54,151 bases of DNA. Origin: Capnocytophaga periodontitidis (lineage in GTDB: Bacteria > Bacteroidota > Bacteroidia > Flavobacteriales > Flavobacteriaceae). Below, piece by piece: positions 1 through 54,151 of the stretch (its first letter is position 1; each line of letters begins with the position of its first letter). A program made the translations under genes and the position numbers. Under the pieces are notes generated by a model that ran no database searches, had not been told where the DNA came from, and saw nothing but the letters and a program-made list of their open reading frames with translations. The DNA is taken from positions 1 through 54,151 of the forward strand of contig NZ_JAEFDB010000015.1 in assembly GCF_016126015.1 (NCBI RefSeq), read 5' to 3'.

Positions 1-11
1 ATATATTTTTT

Positions 12-425
12 ATGACAGGAACAGAATTACAACGATTACTCGATGCTCACTGTTTAGATATGAAAGCCAATATGCCTGGTTTTCTATTTTATGGAATCCT
101 TAGCTGTAAGGATGGAACCATTTTATCTAAAGCTTCAGCTAATGAAGAATCTTCAAGAATTGTAGAACAAGGTTCTGCCTTTCACTTAACAATTGTGGAT
201 CAAGTGAAAAAAGTAATAAACACTAACAAAACTATGGAAGATTTAGCGTTAGATTACATTCTTATTGAGGCTAATAAAATAACCTATATGCTAATGATTT
301 CAGCTTTAGGGAAGTTTTTCTCGATTACTGCCTTAGATAGATCAAAATCTAATGTAGGTATTTCAAGAGCTTTACTATATAAATGTAAAGCAGAATTTGG
401 AACAATGTTAGACGACTTCTTTTAG
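12..425 (+). CDS. Roadblock/LC7-like small protein, copy 1
   Basis: A 137-residue protein without signal peptide or membrane segment. The N-terminal half has a strand-turn-strand pattern (GILSCKDGTILS, about residues 27-38), and the C-terminal half ends in a helix with the pattern LDRSKSNVGISRALL. Both resemble the Roadblock/LC7 fold, whose members often partner small GTPases; this is fold-level recognition only and no function can be given. It is about 80% identical to the minus-strand gene ending at 1873, and the two converge on rocD. The ATG at 12 fits the paralog's N-terminus, but the upstream region lies outside the window. A strong terminator follows at 454-492. Confidence 0.6.
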   Translation: MTGTELQRLLDAHCLDMKANMPGFLFYGILSCKDGTILSKASANEESSRIVEQGSAFHLTIVDQVKKVINTNKTMEDLALDYILIEANKITYMLMISALGKFFSITALDRSKSNVGISRALLYKCKAEFGTMLDDFF

Positions 426-453
426 AAACGAGCGCTAAAGTAAAGAACTTTAT

Positions 454-492
454 AACACAAATTTGGAATATCCCAAATTTGTGTTTTTTTTT
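454..492 (+). terminator. Rho-independent terminator after the first roadblock-like gene
   Basis: A perfect 12-bp stem pairs ACACAAATTTGG (455-466) with CCAAATTTGTGT (473-484) and runs into a T tract. It separates the first gene from the rocD promoter. Confidence 0.85.
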
Positions 493-520
493 GTTTTTAC
501 GAAAATATGTCGTATATTTG
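491..520 (+). promoter_or_regulatory. rocD promoter, Bacteroidetes type
   Basis: TTG at 491-493 and TATATTTG at 513-520 are 19 nt apart, matching the Bacteroidetes -33/-7 consensus. The rocD ATG is 27 nt downstream. Confidence 0.75.
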
Positions 521-546
521 TCGTCTGAAAATAAAACGAAAGATAT

Positions 547-1791
547 ATGACATTACCAAAATTAACCTCAGAACAAGCAATGGCACTCGAAAACCAGTAT
601 GGTGCCCATAATTATCACCCACTACCCGTCGTACTCTGCAAAGGACAAGGCGTGTATGTGTGGGACGTAGAAGGCAAACGCTACTACGATTTTCTCTCTT
701 CTTACTCTGCTGTAAACCAAGGGCATTGTCACCCACGCATCATCAAAGCACTTACTGAGCAAGCTCAAACCCTTACTCTTACTTCTCGCGCTTTCTACAA
801 CGATAAGCTCGGAGTGTACGAAAAGTACATCACCGAGTATTTTGGCTTCGAGAAAGTTCTACCAATGAACACAGGTGCTGAAGCTGTAGAAACAGCCATT
901 AAAATATGTCGCAAATGGGCGTATGAACAAAAAGGAGTACCCGAAAGCGCCGCAATCATCATTGTGTGCCATCAAAACTTCCACGGGCGCACCACTACAG
1001 TAGTTTCTTTCTCATCCGATAAAAATGCACGTAAAAATTTCGGCCCCTATACACCTGGTTTTGTTTCTGTTCCTTACAACGATTTGGTAGCTTTAGAACA
1101 AGTGCTCGCCGATAATAAGGCTACAGTAGCAGGCTTTTTAGTAGAACCTATACAGGGTGAAGCAGGCGTATATGTCCCCTCCGATGGCTACTTGAGTGGA
1201 GCTAAAGCTCTATGCGAAAAGTATAACGCCCTCTTTATCGCCGATGAGGTACAAACAGGAGTAGCGCGTACTGGGAAGCGTTTGGCAGTAGATCACGAAA
1301 ATGTAAAACCCGATATATTGGTATTAGGCAAAGCCCTTAGCGGGGGGGTATATCCTGTGAGTGCTGTTCTTGCCGATGACTGTATAATGCACGTAATCAA
1401 AGCAGGGCAACACGGTAGTACCTTTGGCGGTAACCCTTTGGCTGCTGCTGTAGCAATTGAAGCCTTACAAGTAGTAAAAGACGAGCATCTGGCTGAAAAC
1501 GCTGCTCGATTGGGTGGAATTTTCCGCAAAGAAATAGGCGATTATATCAAAACCTCAAAAGTAGCTACCTTAGTACGTGGTAAAGGACTCTTAAATGCTG
1601 TGGTTATCAACGATACCGAAGAGAGCAATACTGCGTGGAATATCTGCTTAAAGATGCGCGATAATGGCTTGCTCGCCAAACCTACACACGGTAATATCAT
1701 TAGGTTTGCCCCACCATTGGTGATGAATGAAACCGAATTAAAAGAATGTATTGCTATCATTACAGAGGCATTAAAACATTACGAACCATAA
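547..1791 (+). CDS. rocD: Ornithine aminotransferase
   Basis: A PLP-dependent class III aminotransferase that converts ornithine and 2-oxoglutarate to glutamate semialdehyde and glutamate, in arginine/ornithine breakdown or proline supply. The 414-residue length is typical of the family. Visible landmarks are MNTGAEAVE (PLP phosphate binding), NFHGRT, the cofactor aspartate in FIADEVQTG, and the Schiff-base lysine at about K262 in [10 protein letters not shown]. The protein should be cytosolic. It has its own promoter (491-520) and a terminator behind it. A G7 run sits at 1342-1348. Another arginine-family enzyme, CtlX, is encoded at 40860-41801, which fits a citrulline to ornithine to glutamate route. 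Confidence 0.95.
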
Positions 1792-1800
1792 AAATATAAT

Positions 1801-1854
1801 AAAAAAGTCTGAAAAATTGCTGTTCTTATAATGCATTTTTTCAGGCTTTCTTTT
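1801..1854. terminator. Bidirectional terminator between rocD and the second roadblock-like gene
   Basis: AAAGTCTGAAAAA (1804-1816) pairs with TTTTTTCAGGCTTT (1836-1849), with A and T runs on both sides. It lies between two converging genes and can serve both. Confidence 0.7.
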
Positions 1855-1872
1855 GTTGATATAGAGAGAACA

Positions 1873-2307
1873 CTAAAAAAAATCATCTAACATTGTCCCA
1901 AACTCAGCTTTACATTTGTAGAGTAAGGCTCTCGAAATACCCATATTCGCCTTAGCTCTATCTAAAGCAGTAATAGAAAAGAATTTACCAAGAGCAGAAA
2001 TCATCAGCATAAAAGTGATTTTACTCGTTTCAATAAGAATGTAATCAAGCTCTAAATTACCTAATTCTTTATTGCTTTCAACTACCATTTTTACTTGATT
2101 GACAATAGTGAGGTGAAAAGCAGAACCCTGTTCAATAATTCTCGAAGCTTCAGCATTAGCCGAGGCTCTGCTTAGAATGTAACCATCAGCACAGCTTAAA
2201 ATTCCATAAAATAGGAACCCTGGCATATTAGCTTTCATATCTTGACAATGAGCATCAAGCATCAATTGTAGCTGAGAAGCTGTTAGTTTTTCATTTGTAC
2301 TTGTCAT
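1873..2307 (-). CDS. Roadblock/LC7-like small protein, copy 2
   Basis: A 144-residue paralog of the protein encoded at 12-425. The last 120 or so residues align without gaps at about 80% identity, and the C-terminus (CKAEFGTMLDDFF) is identical. It has a seven-residue longer N-terminus (TSTNEKL). The fold assignment is tentative. The gene points towards rocD, so rocD is bracketed by an inverted gene pair. It has its own promoter (TACTTTTG, 2336-2343 on the minus strand), divergent from fabI, so both copies are probably expressed and not merely remnants. Confidence 0.6.
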   Translation of the reverse strand: MTSTNEKLTASQLQLMLDAHCQDMKANMPGFLFYGILSCADGYILSRASANAEASRIIEQGSAFHLTIVNQVKMVVESNKELGNLELDYILIETSKITFMLMISALGKFFSITALDRAKANMGISRALLYKCKAEFGTMLDDFF

Positions 2308-2335
2308 AATTTGGTTTTTTTAAGTTTTTGTAGAG

Positions 2336-2343
2336 CAAAAGTA
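2336..2343 (-). promoter_or_regulatory. -7 box of the second roadblock-like gene
   Basis: TACTTTTG on the minus strand, 28 nt upstream of the ATG. No clear TTG was found at the -33 position, so this rests on the -7 element alone. Confidence 0.5.
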
Positions 2344-2410
2344 GAAAATAAAAATTAATAATCCTAATTTTTTAGATAGAAAAAATTTTTTCTTAAAAAA
2401 TATTTTTTTG

Positions 2411-2418
2411 TACATTTG
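2411..2418 (+). promoter_or_regulatory. fabI -7 box
   Basis: TACATTTG on the plus strand. It lies inside the longest possible fabI reading frame, whose TTG start at 2416 would be part of this box. The box therefore argues for the ATG at 2458 as the real start. The -33 region is T-rich without a clean TTG. Confidence 0.6.
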
Positions 2419-2457
2419 CACCACAGAAACAAATTTTACTTTATAAAAGAAAGAATT

Positions 2458-3267
2458 ATGTACAATTTATTAAAAGGAAAAAGAGGCATCATCTTTGGTG
2501 CCTTAGACGAAAATTCTATCGCTTGGAAAACAGCAGAACGCGTACACGAAGAAGGCGGTAAGTTCGTGCTTACCAATGCTCCCGTGGCAATGCGTATGGG
2601 ACAAATAAAAAATTTAGCCGAAAAAACTGGCTCTGAAATCATTCCTGCCGACGCTACCAATATGGACGACCTCCAAAACTTGGTGACTAAAGCAATGGAA
2701 ATTTTAGGAGGCAAGTTGGATTTTGTACTACATTCCATCGGTATGTCGGTGAATGTGCGCAAAAATATCCCTTATACCGAGTCTAACTATATGAACACTG
2801 AAAAAGGTTGGGACGTTTCAGCACTTTCTTTTCACAAAGTATGTCAAGTGCTTTACAAGAATGATGCAATGAACGAGTGGGGTAGCATCGTTGCCCTTAC
2901 TTATATGGCAGCACAACGCACCTTCCCCGATTACAACGATATGGCTGATAACAAAGCATACTTAGAGTCTATTGCGCGTAGTTTTGGCTATTTCTTTGGT
3001 AAAGATAAAAAAGTGCGTGTGAATACCATTTCACAATCACCTACTGCCACCACTGCAGGACAAGGTGTAAAAGGCTTTGATGGTTTTATTGCTTACGCCG
3101 ATGCAATGTCGCCATTAGGCAATGCCACCGCTCAAGATTGTGCCGATTATACGGTATCTCTCTTCTCCGACCTTACTCGCAAAGTAACGATGCAAAATCT
3201 CTTCCACGACGGAGGTTTCTCTAATACAGGTGTAAGCCAAGAGGTAATTGAACGATTTGCTAAGTAA
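2458..3267 (+). CDS. fabI: Enoyl-[acyl-carrier-protein] reductase
   Basis: A cytosolic short-chain dehydrogenase that performs the last reduction of fatty-acid elongation using NAD(P)H. With the ATG at 2458 the protein has 269 residues, the usual FabI size. The N-terminus [18 protein letters not shown] is the FabI variant of the Rossmann nucleotide-binding turn. The catalytic pair is at about Y159 and K166 (Y-x6-K in [11 protein letters not shown]). The [16 protein letters not shown] segment is the substrate-binding loop. An in-frame upstream TTG at 2416 was rejected because it falls in the promoter. The stop overlaps the yidD start by one base, so the two are co-translated. Confidence 0.95.
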
Positions 3268-3476
3268 TGAAATACCTTTTCATTTATTTAGTACGCTTTT
3301 ATCAGGTAGCTATTTCACCTCTGAAACCGCCTACTTGTAGGTATACCCCCACCTGCTCTCAATACACTTTGGAAGCTCTGCAAAAATATGGCTTTTTCAA
3401 AGGAGGTTGGTTAGCTATCAAACGTATATGTAGTTGCCACCCTTGGGGAGGTAGTGGCTATGACCCTGTACCTTAA
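3267..3476 (+). CDS. yidD: Membrane protein insertion efficiency factor YidD
   Basis: A 69-residue protein of the YidD (UPF0161) family, thought to help YidC/Sec insert inner-membrane proteins. The full signature is present: an amphipathic N-terminus ([20 protein letters not shown]), the cysteine motif [12 protein letters not shown], and the C-terminal [12 protein letters not shown]. It overlaps fabI by one base and is followed at once by a terminator, making a two-gene operon with fabI. Confidence 0.93.
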
Positions 3477-3477
3477 C

Positions 3478-3518
3478 AAAAAAGCAAAGTGAAATTAAAT
3501 TTTCACTTTGCTTTTTTT
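3478..3518 (+). terminator. Terminator of the fabI-yidD operon
   Basis: AGCAAAGTGAAA (3483-3494) pairs with TTTCACTTTGCT (3501-3512) around a 6-nt loop and ends in a T run. It starts right after the yidD stop. Confidence 0.9.
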
Positions 3519-3534
3519 GTAAGTGATTATTTTG

Positions 3535-3542
3535 TACTTTTG
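3535..3542 (+). promoter_or_regulatory. -7 box of the lipoprotein gene at 3578
   Basis: TACTTTTG, 35 nt upstream of the ATG. A TTG lies only 15 nt upstream, closer than the usual 19-20, so the assignment is moderate. Confidence 0.5.
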
Positions 3543-3577
3543 TACTTGTAATTAGCATCATTAAATATCTAAACTTT

Positions 3578-4156
3578 ATGAGAACCATTGCTTTTATTGT
3601 ATTATCCTTACTGTTGTTTTCGTGTAAAACAGTACAGCGCCCTAAAATGACAGCTTTTATGGATGAAGCTGCTATTAAGACTCTTAATGAAGGAACTTAT
3701 TATGTGTATTCTGAGCCTATGGAAAAGCAAGCACCCTTGTTCTTTCCGCTACTGCCTAAAGAATACCAAGAAACAGCGCTACCTTTAAGTAGGTTTAAAC
3801 TGCAAGTAAAAGCCGATTCGCTGTACGTGAGTTACCAAAAGGTGAAGGATAGCACAACTACTGTTACGATGAGGGCTGGCTTCAAAGGCAAACAGAAAAA
3901 GAACTTTTGGCAGCGTTATAATAGGTTTAGAATCTATCCGTTTATTCCTATTTATTTAGGAGTGGATATCGATAGAATACGTATAGCTCCTGATAAAGAC
4001 GGTAATTTATTAGTAGAAGTGTATAGAGACCTACAAGGCGCTGTATTTTTAATACAATTTTTCAACACTTATTACGATACTTTCGTATTTAAAAGAGAAG
4101 AACAAACTCAAAAACCTATATCTAATGAATTATCTAAAGAAACTACAACAAAGTGA
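3578..4156 (+). CDS. Putative lipoprotein of unknown function
   Basis: 192 residues. A short signal peptide ends in a lipobox (LLLFSC, Cys at about residue 16), so the mature protein should be a membrane-anchored lipoprotein facing the periplasm or outer membrane. The middle holds a basic stretch (GFKGKQKKNFWQRYNRF) followed by hydrophobic and aromatic beta-like segments (IYPFIPIYLGVDI, GAVFLIQFFNTYYDTF). I do not recognise the family. The last 32 bases overlap the start of the SUKH gene in another frame, so the two are probably translated together. Confidence 0.7.
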   Translation: MRTIAFIVLSLLLFSCKTVQRPKMTAFMDEAAIKTLNEGTYYVYSEPMEKQAPLFFPLLPKEYQETALPLSRFKLQVKADSLYVSYQKVKDSTTTVTMRAGFKGKQKKNFWQRYNRFRIYPFIPIYLGVDIDRIRIAPDKDGNLLVEVYRDLQGAVFLIQFFNTYYDTFVFKREEQTQKPISNELSKETTTK

Positions 4157-4580
4157 TGAATTTGAATACTGTGAAGGTGCTACTGCCGAAGAAATTCAAA
4201 TTGTAGAAACATCTTTAGGGGTATTACTCCCTAAAGCGTATGTAAAGTTTTTGAGCGAATGTGGCTCTTGTAACTTTGGGGATACTTATATCAATGGAGT
4301 TTACAAAGAGGATGGAACATTATCATATCCTGTGGTAGAACTCACCAAACAGTTGAGAGAAGAACTCAACCTCCCCGATGATTTTATTGTACTCAATTAC
4401 GAAATTGACGAGTATCTTATTCTGTACAAAGTCTCAAAAACAGATCGCCTCAACGATTCAAAAGTATATGGTGCTGAAATACATTGTAATAAAGACGGTA
4501 ATTTTGAAATGAACAAACCTACACTTCTATTCAATTCTTTTGATGAATATTTTGAGGATTTCTTAGAATTAGCAGACTAA
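4125..4580 (+). CDS. SMI1/KNR4 (SUKH) family protein
   Basis: A 151-residue cytosolic protein. The N-terminal helix and motif (EGATAEEIQIVETSLGVLLPKAYVKFL) followed by the WG/CG-type strand is the SUKH hallmark: an acidic helix, E-x-x-LG-x-x-LP-x-x-Y, and an aromatic C-terminal strand (FDEYFEDFLELAD). Many bacterial SUKH proteins are immunity proteins against polymorphic or contact-dependent toxins, but no toxin gene is visible nearby, so this may be an orphan immunity or housekeeping relative. The start overlaps the preceding lipoprotein gene by 32 bases. Confidence 0.75.
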   Translation: MNYLKKLQQSDEFEYCEGATAEEIQIVETSLGVLLPKAYVKFLSECGSCNFGDTYINGVYKEDGTLSYPVVELTKQLREELNLPDDFIVLNYEIDEYLILYKVSKTDRLNDSKVYGAEIHCNKDGNFEMNKPTLLFNSFDEYFEDFLELAD

Positions 4581-4692
4581 TTACTATGTAAAAATAAGCC
4601 TTTAAAATGTTGTAAAATCACTTATTTCTACAAAAATGTAAAAATAAGCTATTGTTACTATGTTTATTTTTACTATTTTTCTTTCCAAAAAA
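4581..4692. repeat. Short AT-rich repeats downstream of the SUKH gene
   Basis: The word ATGTAAAAATAAGC occurs twice, about 50 nt apart, and its complement-like TTTATTTTTAC follows, so the second copy can fold into a hairpin. It may be a weak transcription end for the SUKH gene. No gene is visible. Confidence 0.4.
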
Positions 4693-4743
4693 ATGAAATA
4701 CTTTATAAAAAAGAGCAAAGCGACTTAACACTTTGCTCTTTTT
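4693..4743. repeat. Direct repeat A (hairpin) next to the HicB-type gene
   Basis: About 51 bp, starting ATGAAATACTTTATAAAA and containing a terminator hairpin AAAAAGAGCAAAG / CTTTGCTCTTTTT (4708-4720 / 4731-4743). It is almost identical to repeat B at 5186-5237. It abuts the stop codon of the HicB-type gene and probably terminates it on the minus strand; it can also act on the plus strand. Confidence 0.75.
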
Positions 4744-5124
4744 CTATAATTGTATACTAAGCAATTCTGCACCGAGTTTATGCAACCCTTCTTGTATTTT
4801 TTGACGTTGAGCTGTACGAGGTTTTTTAAGCCCCACAGCGTATTGGTGTATCAATTTCTGATTGATACCTGTGAGTCGTTCAAAGGCAGGGTTGCTTATT
4901 ATCCCTTTAAAATATTGTAACAGACTTTCAGTGTCATATTTGTAGGTAAGTTGGTAATTGTTATAAGGAAAATTACCGAGTTCTTTTTGCAGAGCAATAG
5001 CCTCAAAGATACCGTTTTTAGCCTCTTGAACAGTTTCACCTCCTGCACTTATACCTTCTACATTTTCAGCATAAGCCCAATAAAAATCGTTACTACGTTC
5101 TATAATGATAGTAATGTTTTTCAT
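4744..5124 (-). CDS. HicB-type antitoxin-like protein with C-terminal HTH, no HicA partner
   Basis: 126 residues. The N-terminal 45 residues (IIIERSNDFYWAYAENVEG, then SAGGETVQEAKNGI) match the degenerate RNase-H-like HicB domain. The C-terminal half (about 70-115) looks like a helix-turn-helix: ISNPAFERLTGINQKLIHQYAVGLKKPRTAQ, a Cro/XRE-like pattern. Such proteins normally neutralise a HicA RNase and repress their own operon. No HicA-like ORF is found on either side, so this is a solitary antitoxin-like regulator or a remnant. It has a good promoter (5148-5155 with CAA at 5176) and is enclosed by two direct hairpin repeats. Confidence 0.75.
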   Translation of the reverse strand: MKNITIIIERSNDFYWAYAENVEGISAGGETVQEAKNGIFEAIALQKELGNFPYNNYQLTYKYDTESLLQYFKGIISNPAFERLTGINQKLIHQYAVGLKKPRTAQRQKIQEGLHKLGAELLSIQL

Positions 5125-5147
5125 ATTATATAATGTTTTAAACTTTC

Positions 5148-5178
5148 CAAAGGTATATATTTATATACTCATATCCAA
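5148..5178 (-). promoter_or_regulatory. Promoter of the HicB-type gene
   Basis: On the minus strand, TTG (5176-5178) and TACCTTTG (5148-5155) are 20 nt apart. A HicB-type HTH protein could repress itself here. Confidence 0.65.
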
Positions 5179-5185
5179 ATTTTTG

Positions 5186-5237
5186 ATGAAAATATTTTAT
5201 AAAAAAGAGCAAAGCGACTTAACGCTTTGCTCTTTTT
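5186..5237. repeat. Direct repeat B (hairpin) upstream of the HicB-type gene
   Basis: Near-identical to repeat A. It contains a perfect 15-bp stem, 5202-5216 with 5223-5237. It lies upstream of the HicB-type promoter, so the gene with its promoter is framed by two copies in the same orientation. It may also terminate leftward transcription from the gene at 5575-6456. Confidence 0.75.
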
Positions 5238-5574
5238 GTACCTTAAATAATGTAAGTTTGGTATAAGTAATTGTTTAAAAATCAGCGAAATATTCTAAGT
5301 CTTCCACGAATTTTACGAATTTTCACCTGACAGTGAATTATTTTAATGTGTGTTCGATATAAGAAATATCTATTTAATTATTTACTAATCAAATAGATAA
5401 ACAAGTTTGCTGTTTTTGGCAAGCTGGTGCTGCTGGATTTACAGGGATTATGATGCAAATATAATTTATTCTGTTATATCAATAATGTGAGCTACAAGCT
5501 ATTTAAGTAGGCACGAGCTACAAGAAATGCGCCAGTGGGGATATTTTTTTATAATTTTACTATTAGATGATTTA
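5238..5574. other. Gene-free stretch
   Basis: About 340 bp of AT-rich sequence between repeat B and the next gene. No ORF of useful length, tRNA-like fold or promoter was found. A short patch near 5400-5455 is less AT-rich than its surroundings and could be a decayed gene fragment, but nothing identifiable is left. Confidence 0.4.
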
Positions 5575-6456
5575 TTACTTCCAATCTATTACGAGGTCTG
5601 AAAGCTCAAGACTCGCAAACTCATCAGACCAACTATCAGCTGGTCCAAATCCTACTCTTGCTGCTGCAAATTTCAATCCTTTAACACTTGGAAGTATCTG
5701 TTTAAATACTATATAGGACTTTACAGGTACTTCTGTAGGAATTGTATTACAGCTAAAATCACCACTTTTTGCATTACCTACAGCAACTGCTTTAGAATAG
5801 TACTCATTACCTTCATAATCAAAAGCATTTATTCTGCTATTATCAAGACATACCTTTTGATGTACTAATTTATGAGAAATCAAGAGATTTACAGTTACGG
5901 TTTGAGCTTTTTTATCACCTACTACCGAAAGAATTTTTACCTCAATATTAGGTGAAAAGCTTTTTACCTTCCCATTGCCATCGCCTTGACCACTAGCTGC
6001 ATTTGCAAAGATTTTATCAGCAGTAGTTTGAAAGTCTTGGGCTTGTGATTTGATTTCACCATTTTGTAAAGCCTTATCAAAGAAAGCTCTTATCTCTTTC
6101 TTATCATCTAATTTTAGAACTACCAACTTATTATTGTCTATACCATTGGCAAAATATTTAATAGTAGCCTTATTACCTAAAGCTGAAAGTTGTTCTTTAG
6201 TAGCATTGTCCGAACTTTTCTTTTCAACAGAACCTCCTGTGAACATAGAAATATAGTCACCAGTGGTTATAATATCATTGATAAAGATATTTTCGTACTG
6301 AGTACCTTTTGCAGGTACTCCAAAAACTAATGTTTCACCTTTTTTATAGGTGTGGTTATCTACAGCAGTATACTCTTTTCTGGAGTTTTTAGCTTGAGCT
6401 ACTGCAAAACTGAGATTTAGTACTAAAAGTGCTACTAAAATAATGCTTCTTTTCAT
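5575..6456 (-). CDS. Secreted protein of unknown function
   Basis: 293 residues with a clear Sec signal peptide (MKRSIILVALLVLNLSFAVA, cleavage near AQA). The mature part is rich in beta-strand patterns and has two conserved-looking cysteines (VCLDNS and FSCNTIP). A glycine-rich linker (SGQGDGNGK) lies near residue 160. I do not recognise the family. The protein is probably periplasmic or outer-membrane associated. The most notable feature is its 5' leader of over 300 nt, with a promoter at 6795-6824, the 171-nt structured element (6547-6717) and a second hairpin (6484-6527). Confidence 0.7.
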   Translation of the reverse strand: MKRSIILVALLVLNLSFAVAQAKNSRKEYTAVDNHTYKKGETLVFGVPAKGTQYENIFINDIITTGDYISMFTGGSVEKKSSDNATKEQLSALGNKATIKYFANGIDNNKLVVLKLDDKKEIRAFFDKALQNGEIKSQAQDFQTTADKIFANAASGQGDGNGKVKSFSPNIEVKILSVVGDKKAQTVTVNLLISHKLVHQKVCLDNSRINAFDYEGNEYYSKAVAVGNAKSGDFSCNTIPTEVPVKSYIVFKQILPSVKGLKFAAARVGFGPADSWSDEFASLELSDLVIDWK

Positions 6457-6483
6457 TTGTTTGTTAATTTTTTGGATTACTAT

Positions 6484-6527
6484 ACCTACTCTGTTCAGGC
6501 TTTTCGGTTACCGCCTTTTAGGTAGGT
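6484..6527 (-). promoter_or_regulatory. Second leader hairpin of the gene at 5575-6456
   Basis: ACCTAC (6484-6489) pairs with GTAGGT (6522-6527), and AGGC (6497-6500) pairs with GCCT (6513-6516) inside it. The hairpin lies between the large structured element and the ATG, with no T run behind it, so it is not a terminator. It could affect translation or mRNA stability. Confidence 0.5.
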
Positions 6528-6546
6528 TTCGTTACATTTAAGCAAT

Positions 6547-6717
6547 AAAAAAACGTGGAAACATTCCTTATTGCTCAATTTCTGAAGCCCGACCAAAGGC
6601 TATGTTACAAAGCAAAAGGAATGCCCACGTAACCGCAGGCATTTCCACTTTCACTTTCCTTGTAACATTGAAAAATTGGTCGTTTTCAGAAATTAGGAAA
6701 CTGTAAAGCGAAACGCT
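6547..6717 (-). ncRNA. Structured leader RNA element, copy 1
   Basis: On the minus strand this 171-nt stretch folds into one long rod. The closing stem is AGCGT/ACGTT. Next come TTTCC/GGAAT, a perfect 10-bp stem TTCAGAAATT/AATTTCTGAA (6685-6694/6577-6586), CGACCAA/TTGGTCG (6590-6596/6676-6682), ATGTTACAA/TTGTAACAT (6602-6610/6660-6668), and an apical stem GGAATGCC/GGCATTTCC (6618-6625/6638-6646). It ends in seven U residues. It shares sequence blocks and the same fold with 20239-20411. In both places it precedes, in sense orientation, a gene for an exported protein. It could be a cis-acting leader with a terminator-like end, or an independent small RNA. Confidence 0.7.
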
Positions 6718-6794
6718 ATATGTTATTTTATAATACTGTTTTAAAAACTATACAAGTTAGTACTTCTTATAATAGCTATTTTGGTTTGATGAGG

Positions 6795-6824
6795 CAAATG
6801 TATAAAAAAGTTTTATTTCTACAA
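6795..6824 (-). promoter_or_regulatory. Promoter of the structured element and the gene at 5575-6456
   Basis: On the minus strand, TTG (6822-6824) and TACATTTG (6795-6802) are exactly 19 nt apart. Transcription would start about 70 nt before the structured element and read through to the secreted-protein gene. Confidence 0.7.
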
Positions 6825-6845
6825 AGCAAAAGAACAATTTTAACA

Positions 6846-6885
6846 CAAAAAAGCAATGTGCATTTTCTCGCACATTGCTTTTTTT
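6846..6885. terminator. Terminator downstream of metE
   Basis: AGCAATGTGC (6852-6861) pairs with GCACATTGCT (6870-6879), flanked by an A run and a T run so it can work in both directions. It ends the metE transcript on the minus strand, before the promoter of the next gene. Confidence 0.85.
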
Positions 6886-6904
6886 ATTAATTACTTCTTA
6901 TTTC

Positions 6905-9205
6905 TTATTTGTAAAGATTGCGAAGTTCTTTGGCGGTATCCACCATTGCGTGGAGAGCTGCTTTGGTTTCTGGCCAGTGGCGCGTTTTGAGTCCGCAGTC
7001 AGGGTTTACCCAAAGTTGCTCTTTTGGCACTACCGAAATGGCTTTCTTCATCAAGTTAGTCATTTCTTCTTGTGAAGGTACACGTGGTGAGTGAATATCG
7101 TATACCCCAGGTCCTATTTCGTTAGGATATTTGAAGTCACCAAATACATCGAGGAGTTCCATTTGTGAACGTGAGCACTCTATGGTAATCACATCGGCGT
7201 CCATATCGGCGATAGCTTCAATCATATCGTTGAACTCAGAATAGCACATATGGGTATGGATTTGAGTTTCGTCTTTCACACCTGAGGCTGAAATGCGGAA
7301 CGCTTTGATTGCCCAATCGAAGTAGGCTTTCCACTCGCTCTTGCGCAATGGCAAACCTTCGCGGATAGCTGGTTCGTCAATCTGAATAACTTTGATGCCT
7401 GCTTTTTCGAGGTCTACTACTTCATCGCGGATTGCTAACGCTATTTGCAAACAAGTTTCAGAACGCGGTTGGTCATCGCGTACAAACGACCATTGCAAGA
7501 TAGTTACAGGGCCTGTAAGCATACCTTTTACGGGCAATTTAGTAAGCGATTGTGCGTATTTGCTCCAGCGTACAGTCATTGGTTCTGGACGTGAAATATC
7601 ACCAAAGATAATCGGTGGTTTTACGCAACGTGAACCGTAGCTTTGTACCCAACCGAATTTGGTGAAGGTGTATCCTTTGAGCAATTCGCCAAAGTATTCC
7701 ACCATATCATTGCGCTCAAATTCGCCGTGTACGAGTACATCGATATTGGTATCTTCTTGAAAACGGATAGACTCTTCAATTTCTTTTTCCAATAACTTGT
7801 CGTATTCGGCTTGAGTGAGTTCTCCTTTTTTGAAGCGAGCACGCCAGCTGCGTACCTCGTCGGTTTGAGGGAATGAGCCAATAGTAGTTGTAGGGAAAAG
7901 AGGTAAGTTTAACGCTTTGTGTTGTGCTACTTTACGCTCGTTGAACGGACTGTGGCGCACATCGTCTTTGGCAGTAATGTTGTTCACGCGCTCTTTCACT
8001 TTGTTGTCGTGGATAAGCGGTGAGGTTTTACGTGTTTCAGCTGCTTTTTTGTTTTCTTCAAAAACGGCTTTTACCTCAGGAGTTATGTGACCTGTAGCAA
8101 GGGCTTGCAAAGTAGTTACTTCTTTTACTTTTTGTTTAGCAAAAGCCAACCATTGTTTGATTTCAGGGGTAAGCACTTTCTCGTTGTTTTCGAGTTCGAG
8201 GTTGCAAGGAGAGTGCAATAATGAGCAAGAAGTAGCTATCAATAGGCGGTCGGCACCGATAGCTTCTTTGGCTTTCTCAATCAATGCTAATGAATGTTCG
8301 AAGTTATTCTTCCAAATATTACGTCCGTCTACTACCCCAAGTGATAGTTTTTTATCAGCAGGAAGTGCTTTGAGCACTTTGTCAAGCTGAGCTGCGGCGC
8401 GCACTAAATCGATGTGCAATACATTGAAAGGCAATGACACAGCCAATTCGGTATTGTTATCCAAAGCTCCGAAGTAGGTAGTGAGGATAAATTCGGTAGT
8501 AGGGAATTTGCTTCTTAGTTCGGTATATACTTTTTTGTATACATCGGCAGCACCTTTAGGAAGGTCGAGAACTAAGTAAGGCTCGTCTATTTGAATAGTT
8601 TTAGCACCTGCATCTACTAAACTTCGTACGATTTGTACATACACAGGTAATAGACGCTCAGCCAAGTCTAAACGGTGGAACCCTTGTTCTTTTTCTTTAC
8701 CGAGAAGCAAGTAAGTTACCAAGCCGATAAGTACAGGTTTAGTGTCGAAACCGTGTTTTTTAGCCAAGTTGTACTCTTGCAAAGGTTTGTTTACAAGAAT
8801 TTTGAAAGATTGGTCTTTAGTAAATTCGGGTACGATATAGTGGTAATTGGTATCAAACCATTTGGTCATTTCCATAGCGGTAATATCGATACCATTTTTT
8901 TGATAGCCACGTGCTAAAGCGTAATAACGCTCCAAATTACTCAACTGATGAATAGGAGTAAAACGCTCAGGAATAGCGCTTACCGTGAACGAAAAGTCAA
9001 GCATTTGGTCATAGAGAGAAAAGTCGTTAGAAGGAATCAAATCTACTCCTGCTTCTCTTTGTAGTGTCCAGTTGTGAACACGAATATTTTCAGCTACTGC
9101 TAAGAGTTCTTCTTCTGATATTTTACCAGCCCAGAAGGACTCATTAGCTTTTTTAAGTTCTCGTTTTTCACCGATACGAGGATAACCTAATACGTTTGAT
9201 TTCAT
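6905..9205 (-). CDS. metE: Cobalamin-independent methionine synthase
   Basis: This 766-residue enzyme transfers a methyl group from methyltetrahydrofolate-triglutamate to homocysteine without vitamin B12, the last step of methionine synthesis. The two-barrel architecture is complete. The N-terminal signature is LGYPRIGEKRELKKA. The catalytic barrel has the zinc ligands in HTHMC (about H652 and C654) and PDCGLKTR (about C737), each about 11 positions after the E. coli equivalents. The gene has its own promoter but sits 92 nt behind a TonB receptor whose leader looks methionine-responsive, so read-through may add a second level of control. Confidence 0.97.
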   Translation of the reverse strand: MKSNVLGYPRIGEKRELKKANESFWAGKISEEELLAVAENIRVHNWTLQREAGVDLIPSNDFSLYDQMLDFSFTVSAIPERFTPIHQLSNLERYYALARGYQKNGIDITAMEMTKWFDTNYHYIVPEFTKDQSFKILVNKPLQEYNLAKKHGFDTKPVLIGLVTYLLLGKEKEQGFHRLDLAERLLPVYVQIVRSLVDAGAKTIQIDEPYLVLDLPKGAADVYKKVYTELRSKFPTTEFILTTYFGALDNNTELAVSLPFNVLHIDLVRAAAQLDKVLKALPADKKLSLGVVDGRNIWKNNFEHSLALIEKAKEAIGADRLLIATSCSLLHSPCNLELENNEKVLTPEIKQWLAFAKQKVKEVTTLQALATGHITPEVKAVFEENKKAAETRKTSPLIHDNKVKERVNNITAKDDVRHSPFNERKVAQHKALNLPLFPTTTIGSFPQTDEVRSWRARFKKGELTQAEYDKLLEKEIEESIRFQEDTNIDVLVHGEFERNDMVEYFGELLKGYTFTKFGWVQSYGSRCVKPPIIFGDISRPEPMTVRWSKYAQSLTKLPVKGMLTGPVTILQWSFVRDDQPRSETCLQIALAIRDEVVDLEKAGIKVIQIDEPAIREGLPLRKSEWKAYFDWAIKAFRISASGVKDETQIHTHMCYSEFNDMIEAIADMDADVITIECSRSQMELLDVFGDFKYPNEIGPGVYDIHSPRVPSQEEMTNLMKKAISVVPKEQLWVNPDCGLKTRHWPETKAALHAMVDTAKELRNLYK

Positions 9206-9226
9206 ATAAAATTCTTATTTAAAGTG

Positions 9227-9256
9227 CAAAACTACAATATTTTATCAATCTACCAA
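9227..9256 (-). promoter_or_regulatory. metE promoter
   Basis: On the minus strand, TTG (9254-9256) and TAGTTTTG (9227-9234) are 19 nt apart, with the ATG 21 nt further on. metE can be transcribed independently of the TonB receptor. Confidence 0.75.
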
Positions 9257-9297
9257 AATAATGTATTAAAAAATATTTTGGTGTTTTTATAAGTTTA

Positions 9298-12243
9298 TTA
9301 AAACAGTTTAAAGCTCGCTCTTGCAAACACATAACGCCCGTTGAGCCCGAATTGAGAAGTGGCGCGTGAATACACAAATTGATCGTTGTTGTTATTCACT
9401 TTTACGTTCTTTTCGGGGTAAAGATCGAAAAGGTTGTTTACGCCTAAAGTGAGGGTAGCTTTTTCGCTGAAATTATAAGCAATAGAAAGGTCGGTAATGA
9501 GTTTGCCACGTATCACTTGATGACCATAGCTATCGAACTCAAAGTCCCCTATTTGGTCGGCAGTTCTGATGATATCAGGACCTGTGGTTTTGCCGTAATA
9601 GGTGTTGCGCAAATAAGCGTTCCATTTGCCTATACTGAGGTTGTGAGAAAGGGTTGCTTTGAATCGTGGAACGGCTTCTTCTAAATAAATACGAGCTCTT
9701 TCGGAGAAGAATTTACTCTCTAAACCTGCATTTTTTATTGCTTCGGGGGTGTGAATAGCTCCTACTTTGCGCGTTTGGGTGAGATTGAGACCAAAATCGT
9801 TGTTGATACCCCATTTATTTCCTTGATAATGGTGCGCTATTACAACATCTATCCCTTTGGTTTCGGCATCAACGCCATTGGCGAAGAACTGTACGCTGTT
9901 CACATTAGCAGTATCGAATATTTGTTTGAGCTCGTTTTCGGCAGGTGAAGAACCTGTTGGCTTGCTAAAAGTTTCGGTGAGGATGATGCGATTGTCTACA
10001 CGGATGAAGTAGGCATCGGCACTGAGAGAAATACCTGCTTTGGGCAAGTTTAGAGCGAACCCTGCACTCACTGATTTAGATTGTTCTTCTTTGAGTTTTT
10101 CGATGCCAAAGAGTTCAGCCGCTTTAGAAATATTGTTGAACGTACCTGTTTCTTGCAAATTTCCGTTGAGGTAGAGGGTGCCTATATTGGTGTAATACAA
10201 TTGGTGGATAGAGGGGGCGCGGAATCCTGTAGAGGCAGCAGCGCGCAAATTTACATTGGGGAGGAGCTTCACGCGAGTTGCTAATTTGTAGTTGAAAGTA
10301 TCGCCAAAATCGGAATAGTTTTCATAGCGCAAGGCGGCATTGGCTAAGAGCCAACGAGTGATGTCGGTTTCAAATTCGGAATAACCCGCCCATACATTGC
10401 GCGTTTTGGTGAGGGCACTCTCCTCACGCAAACCACTGAATACCTGTGCACCACCAGGGAGGTAAGCCCCAAAGAAGTCAGTAGGTTTTTGGTTATTAGG
10501 GGTATTGCCGTCCTGCACTCTGCCCAAAAGGTCATAAGTAGCATAAGAACTTTCATCACCTGCTACAATGCTATAAGCTTCGTGGCGTTGCTCGGCGCCC
10601 AATGAGAGGTTGGCTTTCTCGAAGAGGTTGAGAGCTCTGGAAAAATCGAGGTTAAGAGTGTTTTGCAAGAAGTGCAATTTGCCAGCATCAAAAGAAGAAG
10701 GAGAGGCAAAACGCAAACTGGTGTTGCCCGTATGCTTGATAGTATAGGCAAACTCATTGCGCCCGAAAGTATTGCTGACATCAATATGCCACGCTCCTGC
10801 TTCGCCTTTAAAACCTGCTGAGATAGAACTATCTTGGATATCAGTAGTTATCCAAGGCAGATAGCCGTTAGGATGTAACCCTGTGAAGGTGCGCGCTTGA
10901 TTAGGTCGCCTAAAGAAACCACCAGCCTCACCATAACGATAACTCTGTCCGCCAAAAGCATAGAATTTCCAGCTATCGGAAATAGGAAGTTCGGTATTGA
11001 GGAAGTATTGCGTACCGCGTAGGCGCGATTGCCCCACGTGCATATTGAAGTCTTTACGCGTTAGCTGACGATAAGCGAGTTCATCATCGGTAACATCTTT
11101 ACTCAGAATACTGCGCAGGCTGGTGAGCGAAGTAGCATTTTGGATTTGTGATAAGAAGGAACTGTTGAAATAGCTAACCTCACCAGCGTAGTTTTTGATG
11201 AGCCCTAAGAGTTGAGGGTCGGCATTTACATTGCTATTGCTAAAATAGTTAGACAGATTATCGCCTGCTTCTAAAGCGCGCTGTTCAATTGCGTTATAGG
11301 CGTTGAAGATAGTGCCATCAAAAGTACCTGCTCTAAAAGTAGGGTTGCGGAATTGCGCTGAGAAAGTGAGGTTGATAAAGCCGCCTTTTTTACCGAGTTC
11401 AGTGCCATAATTGAGGTCTAATTGTCCTTGTTCGCCGTCGTAATCACCGCGATGATCATTGGCTTTTGGGGTTATGTTAGCCCCGTAACTCACTTGGGCA
11501 GAGAGTCCTTTTTCTTTTTTGAGGTTGAGATTGAGTACGCCTGCAATGGCATCTGATCCGTATTGAGCAGAAGCTCCATCGCGCAAGATTTCAATTTTGG
11601 AAAGTGCAAAAGAGGGAATTGCATTAAGGTCGGTGCCAACGGTACCACGACCAGGTGCGCCATTTACATTGATAAAGGCAGAAGTGTGTCGCCTTTTGCC
11701 GTTGAGAAGTACTAAGGTTTGATCGGGACCTAAACCGCGTAGTTGAGCGGGGTCTAAGTGGTCGGTGCCATCGGTTACCACTTGAGGTGTAGAGGTGAAG
11801 GAAGGCGCTATACTATTGAGTATCTGATTAATATTCACTTGCGGTTGTGTTTTTACGGTTTTCACTACATCAAACACATCCACCGGCACAGGACTATCTA
11901 CTTTTGTGCGTCCACCAGCACGTGACCCAACGATGAGCACCTCGTCAAGTGCTTCAGCATCACTTTCTAAGAGAATGTTTAAAGTAGTGTGTTTGCCTAC
12001 TTTCACTTCTTTGGTTTTAAAACCTATATACGAAAATACAAGTACATCGTTTTCGGAGACTTGTAGACTAAACTGTCCGTTTTCATCAGTATTAGTACCT
12101 TTTGGGGTATTTTTTACAACGATGCTCACCCCTATTAGAGGTTCTTTTTGGTTATCGGTTACGATACCTTTAACGGTTTGAGCCGAAGCAACGGCTGAAA
12201 ACAGAAAGACTAAAAATACTAAAAAGCGGGTTTTCTTTCTCAT
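9298..12243 (-). CDS. TonB-dependent outer-membrane receptor
   Basis: 981 residues from the ATG at 12243. Order of parts: a signal peptide (FLVFLVFLFSAVASA), a carboxypeptidase-regulatory-like domain (VKGIVTDNQKEPLIGVSIVV to about residue 100), a TonB-box/plug domain (VDVFDVV, LRGLGPDQTLVLLNGKRRH, INVNGAPGRGTVGTDLNAIP, DGASAQYGSDAIAGV), then a 22-strand-type barrel ending in the terminal strand YVFARASFKLF. It would import a ligand too large for porins with energy from TonB; the substrate is unknown. A longer in-frame start at 12378 is rejected, because that stretch is the leader containing an attenuator. The tandem metE and the Met-codon leader suggest a methionine-linked substrate (inference). 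Confidence 0.93.
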   Translation of the reverse strand: MRKKTRFLVFLVFLFSAVASAQTVKGIVTDNQKEPLIGVSIVVKNTPKGTNTDENGQFSLQVSENDVLVFSYIGFKTKEVKVGKHTTLNILLESDAEALDEVLIVGSRAGGRTKVDSPVPVDVFDVVKTVKTQPQVNINQILNSIAPSFTSTPQVVTDGTDHLDPAQLRGLGPDQTLVLLNGKRRHTSAFINVNGAPGRGTVGTDLNAIPSFALSKIEILRDGASAQYGSDAIAGVLNLNLKKEKGLSAQVSYGANITPKANDHRGDYDGEQGQLDLNYGTELGKKGGFINLTFSAQFRNPTFRAGTFDGTIFNAYNAIEQRALEAGDNLSNYFSNSNVNADPQLLGLIKNYAGEVSYFNSSFLSQIQNATSLTSLRSILSKDVTDDELAYRQLTRKDFNMHVGQSRLRGTQYFLNTELPISDSWKFYAFGGQSYRYGEAGGFFRRPNQARTFTGLHPNGYLPWITTDIQDSSISAGFKGEAGAWHIDVSNTFGRNEFAYTIKHTGNTSLRFASPSSFDAGKLHFLQNTLNLDFSRALNLFEKANLSLGAEQRHEAYSIVAGDESSYATYDLLGRVQDGNTPNNQKPTDFFGAYLPGGAQVFSGLREESALTKTRNVWAGYSEFETDITRWLLANAALRYENYSDFGDTFNYKLATRVKLLPNVNLRAAASTGFRAPSIHQLYYTNIGTLYLNGNLQETGTFNNISKAAELFGIEKLKEEQSKSVSAGFALNLPKAGISLSADAYFIRVDNRIILTETFSKPTGSSPAENELKQIFDTANVNSVQFFANGVDAETKGIDVVIAHHYQGNKWGINNDFGLNLTQTRKVGAIHTPEAIKNAGLESKFFSERARIYLEEAVPRFKATLSHNLSIGKWNAYLRNTYYGKTTGPDIIRTADQIGDFEFDSYGHQVIRGKLITDLSIAYNFSEKATLTLGVNNLFDLYPEKNVKVNNNNDQFVYSRATSQFGLNGRYVFARASFKLF

Positions 12244-12283
12244 CACTAAATTATTTTTAAAAAGGTTATTACTAAGGGGAAAT

Positions 12284-12322
12284 AAAAAAGGAATGCAATG
12301 TAACATCATTGCATTCCTTTTT
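12284..12322 (-). terminator. Intrinsic terminator inside the TonB receptor leader
   Basis: A perfect 16-bp stem including its A/T flank, 12285-12300 with 12307-12322, reads GGAATGCAATG / CATTGCATTCC followed by six U residues on the minus strand. It lies upstream of the receptor ATG (12243) and downstream of the promoter, so it must be conditional. Its 5' arm can instead pair with 12340-12351. Confidence 0.85.
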
Positions 12323-12387
12323 ATATAGGGTAAAGTAAAGAAACAACGATGCCTTCCTATGGGGAAACCATAGAACAAAGCATCATC
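12304..12387 (-). promoter_or_regulatory. Attenuator region: leader hairpin and alternative antiterminator
   Basis: Hairpin 1 pairs 12380-12384 with 12348-12352 (GATGC/GCATC) and 12368-12373 with 12357-12362 (CTATGG/CCATAG). Its 3' arm, CATCGTTG plus UUUC (12340-12351), can instead pair with CAATGATG and GGAA (12304-12311 and 12314-12317) in the terminator's 5' arm, with a 2-nt bulge. Hairpin 1 and the antiterminator are mutually exclusive, as are the antiterminator and the terminator. The 5' arm of hairpin 1 is the run of Met codons. Confidence 0.65.
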
Positions 12388-12389
12388 AT
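12357..12389 (-). CDS. Candidate methionine-rich leader peptide
   Basis: A 10-codon ORF, MMMLCSMVSP, with four Met codons, three of them consecutive at the start, ending in TAG inside leader hairpin 1. It starts about 45 nt after the likely transcription start of the TonB receptor mRNA. No strong Shine-Dalgarno is visible, which is normal for this phylum. A ribosome waiting at the Met codons would block hairpin 1 and free its 3' arm for antitermination; a ribosome at the stop would cover that arm and allow termination. The composition and placement are the evidence; translation is not shown. Confidence 0.5.
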   Translation of the reverse strand: MMMLCSMVSP

Positions 12390-12438
12390 ATTTTTACTTG
12401 TGAAAGTCATATTATGTGTTATGTGTTAAATTCGGGGG

Positions 12439-12468
12439 CAAAGTTAGTGATTTTTTCTGAACTACCAA
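12439..12468 (-). promoter_or_regulatory. Promoter of the TonB receptor and its attenuator
   Basis: On the minus strand, TTG (12466-12468) and TAACTTTG (12439-12446) are exactly 19 nt apart. It gives a 5' leader of about 190 nt. Confidence 0.8.
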
Positions 12469-12513
12469 AAATTTTAAGTATTTTTTTTTAATACAACCAC
12501 TAATTGTTAACTA

Positions 12514-14220
12514 CTAATACCCTACGGCAGTATCATCACCACGAGGGTCGGCACCACCTTCTAAACTACCATCGGGCTGTACTAAAATAGCATCTACTTT
12601 ACCAATGATAACAAAGTTTTCTTCACGAGGTTTATAGCCTTTAGCTTTGAGTTTGGCAATGACCTCAGGAGCAAAACCGTTGGGTTCATACATCACATCA
12701 TCGGGTAGCCATTGGTGGTGGAAACGCGGTTTACTCACCGATTCTTGCATCGTCATACCGTATTCGGCTACGTTGAGAAAACACTGTAATACTGAGGTGA
12801 TAATCGTTGAACCCCCAGGGGTGCCTATCACCATAAAGAGCTTACCTCCTTTTTCTATAATAGTAGGGCTCATAGAGCTGAGCATACGTTTATTAGGAGC
12901 AATGGCATTCTTTTCAGAACCTACTAAACCATAAGTGTTTGGTTCACCAGGTTTGATGCTAAAATCGTCCATTTGGTTGTTGAGGAAGAAACCGCCTCCT
13001 TTCACATATACCTTACTACCATAATTGGTGTTGAGGGTAGTAGTAACCGCTACGGCATTGCCAAAACGGTCTACAATGGAGTAATGAGTCGTTTCATCAC
13101 TTTCGTAACCTGCAATTTTTCCGTGTGCTATTTCAGAAGATTTGCTCGCTTTATCCCACGAAAAACTACTCATACGTTCTTTGAGATAATCGGGAGAGAG
13201 AAGTATTTCGGTAGGGACTTTCACAAAGTCGGGGTCGCCCATATAGTAAGCCCTATCGGCATAAGCACGGCGTTCGGCTTCTACTAATAACTGAATGTAT
13301 TGCTCGCCGTTATGAGGATACTGACCTATATTATAAGGTTCTACACTTTTAAGAATCTGTGCCAAGCAAATTCCTCCACTTGAAGGCAGAGGCATAGAAT
13401 TGACGGTATAATCTTTATAAGTGAAAGTAACGGGTTTACGCCATTGAGGTTCGTAGTTTTTGAGGTCGTCTAAGGAGAGGATACCACCGAGTTCTTGCAC
13501 GTAGGCAACAATACGTTTGGCAGTTTCACCTTCGTAGAATTCAGCTCTACCATTATCGCGTATACGCTCTAAGGTTTTAGCAAACTCCTCATATTTAAAG
13601 CGCTCACCTGCTTTCCAACCATTTTCAAAAGGAGTAACATAGTTATTCGCTTGCTTGATGAGGTCAACATTTTTGTTCATATAAGAATCAGCCTGCAGTT
13701 TGGTGATGATCACCCCATTGCGCGCCAAGTCGATAGCAGGCTGGATGAGTTCGGCAAAAGGGAGAGAGCCAAACTTTTGATGTACAGCAAAGAGCCCTGC
13801 AATAGTGCCAGGTACACCTACAGCCAAAGCACCCAGTGTACTCTTATTGGCAATTACGTTGCCATCTTTGTCTAAATACATATCGCGATGCGCTTTAGCA
13901 GGTGCTTTTTCGCGGTAATCTAAAGCTCCTTTTTCACCATTAGCTAAACGGTATACCATAAAGCCTCCACCCCCTATGTTACCTGCATTGGGGTAAGCTA
14001 CTGCTAAGGCAAGTTCGGTAGCCACCATCGCATCGAAGGCGTTACCTCCTTTTTTGAGGATAGCAAGACCTATTTGTGAGGCTTCTTCTTTGGCACTCAC
14101 CACCATAGCGTGTGCGGCTACTACCCCTTTTTCGGGAGAAGATTGTTTTTCAGTAGGAGTATTGCGGCAACACACCAATAAAGCAATTGCCGTTAGTATA
14201 GAGAAGATTTTTTTGAGCAT
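12514..14220 (-). CDS. ggt: Gamma-glutamyltransferase (lipoprotein)
   Basis: A 568-residue N-terminal-nucleophile hydrolase that cleaves glutathione and other gamma-glutamyl compounds and transfers the glutamyl group. The N-terminus is a lipoprotein signal (LLVCC), so it should be anchored outside the inner membrane. Autoprocessing would occur before the first Thr of ETTHYSIVD (about T377), giving the usual large and small subunits. GGGGFMVYR and the lid-type segment SSMSPTIIEKGGK followed by GTPGGSTIIT are typical. It could feed cysteine and glutamate into metabolism, which fits the neighbouring sulfur gene metE. It follows sucC on the same strand behind a terminator; no good promoter was found for it. 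Confidence 0.95.
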   Translation of the reverse strand: MLKKIFSILTAIALLVCCRNTPTEKQSSPEKGVVAAHAMVVSAKEEASQIGLAILKKGGNAFDAMVATELALAVAYPNAGNIGGGGFMVYRLANGEKGALDYREKAPAKAHRDMYLDKDGNVIANKSTLGALAVGVPGTIAGLFAVHQKFGSLPFAELIQPAIDLARNGVIITKLQADSYMNKNVDLIKQANNYVTPFENGWKAGERFKYEEFAKTLERIRDNGRAEFYEGETAKRIVAYVQELGGILSLDDLKNYEPQWRKPVTFTYKDYTVNSMPLPSSGGICLAQILKSVEPYNIGQYPHNGEQYIQLLVEAERRAYADRAYYMGDPDFVKVPTEILLSPDYLKERMSSFSWDKASKSSEIAHGKIAGYESDETTHYSIVDRFGNAVAVTTTLNTNYGSKVYVKGGGFFLNNQMDDFSIKPGEPNTYGLVGSEKNAIAPNKRMLSSMSPTIIEKGGKLFMVIGTPGGSTIITSVLQCFLNVAEYGMTMQESVSKPRFHHQWLPDDVMYEPNGFAPEVIAKLKAKGYKPREENFVIIGKVDAILVQPDGSLEGGADPRGDDTAVGY

Positions 14221-14244
14221 AAGTTTTTTGTTTTTAGGGATGAG

Positions 14245-14323
14245 AAAAAAGCGTCAGAATTATCATAATAGGCTTTGTCAAAGTCCTTGGACTTTGACAA
14301 AGCTTTGGATACAAATCTGACAC
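14245..14323 (-). terminator. sucC terminator with a palindrome in its loop
   Basis: The outer stem GTGTCAGA/TCTGACGC (14316-14323 with 14251-14258) is followed by six U residues on the minus strand. Its loop holds a separate perfect 15-bp palindrome, 14272-14286 with 14289-14303 (GCTTTGTCAAAGTCC and its complement, 2-nt gap). The nested arrangement suggests that a mobile palindrome entered the terminator loop. Confidence 0.7.
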
Positions 14324-14345
14324 TTGTTATCTAATTATCTAAATT

Positions 14346-15539
14346 CTAAGCAAGTACCGCTTTTACTTTATCGGCAGCTTCTTGGAAGAGGATTGCTGAG
14401 TGAACGGCTAAGCCTGAATTGTCTAATATTTCTTTAGCAAGCTCGGCATTCGTACCTTGCAAACGTACAATGATAGGCACTTTGATAGCATCGCCCATAT
14501 TTTGATAGGCATCTACCACGCCTTGTGCTACGCGGTCGCAACGCACAATACCACCAAAAATATTGATGAGGATAGCCTTTACATTAGGGTCTTTGAGGAT
14601 AATGCGGAAAGCAGCTTCTACACGTTTGGCATCGGCGGTACCTCCTACATCAAGAAAGTTAGCAGGTGAACCACCCGCTTGCTTGATCAAGTCCATCGTA
14701 GCCATTGCGAGTCCGGCACCGTTTACCATACAGCCCACGTTACCATCGAGAGCAACATAGTTGAGTCCTACAGCTTTAGCTTCTACTTCTATTGGGTTTT
14801 CTTCACGTGTATCGCGATAAGCTGCATACTCAGGGTGGCGGAAAAGTGCATTGTCATCAAGAGTTACTTTGGCATCTACTGCCATTATTTTATTGTCAGA
14901 AGTTTTTAGAACAGGGTTGATTTCAAACAAGCTGGCATCAGAAGATACATAAGCATTGTAGAGTGCTGTTACAAACTTTACCATTTCTTTTTGAGCGTCA
15001 CCGGTAACTCCTAAGTTGAAAGCTATCTGGCGAGCTTGGAAAGGCAAGAGCCCTACAGCAGGGTCGATTTCTTCGGTGAAGATAAGATGAGGTGTTTTTT
15101 CGGCTACAGCCTCAATATCCATTCCTCCTTCGGTAGAATACATAATCATATTTTTACCTTTGGCACGGTTCAATAGTACCGACATATAGAACTCTTTAGG
15201 CTCGCTTTCACCAGGGTAATATACATCTTCCGCGATGAGTACTTGATGTACCTTTTTTCCTGAAGGTGGTGTTTGAGGGGTAACGAGTTGCATACCTATA
15301 ATTTGAGAAGCGATAGGCTCTACTTGGTCTAAACCTTTGGCTAACTTAATGCCGCCGCCTTTACCGCGCCCTCCGGCGTGCACTTGTGCTTTTACCACAT
15401 ACCACTGAGTATTAGTGGCTTCGGTGAGTTGTTTGGCAGCCTCTACGGCTTCAGTGGGGGTGTGAGCAACGATGCCACGTTGTACGCGCACCCCAAAACT
15501 CGAAAGGATTTCCTTTCCTTGGTATTCGTGTAAGTTCAT
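14346..15539 (-). CDS. sucC: Succinyl-CoA ligase, beta subunit
   Basis: A 397-residue TCA-cycle enzyme subunit that makes succinate and ATP/GTP from succinyl-CoA. The ATP-grasp N-terminus begins MNLHEYQGKEILSSFGV, with the glycine-rich nucleotide loop in HAGGRGKGGGIKLAK. The C-terminal CoA-ligase domain carries NVGCMVNGAGLAMATMD, FLDVGGTADAKRVEAAF and INIFGGIVRCD. sucD is not next to it, so the alpha subunit is encoded elsewhere. It has its own promoter (15566-15596) and a terminator. Confidence 0.97.
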   Translation of the reverse strand: MNLHEYQGKEILSSFGVRVQRGIVAHTPTEAVEAAKQLTEATNTQWYVVKAQVHAGGRGKGGGIKLAKGLDQVEPIASQIIGMQLVTPQTPPSGKKVHQVLIAEDVYYPGESEPKEFYMSVLLNRAKGKNMIMYSTEGGMDIEAVAEKTPHLIFTEEIDPAVGLLPFQARQIAFNLGVTGDAQKEMVKFVTALYNAYVSSDASLFEINPVLKTSDNKIMAVDAKVTLDDNALFRHPEYAAYRDTREENPIEVEAKAVGLNYVALDGNVGCMVNGAGLAMATMDLIKQAGGSPANFLDVGGTADAKRVEAAFRIILKDPNVKAILINIFGGIVRCDRVAQGVVDAYQNMGDAIKVPIIVRLQGTNAELAKEILDNSGLAVHSAILFQEAADKVKAVLA

Positions 15540-15565
15540 ACGAGATTGATTTGGTAACTATTCGG

Positions 15566-15596
15566 CAAAGATACGAAACAATTTATTAATTAGCAA
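15566..15596 (-). promoter_or_regulatory. sucC promoter
   Basis: On the minus strand, TTG (15594-15596) and TATCTTTG (15566-15573) are 20 nt apart. It is divergent from the tsaD promoter. Confidence 0.7.
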
Positions 15597-15632
15597 AAAA
15601 AATAATTAATAATACTTCTAAAAAATGCTAAT

Positions 15633-15662
15633 TTGTTAATTGACAAATAATCCTTACTTTTG
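15633..15662 (+). promoter_or_regulatory. tsaD promoter
   Basis: TTG (15633-15635) and TACTTTTG (15655-15662) are 19 nt apart; the ATG is 19 nt downstream. Confidence 0.75.
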
Positions 15663-15681
15663 CGCTCTAAACTGAAAAAGA

Positions 15682-16698
15682 ATGAAAAATACCTATATAT
15701 TAGCTATAGAATCTTCTTGCGATGATACTTCAGCTTCAGTGCTTTGCAATGATAAAGTGCTTTCTAATGAGGTGGCAAATCAAGAGGTTCATAAACAATA
15801 CGGCGGGGTAGTGCCCGAATTGGCTTCACGCGCTCACTTGCAAAACATAGTACCCGTAGTGGCTCAAGCACTCAAAAAAGCAGGAATAACCAAAGAAGAA
15901 CTTTCGGCTATTGCCTTTACCAGAGGGCCAGGCTTAATGGGGTCGTTGCTCGTGGGGACTTCATTTGCAAAATCGCTGGCAATGGGGCTGAATATCCCAC
16001 TCATTGAGGTGAACCATATGCAAGCACATATTTTGGCACATTTTATAGATGAAGGACAGCCGAAACCCGAGTTCCCTTTTCTCGCAATGACTATCAGCGG
16101 GGGGCATACCCAAATTGTGAAGGTAAACAGTTTTTTTGATATGGAGGTGCTGGGCGAAACTCTTGACGATGCAGTAGGGGAGGCGTTCGACAAGACCGCT
16201 AAAATATTAGGACTTCCTTACCCAGGAGGTCCTCTCATCGATAAATATGCCCAAGAGGGCAATCCTAAAGCCTTTACCTTCTCCAAACCTAAAATATCTG
16301 GCCTCAACTTCAGTTTTTCAGGGCTTAAAACGGGCATTCTCTATTTTGTACAGAAAAATACTGAAGAAAATCCTAATTTCATAACTGAACATTTAGCCGA
16401 CATCTGTGCCTCGGTGCAACACACAATTGTGGAAATACTGATGAATAAACTCAAAAAAGCTGTAAAAGAAACAGGTATCAAGCAAGTGGCTATTGGGGGA
16501 GGGGTATCGGCTAATTCGGGTATTCGCAATGCTCTCACAGCTTTAGGACAGCAATACGGTTGGCAAACCTTTGTGCCTAAATTTCAGTATTGTACCGATA
16601 ATGCAGCGATGATAGGTATCGTAGGTTATCACAAGTTTTTGGAAGGAAATTTTGTAGCACAAGAAGTAACTGCCCAAGCGCGACTTTCTTTTAATTAA
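15682..16698 (+). CDS. tsaD: tRNA N6-adenosine threonylcarbamoyltransferase
   Basis: 338 residues; cytosolic. It transfers the threonylcarbamoyl group to A37 of ANN-decoding tRNAs together with TsaB and TsaE. The ASKHA fold is clear: ILAIESSCDDTSASV at the start, metal-binding histidines in HMQAHILAH (about H112 and H116), ISGGHTQIV, DDAVGEAFDK, GGVSANSGIR, and the C-terminal metal ligand in CTDNAAMIG. Single gene with its own promoter; the next gene has its own promoter as well. Confidence 0.97.
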   Translation: MKNTYILAIESSCDDTSASVLCNDKVLSNEVANQEVHKQYGGVVPELASRAHLQNIVPVVAQALKKAGITKEELSAIAFTRGPGLMGSLLVGTSFAKSLAMGLNIPLIEVNHMQAHILAHFIDEGQPKPEFPFLAMTISGGHTQIVKVNSFFDMEVLGETLDDAVGEAFDKTAKILGLPYPGGPLIDKYAQEGNPKAFTFSKPKISGLNFSFSGLKTGILYFVQKNTEENPNFITEHLADICASVQHTIVEILMNKLKKAVKETGIKQVAIGGGVSANSGIRNALTALGQQYGWQTFVPKFQYCTDNAAMIGIVGYHKFLEGNFVAQEVTAQARLSFN

Positions 16699-16716
16699 CA
16701 GATTTGTTAATTTATT

Positions 16717-16747
16717 TTGAAACATTCAAAATAAATTCGTACTTTTG
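16717..16747 (+). promoter_or_regulatory. Promoter of the methyltransferase gene
   Basis: TTG (16717-16719) and TACTTTTG (16740-16747) are 20 nt apart, 29 nt before the ATG. Confidence 0.7.
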
Positions 16748-16776
16748 TCTCCTAAATTATAAAAACCATTGAAACG

Positions 16777-17559
16777 ATGAAGACAGAAACATCATTAAAT
16801 GAAAAACAAGGGCACTGGATTCTCGCCAAGCTCGGCAAGAAAGTGTTGCGCCCAGGAGGAAGAGTACTCAGCGAATGGTTAGTGAAAAACTTAGAGATTA
16901 CCTCCAAAGATGATATTGTAGAGTTTGCCCCAGGCTTAGGATTTACGGCTAATATAGCCTGTTCTTACAAGCCTTTCAGCTATACGGGAGTAGATATGAA
17001 TGAGGCAGCCGCTACTTTGGCTAAAAAGAATATTCACTATGAAAATGCGCGTGTGATTGTAGCTGATGCCGCAGCTTCTACACTTCCCGATGCTTTTGCT
17101 AATAAAGTGTATGGAGAGGCAATGCTCACTATGCAACCTCTTGAACACAAAAAAGCTATTATTGCGGAGGCTTTTAGGATACTCAAACCAGGAGGTTATT
17201 ATGCTATTCACGAATTAGGCTTACAGCCAGACAATGTGAGCGACGAGGTGAAAAACGATGTTTTTAAAGAACTAAGTGCCAATATACGTGTACACGCACG
17301 CCCTATGACCTCCAGTGAGTGGAAAGCTCTTTTTGAAGAGCAAGGTTTTAAGGTGGTGAAAGAACAGCACAACGCAATGCTCCTACTTGAAAACAAGCGT
17401 GTATGGCAAGATGAAGGGATATTTCGCACACTTAAATTCTTCTTCAATCTCTTTACCCACCCCGATTTGCGCAAACGCGTGATGAATATGAAGAAAACGT
17501 TTAGAAAACACCAAAAGAACTTAGATGCTATTGCTCTTGTTGCTCAAAAACCCCTTTAA
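16777..17559 (+). CDS. Class I SAM-dependent methyltransferase
   Basis: 260 residues. The Rossmann methyltransferase core is visible: motif I VEFAPGLGFTANIA (about 53-66), an acidic residue ending strand 2 (YTGVDMNEAA), motif with VADAAA (about 100), and a post-core ILKPGGYYAIHE segment (about 140-150). The C-terminus is basic (RVMNMKKTFRKHQKN). The substrate cannot be told from sequence; the ubiE/small-molecule methyltransferase group is the closest look. It stands alone under its own promoter and is convergent with the next gene. Confidence 0.85.
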   Translation: MKTETSLNEKQGHWILAKLGKKVLRPGGRVLSEWLVKNLEITSKDDIVEFAPGLGFTANIACSYKPFSYTGVDMNEAAATLAKKNIHYENARVIVADAAASTLPDAFANKVYGEAMLTMQPLEHKKAIIAEAFRILKPGGYYAIHELGLQPDNVSDEVKNDVFKELSANIRVHARPMTSSEWKALFEEQGFKVVKEQHNAMLLLENKRVWQDEGIFRTLKFFFNLFTHPDLRKRVMNMKKTFRKHQKNLDAIALVAQKPL

Positions 17560-17569
17560 ACGATTTTAC

Positions 17570-17617
17570 AAAAAAGCTCATATCTTTATAGGAAATTCCC
17601 TATAAAAATATGAGCTA
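17570..17617 (-). terminator. Terminator of the secreted-protein gene at 17652
   Basis: AGCTCATAT...CCTATAAA-type stem: 17575-17592 pairs with 17598-17616 with small internal loops, and the minus-strand product ends in a U run (A run at 17570-17575). It lies between two converging genes. Confidence 0.7.
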
Positions 17618-17651
17618 AAAAAAGTAACAAATAAAAATAATTTTCTTCGCT

Positions 17652-18296
17652 TTATTGATCTTTTACAATTACGAGTTGTGCTTTTGAGCCTGTTGCTAAA
17701 TCCCAACGGTTGCGTATAATGGTGTTGCCTTTGTCGTCTAGCACCATAAACTCGGCGGTATTAGGTCCTGATTCACCTTGGTTGAGCGCCAAAAACTCTA
17801 CTTTGTTGAAGCCAGGTTTCAATTCTACTTTAAAACCTCTGAACTCTCCAAGGAGAAAAATATCGCGAACTTCTTCTACTCCATTCACATATAAACTCAC
17901 TCGATCGCCATCAATAGCTGCGAAGTCGCGACAATATACATTTACAAACTTTCCATTATTGGTGAAGTCGCCAAAGAATTGGTCGCCTTTTGGAGCTTCG
18001 TAATCTTCCCGTTTATGGTCGTTGAGTACCTCATAATTAGGTTTGAACTCTATTTTACGCTGTACCAAATTACTCTTTCCCGTAAAATCAATGCTCTTTT
18101 CAGGCATCTTCATCCAGGGGTTATTCTCTTTTTTAGGAGCTACCCGCAGATTGATAGGCGTTCCCTTATACTCTAACTCAGGTGATTTCTCTAACGGAAT
18201 GACAACCTTATTATCTTTCTTTTGTATTTCAAAAGGTTGAGCCTGAGCAGCTAAGCATCCTAATAAAAGTGATATGTACAAGCATAAATATTTCAT
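17652..18296 (-). CDS. Secreted protein of unknown function
   Basis: 214 residues with a Sec signal peptide (YLCLYISLLLGCLAAQA). The second half (about 115-205) has a beta-sandwich look: DFTNNGKFVNVYCRDFAAIDGDRVSLYVNG, then LKPGFNKVEFLALNQGESGPNTAEF, resembling small carbohydrate-binding or C2-like domains, with one Asp-rich turn that could bind calcium. This type occurs widely in Flavobacteriia next to envelope genes; the role is unknown. No clear promoter was found upstream; a terminator follows. Confidence 0.7.
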   Translation of the reverse strand: MKYLCLYISLLLGCLAAQAQPFEIQKKDNKVVIPLEKSPELEYKGTPINLRVAPKKENNPWMKMPEKSIDFTGKSNLVQRKIEFKPNYEVLNDHKREDYEAPKGDQFFGDFTNNGKFVNVYCRDFAAIDGDRVSLYVNGVEEVRDIFLLGEFRGFKVELKPGFNKVEFLALNQGESGPNTAEFMVLDDKGNTIIRNRWDLATGSKAQLVIVKDQ

Positions 18297-18340
18297 AATG
18301 TTTGAGCATTTACTTTTTTATAGCGATAACTATGCCAAAT

Positions 18341-18371
18341 TTGCTATTCTGCTAATTCTTTCATACCTTTG
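18341..18371 (+). promoter_or_regulatory. Promoter of the C1 peptidase gene
   Basis: TTG (18341-18343) and TACCTTTG (18364-18371) are 20 nt apart. The box covers an in-frame TTG at 18369, which argues for the ATG at 18396 as the start. Confidence 0.7.
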
Positions 18372-18395
18372 CGCTTCATTATTAAGTATTCTTTT

Positions 18396-19577
18396 ATGAA
18401 AAACATTACATTATTTGTAGCACTATCTTCCTTTTTTATAGGAACTGCACAGGACGACCTTATCAAATCGGTAGCTGGTAACCACTCAGAAAACGCTGGT
18501 TTTAAGTTTACTACCGTTATCAACCTCGAACGCACCGACGTGAAAGACCAAGGTAGCAGCGGCACTTGCTGGAGCTATGCAGGGGCTTCGTTTATAGAAA
18601 GTGAAATGAAGCGTATGGGCAAAAAGCCTATCGACCTTGCCGAAATCTTCACTGCTCGCAATTGCTATATCGAAAAAGCTAAACAATATGTGCGTATGCA
18701 CGGCAATTTAGATTACGGACAAGGAGGTGAACTCCACGATGTAATCAATATGTACGCCAAATATGGCGCTGTACCTCAAAATATTTATACAGGTTTGAAC
18801 TACGGTACTACTCGTAATGATTTTGGTGAACTGCACGCTATCTTGAAAGGATTTCTTCAAGGAATGCTAAAGAACGCAGAGAAAAAGAATAAACTCACTC
18901 CTAATTGGTTACCTGCTTTCACAGCGACCATCGATGCCTATTTAGGTGCAGTACCCGAAAGTTTTATGTATGAAGGCAAAAAATATACTCCTCAGAGCTT
19001 TGCTAAAGAGCGCGTAGGTATCAATCCTGCCGACTATATAGAAATGGTATCGTATGCCGACCAACCTAAATACCAAAACGTATTTATGGCAGTACCCGAT
19101 AACTGGAGCTTTGATTATGCTTACAATATCGCAATGACCGACCTTACAAAAACCATTGACAACGCTCTTAAAAAAGGTTATACTGTAGCGTGGGCAGCCG
19201 ATGTGAGTGAGCGTTATTTCAGTTGGAAAAACGGAGTGGCTTTTGTGCCCGAAAAAGAAGTGAGTGAGATGAGTAACGAGGAAGCCTTGTATCTTTTTTC
19301 TAATCCTCCTACTGCCGAAAGAACTATCACCCCCGAGATGCGTCAGCGTGATTTTGACAACTATCAAACCACTGATGACCACGCAATGCACATCGTAGGG
19401 CTTGCCAAAGACCAAAATGGACGTGAGTACTACATCGTGAAAAACTCTTGGGGCTTGCGCAACGACTATGAAGGCTACTTGTATGTAACTAAAGCTTTTG
19501 TAGAGTTCAAAACAACTGCCATTATGCTTCACAAAGGCGGAGTGCCTAACGATATCCTCAAAGGGTGGAAAAAGTAG
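18396..19577 (+). CDS. C1-family (bleomycin hydrolase-like) cysteine peptidase, exported
   Basis: 393 residues from the ATG at 18396. A signal peptide (NITLFVALSSFFIGTA) precedes the papain-like core, unlike cytosolic bleomycin hydrolase/PepC. The catalytic residues are C58 in GSSGTCWSYAG, H329 in DDHAMHIVG and N350 in IVKNSWG; the oxyanion glutamine is in DVKDQGSSG. It probably works in the periplasm or at the cell surface as an aminopeptidase-like enzyme, fitting a peptide-using oral or host-associated lifestyle (inference). An alternative TTG start at 18369 is in the promoter. Confidence 0.92.
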   Translation: MKNITLFVALSSFFIGTAQDDLIKSVAGNHSENAGFKFTTVINLERTDVKDQGSSGTCWSYAGASFIESEMKRMGKKPIDLAEIFTARNCYIEKAKQYVRMHGNLDYGQGGELHDVINMYAKYGAVPQNIYTGLNYGTTRNDFGELHAILKGFLQGMLKNAEKKNKLTPNWLPAFTATIDAYLGAVPESFMYEGKKYTPQSFAKERVGINPADYIEMVSYADQPKYQNVFMAVPDNWSFDYAYNIAMTDLTKTIDNALKKGYTVAWAADVSERYFSWKNGVAFVPEKEVSEMSNEEALYLFSNPPTAERTITPEMRQRDFDNYQTTDDHAMHIVGLAKDQNGREYYIVKNSWGLRNDYEGYLYVTKAFVEFKTTAIMLHKGGVPNDILKGWKK

Positions 19578-19593
19578 TATTAGTAATGCGAAC

Positions 19594-19623
19594 TTGTTAA
19601 TTAGCAATTATTTTATACTTTTG
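19594..19623 (+). promoter_or_regulatory. Promoter of the toxin-antitoxin pair
   Basis: TTG (19594-19596) and TACTTTTG (19616-19623) are 19 nt apart, just upstream of the antitoxin start. Confidence 0.75.
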
Positions 19624-19637
19624 CCTTTAAATACAAA

Positions 19638-19871
19638 ATGTTTATGGAAACACTCACTATTAAACCTCCTAAAGGAGTTACTCTAAATGATGCAAGAATA
19701 GCTCTTGAACGACTCAATTTTGAAATAGTAGAGAATCAGGAGTACACAATTTCTGATAGTTACAAAAATGAGTTGCACGATCGTTTAAGAGAATGGGAAT
19801 TATCTCCAGAAACCGGAATCTCTTTAGATGAAGCCAGAAGATTGGCTTACGAAAAATATGGAAGAATATGA
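19638..19871 (+). CDS. Antitoxin of a RelE/ParE-type toxin-antitoxin pair
   Basis: 77 residues, acidic and small. The N-terminal strand (TLTIKPPKGVTLNDA) is followed by helices ending in LSPETGISLDEARRLAYEKYGRI, the usual addiction-module layout with a C-terminal toxin-binding tail. A second Met two codons in is an equally good start. It overlaps the toxin gene by 14 bases and should be co-translated, with the complex repressing the shared promoter (family knowledge). Confidence 0.75.
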   Translation: MFMETLTIKPPKGVTLNDARIALERLNFEIVENQEYTISDSYKNELHDRLREWELSPETGISLDEARRLAYEKYGRI

Positions 19872-20157
19872 AGTAATACTCTCTTCATTAGCTAATAAAG
19901 AATGGCTGAAAGTCATTGATTGGTATAATGATAAAAGAGAAGGACTCGGTTTTGAAGTTTTTGACGAGATAGATGAATATTTGAAAAGGTTAAAAACATT
20001 ACCTTATATAAATCGAATAGTAGAAGGTGAGATTAGATTATCAACTACTCCAAGATTTCATTTTGGAATATTCTATACTGTGAAAACAAATACTGTTTTT
20101 GTGATAGGTATACACAATCTAAGAGAGGACTACCAAGATATTTTGAGAAGAATATAA
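19858..20157 (+). CDS. RelE/ParE-superfamily toxin
   Basis: 99 residues from the ATG at 19858. The pattern LANKEWLKVIDWYNDKREGLGFEVFDEIDEYLKRL is the two-helix start of RelE/ParE proteins, followed by the beta-sheet with R-containing strands (GEIRLSTTPRFHFGIFYTVKTNTVFVIGIHN) and a terminal R-rich helix. It may cut mRNA at the ribosome (RelE) or inhibit gyrase (ParE); sequence alone does not decide. An in-frame ATG at 19828 exists but would overlap the antitoxin by 44 bases; 19858 gives the usual short overlap. Confidence 0.8.
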   Translation: MEEYEVILSSLANKEWLKVIDWYNDKREGLGFEVFDEIDEYLKRLKTLPYINRIVEGEIRLSTTPRFHFGIFYTVKTNTVFVIGIHNLREDYQDILRRI

Positions 20158-20238
20158 TTTTTTTCTTCTTCTTATTTAAGAAACATTTAAACACTATTTG
20201 AAAGAAACAGAAAAAATACTTACATAAAGACATAAATT

Positions 20239-20411
20239 AGCGTTTCACTTTACAATTTCCTGTCATAGAAAACGACCATTTTTTAATGTTATGGGGAAAC
20301 TAAAAGTGGAAATGCCTGCACTATAGCGTGGGCATTTCTTTTTACTTTTGCAGTGTGCCTTTAGTCGGGCTTCTATGAGAAAGTAATAGGGAATGTGCTC
20401 ACGCTTTTTTT
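20239..20411 (+). ncRNA. Structured leader RNA element, copy 2
   Basis: A 173-nt rod with the same order of helices as 6547-6717. Closing stem: AGCGT (20239-20243)/ACGCT (20401-20405), CAC/GTG and TTTCC/GGGAA. Then an 8-bp perfect stem TCATAGAA/TTCTATGA (20263-20270/20371-20378), CGAC/GTCG (20273-20276/20364-20367), and apical GAAATGCC/GGCATTTC (20309-20316/20331-20338), with seven U residues at the end. The helix at 20263-20270 differs from copy 1 at four base pairs, each changed on both sides. It ends 36 nt before the ATG of the outer-membrane protein at 20448. No promoter with a clear -7 box was found directly upstream. Confidence 0.7.
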
Positions 20412-20447
20412 AAGTGCTTATGTAAAATAAGAAATGATGAAATAATA

Positions 20448-22796
20448 ATGAAAAGGAGTATTTTATTCTTAGTATTATGCTTTCCCTTATACATATTTTC
20501 ACAATATCGTGTTACAGGGATTTTAATTAGTAATAACCAAATAGTAGCTAATTGTACTGTTAAATTGCTCTCACAAGACAAGGTATTACAAACAACTGCT
20601 TCAGATGAAAAGGGTACTTTTTCTTTTGAAAACCTTTCAGCAGGGCAATACCAGCTAAATGTGGTTTCTATTTTCTATGAGCCTTTTCAGCAAGAGCTAA
20701 TGGTAGATAAGAATATCGCATTAGGCAATATTGTGATTACCGAGAAAGTAGAAAACCTTAAAGAAGTAACCGTTACTGGTCGGAAAAATCCTGTTATCCC
20801 TACTCAAACGGGCTCACTTATTGAAGTAACAGGCACACGGCTCGCCTATCGTTCTGCGGTGACCGATATTTTAGAGTATGCTCCCAGCATCTCCACTACT
20901 AATGGCTTGAAAATCTATGGCAATGACGATATTTTAATAATGCTCGACGGTAAGGAATTACACATCGATAAAGATAAAATAGCGTCTTTCTTAGATAAAA
21001 TACCCGTCAAGAGTATAAAAAGTATTGAAGTAGTTGATAAAATTGATGCTAGTATCGATAGCTCAAAAGTGGGTATCATAAAAATAACGACTATTGCAAA
21101 ATACGGCTGGGTAGACTCGTTAAGTCACAACTTTCTGTACAAACAAAAATTAGGCTATAACGATGATGTAAACCTGTTTTATTCTACTGATAAATATCGT
21201 CTTTTTACTAACCTATACCACGAACGACATCACACCTTTAGCAATACAGAGGAGCAATCTCTCTTGAAAAATAGTAATACACTTTATCAAAGTACTTCCG
21301 ATAGACAGTTAAAACGAAAAGCAAACGGGATAACATTAGGAGCAGATTACTATTTCAATAAAAAATCGACTCTTAGCTTTCTGTATATCTATAATTATGA
21401 TGCCGATGCTGATAATGAATACAACATATTAGCTAATGTGTATAATAACAATGTGCTCAACCATCATTTTACTACGAACAGAAAATGGGACGCCATATCT
21501 AATGACCACTCTTTCTCACTGAACTTCGACCATACTACTGACTCCTTAGGTTCAAATATCAAAATAGCCTTAGACTTGGTTAAGAAAAAGTATGAAAGTC
21601 CTCTTACTGAAAAAGATATTTATTACCGCATAGTAACTACCGAAGAAAATACTGAGCAAGATTCATACTCTTACAGCGATGTTTACGCCTTCAAAACTAC
21701 TTGGAGTAAGTTTTTTACCTCTAAATACCCTTCAGAAAAGCAGAACTTAGTGCTTGGATTGCGTTATTCATTGGTAGACAATCAAGATGAGTTTGCTTAT
21801 TTTGATATTTTGCCTACCCAGAAGTTAAAAAACGCTACTCTTTCTAATGATTTCTTCTTCAAAGAACACATTTTCGCCACTTTTGCCAATTACGCCTTCC
21901 CTCTTACTGAAAAATCAAAGTTCTCAGTGGGCTTACGTTCTGAATATAATTACAATACGTTTAACAATCACTTAGATAATTTCCATAACGACAACACACA
22001 ATGGTCACTCAATGCCCTCTATACTACCAAGCTCGGCAAAGAAACCTTCTTCTTTTCTGCTCGCCGATGGTTCAGCAGGGTGAATTACAGTCTGTTTAAC
22101 CCTACCTATATCAAAAGTTCTCCTACCGATGCCTATACAGGTAATAAAGATTTAAGTCCCATAGAAGGATATACGTTGCAATCGGGTTATAGGTGGAAAA
22201 AAGTAGATATGGCTGTGGCTTACCGTTATTTCGAAAAAAATGTGCTTAACATTCCTACCGCTATTGCTGGCGTAATAACTACTCGCCCCGAGAATGTAGG
22301 TTATAAAAACGATGTATATTTGTTCCTATCCCGTTTTACTAAGTTCACCGATTGGTGGGAGTGCAATGCAAAATTCACAGGGGGGTATTTTAACTTCAAG
22401 TATTTAGGGAATGCTTTCAACTCCTTATATGCCGAGTTTTACACCTCACAGCGCTTTTACCTCCCCAAAGATATCGAAGCTTCTCTTACTTACCAATATA
22501 TCTCAACCAATAAGAGTTTGTATACCAAAAACTATTACAATCACCAGCTCAACTTTAGCCTAATGATTCCTTTTTCAAGCTCATTTAGGTTAAAAGCCTT
22601 TGTAACTGATATATTGAAGACCTCTCGTTCTAAAAGTGAATATGATTTTAATGGTATTTATAACACATTATATTCAACCATTAACAGTCGTCAGTTTGGT
22701 ATAGGTATTAGCTATGATTTTGCCAAAGGTAAAGAAGTGAATGACAATATAAGAAACACAGGGGTAGAAGACGAGAAAAACAGACTATTGAAGTAA
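20448..22796 (+). CDS. Outer-membrane beta-barrel protein with regulatory-like and plug domains
   Basis: 782 residues. Signal peptide MKRSILFLVLCFPLYIFS, then a carboxypeptidase-regulatory-like domain (VTGILISNNQIVANCTVKLL to LGNIVI, about 20-95), a plug-like domain (VPTQ-type ... ILEYAPSISTTNGLKIYGNDDILIMLDGKEL, about 115-210), and a large barrel rich in alternating aromatic strands, as in the outer membrane beta-barrel family that resembles TonB receptors but lacks an obvious TonB box. A transport or surface role is likely; the substrate is unknown. The leader carries copy 2 of the structured RNA. Its first codons (MKRSI) also match those of the gene behind copy 1. Confidence 0.88.
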   Translation: MKRSILFLVLCFPLYIFSQYRVTGILISNNQIVANCTVKLLSQDKVLQTTASDEKGTFSFENLSAGQYQLNVVSIFYEPFQQELMVDKNIALGNIVITEKVENLKEVTVTGRKNPVIPTQTGSLIEVTGTRLAYRSAVTDILEYAPSISTTNGLKIYGNDDILIMLDGKELHIDKDKIASFLDKIPVKSIKSIEVVDKIDASIDSSKVGIIKITTIAKYGWVDSLSHNFLYKQKLGYNDDVNLFYSTDKYRLFTNLYHERHHTFSNTEEQSLLKNSNTLYQSTSDRQLKRKANGITLGADYYFNKKSTLSFLYIYNYDADADNEYNILANVYNNNVLNHHFTTNRKWDAISNDHSFSLNFDHTTDSLGSNIKIALDLVKKKYESPLTEKDIYYRIVTTEENTEQDSYSYSDVYAFKTTWSKFFTSKYPSEKQNLVLGLRYSLVDNQDEFAYFDILPTQKLKNATLSNDFFFKEHIFATFANYAFPLTEKSKFSVGLRSEYNYNTFNNHLDNFHNDNTQWSLNALYTTKLGKETFFFSARRWFSRVNYSLFNPTYIKSSPTDAYTGNKDLSPIEGYTLQSGYRWKKVDMAVAYRYFEKNVLNIPTAIAGVITTRPENVGYKNDVYLFLSRFTKFTDWWECNAKFTGGYFNFKYLGNAFNSLYAEFYTSQRFYLPKDIEASLTYQYISTNKSLYTKNYYNHQLNFSLMIPFSSSFRLKAFVTDILKTSRSKSEYDFNGIYNTLYSTINSRQFGIGISYDFAKGKEVNDNIRNTGVEDEKNRLLK

Positions 22797-22853
22797 TACT
22801 ATGAAAATCTAAAACATCAATTTGTGATATAGTTTTTTTATCAAATTGATCAT

Positions 22854-22892
22854 AAAAAAAGCTGTATAGTATTTTGCTATACAGCTTTTTTT
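22854..22892. terminator. Bidirectional terminator between the barrel gene and ridA
   Basis: AAAAAAAGCTGTATAG (22854-22869) pairs perfectly with CTATACAGCTTTTTTT (22877-22892). A second hairpin, ATCAATTTG (22816-22824) with CAAATTGAT (22842-22850), lies directly before it. Both sit between converging genes. Confidence 0.85.
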
Positions 22893-22909
22893 GTCTCTAC
22901 ACGGCATTA

Positions 22910-23287
22910 CTACAATACAGCAATGCAAGAAATTTCTACTTCTACGGCTTTAGGCAATTGAGCTACTTGCACAGTTTCGCGTGCAGGTGCTGTTGCCTCG
23001 TTGAAATAGCGTGCATATACGCCATTTACTTGCGCAAATTGCCCCATATCGGCTAAGAAAATAGTGGTTTTTACTACATTCTCAAAAGTAGCTCCTGCCT
23101 CGGTGAGGATAGCTTTGAGGTTTTCCATTACTTGCTCGGTGGCAGCTTCTATGCCTTTTACTACTTCACCTGTCGCAGGATTCACAGGTATTTGTCCTGA
23201 TACGTAGAGTGTGTTGCCAGCTTTTACCGCTTGTGTGTAAGGTCCGATGGGCGCTGGCGCTTTTTCTGTAAAAATGATATGTTTCAT
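22910..23287 (-). CDS. ridA: RidA family reactive imine deaminase
   Basis: A 125-residue enzyme of the YjgF/YER057c/UK114 family that hydrolyses reactive enamine/imine intermediates made by PLP enzymes. The family signature is intact: KAPAPIGPYTQAVKAGNTLYVSGQIP at the N-terminus, and the C-terminal RETVQVAQLPKAVEVEISCIAV with the active-site Arg (in APARETV) and the trailing Glu. It begins 7 nt after the stop of the M23 peptidase gene on the same strand, so the two form an operon. Confidence 0.95.
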   Translation of the reverse strand: MKHIIFTEKAPAPIGPYTQAVKAGNTLYVSGQIPVNPATGEVVKGIEAATEQVMENLKAILTEAGATFENVVKTTIFLADMGQFAQVNGVYARYFNEATAPARETVQVAQLPKAVEVEISCIAVL

Positions 23288-23294
23288 ATAGCTA

Positions 23295-25007
23295 TTAGTT
23301 ATTAGTCGTTAGTTTGGTAAAGTTTGCTTTTAGAGTTCCTACGTTGCCTACTTTATCTTTGGCATTTACGATAAGCTCGTATTTATCAGTTTTAGTAGTA
23401 TCAATATCACTAAAATGGAAAGTAAGGCATTTGTTTTTGGGTTCGTATTCAAAAAGTATCCACTCGCCATTGAGGGTCGCTGAACAAGAGGAAAAGCCAC
23501 TGAAATTATCGCTTACTAAAATTTTGAGAGTATCGGCTTTTACAATGCCACCATTTTTGAAATTCACAGCTTTGAGAGTGGGAGCAGTTACATCTTTTCG
23601 CAAGGTGAAAGTGCCAAAATTGCGCACACGGGCTGTAAATACACCATCTTTATAAATAGTAGGCTCGTAACTACCGCCACGCGAAAGGAACATTTTGCTG
23701 GCTTCTTCGGGGGTATAACTATCGTCTTTGATGGTTACAGTAAAGTATTTCTGAGCAGGAATGCGGTAATCACCTACGGTAATAGAATCTTTTTTGCTGG
23801 TGATGAGCATTTGTACATCCTCATAAAGGGTATTTTCAGGTAAATAAACACTACCGTGTTCTAATTCATAGTAGTTATCGCGAGTAGCTACCACCTGTTT
23901 GTTGCCTTTAGGTTCTGGTCGAGGTGTTTTTAGTATTTCGCGTTTGCCCTCTATAGGGATATTTATTGTAGTAGTATTCCCTTTGAAATCTTCGGCTATA
24001 ATAGTAGCAGTGTATTGTTTACCTTCTTCTATGGTAAGATACCCAAAATTGCTTTTGGTAGGAGGGATAGGGTAGACGTCTAAACGGTTGTTAGGCAGCT
24101 TGTAAAGGCGTTGTACCATACCTCTTTTTTGAGTATACATCTCGTAGTCTATCAGGGCGTTGAGGTAGCGAGTATCGTTGTAATTCACCTTGTTTAAAAC
24201 AGTTTGGAACTGCACCTCTCCGTTGAGCAGGAGAGTTACTTTGTAGATGCCATTTCGGTGCATTGTTTCATTTTGGCGGTCGAAACCTTGAATACCAAAC
24301 CCAATAGTACCAATAGCACTGATATTATCGGCGAGGTAAGTGTGATCGGCTTGTAAAGTTTTATTGATTTGTCGGGGGAGTTGAGTGCTTTCTATTTGAG
24401 CATCTTTTCCGAGTGAATAACCATAGAGGTGTATGATTTCGGGAGGAGTGGTATCTTCAATGAGGTCTTTAAAGCCAAAGAGTAGTGGATTCCAGCCATT
24501 GTCGCTGGTATCGCGCACCTCGAAGTGTAAGTGAGGTCCTTGGCTACCCCCTGTGTTGCCACTGAGGGCTACCCAATCACCTTGTGCTACGGGAAATTGT
24601 TTTTCGTCGAGGATAATATCAATGTCGTAAGTTTGTTGTGCATATTGTTTTTGTTTTACGAAAGCTTCTACTTCGGGAGCGTATTTTTGCAAGTGTCCAT
24701 AAGTGGTTACATAGCCGCTGGGGTGGGTGATATACAGCATTTTACCATAGCCATACGGACTTACTTTGATACGAGAAATATAGCCTTTATCGGCAGCCAA
24801 AACTTGTAACCCCTCGCGACCTTCAGTTTTTAGATCGATACCGCCGTGGAAGTGATTAGGGCGCAATTCGGCAAAAGTACCTGCGAGTAAAGGTTTAGTA
24901 TTCAGAGGAATGATAGGTTTAAATTCTTGACCTTTTAAGGTAAGAGGTAAGGAGTAAGAAATAAGAGATAAGAGGATAGTTAAGTGATAAGTGATAAGTT
25001 TTTTCAT
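23295..25007 (-). CDS. M23 family metallopeptidase, exported
   Basis: 570 residues with a signal peptide (ITYHLTILLSLISYSLPL). The LytM/M23 zinc domain lies near the N-terminus (about residues 50-180): the first motif NHFHGGIDLKTEG gives His and Asp ligands, and the second, HLHFEVRD, gives the catalytic and ligand His. The remaining 390 residues are beta-rich with Ig-like segments (VSDNFSGFSSCSATLNG, YELIVNAKDKVGNVG). It likely cuts peptidoglycan cross-links or has a role in envelope assembly. First gene of an operon with ridA. Confidence 0.9.
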   Translation of the reverse strand: MKKLITYHLTILLSLISYSLPLTLKGQEFKPIIPLNTKPLLAGTFAELRPNHFHGGIDLKTEGREGLQVLAADKGYISRIKVSPYGYGKMLYITHPSGYVTTYGHLQKYAPEVEAFVKQKQYAQQTYDIDIILDEKQFPVAQGDWVALSGNTGGSQGPHLHFEVRDTSDNGWNPLLFGFKDLIEDTTPPEIIHLYGYSLGKDAQIESTQLPRQINKTLQADHTYLADNISAIGTIGFGIQGFDRQNETMHRNGIYKVTLLLNGEVQFQTVLNKVNYNDTRYLNALIDYEMYTQKRGMVQRLYKLPNNRLDVYPIPPTKSNFGYLTIEEGKQYTATIIAEDFKGNTTTINIPIEGKREILKTPRPEPKGNKQVVATRDNYYELEHGSVYLPENTLYEDVQMLITSKKDSITVGDYRIPAQKYFTVTIKDDSYTPEEASKMFLSRGGSYEPTIYKDGVFTARVRNFGTFTLRKDVTAPTLKAVNFKNGGIVKADTLKILVSDNFSGFSSCSATLNGEWILFEYEPKNKCLTFHFSDIDTTKTDKYELIVNAKDKVGNVGTLKANFTKLTTNN

Positions 25008-25042
25008 TCTTTGCTAATAAAAGTTTTGCATATAAAACGGCG

Positions 25043-25073
25043 CAAAAGTAAGAATAATTTGTCAATTAGCCAA
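25043..25073 (-). promoter_or_regulatory. Promoter of the M23 peptidase-ridA operon
   Basis: On the minus strand, TTG (25071-25073) and TACTTTTG (25043-25050) are 20 nt apart. Confidence 0.7.
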
Positions 25074-25103
25074 TTTGTCGATTCGTCAATTTGTAAAATG
25101 TAC

Positions 25104-25143
25104 AAAAAAACTTTGTTGAAATCTCTAAATTTCAACAAAGTTT
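25104..25143 (-). terminator. Terminator of the MBL-fold hydrolase gene
   Basis: A perfect 15-bp stem, 25108-25122 with 25129-25143 (AAACTTTGTTGAAAT and its complement), followed on the minus strand by a U run. Confidence 0.85.
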
Positions 25144-25169
25144 AATAGTTATTATTTGACACTTAATAC

Positions 25170-25877
25170 CTACAAGGTACTAATATTTAAATCTTTTAAA
25201 TCTAAAGAAGCCCCTATTTCTAAGAGGTGAAGGCGACGATGGTCGTCTTTGAATTTGCGTTTAGCAGCTTCTTTATCAATTTTGATTACAGGGAAAGTGT
25301 CGTAATGCACGCCCAACACATTGCCTACTTCTACAAAGCGAGCCGCTGTAAGGGCATCGCGTACCCCCATTGTATAGTTGTTACCGATGGGGAAAATTGC
25401 CAGATTTACCTTGTATTGGTGGGGGATAATTTTCATATCGTAGTGTAAGGCGGTATCTCCTGAAATGTAGATAGTATCATCGTTGTAATCAATCAAAAAA
25501 CCAGCAGGATTGCCTCCATAAGAACCATCGGGGAAAGATGAAGAATGTTCAGCTTTGATCATCTTGATTTTCACTTTGCCATCTACAAATCGGTGAGAGC
25601 CACCGAGGTTCATAGCGTGACCGCTAAGCCCTAATTTTTCGTAGTGAGCGAGAATTTCGGGATTGGTAATCAGTTGAGCACCTGTGCGTTTGGCAATAGC
25701 TTCTACATCGGCAATGTGGTCGCCGTGGGCGTGGGTGATGAGGATGTAATCTGCTTTGATAGAGTTTATATCAATGTGTGAAGCCAAAGGGTTAGGGCTA
25801 ATAAAAGGGTCTACAAGAAAGTGAGTCCCATCAATGTTTATATTCACGCAAGCGTGACCTAAATAAGTTACTTTCAT
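25170..25877 (-). CDS. Metal-dependent hydrolase, MBL fold (UPF0173 type)
   Basis: 235 residues; cytosolic. A metallo-beta-lactamase fold with zinc ligands in THAHGDHIADVEA (HxHxDH at about residues 49-54), further ligands in AEHSS and SGDTALHYDM, and a terminal HYDTFPVI. The short UPF0173 layout beginning VTYLGHACVNINIDG is recognisable. The substrate is unknown. It has its own promoter and terminator. Confidence 0.9.
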   Translation of the reverse strand: MKVTYLGHACVNINIDGTHFLVDPFISPNPLASHIDINSIKADYILITHAHGDHIADVEAIAKRTGAQLITNPEILAHYEKLGLSGHAMNLGGSHRFVDGKVKIKMIKAEHSSSFPDGSYGGNPAGFLIDYNDDTIYISGDTALHYDMKIIPHQYKVNLAIFPIGNNYTMGVRDALTAARFVEVGNVLGVHYDTFPVIKIDKEAAKRKFKDDHRRLHLLEIGASLDLKDLNISTL

Positions 25878-25907
25878 AATGAATTTTTTTATAGGTTATC
25901 AATAAGG

Positions 25908-25937
25908 CAAAGGTAGTGAATTATTTTTAAAGTGCAA
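25908..25937 (-). promoter_or_regulatory. Promoter of the MBL-fold hydrolase gene
   Basis: On the minus strand, TTG (25935-25937) and TACCTTTG (25908-25915) are 19 nt apart. Confidence 0.7.
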
Positions 25938-25959
25938 AATAATTTAATAATTGGCCGAA

Positions 25960-25990
25960 TTGGCTAATTAGCAAATTATTCTTATCTTTG
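25960..25990 (+). promoter_or_regulatory. def promoter
   Basis: TTG (25960-25962) and TATCTTTG (25983-25990) are 20 nt apart, 26 nt before the ATG. Confidence 0.7.
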
Positions 25991-26016
25991 CCCCCGCAAA
26001 ATAAAAAAATATCACA

Positions 26017-26598
26017 ATGGTTTTACCTATTATAGGATACGGCGACCCAGTGCTCAGGAAAGTAGGGGAGGATATTACTCCTGATTACCCCGAGCTTAAA
26101 GCGCTTATCGCCAATATGTACGACACTATGCGTCACGCTTATGGTGTAGGCTTAGCTGCCCCACAAGTAGGGCTTGCTATACGTTTGTTTGTAGTTGATG
26201 CCTCTCCGTTTGCTGAGGATGACGACTTAACCCCTGAAGAACAAGCGTTTTTGAAAACCTTCCAAAAGACTTTTATCAATGCCAAAATCACTGAAGAAAC
26301 AGGTGATAAATGGAATTTCAATGAGGGTTGCCTCAGTATTCCAGGGGTACGTGAAGACGTGAACCGCCACAAGCAAATCACTATTGAATACCTTGACGAG
26401 GATTTCAAGCCTCAAACACTGACTCTTGATGGTTTGGCAGCGCGTATTGTTCAGCACGAGTACGACCATATAGAAGGCATATTGTTTACAGATAAACTTT
26501 CGGCTTTTAAAAAACAGCTTATCAAAAGCAAGCTGAACAATATTATGAAAGGAAATGTGAAGGTAGATTACAGAATGAAATTTTTAAATGCTAAGTAA
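26017..26598 (+). CDS. def: Peptide deformylase
   Basis: A 193-residue iron/zinc hydrolase that removes the N-formyl group from new proteins. All three family motifs are present: GVGLAAPQVG (about 46-55), EGCLSIPG with the Cys metal ligand, and QHEYDHIEG with the two His ligands. An insertion of acidic residues (FAEDDDLTPEEQAF) after the first motif is common in Bacteroidetes. First gene of an operon with the DUF5606 gene, 24 nt downstream. Confidence 0.96.
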   Translation: MVLPIIGYGDPVLRKVGEDITPDYPELKALIANMYDTMRHAYGVGLAAPQVGLAIRLFVVDASPFAEDDDLTPEEQAFLKTFQKTFINAKITEETGDKWNFNEGCLSIPGVREDVNRHKQITIEYLDEDFKPQTLTLDGLAARIVQHEYDHIEGILFTDKLSAFKKQLIKSKLNNIMKGNVKVDYRMKFLNAK

Positions 26599-26622
26599 AT
26601 AATCAATATTAAAAATATAAAA

Positions 26623-27039
26623 ATGAATTTAACAAAAATACTTGCCATATCGGGGAAACCAGGTTTGTATCATTTAGAAACGCAAACGCGTTCAGGATTT
26701 TTAGCTACTTCTTTAGCCGATGATAAACGCATTTCGGTAGGGATTCGCAATAATGTGAGCTTGTTATCAGAAATAGCTATTTACACTATGGAAAAGGAAG
26801 TGCCTTTAAGTGAAGTGTTTGAAAGTATGAAAACTTTAGAAGGAGGCAAAGAAGCAAGTATATCAGCAAAATCGGATGGGGCTACTTTAGAATCTTATTT
26901 TGCCAAAGTACTTCCTAACTACGATCGCGACCGTGTATATGCGAGTGATATTAAGAAAGTAATACAATGGTATAATCTTCTGCTCAACAAAGGATTTTTA
27001 GAAGAAGAACCTTCTACAACTACTAAAGAAGAAGCATAA
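26623..27039 (+). CDS. DUF5606-type conserved protein
   Basis: 138 residues; cytosolic. The N-terminus NLTKILAISGKPGLYHL is typical of a Bacteroidetes-specific family (DUF5606) that is usually encoded beside def, as here. A small beta domain (about 1-50) is followed by a helix and a DYILN-like C-terminal segment. The function is unknown; the constant def linkage suggests a role near translation (inference). Confidence 0.8.
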   Translation: MNLTKILAISGKPGLYHLETQTRSGFLATSLADDKRISVGIRNNVSLLSEIAIYTMEKEVPLSEVFESMKTLEGGKEASISAKSDGATLESYFAKVLPNYDRDRVYASDIKKVIQWYNLLLNKGFLEEEPSTTTKEEA

Positions 27040-27040
27040 A

Positions 27041-27080
27041 AAAAATAGGCTGTGAGGATTAATCTTACAGCCTATTTTTT
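27041..27080. terminator. Bidirectional terminator between the def operon and rpmF
   Basis: AAAAAATAGGCTGT (27041-27054) pairs with ACAGCCTATTTTTT (27067-27080), extended by an imperfect upper stem. It lies between converging operons. Confidence 0.85.
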
Positions 27081-27125
27081 ATTTAAACTTCATTTTTGTA
27101 TGAGAGTTCATCTTCTACTTACTGA

Positions 27126-27320
27126 TTATTCAGCTTTTTCAGTGTTATCGATAAGCACTTGTCCACGGTAGTAAAGTTTACCTTCATGCCAGTGAGCACG
27201 GTGGTACAAGTGGTTTTCGCCTGTTGTAGGGTCTTTTGCAATTTGTGGAAGTACTGCTACGTCGTGAGTTCTTCTCTTATCTCTTCTTGTTTTTGATTGT
27301 CTTCGCTTAGGATGTGCCAT
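27126..27320 (-). CDS. rpmF: 50S ribosomal protein L32
   Basis: 64 residues, very basic: [20 protein letters not shown] is the L32 signature. The zinc-ribbon cysteines of many L32 proteins are absent (the C-minus form), as is usual in Bacteroidetes. It follows the DUF177 gene by 10 nt, the conserved yceD-rpmF pairing. Confidence 0.96.
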
Positions 27321-27330
27321 TGCTTAATAT

Positions 27331-27864
27331 TTATTTATCAGTTATTAATTTTTTTAAACTTTCCCATCGTGGGTCTATAGCTTCGGGGGCTATATGGTTT
27401 TCTTTTGGGGCTAATGCTTCAAGTTTATCTAAAATTTCGGAGTGCATTGAACCATTGAGTACATCAGGGTGTACACGTTTTGCTGGAATTGATAATACGA
27501 TGAGCTCATAGAGGTATTGTGCTATCTCTATTTGATGTTCGCCGTGAGGGAGTATCAGCAGCTCTTCGTCGTCATCATTATATTCTTCACCGAATTTTAC
27601 TACTAAGAACAATTCACCAGATACAGGTAGATTGAAAGGTTCATTAGAAACATCACAATTTACATTCACTGTTCCACTATTGTGGAAGTGCAACTCCATA
27701 AGGTTGCTTTTTTTTTCTAAATCTACAGTGATAGTTTGTTGAGTATCGTTTATTTCATCAAAACTAAAAAGTTCTAAAAACTTTCTATCAATGGTATAAA
27801 CAAACTGATGTTTTCCTTGTTTTAAGCCAGCAAAAGAAATGGTGTAATCTTTTAACTTTCTCAT
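27331..27864 (-). CDS. YceD/DUF177 family protein
   Basis: 177 residues. This family is encoded upstream of rpmF across bacteria and is linked to 23S rRNA/ribosome assembly. The central strand pair with the VNCDVSNEPFNLPVSGELFLVVKF segment and the acidic stretch (EEYNDDDEELLILPHGE) is typical; only one Cys of the family's paired cysteines is visible. Its promoter (27906-27935) drives the rpmF operon. Confidence 0.88.
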   Translation of the reverse strand: MRKLKDYTISFAGLKQGKHQFVYTIDRKFLELFSFDEINDTQQTITVDLEKKSNLMELHFHNSGTVNVNCDVSNEPFNLPVSGELFLVVKFGEEYNDDDEELLILPHGEHQIEIAQYLYELIVLSIPAKRVHPDVLNGSMHSEILDKLEALAPKENHIAPEAIDPRWESLKKLITDK

Positions 27865-27905
27865 TATCTATAAGTTCAGCGATTGATTGCCTACCTTTTG
27901 AGGCG

Positions 27906-27935
27906 CAAAGGTAAGAATTTTCGGTGAACTACCAA
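27906..27935 (-). promoter_or_regulatory. Promoter of the DUF177-rpmF operon
   Basis: On the minus strand, TTG (27933-27935) and TACCTTTG (27906-27913) are 19 nt apart. Confidence 0.75.
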
Positions 27936-27954
27936 AAAAAAAGTAAAAAAGTTC

Positions 27955-28710
27955 CTAAATAAAGCCGTCAGCATCTTTGTTGGCAACCAATCTAAAACCT
28001 TCACCGTGGATGTTTAGAATTTCTACTTTTTCATCTTTTTTGAGTAATTTTCTCAGTTTAGCAATATATACGTCCATACTGCGAGATGTGAAATAGTTGT
28101 CGTCTTTCCATATTTTAGAAAGGGCGAGTTCTCGTGACATAAAATCGTCGGTATGTAGAGCGAGGAGGCGCAATAGTTCATTCTCTTTAGGAGAGAGTTT
28201 CATAGGTTCTTCGTCCTTGTATTTAAGAATACGCAATTTAGTATTGAGGAAGAAATTGCCTATTTCAAACTCAAACTTATTGTTATCGACCATAGTCTCA
28301 ATGTTTTTACGTTGTAACATTGAGCGTATTTTCATCAAGAGAATTTCGGAATCAAAAGGTTTGTTGAGGTAGTCGTCGCCGCCAGATTTGTATCCTTTGA
28401 TTACATCTTCGCGCATAGTACGAGCTGTAAGGAAAATGATAGGGATTTTTTCATTTTTCTCACGGATTTCTCTTGCGAGCGTAAATCCATCTTTGTAAGG
28501 CATCATCACGTCGAGGATGCACATATCAAAGAGTTCTTTTTTGAAAAGCTCAAAGCCTTCCATACCATTTTTGGCTAATGTAACATCGAAACCGCTCATT
28601 ACTAAGTAGTCTTTGAGTACTGTACCAAAGTTAGGGTCGTCTTCCACTAAGAGGATACGTTTATCTTCAGAGGAGGGTTTGGCAGAGTAATAGTTTCCGT
28701 TCATATTCAT
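27955..28710 (-). CDS. OmpR-family response regulator
   Basis: 251 residues. Receiver domain at about 17-135 with the phospho-acceptor at about D67 in CILDVMMP, the acidic pair in VEDD and the Lys in YLNKPFD. A winged-helix DNA-binding domain follows (about 150-245), with LSPKENELLRLLALH and SRSMDVYIAKLRKLLKKD. It resembles the Bacteroidetes RprY regulators. Transcribed after its kinase, 45 nt apart. A second Met (residue 3) is an equally good start. Confidence 0.93.
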   Translation of the reverse strand: MNMNGNYYSAKPSSEDKRILLVEDDPNFGTVLKDYLVMSGFDVTLAKNGMEGFELFKKELFDMCILDVMMPYKDGFTLAREIREKNEKIPIIFLTARTMREDVIKGYKSGGDDYLNKPFDSEILLMKIRSMLQRKNIETMVDNNKFEFEIGNFFLNTKLRILKYKDEEPMKLSPKENELLRLLALHTDDFMSRELALSKIWKDDNYFTSRSMDVYIAKLRKLLKKDEKVEILNIHGEGFRLVANKDADGFI

Positions 28711-28755
28711 TTTTTTATTTGTTTTTAGTTATTTTTTGAGCTTATTTTAAAGCAC

Positions 28756-30303
28756 TTATATTACAGGTAGCTTAATAAAGAAAGTAGAGCCTTTTCCTTT
28801 TTCGCTTTCTACATAAATACTTCCTTGATGGTATTCTACGATACTTTTTACATAAGCAAGTCCTAAACCGTGCCCTTTTACGTTGTGTAAGTCGCCAGTG
28901 TGTTCTCTATAGAATTTATCGAAAATGTATTTAGCGGCTTGTTTACTCATTCCTTGACCTTTGTCCTTAATGCGGATAAGGATTCTATTTTTGATATTTT
29001 CTGTATAGATATCTATTACAGGAGCTTCTGGTGAATATTTGATAGCGTTTTCAATTACATTTACAAATACATTGGTAAGGTGAGATTCATTAGCTGATAT
29101 GTCGCTATTATCTGCCAAAAAGTGAGTGCGTATCAATCCATTACGTTCGTTGAGCATCACTTGTACGTGGCTAATAGCATTTGTGATAAGGTCGTGCACA
29201 TCTAAAGGTTCACGTTCTAATTGCAAATTGCCTTTTTCGAGGCGGGATATTTGCAAGATATTTTCAACTTGTGCGAGCATTCGTTTGTTCTCTTGTTTGA
29301 GGATTTTCACGTAATGCATTACCTTGTCGGGGTCGTTTAATGCAATAGGGCTCTTGAGCGTATCGAGTACTAAGTTCATTGTAGCGATAGGTGTTTTGAA
29401 CTCGTGAGTCATATTGTTGATAAAGTCTGTTTTTATTTCTGAAATGCGGCGTTGAGTAATCAGTTGGTTTAGTGTAATGATAAACACCGCTATAATAATG
29501 AGCATAAAAACAGTAGAGAGGCTTGCTATACCTATAATTGACGATAAAACAAAGCGTTCTCGTTGAGGGAATACTACAGCTAATTCATAGAGAGAATCAT
29601 CATTGCTATTGGCGCCAAAGAGCAATGTTCTGTACTCTCTGGTCTCATTGGGTTCAAAGTATTTAGAATGTACTTTTGAGAGTACGTTTTTATTGTATAT
29701 AGCAAACTCAAAGTGCAATTTGAGTCCTCTTTTTTCCAATCGTTGTTGGATGAGTTTTTGTATTTGAATAATTGATACGCGTTCGCTTATGGATTGTTGA
29801 CGGATGATGTTTTTGAAAGATTCTTCAATCATCAAACGTTCTATTTTAGGTAAATTGCTCAATTTTTCATAGGCATTTACCAAATATGGATTGGTGTCTA
29901 ATTTTTGTATTTTTGGATTGTAGTCTAAGTAATGATTGTTAAACGAATGAGGAGTAGTTGTTATAGGTAGTTCATAATCTTCATCTAAAACGCCGTGGTT
30001 ATAAGCAAAATTTTCCTTGTTGTCTTTGTAATTTTGTATATAAACAAAGTCATGCAAGAGAGGGTCTTTAAGCTTAAGGGTACTATCGTTTTCTCTTAAA
30101 AAGATGATTTGAGCTACGTATTTATCTACTTCATCTTGCTCTATTTGCCTTGCTACATTATTGAGAACCTGCTGAATAGAATAAGTAAAAGCTTCTTCTT
30201 TATCGTCGATCGCCATCTTAATCCAATACCCTTGAATAAAGATAATTCCTACAAGTGATAAGCTTGTAAGTATTAGAGCTATTATGTATAAACGTCTATT
30301 CAT
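28756..30303 (-). CDS. Membrane sensor histidine kinase
   Basis: 515 residues. Two membrane segments (LYIIALILTSLSLVGIIFI, about 4-22, and ISLSTVFMLIIIAVFIIT-like, about 258-280) flank a periplasmic sensor region of about 230 residues. HisKA carries the phospho-His at about H300 in NNMTHEFKTP. The ATPase part has the N box (NVIENAIKYS), DKGQGM, and GHGLGLAYVK. It resembles RprX. The signal it senses is unknown. It has its own promoter (30308-30337) and the regulator gene follows on the same mRNA. Confidence 0.93.
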   Translation of the reverse strand: MNRRLYIIALILTSLSLVGIIFIQGYWIKMAIDDKEEAFTYSIQQVLNNVARQIEQDEVDKYVAQIIFLRENDSTLKLKDPLLHDFVYIQNYKDNKENFAYNHGVLDEDYELPITTTPHSFNNHYLDYNPKIQKLDTNPYLVNAYEKLSNLPKIERLMIEESFKNIIRQQSISERVSIIQIQKLIQQRLEKRGLKLHFEFAIYNKNVLSKVHSKYFEPNETREYRTLLFGANSNDDSLYELAVVFPQRERFVLSSIIGIASLSTVFMLIIIAVFIITLNQLITQRRISEIKTDFINNMTHEFKTPIATMNLVLDTLKSPIALNDPDKVMHYVKILKQENKRMLAQVENILQISRLEKGNLQLEREPLDVHDLITNAISHVQVMLNERNGLIRTHFLADNSDISANESHLTNVFVNVIENAIKYSPEAPVIDIYTENIKNRILIRIKDKGQGMSKQAAKYIFDKFYREHTGDLHNVKGHGLGLAYVKSIVEYHQGSIYVESEKGKGSTFFIKLPVI

Positions 30304-30307
30304 CGCG

Positions 30308-30337
30308 CAAAGTTAATACAAAATATTAAAAAAACAA
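30308..30337 (-). promoter_or_regulatory. Promoter of the two-component operon
   Basis: On the minus strand, TTG (30335-30337) and TAACTTTG (30308-30315) are 19 nt apart, directly before the kinase ATG, giving a near-leaderless mRNA. Confidence 0.7.
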
Positions 30338-30424
30338 TAATAAGTCTTAAAAAAACTTTTGTCATAGAACAAAATAGTTTTTCGAATTTGAGTAAATAGA
30401 ACGGAAATGCCTTTTATAACTATA

Positions 30425-30466
30425 AAAAAATTCCTTAAAGTGCAGTGTTACTTTAAGGAATTTTTT
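30425..30466 (-). terminator. Terminator of ruvB
   Basis: A perfect 17-bp stem, 30425-30441 with 30450-30466 (AATTCCTTAAAGT core), with A and T runs on both sides. Confidence 0.85.
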
Positions 30467-30486
30467 GTTAATTGTATATTGTTTTT

Positions 30487-31512
30487 TCAGTCGAAAAGTG
30501 TTCCTTGTTTTGCGGGATGAACTTTTCCTAAGTGTTTGTAAGCTAATTCGGTTACTTCTCTACCGCGAGGGGTACGTACAATAAAACCTTCTTGAATGAG
30601 GAAAGGTTCATAGACCTCTTCAATAGTTTCGGCGCTTTCGGACACGGCAGTTGCTAAAGTGGTGATTCCTACGGGGCCTCCTTTAAATTTATCAATGAGG
30701 GTAGAGAGGATTTTGTTGTCCATCTCGTCTAATCCGTGTGCATCTACATTGAGGGCTTTGAGCCCGAAGCGGGTAATAGCGATATCTATTTTACCATTGC
30801 CTTTTATTTGCGCGAAGTCGCGAATACGACGTAAAAGGGCATTAGCAATACGCGGGGTACCTCTACTTCTGCTTGCTAATTCGATAGCAGCTTCCATAGA
30901 AATTGGGACTTTGAGAATAGAAGCACTACGCTGAACGATATCAGCTAAAAGTTCAGTAGAATAATATTGCAATCGGCTTTGAATACCAAAACGTGCACGC
31001 ATAGGAGCTGTAAGTAAACCTGAACGGGTGGTTGCTCCTATAAGTGTAAAGGGATTGAGGTTGATTTGCACGGTGCGAGCGTTGGGGCCTGATTCTATCA
31101 TTATATCAATCTTGTAGTCTTCCATAGCTGAGTAAAGATACTCTTCGACTACCGGACTCAAGCGGTGTATCTCGTCGATGAAAAGTACATCGCGCTCTTG
31201 CAAATTAGTGAGTAATCCAGCTAAATCTCCAGGTTTATCAAGCACGGGACCTGAAGTAATTTTGATACCTACACCCAATTCGTTAGCCAAAATATGAGCG
31301 AGGGTAGTTTTTCCAAGTCCTGGAGGGCCGTGAAAAAGGGTATGATCGAGAGCTTCGTGGCGCATATTAGCAGCTTTTACGAATACTTTTAGGTTTTCTA
31401 AAACTGCTTCTTGCCCCGCAAAATCATCAAACGACAAAGGGCGCAAGGCTCTTTCTATATCGAGTTCTTGCGCCGAATAATTTTCTTTATTTGGATCTAA
31501 GTTTTTATTCAA
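30487..31512 (-). CDS. ruvB: Holliday junction branch migration helicase RuvB
   Basis: A 341-residue AAA+ motor that works with RuvA and RuvC on recombination intermediates. [21 protein letters not shown] opens the ATPase domain. Walker A is [12 protein letters not shown], Walker [10 protein letters not shown], sensor [19 protein letters not shown], and sensor [12 protein letters not shown]. The C-terminal winged-helix DNA-binding domain begins about residue 260 ([24 protein letters not shown]). 24 nt downstream of the pseudouridine synthase gene; probably one transcript. Confidence 0.97.
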
Positions 31513-31536
31513 GCTTTTAGGATTTAGAAGATAGCA

Positions 31537-32727
31537 TCACTTCATATTGCGAAGATTGATTACTTCTTGCTGAGTGAGGCGACGCCAATGACCACGAGGT
31601 AAATCTTTTTTAGTGAGTCCGGCAAACACTACGCGGTCGAGTTTTTCTACTTGATAGCCCAAGTGTTCAAAAATACGGCGAACAATACGATTGCGACCGC
31701 TATGGATTTTAATACCTATTTCATTTTTAGGTTTGTCGTTTACATAGCTGATTTCGTCTACCTCAATGAAACCGTCTTCTAACTCCAAGCCATCTTGTAT
31801 CTTCATAAAATCTTTGTAGTCGAGTTTGCGGTCGAGAATTACGTGGTATATTTTGCGTACACCGTGAGTGGGATGAGTGAGTTTTTTGGTGAGCTCACCA
31901 TCATTGGTAAGCAATAACAAACCTGTAGTAGCTCTATCTAAACGGCCTACAGGTAAGATTCGAACATTAGTAGCATTTGCGACCAAATCCATTACAGTTT
32001 TACGGCCTTTTTCGTCGTTGGTAGTGGTGATAAAACCTTTGGGTTTGTTGAGCAAGATGTATTCTTTCTTTTCAGAAGAAAGGAGTTTACCATCAAAACG
32101 AACTTCATCGGTAGGTTTTACGCGGTAGCCAAGGGTTGTCATCACTTCACCATTTACCGTTACATTACCTGCAGAAATATACATATCGGCATTGCGACGT
32201 GAACAGATGCCTGCATCGGCGATGAATTTGTTCAAGCGCACTTCGATTGGATCGGCAGCGGGATAATCAATAGGAGCTTGGTTATAAGGTTTATAAGCGT
32301 TGTTGTTATAAGGTTTTTTGTTGAAAGGTTTTTTGTAGTTGTCGTTTCGGTTGTAACCTTCATTGCGGTTATAATTTTCATTACGGTTGTAGTTGTTAGG
32401 CTTGCTATACCCGTCGTTCTTTTTGAAGTTAGGGTTGTAAGGTTTTTTGTTTTCGAAATTATAACCGTTGTTATTGTTATAATTATCATAGCGATTACCA
32501 CCATTATTGTCATAACGGTTACCATTGTTATTGTTATAGCGGTTACCGTTATTATTGTTGTAACTACGTCCTTCGTTCTGTCCGTAAGTTTTCTTTTTGA
32601 ATGAACTATTGCTGTTGTTGCGATTGTTACCGCTGTTGTAAGAAGAATTGTAAGGCTTTTTCTCTGAATTCCCATTAGAGGAATAGCTATTCTTCTTGTA
32701 GTTGTTGTTAAATTTTTTGTTTTCCAT
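31537..32727 (-). CDS. Pseudouridine synthase (RluB/RsuA type) with Asn-rich N-terminal tail
   Basis: 396 residues. The first 150 or so are low complexity: Asn, Tyr, Gly, Lys and Ser, with tandem units such as GNRYNNNN and NYNRNEGY, probably disordered. From about 157 an S4 RNA-binding domain (VRLNKFIADAGICSRRNADMYI), then the catalytic domain with the Asp in PVGRLDRATTGLLLLTNDG. It isomerises a uridine in large-subunit rRNA (family knowledge; exact site unsure). The catalytic part is of the usual length, so the tail is an addition. No clear promoter was seen. Confidence 0.9.
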   Translation of the reverse strand: MENKKFNNNYKKNSYSSNGNSEKKPYNSSYNSGNNRNNSNSSFKKKTYGQNEGRSYNNNNGNRYNNNNGNRYDNNGGNRYDNYNNNNGYNFENKKPYNPNFKKNDGYSKPNNYNRNENYNRNEGYNRNDNYKKPFNKKPYNNNAYKPYNQAPIDYPAADPIEVRLNKFIADAGICSRRNADMYISAGNVTVNGEVMTTLGYRVKPTDEVRFDGKLLSSEKKEYILLNKPKGFITTTNDEKGRKTVMDLVANATNVRILPVGRLDRATTGLLLLTNDGELTKKLTHPTHGVRKIYHVILDRKLDYKDFMKIQDGLELEDGFIEVDEISYVNDKPKNEIGIKIHSGRNRIVRRIFEHLGYQVEKLDRVVFAGLTKKDLPRGHWRRLTQQEVINLRNMK

Positions 32728-32804
32728 ATAAAATTAAATCTCTCTATTATTTAAGGCAAATTGCCATTCTATTAAGGGCGAATTGCTATTCGTCCCTACA
32801 GATT

Positions 32805-33671
32805 TTAAGCTAAGGCTTCAGACCCTCCAACGATTTCGATAATCTCACCAGTGATGGTAGCCTGACGAGCTTTGTTGTAGGTGAGGATGAGTTCGTTTTT
32901 GAGGTCTTGAGCATTGTCGGTAGCTTTGTGCATAGCCGTCATACGTGCGCCGTGTTCTGCTGCTACAGAGTCGCGTAAGGCTTTAAACAATTGTGTTTTT
33001 AGCGAACGTGGAATGAGTCTTTCTACAATTTCTTGTTTAGAAGGCTCATAGATATAATCGGTATTTAGTTCTTTGTTATTTGTTTTAGAAGTAGTAATGG
33101 GTTGTATGGGCAAAAATGTTTCTTCTGTAAGAATTTGAGTAGCTGCATTTTTAAAACTGTTGTACACCAATACTATCTGGTCATATTTACCCGAAGTGTA
33201 CAATTCCATTAGTTCTCCAGCCAAAGCAGCAGCTGTAGCAAAGGTGAGCTTATCGAAAATTTCGCTATTATGAGCTATAATATTGTCGTATTTTTTCAAC
33301 ACATCATTGCCTTTTTTACCTATGGTGTAGAGTCGTACCCGCTTGTCTTTATAGGTAGTTTGCTCTAACTCTAACACTTTTTTTATCACGCTGGCATTGA
33401 ACGCCCCGCAGAGGCCTCTATTGGAGGTGATAGGTACCAAAAGTACTTTTTTTACTTCTCCTTTGCGTGGATTATAAACATTCTCATCACCCAAGGCAGC
33501 GCTAAGGTGTTCTAACAACAGCTTGAGTTTATAAGCATAAGGTTTCATCGCTACAATAGCATCTTGAGCCTTTTTCAGTTTGGCTGCCGATACCATTTTC
33601 ATCGCTGCTGTGATCTGCATTGTTGAACTTACCGATGAAATTCTGCTTCGTATTTCTTTTAAATTTGCCAT
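32805..33671 (-). CDS. atpG: ATP synthase F1 gamma subunit
   Basis: 288 residues, start chosen at the ATG at 33671 (ANLKEIRSRISSVSSTMQITAAMKMVSAAKLKKA), the standard gamma N-terminal coiled coil that turns inside the alpha/beta hexamer. The C-terminal half has the matching helix with RMTAMHKATDNAQDLKNELILTYNKARQATITGEI. The 20 extra upstream codons in frame are not gamma-like. It is the last gene of the cluster and is separated from atpA by the DUF1266 gene. Short repeats of AAGAGGTAA lie just upstream. Confidence 0.96.
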   Translation of the reverse strand: MANLKEIRSRISSVSSTMQITAAMKMVSAAKLKKAQDAIVAMKPYAYKLKLLLEHLSAALGDENVYNPRKGEVKKVLLVPITSNRGLCGAFNASVIKKVLELEQTTYKDKRVRLYTIGKKGNDVLKKYDNIIAHNSEIFDKLTFATAAALAGELMELYTSGKYDQIVLVYNSFKNAATQILTEETFLPIQPITTSKTNNKELNTDYIYEPSKQEIVERLIPRSLKTQLFKALRDSVAAEHGARMTAMHKATDNAQDLKNELILTYNKARQATITGEIIEIVGGSEALA

Positions 33672-33768
33672 TTTATTAGGTAAGAGGTAAAAGAGGTAAG
33701 AGGTAAACTCTAACCATTTACCGTTAATCATTAACTGTTAGTTATATGTTTTAAGGTTTCTACCAAAA

Positions 33769-34482
33769 TTAGAAAGAATACCTTTGATAAACATCTATTC
33801 CTTCTATTTTCCTTAATGAAGGTGATTTACTATGAAATAGTTGAGAGGTTAGAATAATAAGGTCTTCCAAATCAAATCCCTGAATAGTACGTCCTAAAAG
33901 GAAAGATATGGTATATTCTTGCCAGTTTTTGCCTTGTTCTTTCGCTATATCGGATACTTTTTGCAATATATTCCACATTTCAGTTTCAGAGATATATTGG
34001 CACCAATAACACCATTTAGCCAAAGAAGCTGCTCTACACAAATCCCACGCATAAGCCGATTTTACTGCCTCTACTTGTGCTAATTCTATTCCCAAACCAT
34101 TGGCTATTTGTTTCTGTATTTTGCTAAGCTCAGGTGAGGTTTGCGTTAGCAGATGTCGGAACTGTAATGAACGTTTCTGTGCTAATAAGTCACTTATAGT
34201 TTGTTTAGCAGATGCTGTATCTATTATTTCCCATTGTTGACGTAATCCTTTCTGATATGTTTCTAATATTTCAGTAGGTATTAGGTTTAGTAGATTTTCA
34301 CCACGGTAATACGTTAGTATCGCTCCAAAAGTGAGCAATCGTATCTGTTCCTCAGTTAAAGGATTTTGATTGATGTGTCCTATTTGTTTTTGCAAGTGTT
34401 TTTTTGTATAAGCTTTGTTTATATAAATCTGTAGCGCAAACAAAAAGACAGCTCCAATAATTATCCATATAATAACACTCAT
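33769..34482 (-). CDS. DUF1266-type protein inside the ATP synthase cluster
   Basis: 237 residues. An N-terminal membrane anchor (VIIWIIIGAVFLFALQIYI, about 3-21) is followed by a basic stretch and a helical domain. The end has the DUF1266 pattern of aromatics and Trp: AYAWDLCRAASLAKWCYWCQYISETEMWNIL, then SFLLGRTIQG. The function of the family is unknown. It lies between atpA and atpG, 31 nt after atpA, in the same direction, so it should be co-transcribed with the ATP synthase genes. Confidence 0.8.
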   Translation of the reverse strand: MSVIIWIIIGAVFLFALQIYINKAYTKKHLQKQIGHINQNPLTEEQIRLLTFGAILTYYRGENLLNLIPTEILETYQKGLRQQWEIIDTASAKQTISDLLAQKRSLQFRHLLTQTSPELSKIQKQIANGLGIELAQVEAVKSAYAWDLCRAASLAKWCYWCQYISETEMWNILQKVSDIAKEQGKNWQEYTISFLLGRTIQGFDLEDLIILTSQLFHSKSPSLRKIEGIDVYQRYSF

Positions 34483-34513
34483 AAGAATAAATATTTAAAA
34501 AGAGATGTATTTA

Positions 34514-36094
34514 CTATTTTGCGTATTTTTCACTTAAATCTTGGGCTACTTTTTCAAGAGTGGCTGTAATCTCATCGGTGAGTTTGCCAGCTTTGAGCTG
34601 ATCTAAAATGTCACGATGAGATACATTGAGGAATTCTAAGTATTCTTTTTCGAATTCTTTAACTTTATTTACAGGTACTTGGCGCAATAAATTTTTAGAA
34701 CCTGCATAAATAATCGCGATCTGATTTTCTACGGGGTAAGGGTCGTTTTGTGGTTGTTTTAAGATTTCCACATTGCGTTTTCCTTTTTCGATAACCCCCA
34801 TAGTAGCTGCATCGAGGTCAGAACCAAATTTAGCAAAGGCTTCAAGTTCGCGGTACTGCGCTTGGTCTAACTTGAGCGTTCCTGCTACTTTTTTCATAGA
34901 TTTAATCTGAGCTGATCCCCCGACACGTGATACGGAAATACCCACATTGATAGCAGGACGTACTCCAGAGTTGAACAAGTCAGATTCCAAGAATATTTGT
35001 CCGTCGGTAATAGAAATCACGTTAGTAGGGATATAAGCTGATACGTCGCCCGCTTGAGTTTCAATAATAGGTAAAGCAGTGAGTGAACCACCCCCTTTTA
35101 CGAGTGGAGCGATGCTTTCGGGGAGGTCGTTCATTTGGCGTGCAATGGTATCATCGGCAATCACTTTGGCAGCGCGCTCTAACAGACGAGAGTGTAAGTA
35201 GAAGACGTCACCAGGGTAAGCTTCACGTCCGGGTGGACGGCGCAACAAGAGCGATACCTCACGGTAAGCCACCGCTTGTTTAGAAAGGTCGTCGTAGATG
35301 ATAAGCGCAGGGCGACCTGTATCGCGGAAGTACTCGCCAATAGCAGCTCCTGCAAAAGGAGCATATACCTGCATAGGAGCAGGATCGGAAGCATTAGCCG
35401 CCACGATAGTAGTATAAGCTAAAGCACCAGCATCTTCTAAGGTTTTTGTAATACCTGCTACTGTTGAAGCTTTCTGACCAATAGCTACATAGATACAATA
35501 TACAGGATTGCCTGCATCGTAGAACTCTTTTTGGTTCAATATTGTATCGATGCACACGGTAGTTTTACCTGTTTGACGGTCGCCAATTACTAACTCACGT
35601 TGCCCACGACCTATAGGAATCATCGCGTCGATTGCTTTGATACCCGTTTGTAAAGGTTCGTTTACAGGCTGACGGAAGATAACTCCAGGGGCTTTGCGTT
35701 CCAACGGCATTTCGTATAGTTTGCCCGTAATAGGGCCTTTACCATCAATAGGTTGCCCTAAGGTGTTTACGACACGACCTACGATACCTTCGCCTACGTT
35801 GATAGAAGCGATGAGCCCCGTGCGTTTTACAGTATCACCTTCTTTAATATCGGTTGACGGTCCTAAGAGGGTAATCCCTACGTTGTCTTCTTCAAGGTTG
35901 AGGACAATCCCTTGTAGTCCGTTGTCAAATTTTACTAATTCACCATATTGCGCATTTGATAGTCCGAAGATACGCGCAATACCGTCTCCCACTTGTAATA
36001 CCGTTCCTACTTCTTCTAAAGAAGCATTGGCATCGAAGTGTGCTAATTGTTCTTTTAAAATTGCTGAAATTTCAGCGGCTTTTATTTCTGCCAT
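34514..36094 (-). CDS. atpA: ATP synthase F1 alpha subunit
   Basis: 526 residues. It binds nucleotide at the non-catalytic sites. Walker A is [14 protein letters not shown] (about residue 170), the Walker B region is [17 protein letters not shown], and [20 protein letters not shown] and [25 protein letters not shown] are the alpha signature. The C-terminal helical bundle is complete. The gene is preceded by a lipoprotein and a Uma2 gene rather than atpH. Confidence 0.97.
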
Positions 36095-36162
36095 TTTTTC
36101 AGGTTTTATTTCTTAGTTTTTAATGCTAATCAAGGGTTAAATTAACTTGTTGATTTAAAATA

Positions 36163-36212
36163 CCCCCCCCCTTATCACATACTCCGCTCTCGCGGACTTC
36201 CCTCAAGGGGGG
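36163..36212. repeat. C9/G6 runs with a GC-rich palindrome upstream of atpA
   Basis: A run of nine C (36163-36171) and a G6 run (about 36206-36212) lie around CCGCTCTCGCGG-like inverted repeats, in an otherwise AT-rich gap between the lipoprotein and atpA. The block has the look of a small dispersed intergenic repeat. It is within the atp transcript; its role is unknown. Confidence 0.55.
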
Positions 36213-36258
36213 AGATGCGATTCAAAAGCGACAATGCGCTGTATATCAATTATGTTTG

Positions 36259-37152
36259 TTATTCATAATCAAGAACTGCTGCACATTCAGCTGTGTCTCC
36301 ATATTCATTTTTTTCGTATTTAGACATATATTCAATTTGCATTAGAACTTTTGAAACTCTATTGTGCTTATCTAACTCTCTGTTATATTTAATACTCTTA
36401 AAATCATATCCCCAAAGTTCCTTTGTAGTTTTATTCATAGTAAGGACATTGTTCTTATTCCATTTTCCTATTTTTCCATACAATAAGAGAGATTTAGAAA
36501 AAGTCAATTCTGAAAGAGGAGTTCCATAACCTACATCTCCATAGGTAATATAAGGTTTATCATCATAAGTATAGATTGTTTCATCTCTATCTGATTTTAT
36601 TTTTACTATATTACCATTCTGCCAAAACACTTCTTTTTCTAATCTTTTTTCATATTTACCTTGTGTGTAATAAGGTATCTTTGAATATTTAGTTATTTTT
36701 GTTAAATAATCATTTTTATATTCAAAAGTAATAGAGTCGTGATATATATACAAAGGTTTTTTAGGATCATTATATTTTGTGCGATTTTCAGAAACAAAAT
36801 ACTGTACTTTACCATCTGATAATGAGTAAAGAGTCTTTATTCTAGATTCTTGTTCTACAGAATTAAAATTATACAAGTTATCAGTTTCAATTTGATTATC
36901 TCCTATATACTTGACAGTTGTTTTAAATGAGTAGGTTAATATTCCTACAATTTTATTGTTTTCATAAGTATAAGAAGAGGGGTCTCTACTAATCAAAGTT
37001 CTTCCCTTATAAGTGTCATATTTCTCATTTACTACATTCATAGTGATAGTTTTTTTTTTTTCTTCTTCTTCTCCTACTACTGTTGTATTTTCTTTATCTT
37101 TAGTACAAGATATGAATATAAGTGTTGTTAGCAAAAATAGTATTTTTTTCAT
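36259..37152 (-). CDS. Putative lipoprotein inside the ATP synthase cluster
   Basis: 297 residues from the ATG at 37152 (an in-frame TTG three codons upstream is less likely). The signal peptide ends in a lipobox (LIFISC), followed by a Glu/Lys-rich linker (GEEEEKKK). The rest is beta-rich with repeated Y/K/N turns like YDDKPYITYGD and TYENNKIVGI, which recall Bacteroidetes surface lipoproteins of the DUF4595 or RHS/YD-like type. I cannot assign a family firmly. It starts 5 nt after the Uma2 stop and lies between atpH and atpA. Confidence 0.75.
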   Translation of the reverse strand: MKKILFLLTTLIFISCTKDKENTTVVGEEEEKKKTITMNVVNEKYDTYKGRTLISRDPSSYTYENNKIVGILTYSFKTTVKYIGDNQIETDNLYNFNSVEQESRIKTLYSLSDGKVQYFVSENRTKYNDPKKPLYIYHDSITFEYKNDYLTKITKYSKIPYYTQGKYEKRLEKEVFWQNGNIVKIKSDRDETIYTYDDKPYITYGDVGYGTPLSELTFSKSLLLYGKIGKWNKNNVLTMNKTTKELWGYDFKSIKYNRELDKHNRVSKVLMQIEYMSKYEKNEYGDTAECAAVLDYE

Positions 37153-37157
37153 TTTAT

Positions 37158-37727
37158 TCAATCTTTAAATAATTCCTTTGTTGAAAAGCTTAAACTTGGA
37201 AACGCTATTGAAGTTACAATATCACCTTCTATTATAGGAGGTTGTGCGATATACTTTCCACTCTCTAAGCAATAGATATGTATAGCTTTGTAATCGGCGA
37301 AAGGATAGACTACCCAATATTCACGCACGCCACTTTCTTGATATAATTCAAATTTTTGTTTCGTATCGTTTTCAGTATTTGTAGGTGAGAGTATTTCTAC
37401 TACTAAATCGGGAGCACCTTTACAACCGCGTTCGTCTAATTTTGAGGTATCGCATATTACACATACATCGGGTTGTACGACTGTATTTTCACTAAGGCGC
37501 ACATCAAAAGGTGCATAATAGAGTTTGCAACCACATTCTTCATCAAATACTCCTAACATAGTACGTACCAATCGGCGTGAAATATCTTGATGAATCCGCT
37601 TAGGGGCAGGGCTCATCGCAAATATTTTTCCTTTGAACAATTGTATTTTTTCCTTTAGTTGCCATAGCAAATAATCGGCATAAGTGTACGTTCTGTTCAA
37701 GTCTAACTGGTCTATACTTGTTACCAT
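37158..37727 (-). CDS. Uma2 family endonuclease-like protein inside the ATP synthase cluster
   Basis: A 189-residue PD-(D/E)XK-like protein (DUF820/Uma2). Family marks: KIQLFKGKIFAMSPAPKRIHQDISRRL, the first Asp in VVQPDVCVICD, the central PDLVVEILSPTNTENDTKQKFELYQESGVREYWVVYP with catalytic E-x-L and the downstream Lys, and the YWVV motif. Uma2 genes are common and often mobile; the substrate is unknown. It begins 15 nt after the atpH stop, in the same direction. Confidence 0.9.
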   Translation of the reverse strand: MVTSIDQLDLNRTYTYADYLLWQLKEKIQLFKGKIFAMSPAPKRIHQDISRRLVRTMLGVFDEECGCKLYYAPFDVRLSENTVVQPDVCVICDTSKLDERGCKGAPDLVVEILSPTNTENDTKQKFELYQESGVREYWVVYPFADYKAIHIYCLESGKYIAQPPIIEGDIVTSIAFPSLSFSTKELFKD

Positions 37728-37742
37728 AGTTTTAGCTTTTAT

Positions 37743-38291
37743 CTACAAAAACAATTTTTCTTGGAACTCTTGTTGTAATCGGTTGAGTTTGTGCGCTACA
37801 CTAGCGTTGTATTGGACATCACCTACACGGAGGATAAAGCCCCCTATAATGTTTTTATCTACCTTGTTTTCAAGAGTAACATTTTCATTCTTAGTAAGTA
37901 ATTTTACCTTTTGGAGCATTTCTCGCTGGGTAGAGTCATTCAGTGGGGTAGCTGTAGTAACCACTGCTACTTTGTGATTTTTATAGATGTTGTATTGTAC
38001 TACAAATTTTTCAGCTACTGTCCCGAGAATAGACAAGCGTCCGTTTTTAATTAGTAATTCAAATAAACGCAAGGTTTCGGGAGTTACTGTAGTAAAGATT
38101 TTGGAGAGCACATTCTTTTTTACCGTTGTTTTTACGATAGGGGAGATGAGCATACGTTCCAAATCTTTATGAGATTTTATAGTTTTATCTATCAAGGTCA
38201 TATCAGCGAAAACCGCCTCTAAGACATTTTGCTGTAGGGCGTATTCCAAGAGAGCCTTGGCATATCTGTTTGCTACTCTGAATCCGTACAT
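37743..38291 (-). CDS. atpH: ATP synthase F1 delta subunit
   Basis: A 182-residue stator subunit that joins F1 alpha to the peripheral stalk. RVANRYAKALLEYALQQN is the delta-subunit start, and the C-terminal segment (DKNIIGGFILRVGDVQYNASVAHKLNRLQQEF) is the family signature. It begins 7 nt after atpF; the Uma2 gene follows it by 15 nt. Confidence 0.95.
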   Translation of the reverse strand: MYGFRVANRYAKALLEYALQQNVLEAVFADMTLIDKTIKSHKDLERMLISPIVKTTVKKNVLSKIFTTVTPETLRLFELLIKNGRLSILGTVAEKFVVQYNIYKNHKVAVVTTATPLNDSTQREMLQKVKLLTKNENVTLENKVDKNIIGGFILRVGDVQYNASVAHKLNRLQQEFQEKLFL

Positions 38292-38298
38292 AACCTAT

Positions 38299-38790
38299 TT
38301 AGTTTAGGGTAACACTTTTTAAATAATCGTTGATGAGGGCAGTTTGTTTTTTCTCGTCGGAGAGCTCGCTCATCATCACTTTTTGCGCCATTTCGATAGA
38401 AAGTGCTGCGACTTGGTCTTTTAGTTGTGCTAAAGCTACTTTCTTCTCACTTTCAATTGCCTGTTGTGCTTGTTGAATGAGTTTTACACCTTCACGATGG
38501 GCTTCTTCTTTGGCTTCACTTACAATTTTATCTTTGATATCTCTTGCTTCTTTTAAGATAACATCTCTTTCAGCGCGTGCTTCGGCTAAAAGGCGCTCAT
38601 TATCAGCTTTGAGGTTTGCCATTTGTTTTTGAGCTTCTTCAGCAGCTTCCAAAGCCTTGTTGATAGAGTCTTCGCGTTGTTTTACGGCATTCATTATGGG
38701 CTTCCAAGCATATTTTGCTAAGAGGAAGAGCAAGATGAGAAAGATAATGGTATTCCAGAATAATAAACTTTCAGGATGTGATAAATTCAT
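38299..38790 (-). CDS. atpF: ATP synthase F0 subunit b
   Basis: A 163-residue peripheral stalk subunit. One N-terminal membrane helix (SLLFWNTIIFLILLFLLAKYAW, about 9-30) is followed by a long coiled coil of charged residues (LEAAEEAQKQMANLKADNERLLAEARAERD and onward). It lies 7 nt from atpH and about 80 nt after atpE, with a hairpin between. Confidence 0.95.
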   Translation of the reverse strand: MNLSHPESLLFWNTIIFLILLFLLAKYAWKPIMNAVKQREDSINKALEAAEEAQKQMANLKADNERLLAEARAERDVILKEARDIKDKIVSEAKEEAHREGVKLIQQAQQAIESEKKVALAQLKDQVAALSIEMAQKVMMSELSDEKKQTALINDYLKSVTLN

Positions 38791-38828
38791 TGTATTTAAT
38801 TATTAGGTGTTAGGTGTTGTCAGTAAAG

Positions 38829-38861
38829 AACCGTTGTGCAACCAACCGTTACACAACGGTT
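38829..38861 (-). promoter_or_regulatory. Hairpin between atpE and atpF
   Basis: A perfect 10-bp stem, 38829-38838 with 38852-38861 (AACCGTTGTG and its complement), lies 10 nt after the atpE stop. On the transcribed strand it has no U run, so it is not an intrinsic terminator. It could stabilise the atpB-atpE part of the mRNA and favour the many-copy c subunit. Confidence 0.6.
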
Positions 38862-38870
38862 TTTTTAGTA

Positions 38871-39089
<219 letters not shown>

Positions 39090-39119
39090 TTAGTTACTTG
39101 TGTTAGGTAATTAGGTTGA

Positions 39120-40187
39120 TTAGTGTGTTTCTTCTACAGCTTGCCCTATGAATAGTGCAGAAAGCAGTGTAAAAACATAGGCCTGCAATACGGCTACTAA
39201 TAACTCTAACATTTGCATAAACACTGTAAAGGCAACTGATACAGGGGCTATCGCTACTGATTTGAATATGAATATCAGTGATATCAAACTTAGGGCGATG
39301 ATGTGACCTGCTGTCATATTAGCAAACAAACGTATCATCAAGGCAAAAGGTTTAGTGAATACACTCAATATTTCGATAGGTATCATAATAGGTAATATCC
39401 ACGAGGGTACCCCAGGTGGAGCAAAAATGTGTTGCCAATAGTGTTTGTTGCTACTAAATAAGGTAAGGATAAGTGTGAAAAGAGCTAACATACCCGTAAA
39501 GAGAATGTTGTTGGTTACAGTACCTGCAAAAGGGAAGAAAGGTATAAGTCCGAAGAGGTTTCCTACCCAAATGAGGAAAAAGACTGTAAGCAAATAGGGC
39601 ATATATCTATTGTAATACTTTTCTCCTATATTAGGAATAGCTATTTCATCGCGCACAAAGATTATGATAGGTTCCAATAGACCTGCCAATCCTTTTGGAG
39701 CTTTAGGATTCTTTTTATATGAACGCGCTACCGCAATGAAAGTGAGCAATAATAGTATTGATATTAACATCAATGAAACGACATTCTTAGTAATAGAAAA
39801 GTTCAGAGGGCGTGCATTGGTTACATCACCTTGAGCGTTAAACGTAAGGGGCGTATCGGCATTGGCGTAGTAGATATCCTCTTTATAGCGAACAAACCGC
39901 TGTCCATTTTTCTCAACTACAACAGTTCCTTTGTTGTCGTGATGAAAAGCGCTTGACAAAAAAGTTACCAATCCGTTATCAGTCCATAGGATTATAGGTA
40001 AGGGCAATGAATAAGCGTGCCCATTGTAATCAAATAAGTGGAAATCGTGAGAATCCCCGATGTGTTCATCGATTAACTCATTGATATTAAACTCCTCACT
40101 TCCTTCATTTTCGGTAGCAAAACCTTTTAGAGGTAACAGTGAGATTACAAATAAAGTGATATATAGAATGCAATTCTTTATTTTCAT
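39120..40187 (-). CDS. atpB: ATP synthase F0 subunit a
   Basis: 355 residues with a Bacteroidetes-type N-terminal extension of about 110: a signal peptide (LYITLFVISLLPLKGFATE) and a periplasmic part with His-rich segments (HIGDSHDFHLF). The membrane domain includes VGNLFGLIPFFPFAGTVTNN and the essential Arg helix (FALMIRLFANMTAGHIIAL), which faces the c ring. First gene of the cluster; a -7 box lies 23 nt upstream. Confidence 0.95.
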   Translation of the reverse strand: MKIKNCILYITLFVISLLPLKGFATENEGSEEFNINELIDEHIGDSHDFHLFDYNGHAYSLPLPIILWTDNGLVTFLSSAFHHDNKGTVVVEKNGQRFVRYKEDIYYANADTPLTFNAQGDVTNARPLNFSITKNVVSLMLISILLLLTFIAVARSYKKNPKAPKGLAGLLEPIIIFVRDEIAIPNIGEKYYNRYMPYLLTVFFLIWVGNLFGLIPFFPFAGTVTNNILFTGMLALFTLILTLFSSNKHYWQHIFAPPGVPSWILPIMIPIEILSVFTKPFALMIRLFANMTAGHIIALSLISLIFIFKSVAIAPVSVAFTVFMQMLELLVAVLQAYVFTLLSALFIGQAVEETH

Positions 40188-40209
40188 TACTTGTTTGTTT
40201 TTATTCGCG

Positions 40210-40217
40210 CAAATGTA
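40210..40217 (-). promoter_or_regulatory. -7 box of the ATP synthase cluster
   Basis: TACATTTG on the minus strand, 23 nt before the atpB ATG. No exact TTG at -33. Confidence 0.55.
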
Positions 40218-40332
40218 GGATTTTTTATTTAAGTAGCGAAATTTTTTGGTATATTTTTTTAATTAGAAATGTTTAAATAATTGATATTTAAGTCTTAACA
40301 TTTCTAATAAGTAATTTTCAATTCTCTGATTT

Positions 40333-40851
40333 TTACAGAATGCTATACACTTTGTAATTTTTTAGTTTATCGCGTCCCTTGAGAAAATGTAGTTCCATTA
40401 GGAAATCAAGCTGCACGATATCCCCTCCGAGACGTTCTATAAGTTTTACTACAGCTTCGGCAGTACCTCCTGTAGCGAGGATATCGTCGTGAATTAGTAC
40501 TTTTTCATCTTTTGCAATGGCATCTTCGTGGATTTCGAGCACATCTTGCCCGTATTCCAAATTGTAAGTCTGTGAAAGAGTTTTATAGGGTAATTTTCCT
40601 TTTTTGCGTACGGGTACAAAACCCGCTCCTAAGCGTTGAGCAAGGAGCATACCAAAGAAAAATCCACGGCTTTCCATTCCGACCACTTTGTCGATTTTCT
40701 GACCGTGTAGGTTTTCTACCAATAGGTCTATTACGTATTCTACCCCTTTTACGTCCATTAGTAGAGGGGTAATGTCTTTAAATATAATACCTTCCTTAGG
40801 GAAGTCTTTAATGTCGCGTATTTTACTTTGAATGTATTCTTTTTTGTCCAT
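40333..40851 (-). CDS. apt: Adenine phosphoribosyltransferase
   Basis: A 172-residue enzyme that makes AMP from adenine and PRPP (purine salvage). IRDIKDFPKEGIIFKDITPLL is the family start, and the PRPP loop is VLIHDDILATGGTAEA. The flexible hood (VPVRKKGKLPYKT) is also seen. Second gene of an operon with ctlX (8-nt gap). Confidence 0.95.
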   Translation of the reverse strand: MDKKEYIQSKIRDIKDFPKEGIIFKDITPLLMDVKGVEYVIDLLVENLHGQKIDKVVGMESRGFFFGMLLAQRLGAGFVPVRKKGKLPYKTLSQTYNLEYGQDVLEIHEDAIAKDEKVLIHDDILATGGTAEAVVKLIERLGGDIVQLDFLMELHFLKGRDKLKNYKVYSIL

Positions 40852-40859
40852 TTTAGTTA

Positions 40860-41801
40860 TTAGTGTTTAGATGTTAGAGGGTTAAAGACTTCTGCAAGCA
40901 TACAACGAGCACTACCACCCCCACAAGTTTCAATGGTTTCTAAATTGCTGTGAATAATAGCGGTATGCTTTTCTATAGTTTTTCGTTGTTCGGAAGTTAG
41001 ACTGTTATAGGCAGCATCACTCATTACTAAGTAAGTGCTTTCTTTTCCTTGTACTTGTAGCATATTGCCAGCGTATTGTTCCATTTGTTTAGGGGTAATG
41101 TTAATTACTTCTTTTTTGTCTTTTTTGAGATGATGCAAGAGATTTTTGCGCTCGCTTTTATCGGTGATGGTGTCTAAGCACACTACTGCGAAATCTACAC
41201 CTAATGCCATCATTACATTAGTGTGATAAATAGGTAATTGTTCATTACCTACCTGCTGATAGGCTTTGAAAATCACTGGAGTATATTCAAAATCTTCGCA
41301 GAACTCAATAAAAAGCTCTTCATCGGCACGAGGAGAGAGCGCGCAATAGGCTTTGCGGTTTACCCTATCAAGTACCATAGCGCCCGTACCTTCCAAGAAG
41401 ATATTTTCTTTTTCGGCATCGGTATAGTCGTATACGTTTTCAATATCAAAACCTTCAGCTTCTACTTTGTCTAAAATATCCTCACGTCGTTCACGTCGGC
41501 GGTTTTCGGCAAACATAGGGTAGATAGCCACATCGCCGTTCTGGTGGAAGGTAATCCAATTGTTTGGGAATACTGAATCTGGAGTGTTTTGTTCATAAAC
41601 ATCGTTTACAACAATCACTTTTACTCCAACAGCACGTAGTTTATCCACAAGAGCGTCGAACTCTTGCTGAGCTTTGAGGTTTATTTCGTCGTTCTTCAAA
41701 TCCATTTCCTCTTGGAAATAGTTGTTTACAACGGTTTGTTCATTCATACGGAAGCGCACAGGGCGTACCATTAACACAGTATTGGTAATTTGCTTTTTCA
41801 T
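40860..41801 (-). CDS. ctlX: Citrulline/amidino hydrolase of the CtlX group
   Basis: 313 residues from the ATG at 41801 (KKQITNTVLMVRPVRF); 22 upstream codons in frame overlap the promoter and were rejected. It is an arginine-deiminase/DDAH-superfamily hydrolase: conserved VFPNNWITFH, catalytic His in YHTNVMMALG, and the nucleophilic Cys near the C-terminus in ETCGGGSARCML. In Flavobacteriia the CtlX relatives are thought to cut citrulline to ornithine, which would supply RocD (547-1791). The name is by family resemblance. Operon with apt. Confidence 0.85.
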   Translation of the reverse strand: MKKQITNTVLMVRPVRFRMNEQTVVNNYFQEEMDLKNDEINLKAQQEFDALVDKLRAVGVKVIVVNDVYEQNTPDSVFPNNWITFHQNGDVAIYPMFAENRRRERREDILDKVEAEGFDIENVYDYTDAEKENIFLEGTGAMVLDRVNRKAYCALSPRADEELFIEFCEDFEYTPVIFKAYQQVGNEQLPIYHTNVMMALGVDFAVVCLDTITDKSERKNLLHHLKKDKKEVINITPKQMEQYAGNMLQVQGKESTYLVMSDAAYNSLTSEQRKTIEKHTAIIHSNLETIETCGGGSARCMLAEVFNPLTSKH

Positions 41802-41830
41802 CAGTAAACAGTGGTTAGCAATCAAAGGCA

Positions 41831-41860
41831 CAAAAGTACAACAAAAATAACAATTAGCAA
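41831..41860 (-). promoter_or_regulatory. Promoter of the ctlX-apt operon
   Basis: On the minus strand, TTG (41858-41860) and TACTTTTG (41831-41838) are 19 nt apart. Confidence 0.75.
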
Positions 41861-41867
41861 TTAACAA

Positions 41868-42254
41868 CTAATAAATTCTTTTTTTAAGGGATGACAAATC
41901 TATACAAAAAGGACTTTCATTACTTCTCGATCTTTTCTAATTCAATGTTATTTTCTTTCATTTAGTAAATTTGTGTTTAAAAAAAGTTATTGAGCTTGTT
42001 ATTTTTTTTTCTATAAAAGAAGCCTCAAAAAAATGATTTTGTGTTTGAAAAAACTAAAATTCAGAAACTTTTTTTTGGCAAAGATACAATAAATAAATTG
42101 GATTACTATATTATTTGATATAGAAAAGTAGAGTTAAAAACTATTGCCAAAATTACTTATTCATCACTAAACATTTTCCAAAAACTTAGCCTTTGAGTCA
42201 AAACTCTAATACTCTGCACTATAATTAACGATTGTTAAAAATGTTAATTATTAA
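41868..42254. other. Gene-free stretch between ctlX and the sprA promoter
   Basis: About 390 bp, very AT-rich, between divergent genes. It contains a TAAATTTG (41966-41973, plus) that matches the -7 consensus but has no TTG at -33. No ORF, hairpin-plus-U-run or tRNA was found. Confidence 0.4.
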
Positions 42255-42284
42255 TTGGAAATTGTCAATAGTTTTTTATCTTTG
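42255..42284 (+). promoter_or_regulatory. sprA promoter
   Basis: TTG (42255-42257) and TATCTTTG (42277-42284) are 19 nt apart. The -33 TTG is also the first codon of the longest sprA frame, which shows that the frame upstream of 42321 is not coding. Confidence 0.75.
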
Positions 42285-42320
42285 CCCCGATTTATATTCT
42301 ACTATAATGTATCTCCCATT

Positions 42321-45300
42321 ATGAAATATACTTATACACTATTCATACTACTCTTTTTCAGTGTTTTAACAACTCAAGCTCAAGTAACTCCCACTACTAC
42401 CGAAGGTACTCAAACCGAGACGACCGTGCGCAATGGCATTGGACGTGTGGGGTTAGAGCAGCCTAAAAGTATTGTGCAACAGTATACATATAATCCTACA
42501 CTTGATCGTTATGTATATACCGAAAAAATCGGTAAGTATGACCTTAGAACACCTATGTTTCTTACTGTAAAGGAATACGAGAACTTGGTACTGCGTGAGC
42601 GTATGAAAGCGTATTACGATGAAAAACTCGCAACTTTGGGTGATACAAGCACAAGTACAATTGATAAAAAAAAGGCACAACGCAACTTATTGCCTGAGTT
42701 GTACATAAATTCTGATTTTTTTGAGAGTATCTTTGGGGGGCGCAATATAGAGCTCACACCGCAAGGGAGTGTAGGGGTAGACTTAGGAGTTCGTTATACA
42801 CGTAATGATAACCCTATAGTGAGTCCGCGTTACCGAAGCTCGTGGGGATTAGATTTTGAACAACGCATCAGTTTAGGACTTACTGGTAAAATAGGAACAA
42901 GGTTGAAACTCAATGCTCAGTACGACACTCAAGCTTCTTTTGATTTTCAAAATGTCTTCAAATTAGAGTACGCTCCCGATGAAGATGATATCGTACAGAA
43001 AGTAGAGTTAGGAAATATCTCAATGCCAATGTCTAACTCACTGATTACGGGCTCTCAAAGTCTGTTTGGGGTGAAAACTGAACTAAAGTTTGGGCGTACC
43101 ACTATCACAGGAGTATTTTCTGAACAGAGGTCTGAACGCAAAACGGTTAGCGCACAAGGAGGTGGCACGATTACCGAATTTGAATTTTCAGCTTTAGACT
43201 ACGACGAAAATCGCAACTTCTTCCTAGCACAATTCTTTCGCGATAATTATGACCGCGCTTTAGAGAACTATCCTTTTATCAATAGTAAAGTACAAATCAC
43301 TCGATTGGAAGTATGGGTTACCAACCGCAATAGCCGTATGGGTAATATTCGCAATATTTTGGCATTGCAGGACTTAGGAGAACCTAAACAAGTGAATACC
43401 CGTTTGGGAGATAAAGCAGGTGCAGCTTTCTTCAATGCCACTACTAACAATATGCCTGCCAATGGTGCTAATAAATACGACCCTACAAAGTTAGGTACAC
43501 CTAATTCGGTGCTTACTGAGGCAATTCGCGATGTGGCAACAGTACAACAAGGTTTTGGTACAAATGCTTCGTATGTAAGTCAGGGGTATGACTATGCTAT
43601 CATTGAAAATGCGCGAAAACTCGAAGAAGGAGTTGATTATAAAGTAGATAATAAACTTGGTTATATTTCACTTGTTACAGCTTTGAGCAGTGATGAAGTG
43701 CTGGCAGTAGCCTACCAATATACCTATGGTAGCCAAGTGTACCAAGTAGGTGAATTTGCTAATGATGGTATTTCGGCAACTACTAACCAAATTTATGGTG
43801 GGGGTAACAATGCTATTACCAATAACCTTTTAGTACTGAAAATGCTCAAAAGCAACCGTTTGAACGTGAATGACCCTATTTGGGATTTGATGATGAAAAA
43901 CGTTTATTCGGTAGGTACAGCGCGACTTTCAGCTGAAGATTTTCGTATGAATATCTTCTATTCTAATCCGTCGCCTATCAACTATATAGAAAAGGTGGAT
44001 AATGTAGGTTGGCCTGCGAGTTTAGACGATCGTATTTTGCTCAACCTTTTTAATTTCGACCGCCTCAACAAATACAACGACCCACAACCAGGGGGTGATG
44101 GTTTCTTTGACTACCTACCTGGCATTACTATCGATGAACAGTACGGCAAAATCTTCTTTACTAAAGTAGAACCTTTTGGTAGTTTTCTCTACAACACTTT
44201 AGGAGGAGGAACAGATTACGGCAACCCTCTTTCTTATAACAACAATCAGAAAAAGTACGTATATACTTCACTGTATAAAAACACTAAGTCACAAGCCCAA
44301 ATGGATGGCGATAAGAACAAGTTCGTAATGAAAGGTCGCTACAAAGCTTCCTCACGTCGGGGCATATCCTTAGGGGCTTTCAACGTACCGCGGGGTTCGG
44401 TAACCGTAACGGCAGGTGGACGTATACTCGTGGAAGGCATCGACTATTTGGTGGATTACCAATCGGGTACGGTGGAAATTATCAACGCAAGTTTAGAAGC
44501 TTCTAATTTACCTATACAAGTATCCGTAGAGAACAACTTGATTTTTGGCGGACAGACCACGCGCTATATGGGTGTGAATGTGGAACATAAGTTCAGCGAT
44601 AAGTTCATCGTAAATGGAGCTATTGTAAATTTACGTGAACGTCCTTATACTCAGAAAACTAGCTACGGACAAGAGAGTGTGAACAATACTATCTTTGGGG
44701 TAGGAGCTACCTATTCTACTGAGTTGCCCTTCCTTACTCGTTGGGTGAATCGTATTCCTACGATTAAAAGCGATGCTCCTTCTAACCTCTCGCTGCGTGG
44801 TGAGTTTGCTTATTTGAGAGCAGGCACCCCGAAAGCCGATGATTTCAACGGTGAAACTACTGTATATTTAGATGATTTTGAGTCAGCTCAAGCTACTATT
44901 GATATACGTTCACCTCTGGCTTGGAAATTAGCGAGTCCACCTTTAGAGTTTGGACAAGGTAGTGGCACAGCTTCACGTACGCTTTACGGTAGCAACCCTA
45001 CCGATGCTAATAACTTGCGCAATGGTTTTGGGCGTGCTAAATTGGCGTGGTATACTATTGATCCTGTGTTCTATTCAGCTCAAAAACCTTCGGATATAAA
45101 CAGTAATGAAATTTCTAAAAATAGTACTCGCCGTATTTTTATAGAAGAAATCTTCCCACAACAGCAATTAGCGCAAGGGCAATCACTTGTACAAACTACT
45201 TTGGATTTGGCATACTATCCTAATGTAAAAGGCCCTTATAACAACAGCCCTTCTTTCAATACCGAAAATAAATGGGGGGGGATTATGCGTGGTATGAGCT

Positions 45301-48300
45301 ATTCTGATTTCCAAGAAAGCAATATAGAGTTCCTACAATTCTGGGTAATGGATCCTTACTATTCAGGTGAATACAGTGGTAATGGGGAGTTGGTGTTCAA
45401 CTTAGGAAATATCTCTGAAGATGTACTCAAAGATGGTCGTAAGCAATATGAAAATGGCTTGCCAGGACTTTCGTCTACCGCTAGCACTAACCAAACTTCT
45501 TGGGGGAAAGTGCCTGCCGCTCAATCCTTAGTTTATGCTTTCGATGAGAATCCTTCTAACCGTGCTTTGCAAGATATAGGGCTCGACGGACTTACCGATA
45601 CCGATGAAAGAAATATCTATACGAACAACCTCGCTACCTCGCCTAACGACCCTGCAATGGATAACTATGAGTATTTTTTGGCACGTAGTGGGGGTATCCT
45701 TAATCGTTACTACAACTACAATGGTACTCAAGGCAACTCACCCGTAAATAATACCGATAGCAATAGAGGTTCTACAACCATACCCGATCACGAGGATATC
45801 AATGGTGATTATACGATGAATACCGCCAATAACTACCTTGAATATCGCGTACGTATGCACCCTAATATCACTACTTCCGACCCTTATGTGAACGATATTC
45901 GTACAGTTTCAATAGAAGCCCCCAATGGGCAACAGGTGTCTGCCCGATGGATACAGTACAAAATACCAATTGCCAGTGGTGCATTATGGCGTGAAGGCTA
46001 TAGCTTCCCTGTAGGAACGGTTTCTAAAACTGAACAAATTAATATCATCAATTCGATGACACACATGCGTATGTATCTCACTGGTTTCCAAAACGAGATG
46101 CTCTTACGCTTCGGTACACTCGACCTTATTCGTGGTGATTGGCGCTACTACAATTATCCACTCAATGAAAGTTTGGGGGTTACTTCAGCTACTACCGTCG
46201 AAATCAACTCCGTTAACCTCATCGAGAACGAAAATCGCCATCCTATTCCTTATCGTATGCCACCAGGGGTACACCGCGAACGTATCAATACCAATAATAC
46301 TTTGGTGGAACAGAATGAACAAGCCTTGTCGTACATAGTGCGCGATCTTAGAGATCAGGATAGCCGTGCTGTGTATAAAGCCTTGCGTTTTGACTTGCGA
46401 CAATACAAATATATCAAGATGTTTGTACACGCCGAAGCCTATAAGAACAATGCTTTAACCGATAATCAGGCAGTAGCTTTTATACGAATAGGTACCGATT
46501 TCAACAATAACTACTATCAAATAGAAGTCCCCTTGCAGGTAACTCCTGCAGGAGCAAGTGCCGATTACCTAATATGGCCTAAAGAAAACGAACTGAATAT
46601 CCCAATGGAAATACTCACCAAGCTCAAAGCTATTAAACTGAGAAGTGTAGGAGGACTGAGTGATGAAACGTATTACGATCACAATTTTAATGTAATTACT
46701 ACTCCTTACACTACTCCTCATATCGCGGGGCAAAACCGCTATGTCATCAAAGGAAATCCATCCTTAGGTAGCGTGCGTGCGGTAATGTTGGGAATTAAAA
46801 ATGCATCGGGGCACGACCTCAGTGGTGAGTTTTGGTTCAACGAACTCCGTGTTGCCGAATTAGAAAATCGCGGTGGCTGGGCTGCCGTTGGTTCATTGGA
46901 TGCTAATGCTTCTGAATTACTGAATATTTCGGCTACAGGACGTATGCACACTGTAGGCTTTGGGGCTGTAGATCAAGCGCCTAACCAACGTGCGCTCGAA
47001 AGTACCCGTGAGTACGACGTGATGATGAACATCAATGCAGGGAAACTCTTGCCTCCTAAGTGGAATATGCAAATACCCGTAGGTTTGAATCACTCTCAAA
47101 AGCTCTCAACACCAGAGTATGATCCTGTATATCAAGATATCAGATTGCAAGACCGCTTGGATGTTGCTCAAAATGAAAATGAACGTGAAATTATCAAGCG
47201 GCAAGCCGAAGATTATACCTTGCGACGCGGTATCAACCTTATTGGGGTGAAGAAAAACTTAGCTGAAGGGCAAAAGAACCATATCTACAACATCGAAAAC
47301 TTTACTTTCAACTACGCTTATAATGAGAAAAACCACCGCGATTACGAGCTTAGTTATGAAGATGAGCAACAAGTACGGGCAGGCTTTATGTACAACTATA
47401 CGTTTAAACCTACAACGGTAGAGCCTTTCAAAAAGAGTAGCAAGTTTGCAGGCAAACGTTATTGGCAGTGGTTAGCTGATATGAATCTGAATATTTTGCC
47501 TACAAGCATTATGTTCACTGCAGATGTTAATCGTTCGTTTACTAAACAGTTGTTCCGCGATGTGCATTTCGATGGTGTAAATGCAAGTCAGCAACGCGCT
47601 TTGCCAGAATTGCAACAACGCAATTACTTGATGAATCACCAATATGCTATCAACTATAATCTCACCAAATCATTGCGACTCAATTTCAGTGCAACTAACA
47701 ATAGTATCATTCGCAATTACTATAGATATGATGCCAATGGTGATATATCAGGAGTAGATAGAGAGGTATCGTTGTGGAATAATTTCTGGGATTTAGGAAC
47801 TCCTGATCACTTTTTCTCTAAATTCCAAGTGAATTACGAATTGCCATTTGCAAAGTTCCCTTACTTTGAGTTCTTACGTGCCAACTATACATATTCAGGT
47901 GATTTTGATTACCAACGTGGGTCTCAAACCCTCTTGCAATTGGCACGCCAAGACGTGAATACCTTGCAAAATGGTAACACTCATAACTTTACCGCAAACC
48001 TTACTTTCGATCAGCTTTATCGTTACTTAGGCGTGAGAGCTACCCCAAGAGGTGAGAAAGCAAGTGTTGGAAAAACGCTTTTAACGATGATTAAAACCGC
48101 TGGTGTGAACTATTCAGTTACTAATGCTCGTACCATCCCTGGCTACACCCAGCAAGTAGGATTCTTGGGTACGTTCAAACCTTCGGTAGGCTTTATGTTT
48201 GGTGACCAAACCGATTTGCGCTACGAAATGGCTAAGCGCGGCCAGCTTACCGAATTTGCCGATTTCAACGACCAATATATCAAATCACAAGAAAAACAAC

Positions 48301-49394
48301 TCTTGCTCACCGCTAATTTGCAACCAATACCTGATTTACAAATCAATTTAAAAGGGAATAGACAATATACTGAAAATTATACCGAAACCTTTGAAGTGCG
48401 CAATTTTGTATACAACAAATTAGTAGGCAATCAGGTAGGTAGCTTTAATATTTCTACCAACCTCATCGCAACTGCTTTCAACAAAATAGACGAGTACAAC
48501 TCGGCTGCCTTTGAACGCTTTAAAGATAACCGGCTCACCGTCGCACGCCGCTTAGCCGATGCTCGCGGGTTGAACCCTTCATCAGTAGATGCTGAGGGGT
48601 ATCCTATAGGATATAGCAAAAAAAGTCAGGCGGTAATGATACCGGCGTTCTTTGCAGCGTATTCTGGCGGTAGTGCCAGTGGTGTATCACTTGATGCGTT
48701 CAAAAATATTCCTATCCCTGAGTGGAATATACGTTATACAGGCTTGATGCGCATCGATTTTATCAAGAATACTTTTCGCCGTTTCTCATTAGCCCACGGC
48801 TATCGCGCGAGCTATTCACTTAGTGAGTTCCGTACCAACTTGGAGTATGAACCTGCTAATCCTAATAAAACGAATGTAGCAGGCGACTTCCTCAATGAAA
48901 AATTGTATTCTACGGTTACCCTTGCCGAGCAGTTCAATCCGCTTATTCGCGCCGATATGGAACTTAAAAATTCTATGAGTCTCTTGGCAGAGTTCAACCG
49001 TGATCGCACCATTTCTATCAGTTTAGATAATGATTATCTCACTGAAATCCTCAAGCGTGAATATAAATTTGGCTTAGGTTATCGCTTTAAAAACTTGAGC
49101 TTTGTAACCCGTGTGAATGGTAATCTCACTACGCTGAAGAGTGATTTGGTACTCAAAGGTACGCTTTCTTACCTCAATGAGTTCACCGTAATACGCAATA
49201 TGGAAATATTTAACAACCAAGTAACTGCAGGACAAACCTCTTGGTTAGGTAATCTTACCGCCGAGTATGCCCTCAGTCGTAACCTCTTAGCATCGTACTA
49301 TTTCCAATACAATTTCTCTAAATCGGCTATTTCTACAGCCTTTCCAATGACCACAATCCGTACAGGACTCTCAGTGAAATACACCTTTCAATAA
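42321..49394 (+). CDS. sprA: Type IX secretion translocon protein SprA (SOV)
   Basis: About 2357 residues from the ATG at 42321 (signal peptide TYTLFILLFFSVLTTQA). SprA forms the giant outer-membrane barrel through which type IX substrates pass, and is needed for gliding in motile relatives. Matching features: length close to known SprA proteins (about 2400), segments such as GSVGVDLGVRYTRND, ISLGLTGKIGTRLKLNAQYD, the Ig-like and plug-like middle with FDYLPGITID, and a C-terminal run of alternating barrel strands ending YFQYNF...GLSVKYTFQ. A G8 run lies in the coding sequence at 45274-45281. The yigZ-type and oxidoreductase genes follow on the same strand. Confidence 0.95.
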   Translation: MKYTYTLFILLFFSVLTTQAQVTPTTTEGTQTETTVRNGIGRVGLEQPKSIVQQYTYNPTLDRYVYTEKIGKYDLRTPMFLTVKEYENLVLRERMKAYYDEKLATLGDTSTSTIDKKKAQRNLLPELYINSDFFESIFGGRNIELTPQGSVGVDLGVRYTRNDNPIVSPRYRSSWGLDFEQRISLGLTGKIGTRLKLNAQYDTQASFDFQNVFKLEYAPDEDDIVQKVELGNISMPMSNSLITGSQSLFGVKTELKFGRTTITGVFSEQRSERKTVSAQGGGTITEFEFSALDYDENRNFFLAQFFRDNYDRALENYPFINSKVQITRLEVWVTNRNSRMGNIRNILALQDLGEPKQVNTRLGDKAGAAFFNATTNNMPANGANKYDPTKLGTPNSVLTEAIRDVATVQQGFGTNASYVSQGYDYAIIENARKLEEGVDYKVDNKLGYISLVTALSSDEVLAVAYQYTYGSQVYQVGEFANDGISATTNQIYGGGNNAITNNLLVLKMLKSNRLNVNDPIWDLMMKNVYSVGTARLSAEDFRMNIFYSNPSPINYIEKVDNVGWPASLDDRILLNLFNFDRLNKYNDPQPGGDGFFDYLPGITIDEQYGKIFFTKVEPFGSFLYNTLGGGTDYGNPLSYNNNQKKYVYTSLYKNTKSQAQMDGDKNKFVMKGRYKASSRRGISLGAFNVPRGSVTVTAGGRILVEGIDYLVDYQSGTVEIINASLEASNLPIQVSVENNLIFGGQTTRYMGVNVEHKFSDKFIVNGAIVNLRERPYTQKTSYGQESVNNTIFGVGATYSTELPFLTRWVNRIPTIKSDAPSNLSLRGEFAYLRAGTPKADDFNGETTVYLDDFESAQATIDIRSPLAWKLASPPLEFGQGSGTASRTLYGSNPTDANNLRNGFGRAKLAWYTIDPVFYSAQKPSDINSNEISKNSTRRIFIEEIFPQQQLAQGQSLVQTTLDLAYYPNVKGPYNNSPSFNTENKWGGIMRGMSYSDFQESNIEFLQFWVMDPYYSGEYSGNGELVFNLGNISEDVLKDGRKQYENGLPGLSSTASTNQTSWGKVPAAQSLVYAFDENPSNRALQDIGLDGLTDTDERNIYTNNLATSPNDPAMDNYEYFLARSGGILNRYYNYNGTQGNSPVNNTDSNRGSTTIPDHEDINGDYTMNTANNYLEYRVRMHPNITTSDPYVNDIRTVSIEAPNGQQVSARWIQYKIPIASGALWREGYSFPVGTVSKTEQINIINSMTHMRMYLTGFQNEMLLRFGTLDLIRGDWRYYNYPLNESLGVTSATTVEINSVNLIENENRHPIPYRMPPGVHRERINTNNTLVEQNEQALSYIVRDLRDQDSRAVYKALRFDLRQYKYIKMFVHAEAYKNNALTDNQAVAFIRIGTDFNNNYYQIEVPLQVTPAGASADYLIWPKENELNIPMEILTKLKAIKLRSVGGLSDETYYDHNFNVITTPYTTPHIAGQNRYVIKGNPSLGSVRAVMLGIKNASGHDLSGEFWFNELRVAELENRGGWAAVGSLDANASELLNISATGRMHTVGFGAVDQAPNQRALESTREYDVMMNINAGKLLPPKWNMQIPVGLNHSQKLSTPEYDPVYQDIRLQDRLDVAQNENEREIIKRQAEDYTLRRGINLIGVKKNLAEGQKNHIYNIENFTFNYAYNEKNHRDYELSYEDEQQVRAGFMYNYTFKPTTVEPFKKSSKFAGKRYWQWLADMNLNILPTSIMFTADVNRSFTKQLFRDVHFDGVNASQQRALPELQQRNYLMNHQYAINYNLTKSLRLNFSATNNSIIRNYYRYDANGDISGVDREVSLWNNFWDLGTPDHFFSKFQVNYELPFAKFPYFEFLRANYTYSGDFDYQRGSQTLLQLARQDVNTLQNGNTHNFTANLTFDQLYRYLGVRATPRGEKASVGKTLLTMIKTAGVNYSVTNARTIPGYTQQVGFLGTFKPSVGFMFGDQTDLRYEMAKRGQLTEFADFNDQYIKSQEKQLLLTANLQPIPDLQINLKGNRQYTENYTETFEVRNFVYNKLVGNQVGSFNISTNLIATAFNKIDEYNSAAFERFKDNRLTVARRLADARGLNPSSVDAEGYPIGYSKKSQAVMIPAFFAAYSGGSASGVSLDAFKNIPIPEWNIRYTGLMRIDFIKNTFRRFSLAHGYRASYSLSEFRTNLEYEPANPNKTNVAGDFLNEKLYSTVTLAEQFNPLIRADMELKNSMSLLAEFNRDRTISISLDNDYLTEILKREYKFGLGYRFKNLSFVTRVNGNLTTLKSDLVLKGTLSYLNEFTVIRNMEIFNNQVTAGQTSWLGNLTAEYALSRNLLASYYFQYNFSKSAISTAFPMTTIRTGLSVKYTFQ

Positions 49395-49418
49395 CCCCTG
49401 AAACCTGACCCCTGAATA

Positions 49419-50021
49419 ATGGATACTTACAAAACTATAGCAATCTCTATAGAAGAAGTAATCTTTAAGGAAAAGAGTAGCAAGTTTCTCGGCTATGCTT
49501 TTCCTGTTACTTCCGAAGAAGAGATAAAGGTACATCTTGAAGAAGTGAAAAAAGCTCATTTTTCGGCACGACATTGGTGTTATGCGTGGCAATTAGGTTA
49601 TGGATCTACCCAACGTTATCGCGCCAACGACGACGGTGAGCCTAATAATACGGCAGGTATTCCTATTTACGGACAAATCCAGTCCTTTGAACTTACCAAT
49701 ATATTGGTAATTGTCGTGCGCTATTTTGGAGGAATCAAGTTAGGTGTAGGCGGATTAGTACAAGCCTATAAAACTACCGCCCAACTTACCCTGCAAGTGG
49801 CTGAAATTGAAGAAAAACTCATCACTGAAGAGTTGCGTATCCGTTTTGATTATCCATTGATGAACAAAGTAATGAGGGTAGTGAAGGAGCAAAACCTCAC
49901 CATCACCCAACAAAACCTCACTGAGAATTGTGAGTTACAGCTTGCTATTCGGCAAAGTGATTATCAAAGAATGCAAGAGCTTTTTGAGAATATCTATGGA
50001 GTATTAATAGTTAAAGATTAA
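49419..50021 (+). CDS. YigZ/IMPACT family protein
   Basis: 200 residues; cytosolic. The IMPACT (UPF0029) domain is clear: FLGYAFPVTSEEEI, then ARHWCYAWQLG, RANDDGEPNNTAGIPI and VVRYFGGIKLGVGGLVQAY. The C-terminal half is the usual bacterial extension with an EF-G-domain-V-like fold. Its cellular role is unsettled; links to translation or stress have been proposed for relatives. It lies 24 nt after sprA and could share its mRNA. Confidence 0.92.
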   Translation: MDTYKTIAISIEEVIFKEKSSKFLGYAFPVTSEEEIKVHLEEVKKAHFSARHWCYAWQLGYGSTQRYRANDDGEPNNTAGIPIYGQIQSFELTNILVIVVRYFGGIKLGVGGLVQAYKTTAQLTLQVAEIEEKLITEELRIRFDYPLMNKVMRVVKEQNLTITQQNLTENCELQLAIRQSDYQRMQELFENIYGVLIVKD

Positions 50022-50069
50022 CGTTTTTGTTACCCCATAACCTGTTACTTATTATCTATTACCTGAAAA

Positions 50070-51077
50070 ATGAATATAGCACTTTGTAGTTTTGGAATGA
50101 GCGGACGTGTATTCCACGCCCCTTTTATCGCTCAACATCCTCATCTTAACCTCTATGCGGTGGTAGAACGCCATCGCTCGGAATCTCGTGAATTATATCC
50201 CAAAAGCAAATTGTATCGTTCAGTAGCTGAAGTGCTACAAGACCCAGCCATAGAAGTAGTAGTGGTCAATACTCCCGTGCAAACTCATTATGAGTACGCC
50301 AAAGAAGCTCTTTTAGCAGGAAAACACGTATTAGTTGAAAAACCTTTTACGGTAACTGCTGAAGAAGCTCGTGCTCTCAATACTTTAGCCAAAGAAAAAG
50401 GGAAGCTACTCACCGTTTATCAAAATCGTCGTTATGATGGTGATTATCTGAAAGTAAAGGAAATAGTAAAAAGTGGTGTATTGGGCGAACTTAAAGAAGT
50501 AGAAATACGTTTTGATCGTTTCCGTGATAGTATCAGTGCCAAAGCCCATAAAGAAACTGCTAAAAGTGGGGGAGGAGCACTTTATGATTTGGGGGCACAC
50601 CTTATAGACCAAGCCTTGCAATTATTTGGGAAACCTATAAAAACATACGCCGATTTGGGTTACCTCCGCAAAGGTACTCAAACCGACGATTATTTTGAAG
50701 TGATATGCTTCTATGACAATCAGTTGCGCGTACGACTCAAATCTTCTACTTTTGCCTTAGAACGACAATGGGAATACGTGTTACACGGTACTAAAGGCAG
50801 TTTTTTGCAACAGCGTTTCGACGGACAAGAAAATGCTTTAGTTGTGGGTGTGATTCCTACTACAATTCATTGGATGCCAAAAGTTTACGAACCTAATGGT
50901 ATCCTGCATACGCTTGAAAGTCGTACGCTCACAACAGCCCAACACGGCAATTATGGACAGTTTTACGAAGATTTCTATCAAGCCCTCATAGGAAAAAAAG
51001 AAAACCCCGTACCTGCAAGTGAGGCTTTAGAAGTAATTAATATCATTGATGAATTAGCAAATCGCCAAATTAGCTAA
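50070..51077 (+). CDS. Gfo/Idh/MocA family oxidoreductase
   Basis: 335 residues. An NAD(P)-binding Rossmann domain at the N-terminus (ALCSFGMSGRVFHAPFIAQHP, where the family's usual GxGxxG is altered to SFGMSG), VEKPFTVTAEEA with the catalytic Lys (EKP), and a C-terminal alpha/beta domain with GGGALYDLGAHLIDQALQL, which holds the His of the active site. It oxidises a sugar or inositol-like substrate; which one is unknown. It lies 48 nt after the yigZ-type gene. It ends one base from the stop of the converging thioredoxin-like gene. Confidence 0.92.
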   Translation: MNIALCSFGMSGRVFHAPFIAQHPHLNLYAVVERHRSESRELYPKSKLYRSVAEVLQDPAIEVVVVNTPVQTHYEYAKEALLAGKHVLVEKPFTVTAEEARALNTLAKEKGKLLTVYQNRRYDGDYLKVKEIVKSGVLGELKEVEIRFDRFRDSISAKAHKETAKSGGGALYDLGAHLIDQALQLFGKPIKTYADLGYLRKGTQTDDYFEVICFYDNQLRVRLKSSTFALERQWEYVLHGTKGSFLQQRFDGQENALVVGVIPTTIHWMPKVYEPNGILHTLESRTLTTAQHGNYGQFYEDFYQALIGKKENPVPASEALEVINIIDELANRQIS

Positions 51078-51078
51078 T

Positions 51079-51567
51079 TTATAACCTTCCTTGTAGAAAT
51101 TTCTTAACCTTTTTAGGATCGTATCCTTTACCATCTTCTAAATCTTCACTTTTTTGAGTGAAGAGCACTTCGCCTTTAGAACTCAGGATAAGGAATGCAG
51201 GATAACCGTATTGTACTCCAGGATTACCATACTTTTTAAAAGCCTTTTCATTCTCGTTTTCAGGTGAAAAATTTAAGTGGTAATAGATATATTTCTTGTT
51301 GAGAATTTTCTTCAATTCAGGATTGGTAGTTACTAAGTGATTGAATCGCAAGCACCACACACACCAATTACCACCAATTTGTACGAGTACTTTCTTGTTT
51401 TCTTTTTTAGCCTGCTGCAATAGCTGGTTGATACGCATATACCCATCTTCTTCAGGATGATAAGGCTGCTCATAGCCCGTGCGTTCTTTTTGTATTTCTT
51501 CACTACTTTGTGCACTTAAAGTAGTCCCAGCCCAGCATAGTAATGCTATAAAAATAATTTTCTTCAT
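51079..51567 (-). CDS. Thioredoxin-like protein, exported
   Basis: 162 residues from the ATG at 51567 (signal peptide KIIFIALLCWAGTTLSA); 29 upstream codons of the open frame have no signal peptide and were rejected. A thioredoxin fold with the active site GNWCVWC (C69 and C72, preceded by the Trp), then NPGVQYGYPAFLIL with the cis-Pro. It is likely a periplasmic disulfide reductase or oxidase, useful where exported surface proteins contain cysteines, as in the next gene. The -7 box TACTTTTG (51592-51599) lies 24 nt upstream, with an off-spaced TTG. Confidence 0.88.
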   Translation of the reverse strand: MKKIIFIALLCWAGTTLSAQSSEEIQKERTGYEQPYHPEEDGYMRINQLLQQAKKENKKVLVQIGGNWCVWCLRFNHLVTTNPELKKILNKKYIYYHLNFSPENENEKAFKKYGNPGVQYGYPAFLILSSKGEVLFTQKSEDLEDGKGYDPKKVKKFLQGRL

Positions 51568-51862
51568 AAAGCAATATTTTTTTTGATGAGGCAAAAGTAC
51601 AAAATTCATACCATTGAGAAACAACAAACTACCTTTTTTTGTAAATATCATCATTCCCTACAGCCTTATTATAATCTTGCACTTCACGCCCAACATAGGC
51701 TTCTACCCTTCGGGAGATCAGAGGCTATCGTACCTCACACTGTTAATATAACATAAAAAAAACAACTTTTCTAATTTTTATTTTTATACAATATATGTGT
51801 AAGTTAGGTAAAAAATATTCGTTACATAAGTGTTAAAATGATGTTAAAGTCGTAATAAAGTA
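51568..51862. other. Gene-free stretch between the thioredoxin-like gene and the surface-protein promoter
   Basis: No ORF is visible here. A patch at about 51690-51745 is much richer in G and C than its surroundings and includes a CCC-TTCG-GGA hairpin. It is unlike the rest of the gap and may be a remnant of an RNA or mobile sequence, but it matches no feature I can name. Confidence 0.4.
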
Positions 51863-51892
51863 TTGGAATGTAAAAATAATACTGTATTTTTG
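51863..51892 (+). promoter_or_regulatory. Promoter of the large surface protein
   Basis: TTG (51863-51865) and TATTTTTG (51885-51892) are exactly 19 nt apart. A short hairpin (GTGTA/TACAC) follows in the 84-nt leader. Confidence 0.8.
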
Positions 51893-51976
51893 CGCGTGAA
51901 ACCCTAAGTGTATCAATTTCTACACATATTTTTATTCTCAGTAATTAGCATTTTTAAGAAATACATTCATATCAAT

Positions 51977-54151
51977 ATGAAAAAGTTTATACTATTACAA
52001 TGTTTCTTTTTAGCAACAATTGTTACAACGGTTGCTCAAGATATACCATTTACACCTTTTTTTCAACAAACGGTGAAAGGGGATATGATTATAGTGGGTA
52101 ATGCTATACTCAATAAAGGAGATTCGCGCCCTGCCAATGCCCCATATAATGGAGATCACGACAACTCTCGTATCAATATGGAATATACCGATGTTGATAA
52201 TGATCCAAGTACTTTTAACTCCAGTTCAGCTGATGTAAAAGAGCCTGTGTCTACTTGTAACAAGCGAGTAATAAAAGCTTATTTGTATTGGGCAGCCGCC
52301 TATACACAAGAAAGGGTAGACAACCAGCGTAATCCTCGTTTGGAAAGATCAAAATTTGGTCAGGTAAAATTTAAAATAGGTAATGGAGCTTATCACAATC
52401 TTGTAGGTCATAAAGTATATGATGGTAATGATATTGTGAGCTCTACAGGCTGGGGTAATCCAGCCAAAGGGCAAAGAGCATATATATATCGTGCCGATGT
52501 CACTAATTTACTTACAAATATAGGAGCTACTTACACTGTTGCCGATATGCAAGCTCCTTTCGGTACTGAAGACTCTGGTGCAGGGTATGCCGCAGGTTGG
52601 AATTTAGTAATAGTATATGAAGATTTAGCTCGTGAGAGCCGTAATATTACCTTGTTTGACGGTTTTTCAGTAGTCAGAACTGGTCGTTTTCCTAACATCA
52701 GTATTTCTGGATTTAAAACCGTACCTTCAGGTCCAGTAAAAGCTAGAATTGGTTTTGCAGCTTTAGAAGGAGAAATAGGAATTTATGGTGATAAACTTCG
52801 CATCAATGGAACTGAAATATCAGCTCCTGGTCGTAATCAAAATAACTTCTTCAATAGTAGTATCACCAATGAAACAGGAGTCAATCTCGATAGAAATCCT
52901 AAATCTACTAACCTGCTTGGTTTCGATGCAGGTATCTTCAATTTGCCTAATAATGGCAATAATCTTCTGCATAACAACGCTACTACAGCTACAATCAGCC
53001 CTTATACAGTACAAGATTCATACTATCCATTCTTCTTCGCTTTCAATGTGGAGGTAATCGCTCCTCATATTGTGATGGAAAAACGCGTGTACGATGTAGC
53101 TAATAATGATGTTACCAATGCTACCAATATAGCCTTTGGCGCTTCTCTTCGCTATAAAATCCGCTTCAGAAATACTGGAAATGACGATGCTAAAAATTTA
53201 GTAATTACAGAGGTGCTCCCTAATAGTTTACAAAACAAAGTAACCAGTATCAATGTACCTTCAGGAGTTACATTTACATCATACAATACTAACACCCGTG
53301 AAATAAAATTCACAGTACCTAATAATTTAGTCAAAAAATTTAGCGCTTGGCAAGAAATATCCTTTGGCGTACAAGTAGCTAATAACTGTAACGATTGGCG
53401 CGACCCTTGTGCCAATCAAATAGCAAATAGTGTTTCGGCTACTTATAATGGAGTAGAAAATCCTACTTCCGATGGTTTTACAACTAAAAGTTTCCCTCAA
53501 GCGGGTTCTTGCGACTCAGGAACAGCAGCTCCAACTCTCTTCACTGTAAATACCGATTTTACCAATTGTGCTTATAAAGAAACCATTACCCTCTGTCAAG
53601 CCAATGCTGTACTTACAGCTGCCGATGGCTTTGATAGCTATAAGTGGGAAAAAACAGCAGGAGGTAATATAGGTCAAAAAGGTACTAATCGCGTCCTTAC
53701 CGTTTCCGAAGCTGGTACTTATAAAGTAACAAAAACCAAAGCTGGTTGTGCTACTATGTACGAAATCTACGAGGTAAAACCCAATCCTGCCGAAGCTGAT
53801 CACCCTATCCATAAAATGATTCAAAACAAACAAGTCAATGGAGAACTATACATCTGTCCAGATAATGGTCAGTATTATCCTCAGGTGTATTTGTGTGGTG
53901 CTAATGCTTCTGTAAATTTTAAAGTGAGCATTTCTAATGCTATAAACTTTGTATGGCAGAAAAAAGGCAACTGTAATGCTAAAGAAGCGCAGCGCTTTAA
54001 AGAATGCCCTCCAAGCCTTGAATCCTATAATTGTACTTGGGCAAATGTGCATACTAATAACGGCACTACCACCCAATATACATTTAATCAAGAAGGTGAC
54101 TATCGGTTGGTAGTAACTTATAGCAATGGAGGTGGTAATTGTGTAGTGTAC
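51977..54151 (+). CDS. Large cell-surface protein, N-terminal part (runs off the window)
   Basis: An open frame of 725 codons without a stop at the right edge. The signal peptide (FILLQCFFLATIVTTVAQ) precedes a domain of about 350 residues with VIKAYLYWAAAYTQER and GYAAGWNLVIVYED, then an NTG-type repeat domain (LRYKIRFRNTGNDDAKNLVI, DUF11-like), then an Ig-like unit (VLTAADGFDSYKWEK...AGTYKVTKTKAGC) of the kind found in SprB-like adhesins. Several Cys pairs occur. Such proteins usually end in a type IX sorting domain and are exported through SprA; the C-terminus is outside, so this is inference. Confidence 0.85.
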   Translation, partial: MKKFILLQCFFLATIVTTVAQDIPFTPFFQQTVKGDMIIVGNAILNKGDSRPANAPYNGDHDNSRINMEYTDVDNDPSTFNSSSADVKEPVSTCNKRVIKAYLYWAAAYTQERVDNQRNPRLERSKFGQVKFKIGNGAYHNLVGHKVYDGNDIVSSTGWGNPAKGQRAYIYRADVTNLLTNIGATYTVADMQAPFGTEDSGAGYAAGWNLVIVYEDLARESRNITLFDGFSVVRTGRFPNISISGFKTVPSGPVKARIGFAALEGEIGIYGDKLRINGTEISAPGRNQNNFFNSSITNETGVNLDRNPKSTNLLGFDAGIFNLPNNGNNLLHNNATTATISPYTVQDSYYPFFFAFNVEVIAPHIVMEKRVYDVANNDVTNATNIAFGASLRYKIRFRNTGNDDAKNLVITEVLPNSLQNKVTSINVPSGVTFTSYNTNTREIKFTVPNNLVKKFSAWQEISFGVQVANNCNDWRDPCANQIANSVSATYNGVENPTSDGFTTKSFPQAGSCDSGTAAPTLFTVNTDFTNCAYKETITLCQANAVLTAADGFDSYKWEKTAGGNIGQKGTNRVLTVSEAGTYKVTKTKAGCATMYEIYEVKPNPAEADHPIHKMIQNKQVNGELYICPDNGQYYPQVYLCGANASVNFKVSISNAINFVWQKKGNCNAKEAQRFKECPPSLESYNCTWANVHTNNGTTTQYTFNQEGDYRLVVTYSNGGGNCVVY

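Follow-up and report, generated by a model that had tools for sequence, protein, structure and literature searches.

Two similar stretches of DNA in Capnocytophaga periodontitidis, each followed by a gene on its own strand, raise the question of whether they encode a leader RNA that controls the next gene, a free-standing small RNA, or a mobile element. The window analyzed here is the 54,151-nucleotide stretch of contig NZ_JAEFDB010000015.1 (assembly GCF_016126015.1). In this window, a preliminary description had noted two stretches on opposite strands that share sequence blocks, that both end in seven U residues, and that contain a stem (P1 below) in which four pairs differ and are restored on both sides (TTTCTGAA/TTCAGAAA in copy 1, TCATAGAA/TTCTATGA in copy 2). 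These observations are accurate, coordinates and strands included. The features are listed below, with bit scores from two covariance models: R1, built from 11 copies with a hand-set fold, and R2, built from 39 copies (mostly Capnocytophaga).

6795..6802, minus strand: TACATTTG, a -7 box of the Bacteroidota type (TAnnTTTG) that begins 85 nt upstream of copy 1
6547..6717, minus strand: candidate leader RNA, copy 1, 171 nt including U7; 196.5 bits with R1, 178.1 with R2
6696..6717, minus strand: copy 1 segment a (AGCGTTTCGCTTTACAGTTTCC), partner b
6685..6693, minus strand: copy 1 P1 5' arm
6676..6682, minus strand: copy 1 P2 5' arm (CGACCAA), with covariation in distant copies
6660..6668, minus strand: copy 1 P3 5' arm
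6634..6659, minus strand: copy 1 segment b, partner a or c
6610..6629, minus strand: copy 1 segment c, partner b (predicted antiterminator) or d (predicted terminator)
6587..6600, minus strand: copy 1 hairpin H (GCC/GGC) with the P2 3' arm in its loop; more weakly supported
6577..6586, minus strand: copy 1 P1 3' arm
6554..6575, minus strand: copy 1 segment d, 3' arm of the predicted terminator hairpin c:d
6547..6553, minus strand: copy 1 U7 run
6483..6517, minus strand: DUF805b RNA (RF02914) between copy 1 and its gene; 48.8 bits, gathering cutoff 35.6
5575..6456, minus strand: gene downstream of copy 1, 293 aa, signal-like N-terminus by eye, no Pfam match
20239..20411, plus strand: candidate leader RNA, copy 2, 173 nt including U7; 139.7 bits with R2
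20405..20411, plus strand: copy 2 U7 run
20448..22796, plus strand: gene downstream of copy 2, a 782-aa outer-membrane beta-barrel protein (OMP_b-brl_3, CarboxypepD_reg; E = 1.2e-45)

In copy 2, P2 and P3 are imperfect, the U-run is separated from the ATG of the gene by 36 nt, and a TAnnTTTG box is absent from the 160 nt scanned upstream. As 177-nt stretches, both copies fold better than 200 of 200 dinucleotide shuffles (z = -6.05 for copy 1 and -4.59 for copy 2), and the computed full-length fold takes the antiterminator form in copy 1 and the terminator form in copy 2. The next-best R2 score in the window falls on the opposite strand of copy 2 (19.3 bits, E = 0.049).

Family and distribution of the element

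Whole-genome BLAST finds seven copies in this genome, the other six being 75-81% identical to copy 1, and R1 adds an eighth (C1:356360), for a total of at least eight. Given these copies and the score gap within the window, chance does not account for the two stretches. MAFFT alignment of 28 copies smeared the variable stems and RNAalifold yielded 21 pairs, so the fold was set by hand on 11 clean copies. Three loci were omitted from R2, namely L002 and L038, which also match on the opposite strand, and L021, a near-copy of L001.

At E ≤ 0.01, R1 finds matches in 16 of 20 genomes of the genus, including this one, and in 5 of 120 genomes of a first draw from the family, three of which represent other genera. 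The covariance-model search proposed in the preliminary description was carried out with R2, which finds relatives in 47 of 397 family genomes (36 of 237 genera) and in 49 of 395 phylum genomes (23 of 171 genera, including further orders and classes), the genome of the window being counted in both. Some of these matches lie outside the set of loci used below (G236, G637, G684, G723, G629:C5, G577:C14, and G758:C112). Close relatives of the element are found on contigs of C. leadbetteri (two) and C. bilenii (one), and copies are present on two plasmids, from Chryseobacterium shandongense and Rhizosphaericola mali. BLAST of plasmids with copy 1 gave no match, nor did two exact-pattern scans of viral contigs or a BLAST search that used one element against phage records. 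One genome, G758, has five matches; the four copies examined there (L136, L188, L189, and L190) measure 192-222 nt, longer than nearly all others from the phylum search, and L189 precedes a SusC-like gene.

When 35 copies (the two in the window and 33 others) were searched against Rfam 15 with cmscan, no family exceeded its gathering cutoff over the element. The best score over any copy was 26.1 bits, compared with gathering cutoffs of 55 for Phe_leader and 50 for Leu_leader. The 6S-like RNA considered in the preliminary description can be set aside, given that neither window copy matches 6S models at E values up to 10. This genome does carry another structured RNA that is a 6S-Flavo (RF01685) candidate, but it occupies a separate locus (C2:6694-6806; 84.8 bits, cutoff 85). 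The element is a real RNA family without an Rfam match.

No description of such an RNA was found in the literature searched, although partial earlier detection is possible, judging from the accessible portions of two reports (PMC9723704; PMC8040213) compared by description only. According to the accessible portion of the latter, the candidate RNA HMP2_1032 is palindromic, occurs exclusively in Bacteroidetes near TonB, and has a predicted terminator. Unlike the element, it is 106 bp long and predicted on both strands, but by description it may equal part of the family.

Rod fold and mutually exclusive helices

Read from 5' to 3', the first half of the element comprises segment a (AGCGTT... in many copies), the P1 arm, a GAAAA-like joint, the P2 arm, a U-rich stretch, and the P3 arm. 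The second half comprises segment b (..GCUCACG in many copies), a short loop, segment c (CGUGGGC..), the P3 partner arm, hairpin H around the P2 partner arm, the P1 partner arm, segment d (..CCACGC in many copies), and the U-run. Pairing within this rod was evaluated on 100 copies, out of 123 from other genera, and two-sided changes occur in 42 of 43 model pairs. Across the whole model fold, 1068 cells carry such changes, compared with 310 in shuffled and 183-220 in slid controls. The copies are mutually related, so pair counts do not equal independent events, and the counts are biased toward the rod because the copies were found with a rod model. The 39 mostly Capnocytophaga copies show two-sided changes in 37 of 43 pairs.

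P1, P2, P3, and b:c all retain pairing in the 100 copies despite changes on both sides. The stems are hypervariable, with the sequences of P1-P3 free to change so long as they remain paired. P2 is nearly invariant in close copies, whereas distant ones, some from the same genus, carry CUGGUA/UACCAG, GUCCAA/UUGGAC, CGCCAA/UUGGCG, and other combinations. Hairpin H forms at least four pairs in 94% of cases with its own partner and in 72% with foreign partners. Covariation far above both the shuffled and the slid controls means that selection on RNA structure, as first proposed from the two window copies, is well supported.

The preliminary description had also used G·U pairs to argue that the transcribed strand is the one that codes for the downstream gene. 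In the model helices, G·U combinations outnumber A·C by 162 to 19 in the 39 mostly Capnocytophaga sequences and, with a weaker excess, by 342 to 152 in the 100 copies from other genera, and this strand is therefore favored. The specific stem on which that argument relied, the closing stem a:d, is a less secure basis. In the model-fitted alignment, 7 of its 7 pairs have two-sided changes and 76.5% of cells are paired, but a narrower duplex test found the own partner to be better in just 41-60% of copies, which is no clear gain.

Overlooked in that description, along with the wide distribution, were two alternative helices, a:b and c:d, which the search model does not contain. The helices a:b, b:c, and c:d are mutually exclusive, in that b pairs with either a or c and c pairs with either b or d. 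Duplex energies for own versus foreign partners average -12.9 versus -8.9 kcal/mol for a:b, -16.7 versus -12.4 for c:d, and -16.7 versus -13.5 for b:c, and the own partner is better in 90%, 91%, and 80% of the 100 copies, respectively. The same duplex energies show no own-partner gain for a:d, a:c, or b:d, a result that serves as a check on relatedness. Among 11 clean copies of the Capnocytophaga type, the fold with two hairpins is 92.7% paired with covariation not above shuffles, because these segments hardly vary within the genus; its support comes from distant copies.

Folding of successively longer prefixes yields a:b in 100 of 100 copies, followed by b:c with P1 in 100 of 100, and a:b drops to 50% once a is shuffled. 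At full length, 76 of the 100 copies fold with b:c and 24 with c:d. The b:c state is computed to be favored over the c:d state by 5.8 ± 5.1 kcal/mol, a gap that widens to 16.0 when d is shuffled and to 12.8 when a is shuffled. This calculation replaced a first comparison based on pair-forbidding constraints, which had placed the c:d state lower by 8.9 (7.4 in the control) and was judged faulty because the totals collapsed. On this computational evidence, c:d with the U-run probably acts as a terminator, and b:c clamped by P1-P3 as the antiterminator. Two exclusive helices of these kinds, with a U-run after the predicted terminator in most copies, are what is expected of an attenuator.

Gene context and competing explanations

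In 155 of 166 loci the first gene downstream runs in the same direction as the element, and in the other 11 it lies on the opposite strand; upstream genes are mixed (76 on the same strand, 90 opposite). These counts derive from 168 loci, two of which lack a downstream call, and from a simple gene caller of our own with a minimum of 60 codons, which misses, for example, a short co-directional gene after L002. A TAnnTTTG box occurs within 160 nt upstream of 118 of 165 elements, compared with 21.5 expected from single-base shuffles. Boxes are present in 28 of 43 Capnocytophaga copies and in 90 of 122 others, with median start positions 71 nt and 33 nt upstream, respectively. The element is therefore typically part of a 5' leader, with a promoter box ahead of it and a co-directional gene after it; copy 2 is an exception in lacking the box. 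A run of at least five U residues is present in 134 of 166 copies overall, with 42 of 43 in Capnocytophaga and 92 of 123 elsewhere. Ribosome-mediated attenuation through a leader peptide was set aside, since there is no conserved leader peptide and an ATG-started candidate of five or more codons ending inside the element exists in only 17 of 166 copies.

The 151 downstream proteins fall into 88 clusters. Pfam scans covered 137 of 150 distinct downstream proteins, some of them cut at locus ends. Among the 100 from other genera, a TonB plug is found in 30, sigma-70 region 2 in 8, and a response-regulator domain in 5. The 37 from Capnocytophaga include BNR repeats (5), lipocalin-like domains (4), BspA-type LRRs (3), collagen repeats (3), and one each of an EcoRI-type methylase, an IIGP GTPase, and DUF805. 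Across the Bacteroidota, relatives of the element stand ahead of many unrelated genes, often ones that encode surface proteins. By a crude rule, hydrophobic N-termini are present in 23 of 41 downstream versus 2 of 33 upstream genes within the genus, and in 59 of 110 versus 16 of 115 in other genera.

Of the options raised for the two window copies, a cis-regulatory leader with conditional termination offers the best fit to gene orientation, the upstream box, and exclusive helices that include a predicted terminator. Computation supports the family, the rod fold, the exclusive helices, the gene orientation, the box position in most copies, and the lack of a conserved leader peptide; that termination is conditional is what we infer from them. 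The element is probably a cis-acting attenuation leader RNA that controls read-through into the next gene by means of a signal-responsive terminator switch. On the best reading, this leader is distributed across the phylum ahead of genes for exported proteins and regulators, and is absent from Rfam. Some observations fit less well, namely the 47 of 165 copies that lack a box, the 31 of 123 copies from other genera with fewer than five U residues, the 11 loci without a co-directional gene, and the TonB-receptor loci, where the ATG mostly lies 200-580 nt downstream of the element, which is far for a simple attenuator.

Transcription would begin slightly upstream of the element. As the RNA emerges, a:b would form first, and c would then oust a from b, if the folding order in the cell follows the computed one. 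P1, P2, and P3 would join the two loops into a rod, with b:c as the antiterminator. Once transcribed, d could draw c off b to create the c:d hairpin beside the U-run, the putative terminator, while a pairs again with b. With computed end states about 6 kcal/mol apart on average in favor of the antiterminator, any factor that favors a:b or opens the P1-P3 clamp, whether a protein, a metabolite, another RNA, or polymerase speed, might determine whether transcription yields a short RNA or the complete mRNA.

There are several known systems that resemble this arrangement in part. In trp, Phe, and Leu leader attenuators, segments pair 1:2, 2:3, or 3:4. The element likewise has exclusive helices of this order, the last followed by U residues and a co-directional gene. 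It differs from those leaders in that 149 of 166 copies contain no ATG-started candidate for a leader peptide, that two long loops are joined by three covarying helices, and that the downstream genes are not amino-acid operons; RF01859 and RF00512 match it only below threshold (16.4-26.1 bits versus gathering cutoffs of 50-55). We regard this layout as that of a transcription attenuator lacking a leader peptide. Some riboswitches also carry terminator expression platforms, and the element resembles them by layout in combining a structured domain, possibly with a loop pseudoknot, with a terminator and antiterminator. It differs from them in its hypervariable stems and in the diversity of downstream proteins, and no ligand is known.

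Three other explanations must be weighed against attenuation. First, the element could be a discrete trans-acting sRNA of about 170 nt that has a promoter and terminator of its own, with leaky read-through feeding the neighboring downstream gene. The box near the 5' end of most copies, the 3' U-run, the stable rod, and the 11 loci without a co-directional gene would all suit such an RNA. Paralogous sRNA families do exist in Bacteroides, where the accessible portion of one report describes the FopS RNAs (PMC11697453) as multicopy and tied to SusC-like transporter control. The FopS RNAs differ from the element in being ~65-70 nt long and in binding target mRNAs. The strong bias toward co-directional genes argues against an sRNA, as do the scarcity of downstream genes with a TAnnTTTG box of their own between element and ATG (7 of 143), the diversity of downstream proteins, and the free variation of P1-P3 under maintained pairing. 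Overall, an sRNA appears unlikely.

Second, the rod might act after transcription by protecting, hiding, or exposing the mRNA and thereby affect stability, processing, or translation, with the U-run being incidental. The short U-runs in other genera and the long gap before the ATG in most TonB-receptor loci point in this direction. However, c:d fits its own partner directly beside the U-run, shuffling d unbalances the two states, and the U-run is nearly universal in Capnocytophaga, and so we consider this explanation quite doubtful.

Third, the element might be a mobile, quasi-palindromic DNA of the MITE or REP type that spreads ahead of genes, as the preliminary description allowed. It is a multicopy imperfect palindrome whose opposite strand is also scored by the model in some loci, and two plasmids carry copies. 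A MITE should show no preference for strand or gene orientation, whereas the element is oriented with the downstream gene in most loci and shows compensatory pairing and a G·U excess on one strand. Furthermore, copies within this genome are only 75-81% identical, and the same neighboring gene, metE-like by eye, adjoins the element in four species. Mobility of this kind is therefore highly improbable as an explanation.

If attenuation is indeed its role, a leader ahead of TonB receptors, sigma-70 factors, response regulators, and export-like proteins would add a regulatory layer to surface remodeling in Bacteroidota. The switch is testable, with predictable compensatory mutants, and it raises the question of what kind of signal would be appropriate for downstream proteins as varied as these 88 clusters. 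A more ambitious proposal, which we offer tentatively and rate at somewhat under even odds, is that the element represents a phylum-wide class of signal-sensing RNAs, responsive to proteins or metabolites, that tunes surface receptors, lipoproteins, sigma factors, and horizontally acquired genes. Such RNAs would switch by exchange among four strands, with loop-loop helices, and perhaps a pseudoknot, as the lock, a design that matches no Rfam family. In the accessible portion of a flavobacterial transcriptome study, 64 structured 5' regions are reported, and the median 5' UTR of Flavobacterium psychrophilum is given as 24 nt (PMC9723704); leaders of the size of the element stand out against this median.

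Observations at neighboring loci

The DUF805b RNA (RF02914) is a separate 35-nt motif. Of 45 Capnocytophaga loci, 16 have its core (GAGTAGG) in the 130 nt that follow the leader RNA; none of 123 loci from other genera does. Two further DUF805b matches, at G000:C1:317138 (over the cutoff) and C1:52612 (below it), are not accompanied by the element. At the metE-like locus L145-L148, L149/L150, and L151-L154, the promoter, leader RNA, and DUF805b are conserved but are followed by different genes. Sequence identity between G000 and three relatives breaks off at 2818-2820, right after DUF805b. Since the genes found there in the three relatives resemble one another, a single replacement in G000 would explain this locus. 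A suspected site-specific exchange of cassettes at DUF805b became less likely, as the repeats behind the cargo resemble ordinary terminators.

Short, paralogous-looking proteins of 74-116 aa lie downstream at L003, L007, L040, L043, L044, and L045. Upstream of L007, L040, and L041 there is a shared divergent gene that appears by eye to encode an HTH/WYL protein, together with a SLOG-looking gene. Outside the genus, the upstream gene is divergent in 77 of 121 loci, and a small divergent gene, HTH-looking by eye, lies just upstream of L110, L112, L117, L143, and similar TonB-receptor loci. Within the window, two terminator-like repeats of 51 nt (4696-4746 and 5190-5240), 94% identical to each other, flank a gene at 4744-5124 that appears HicB-like by eye.
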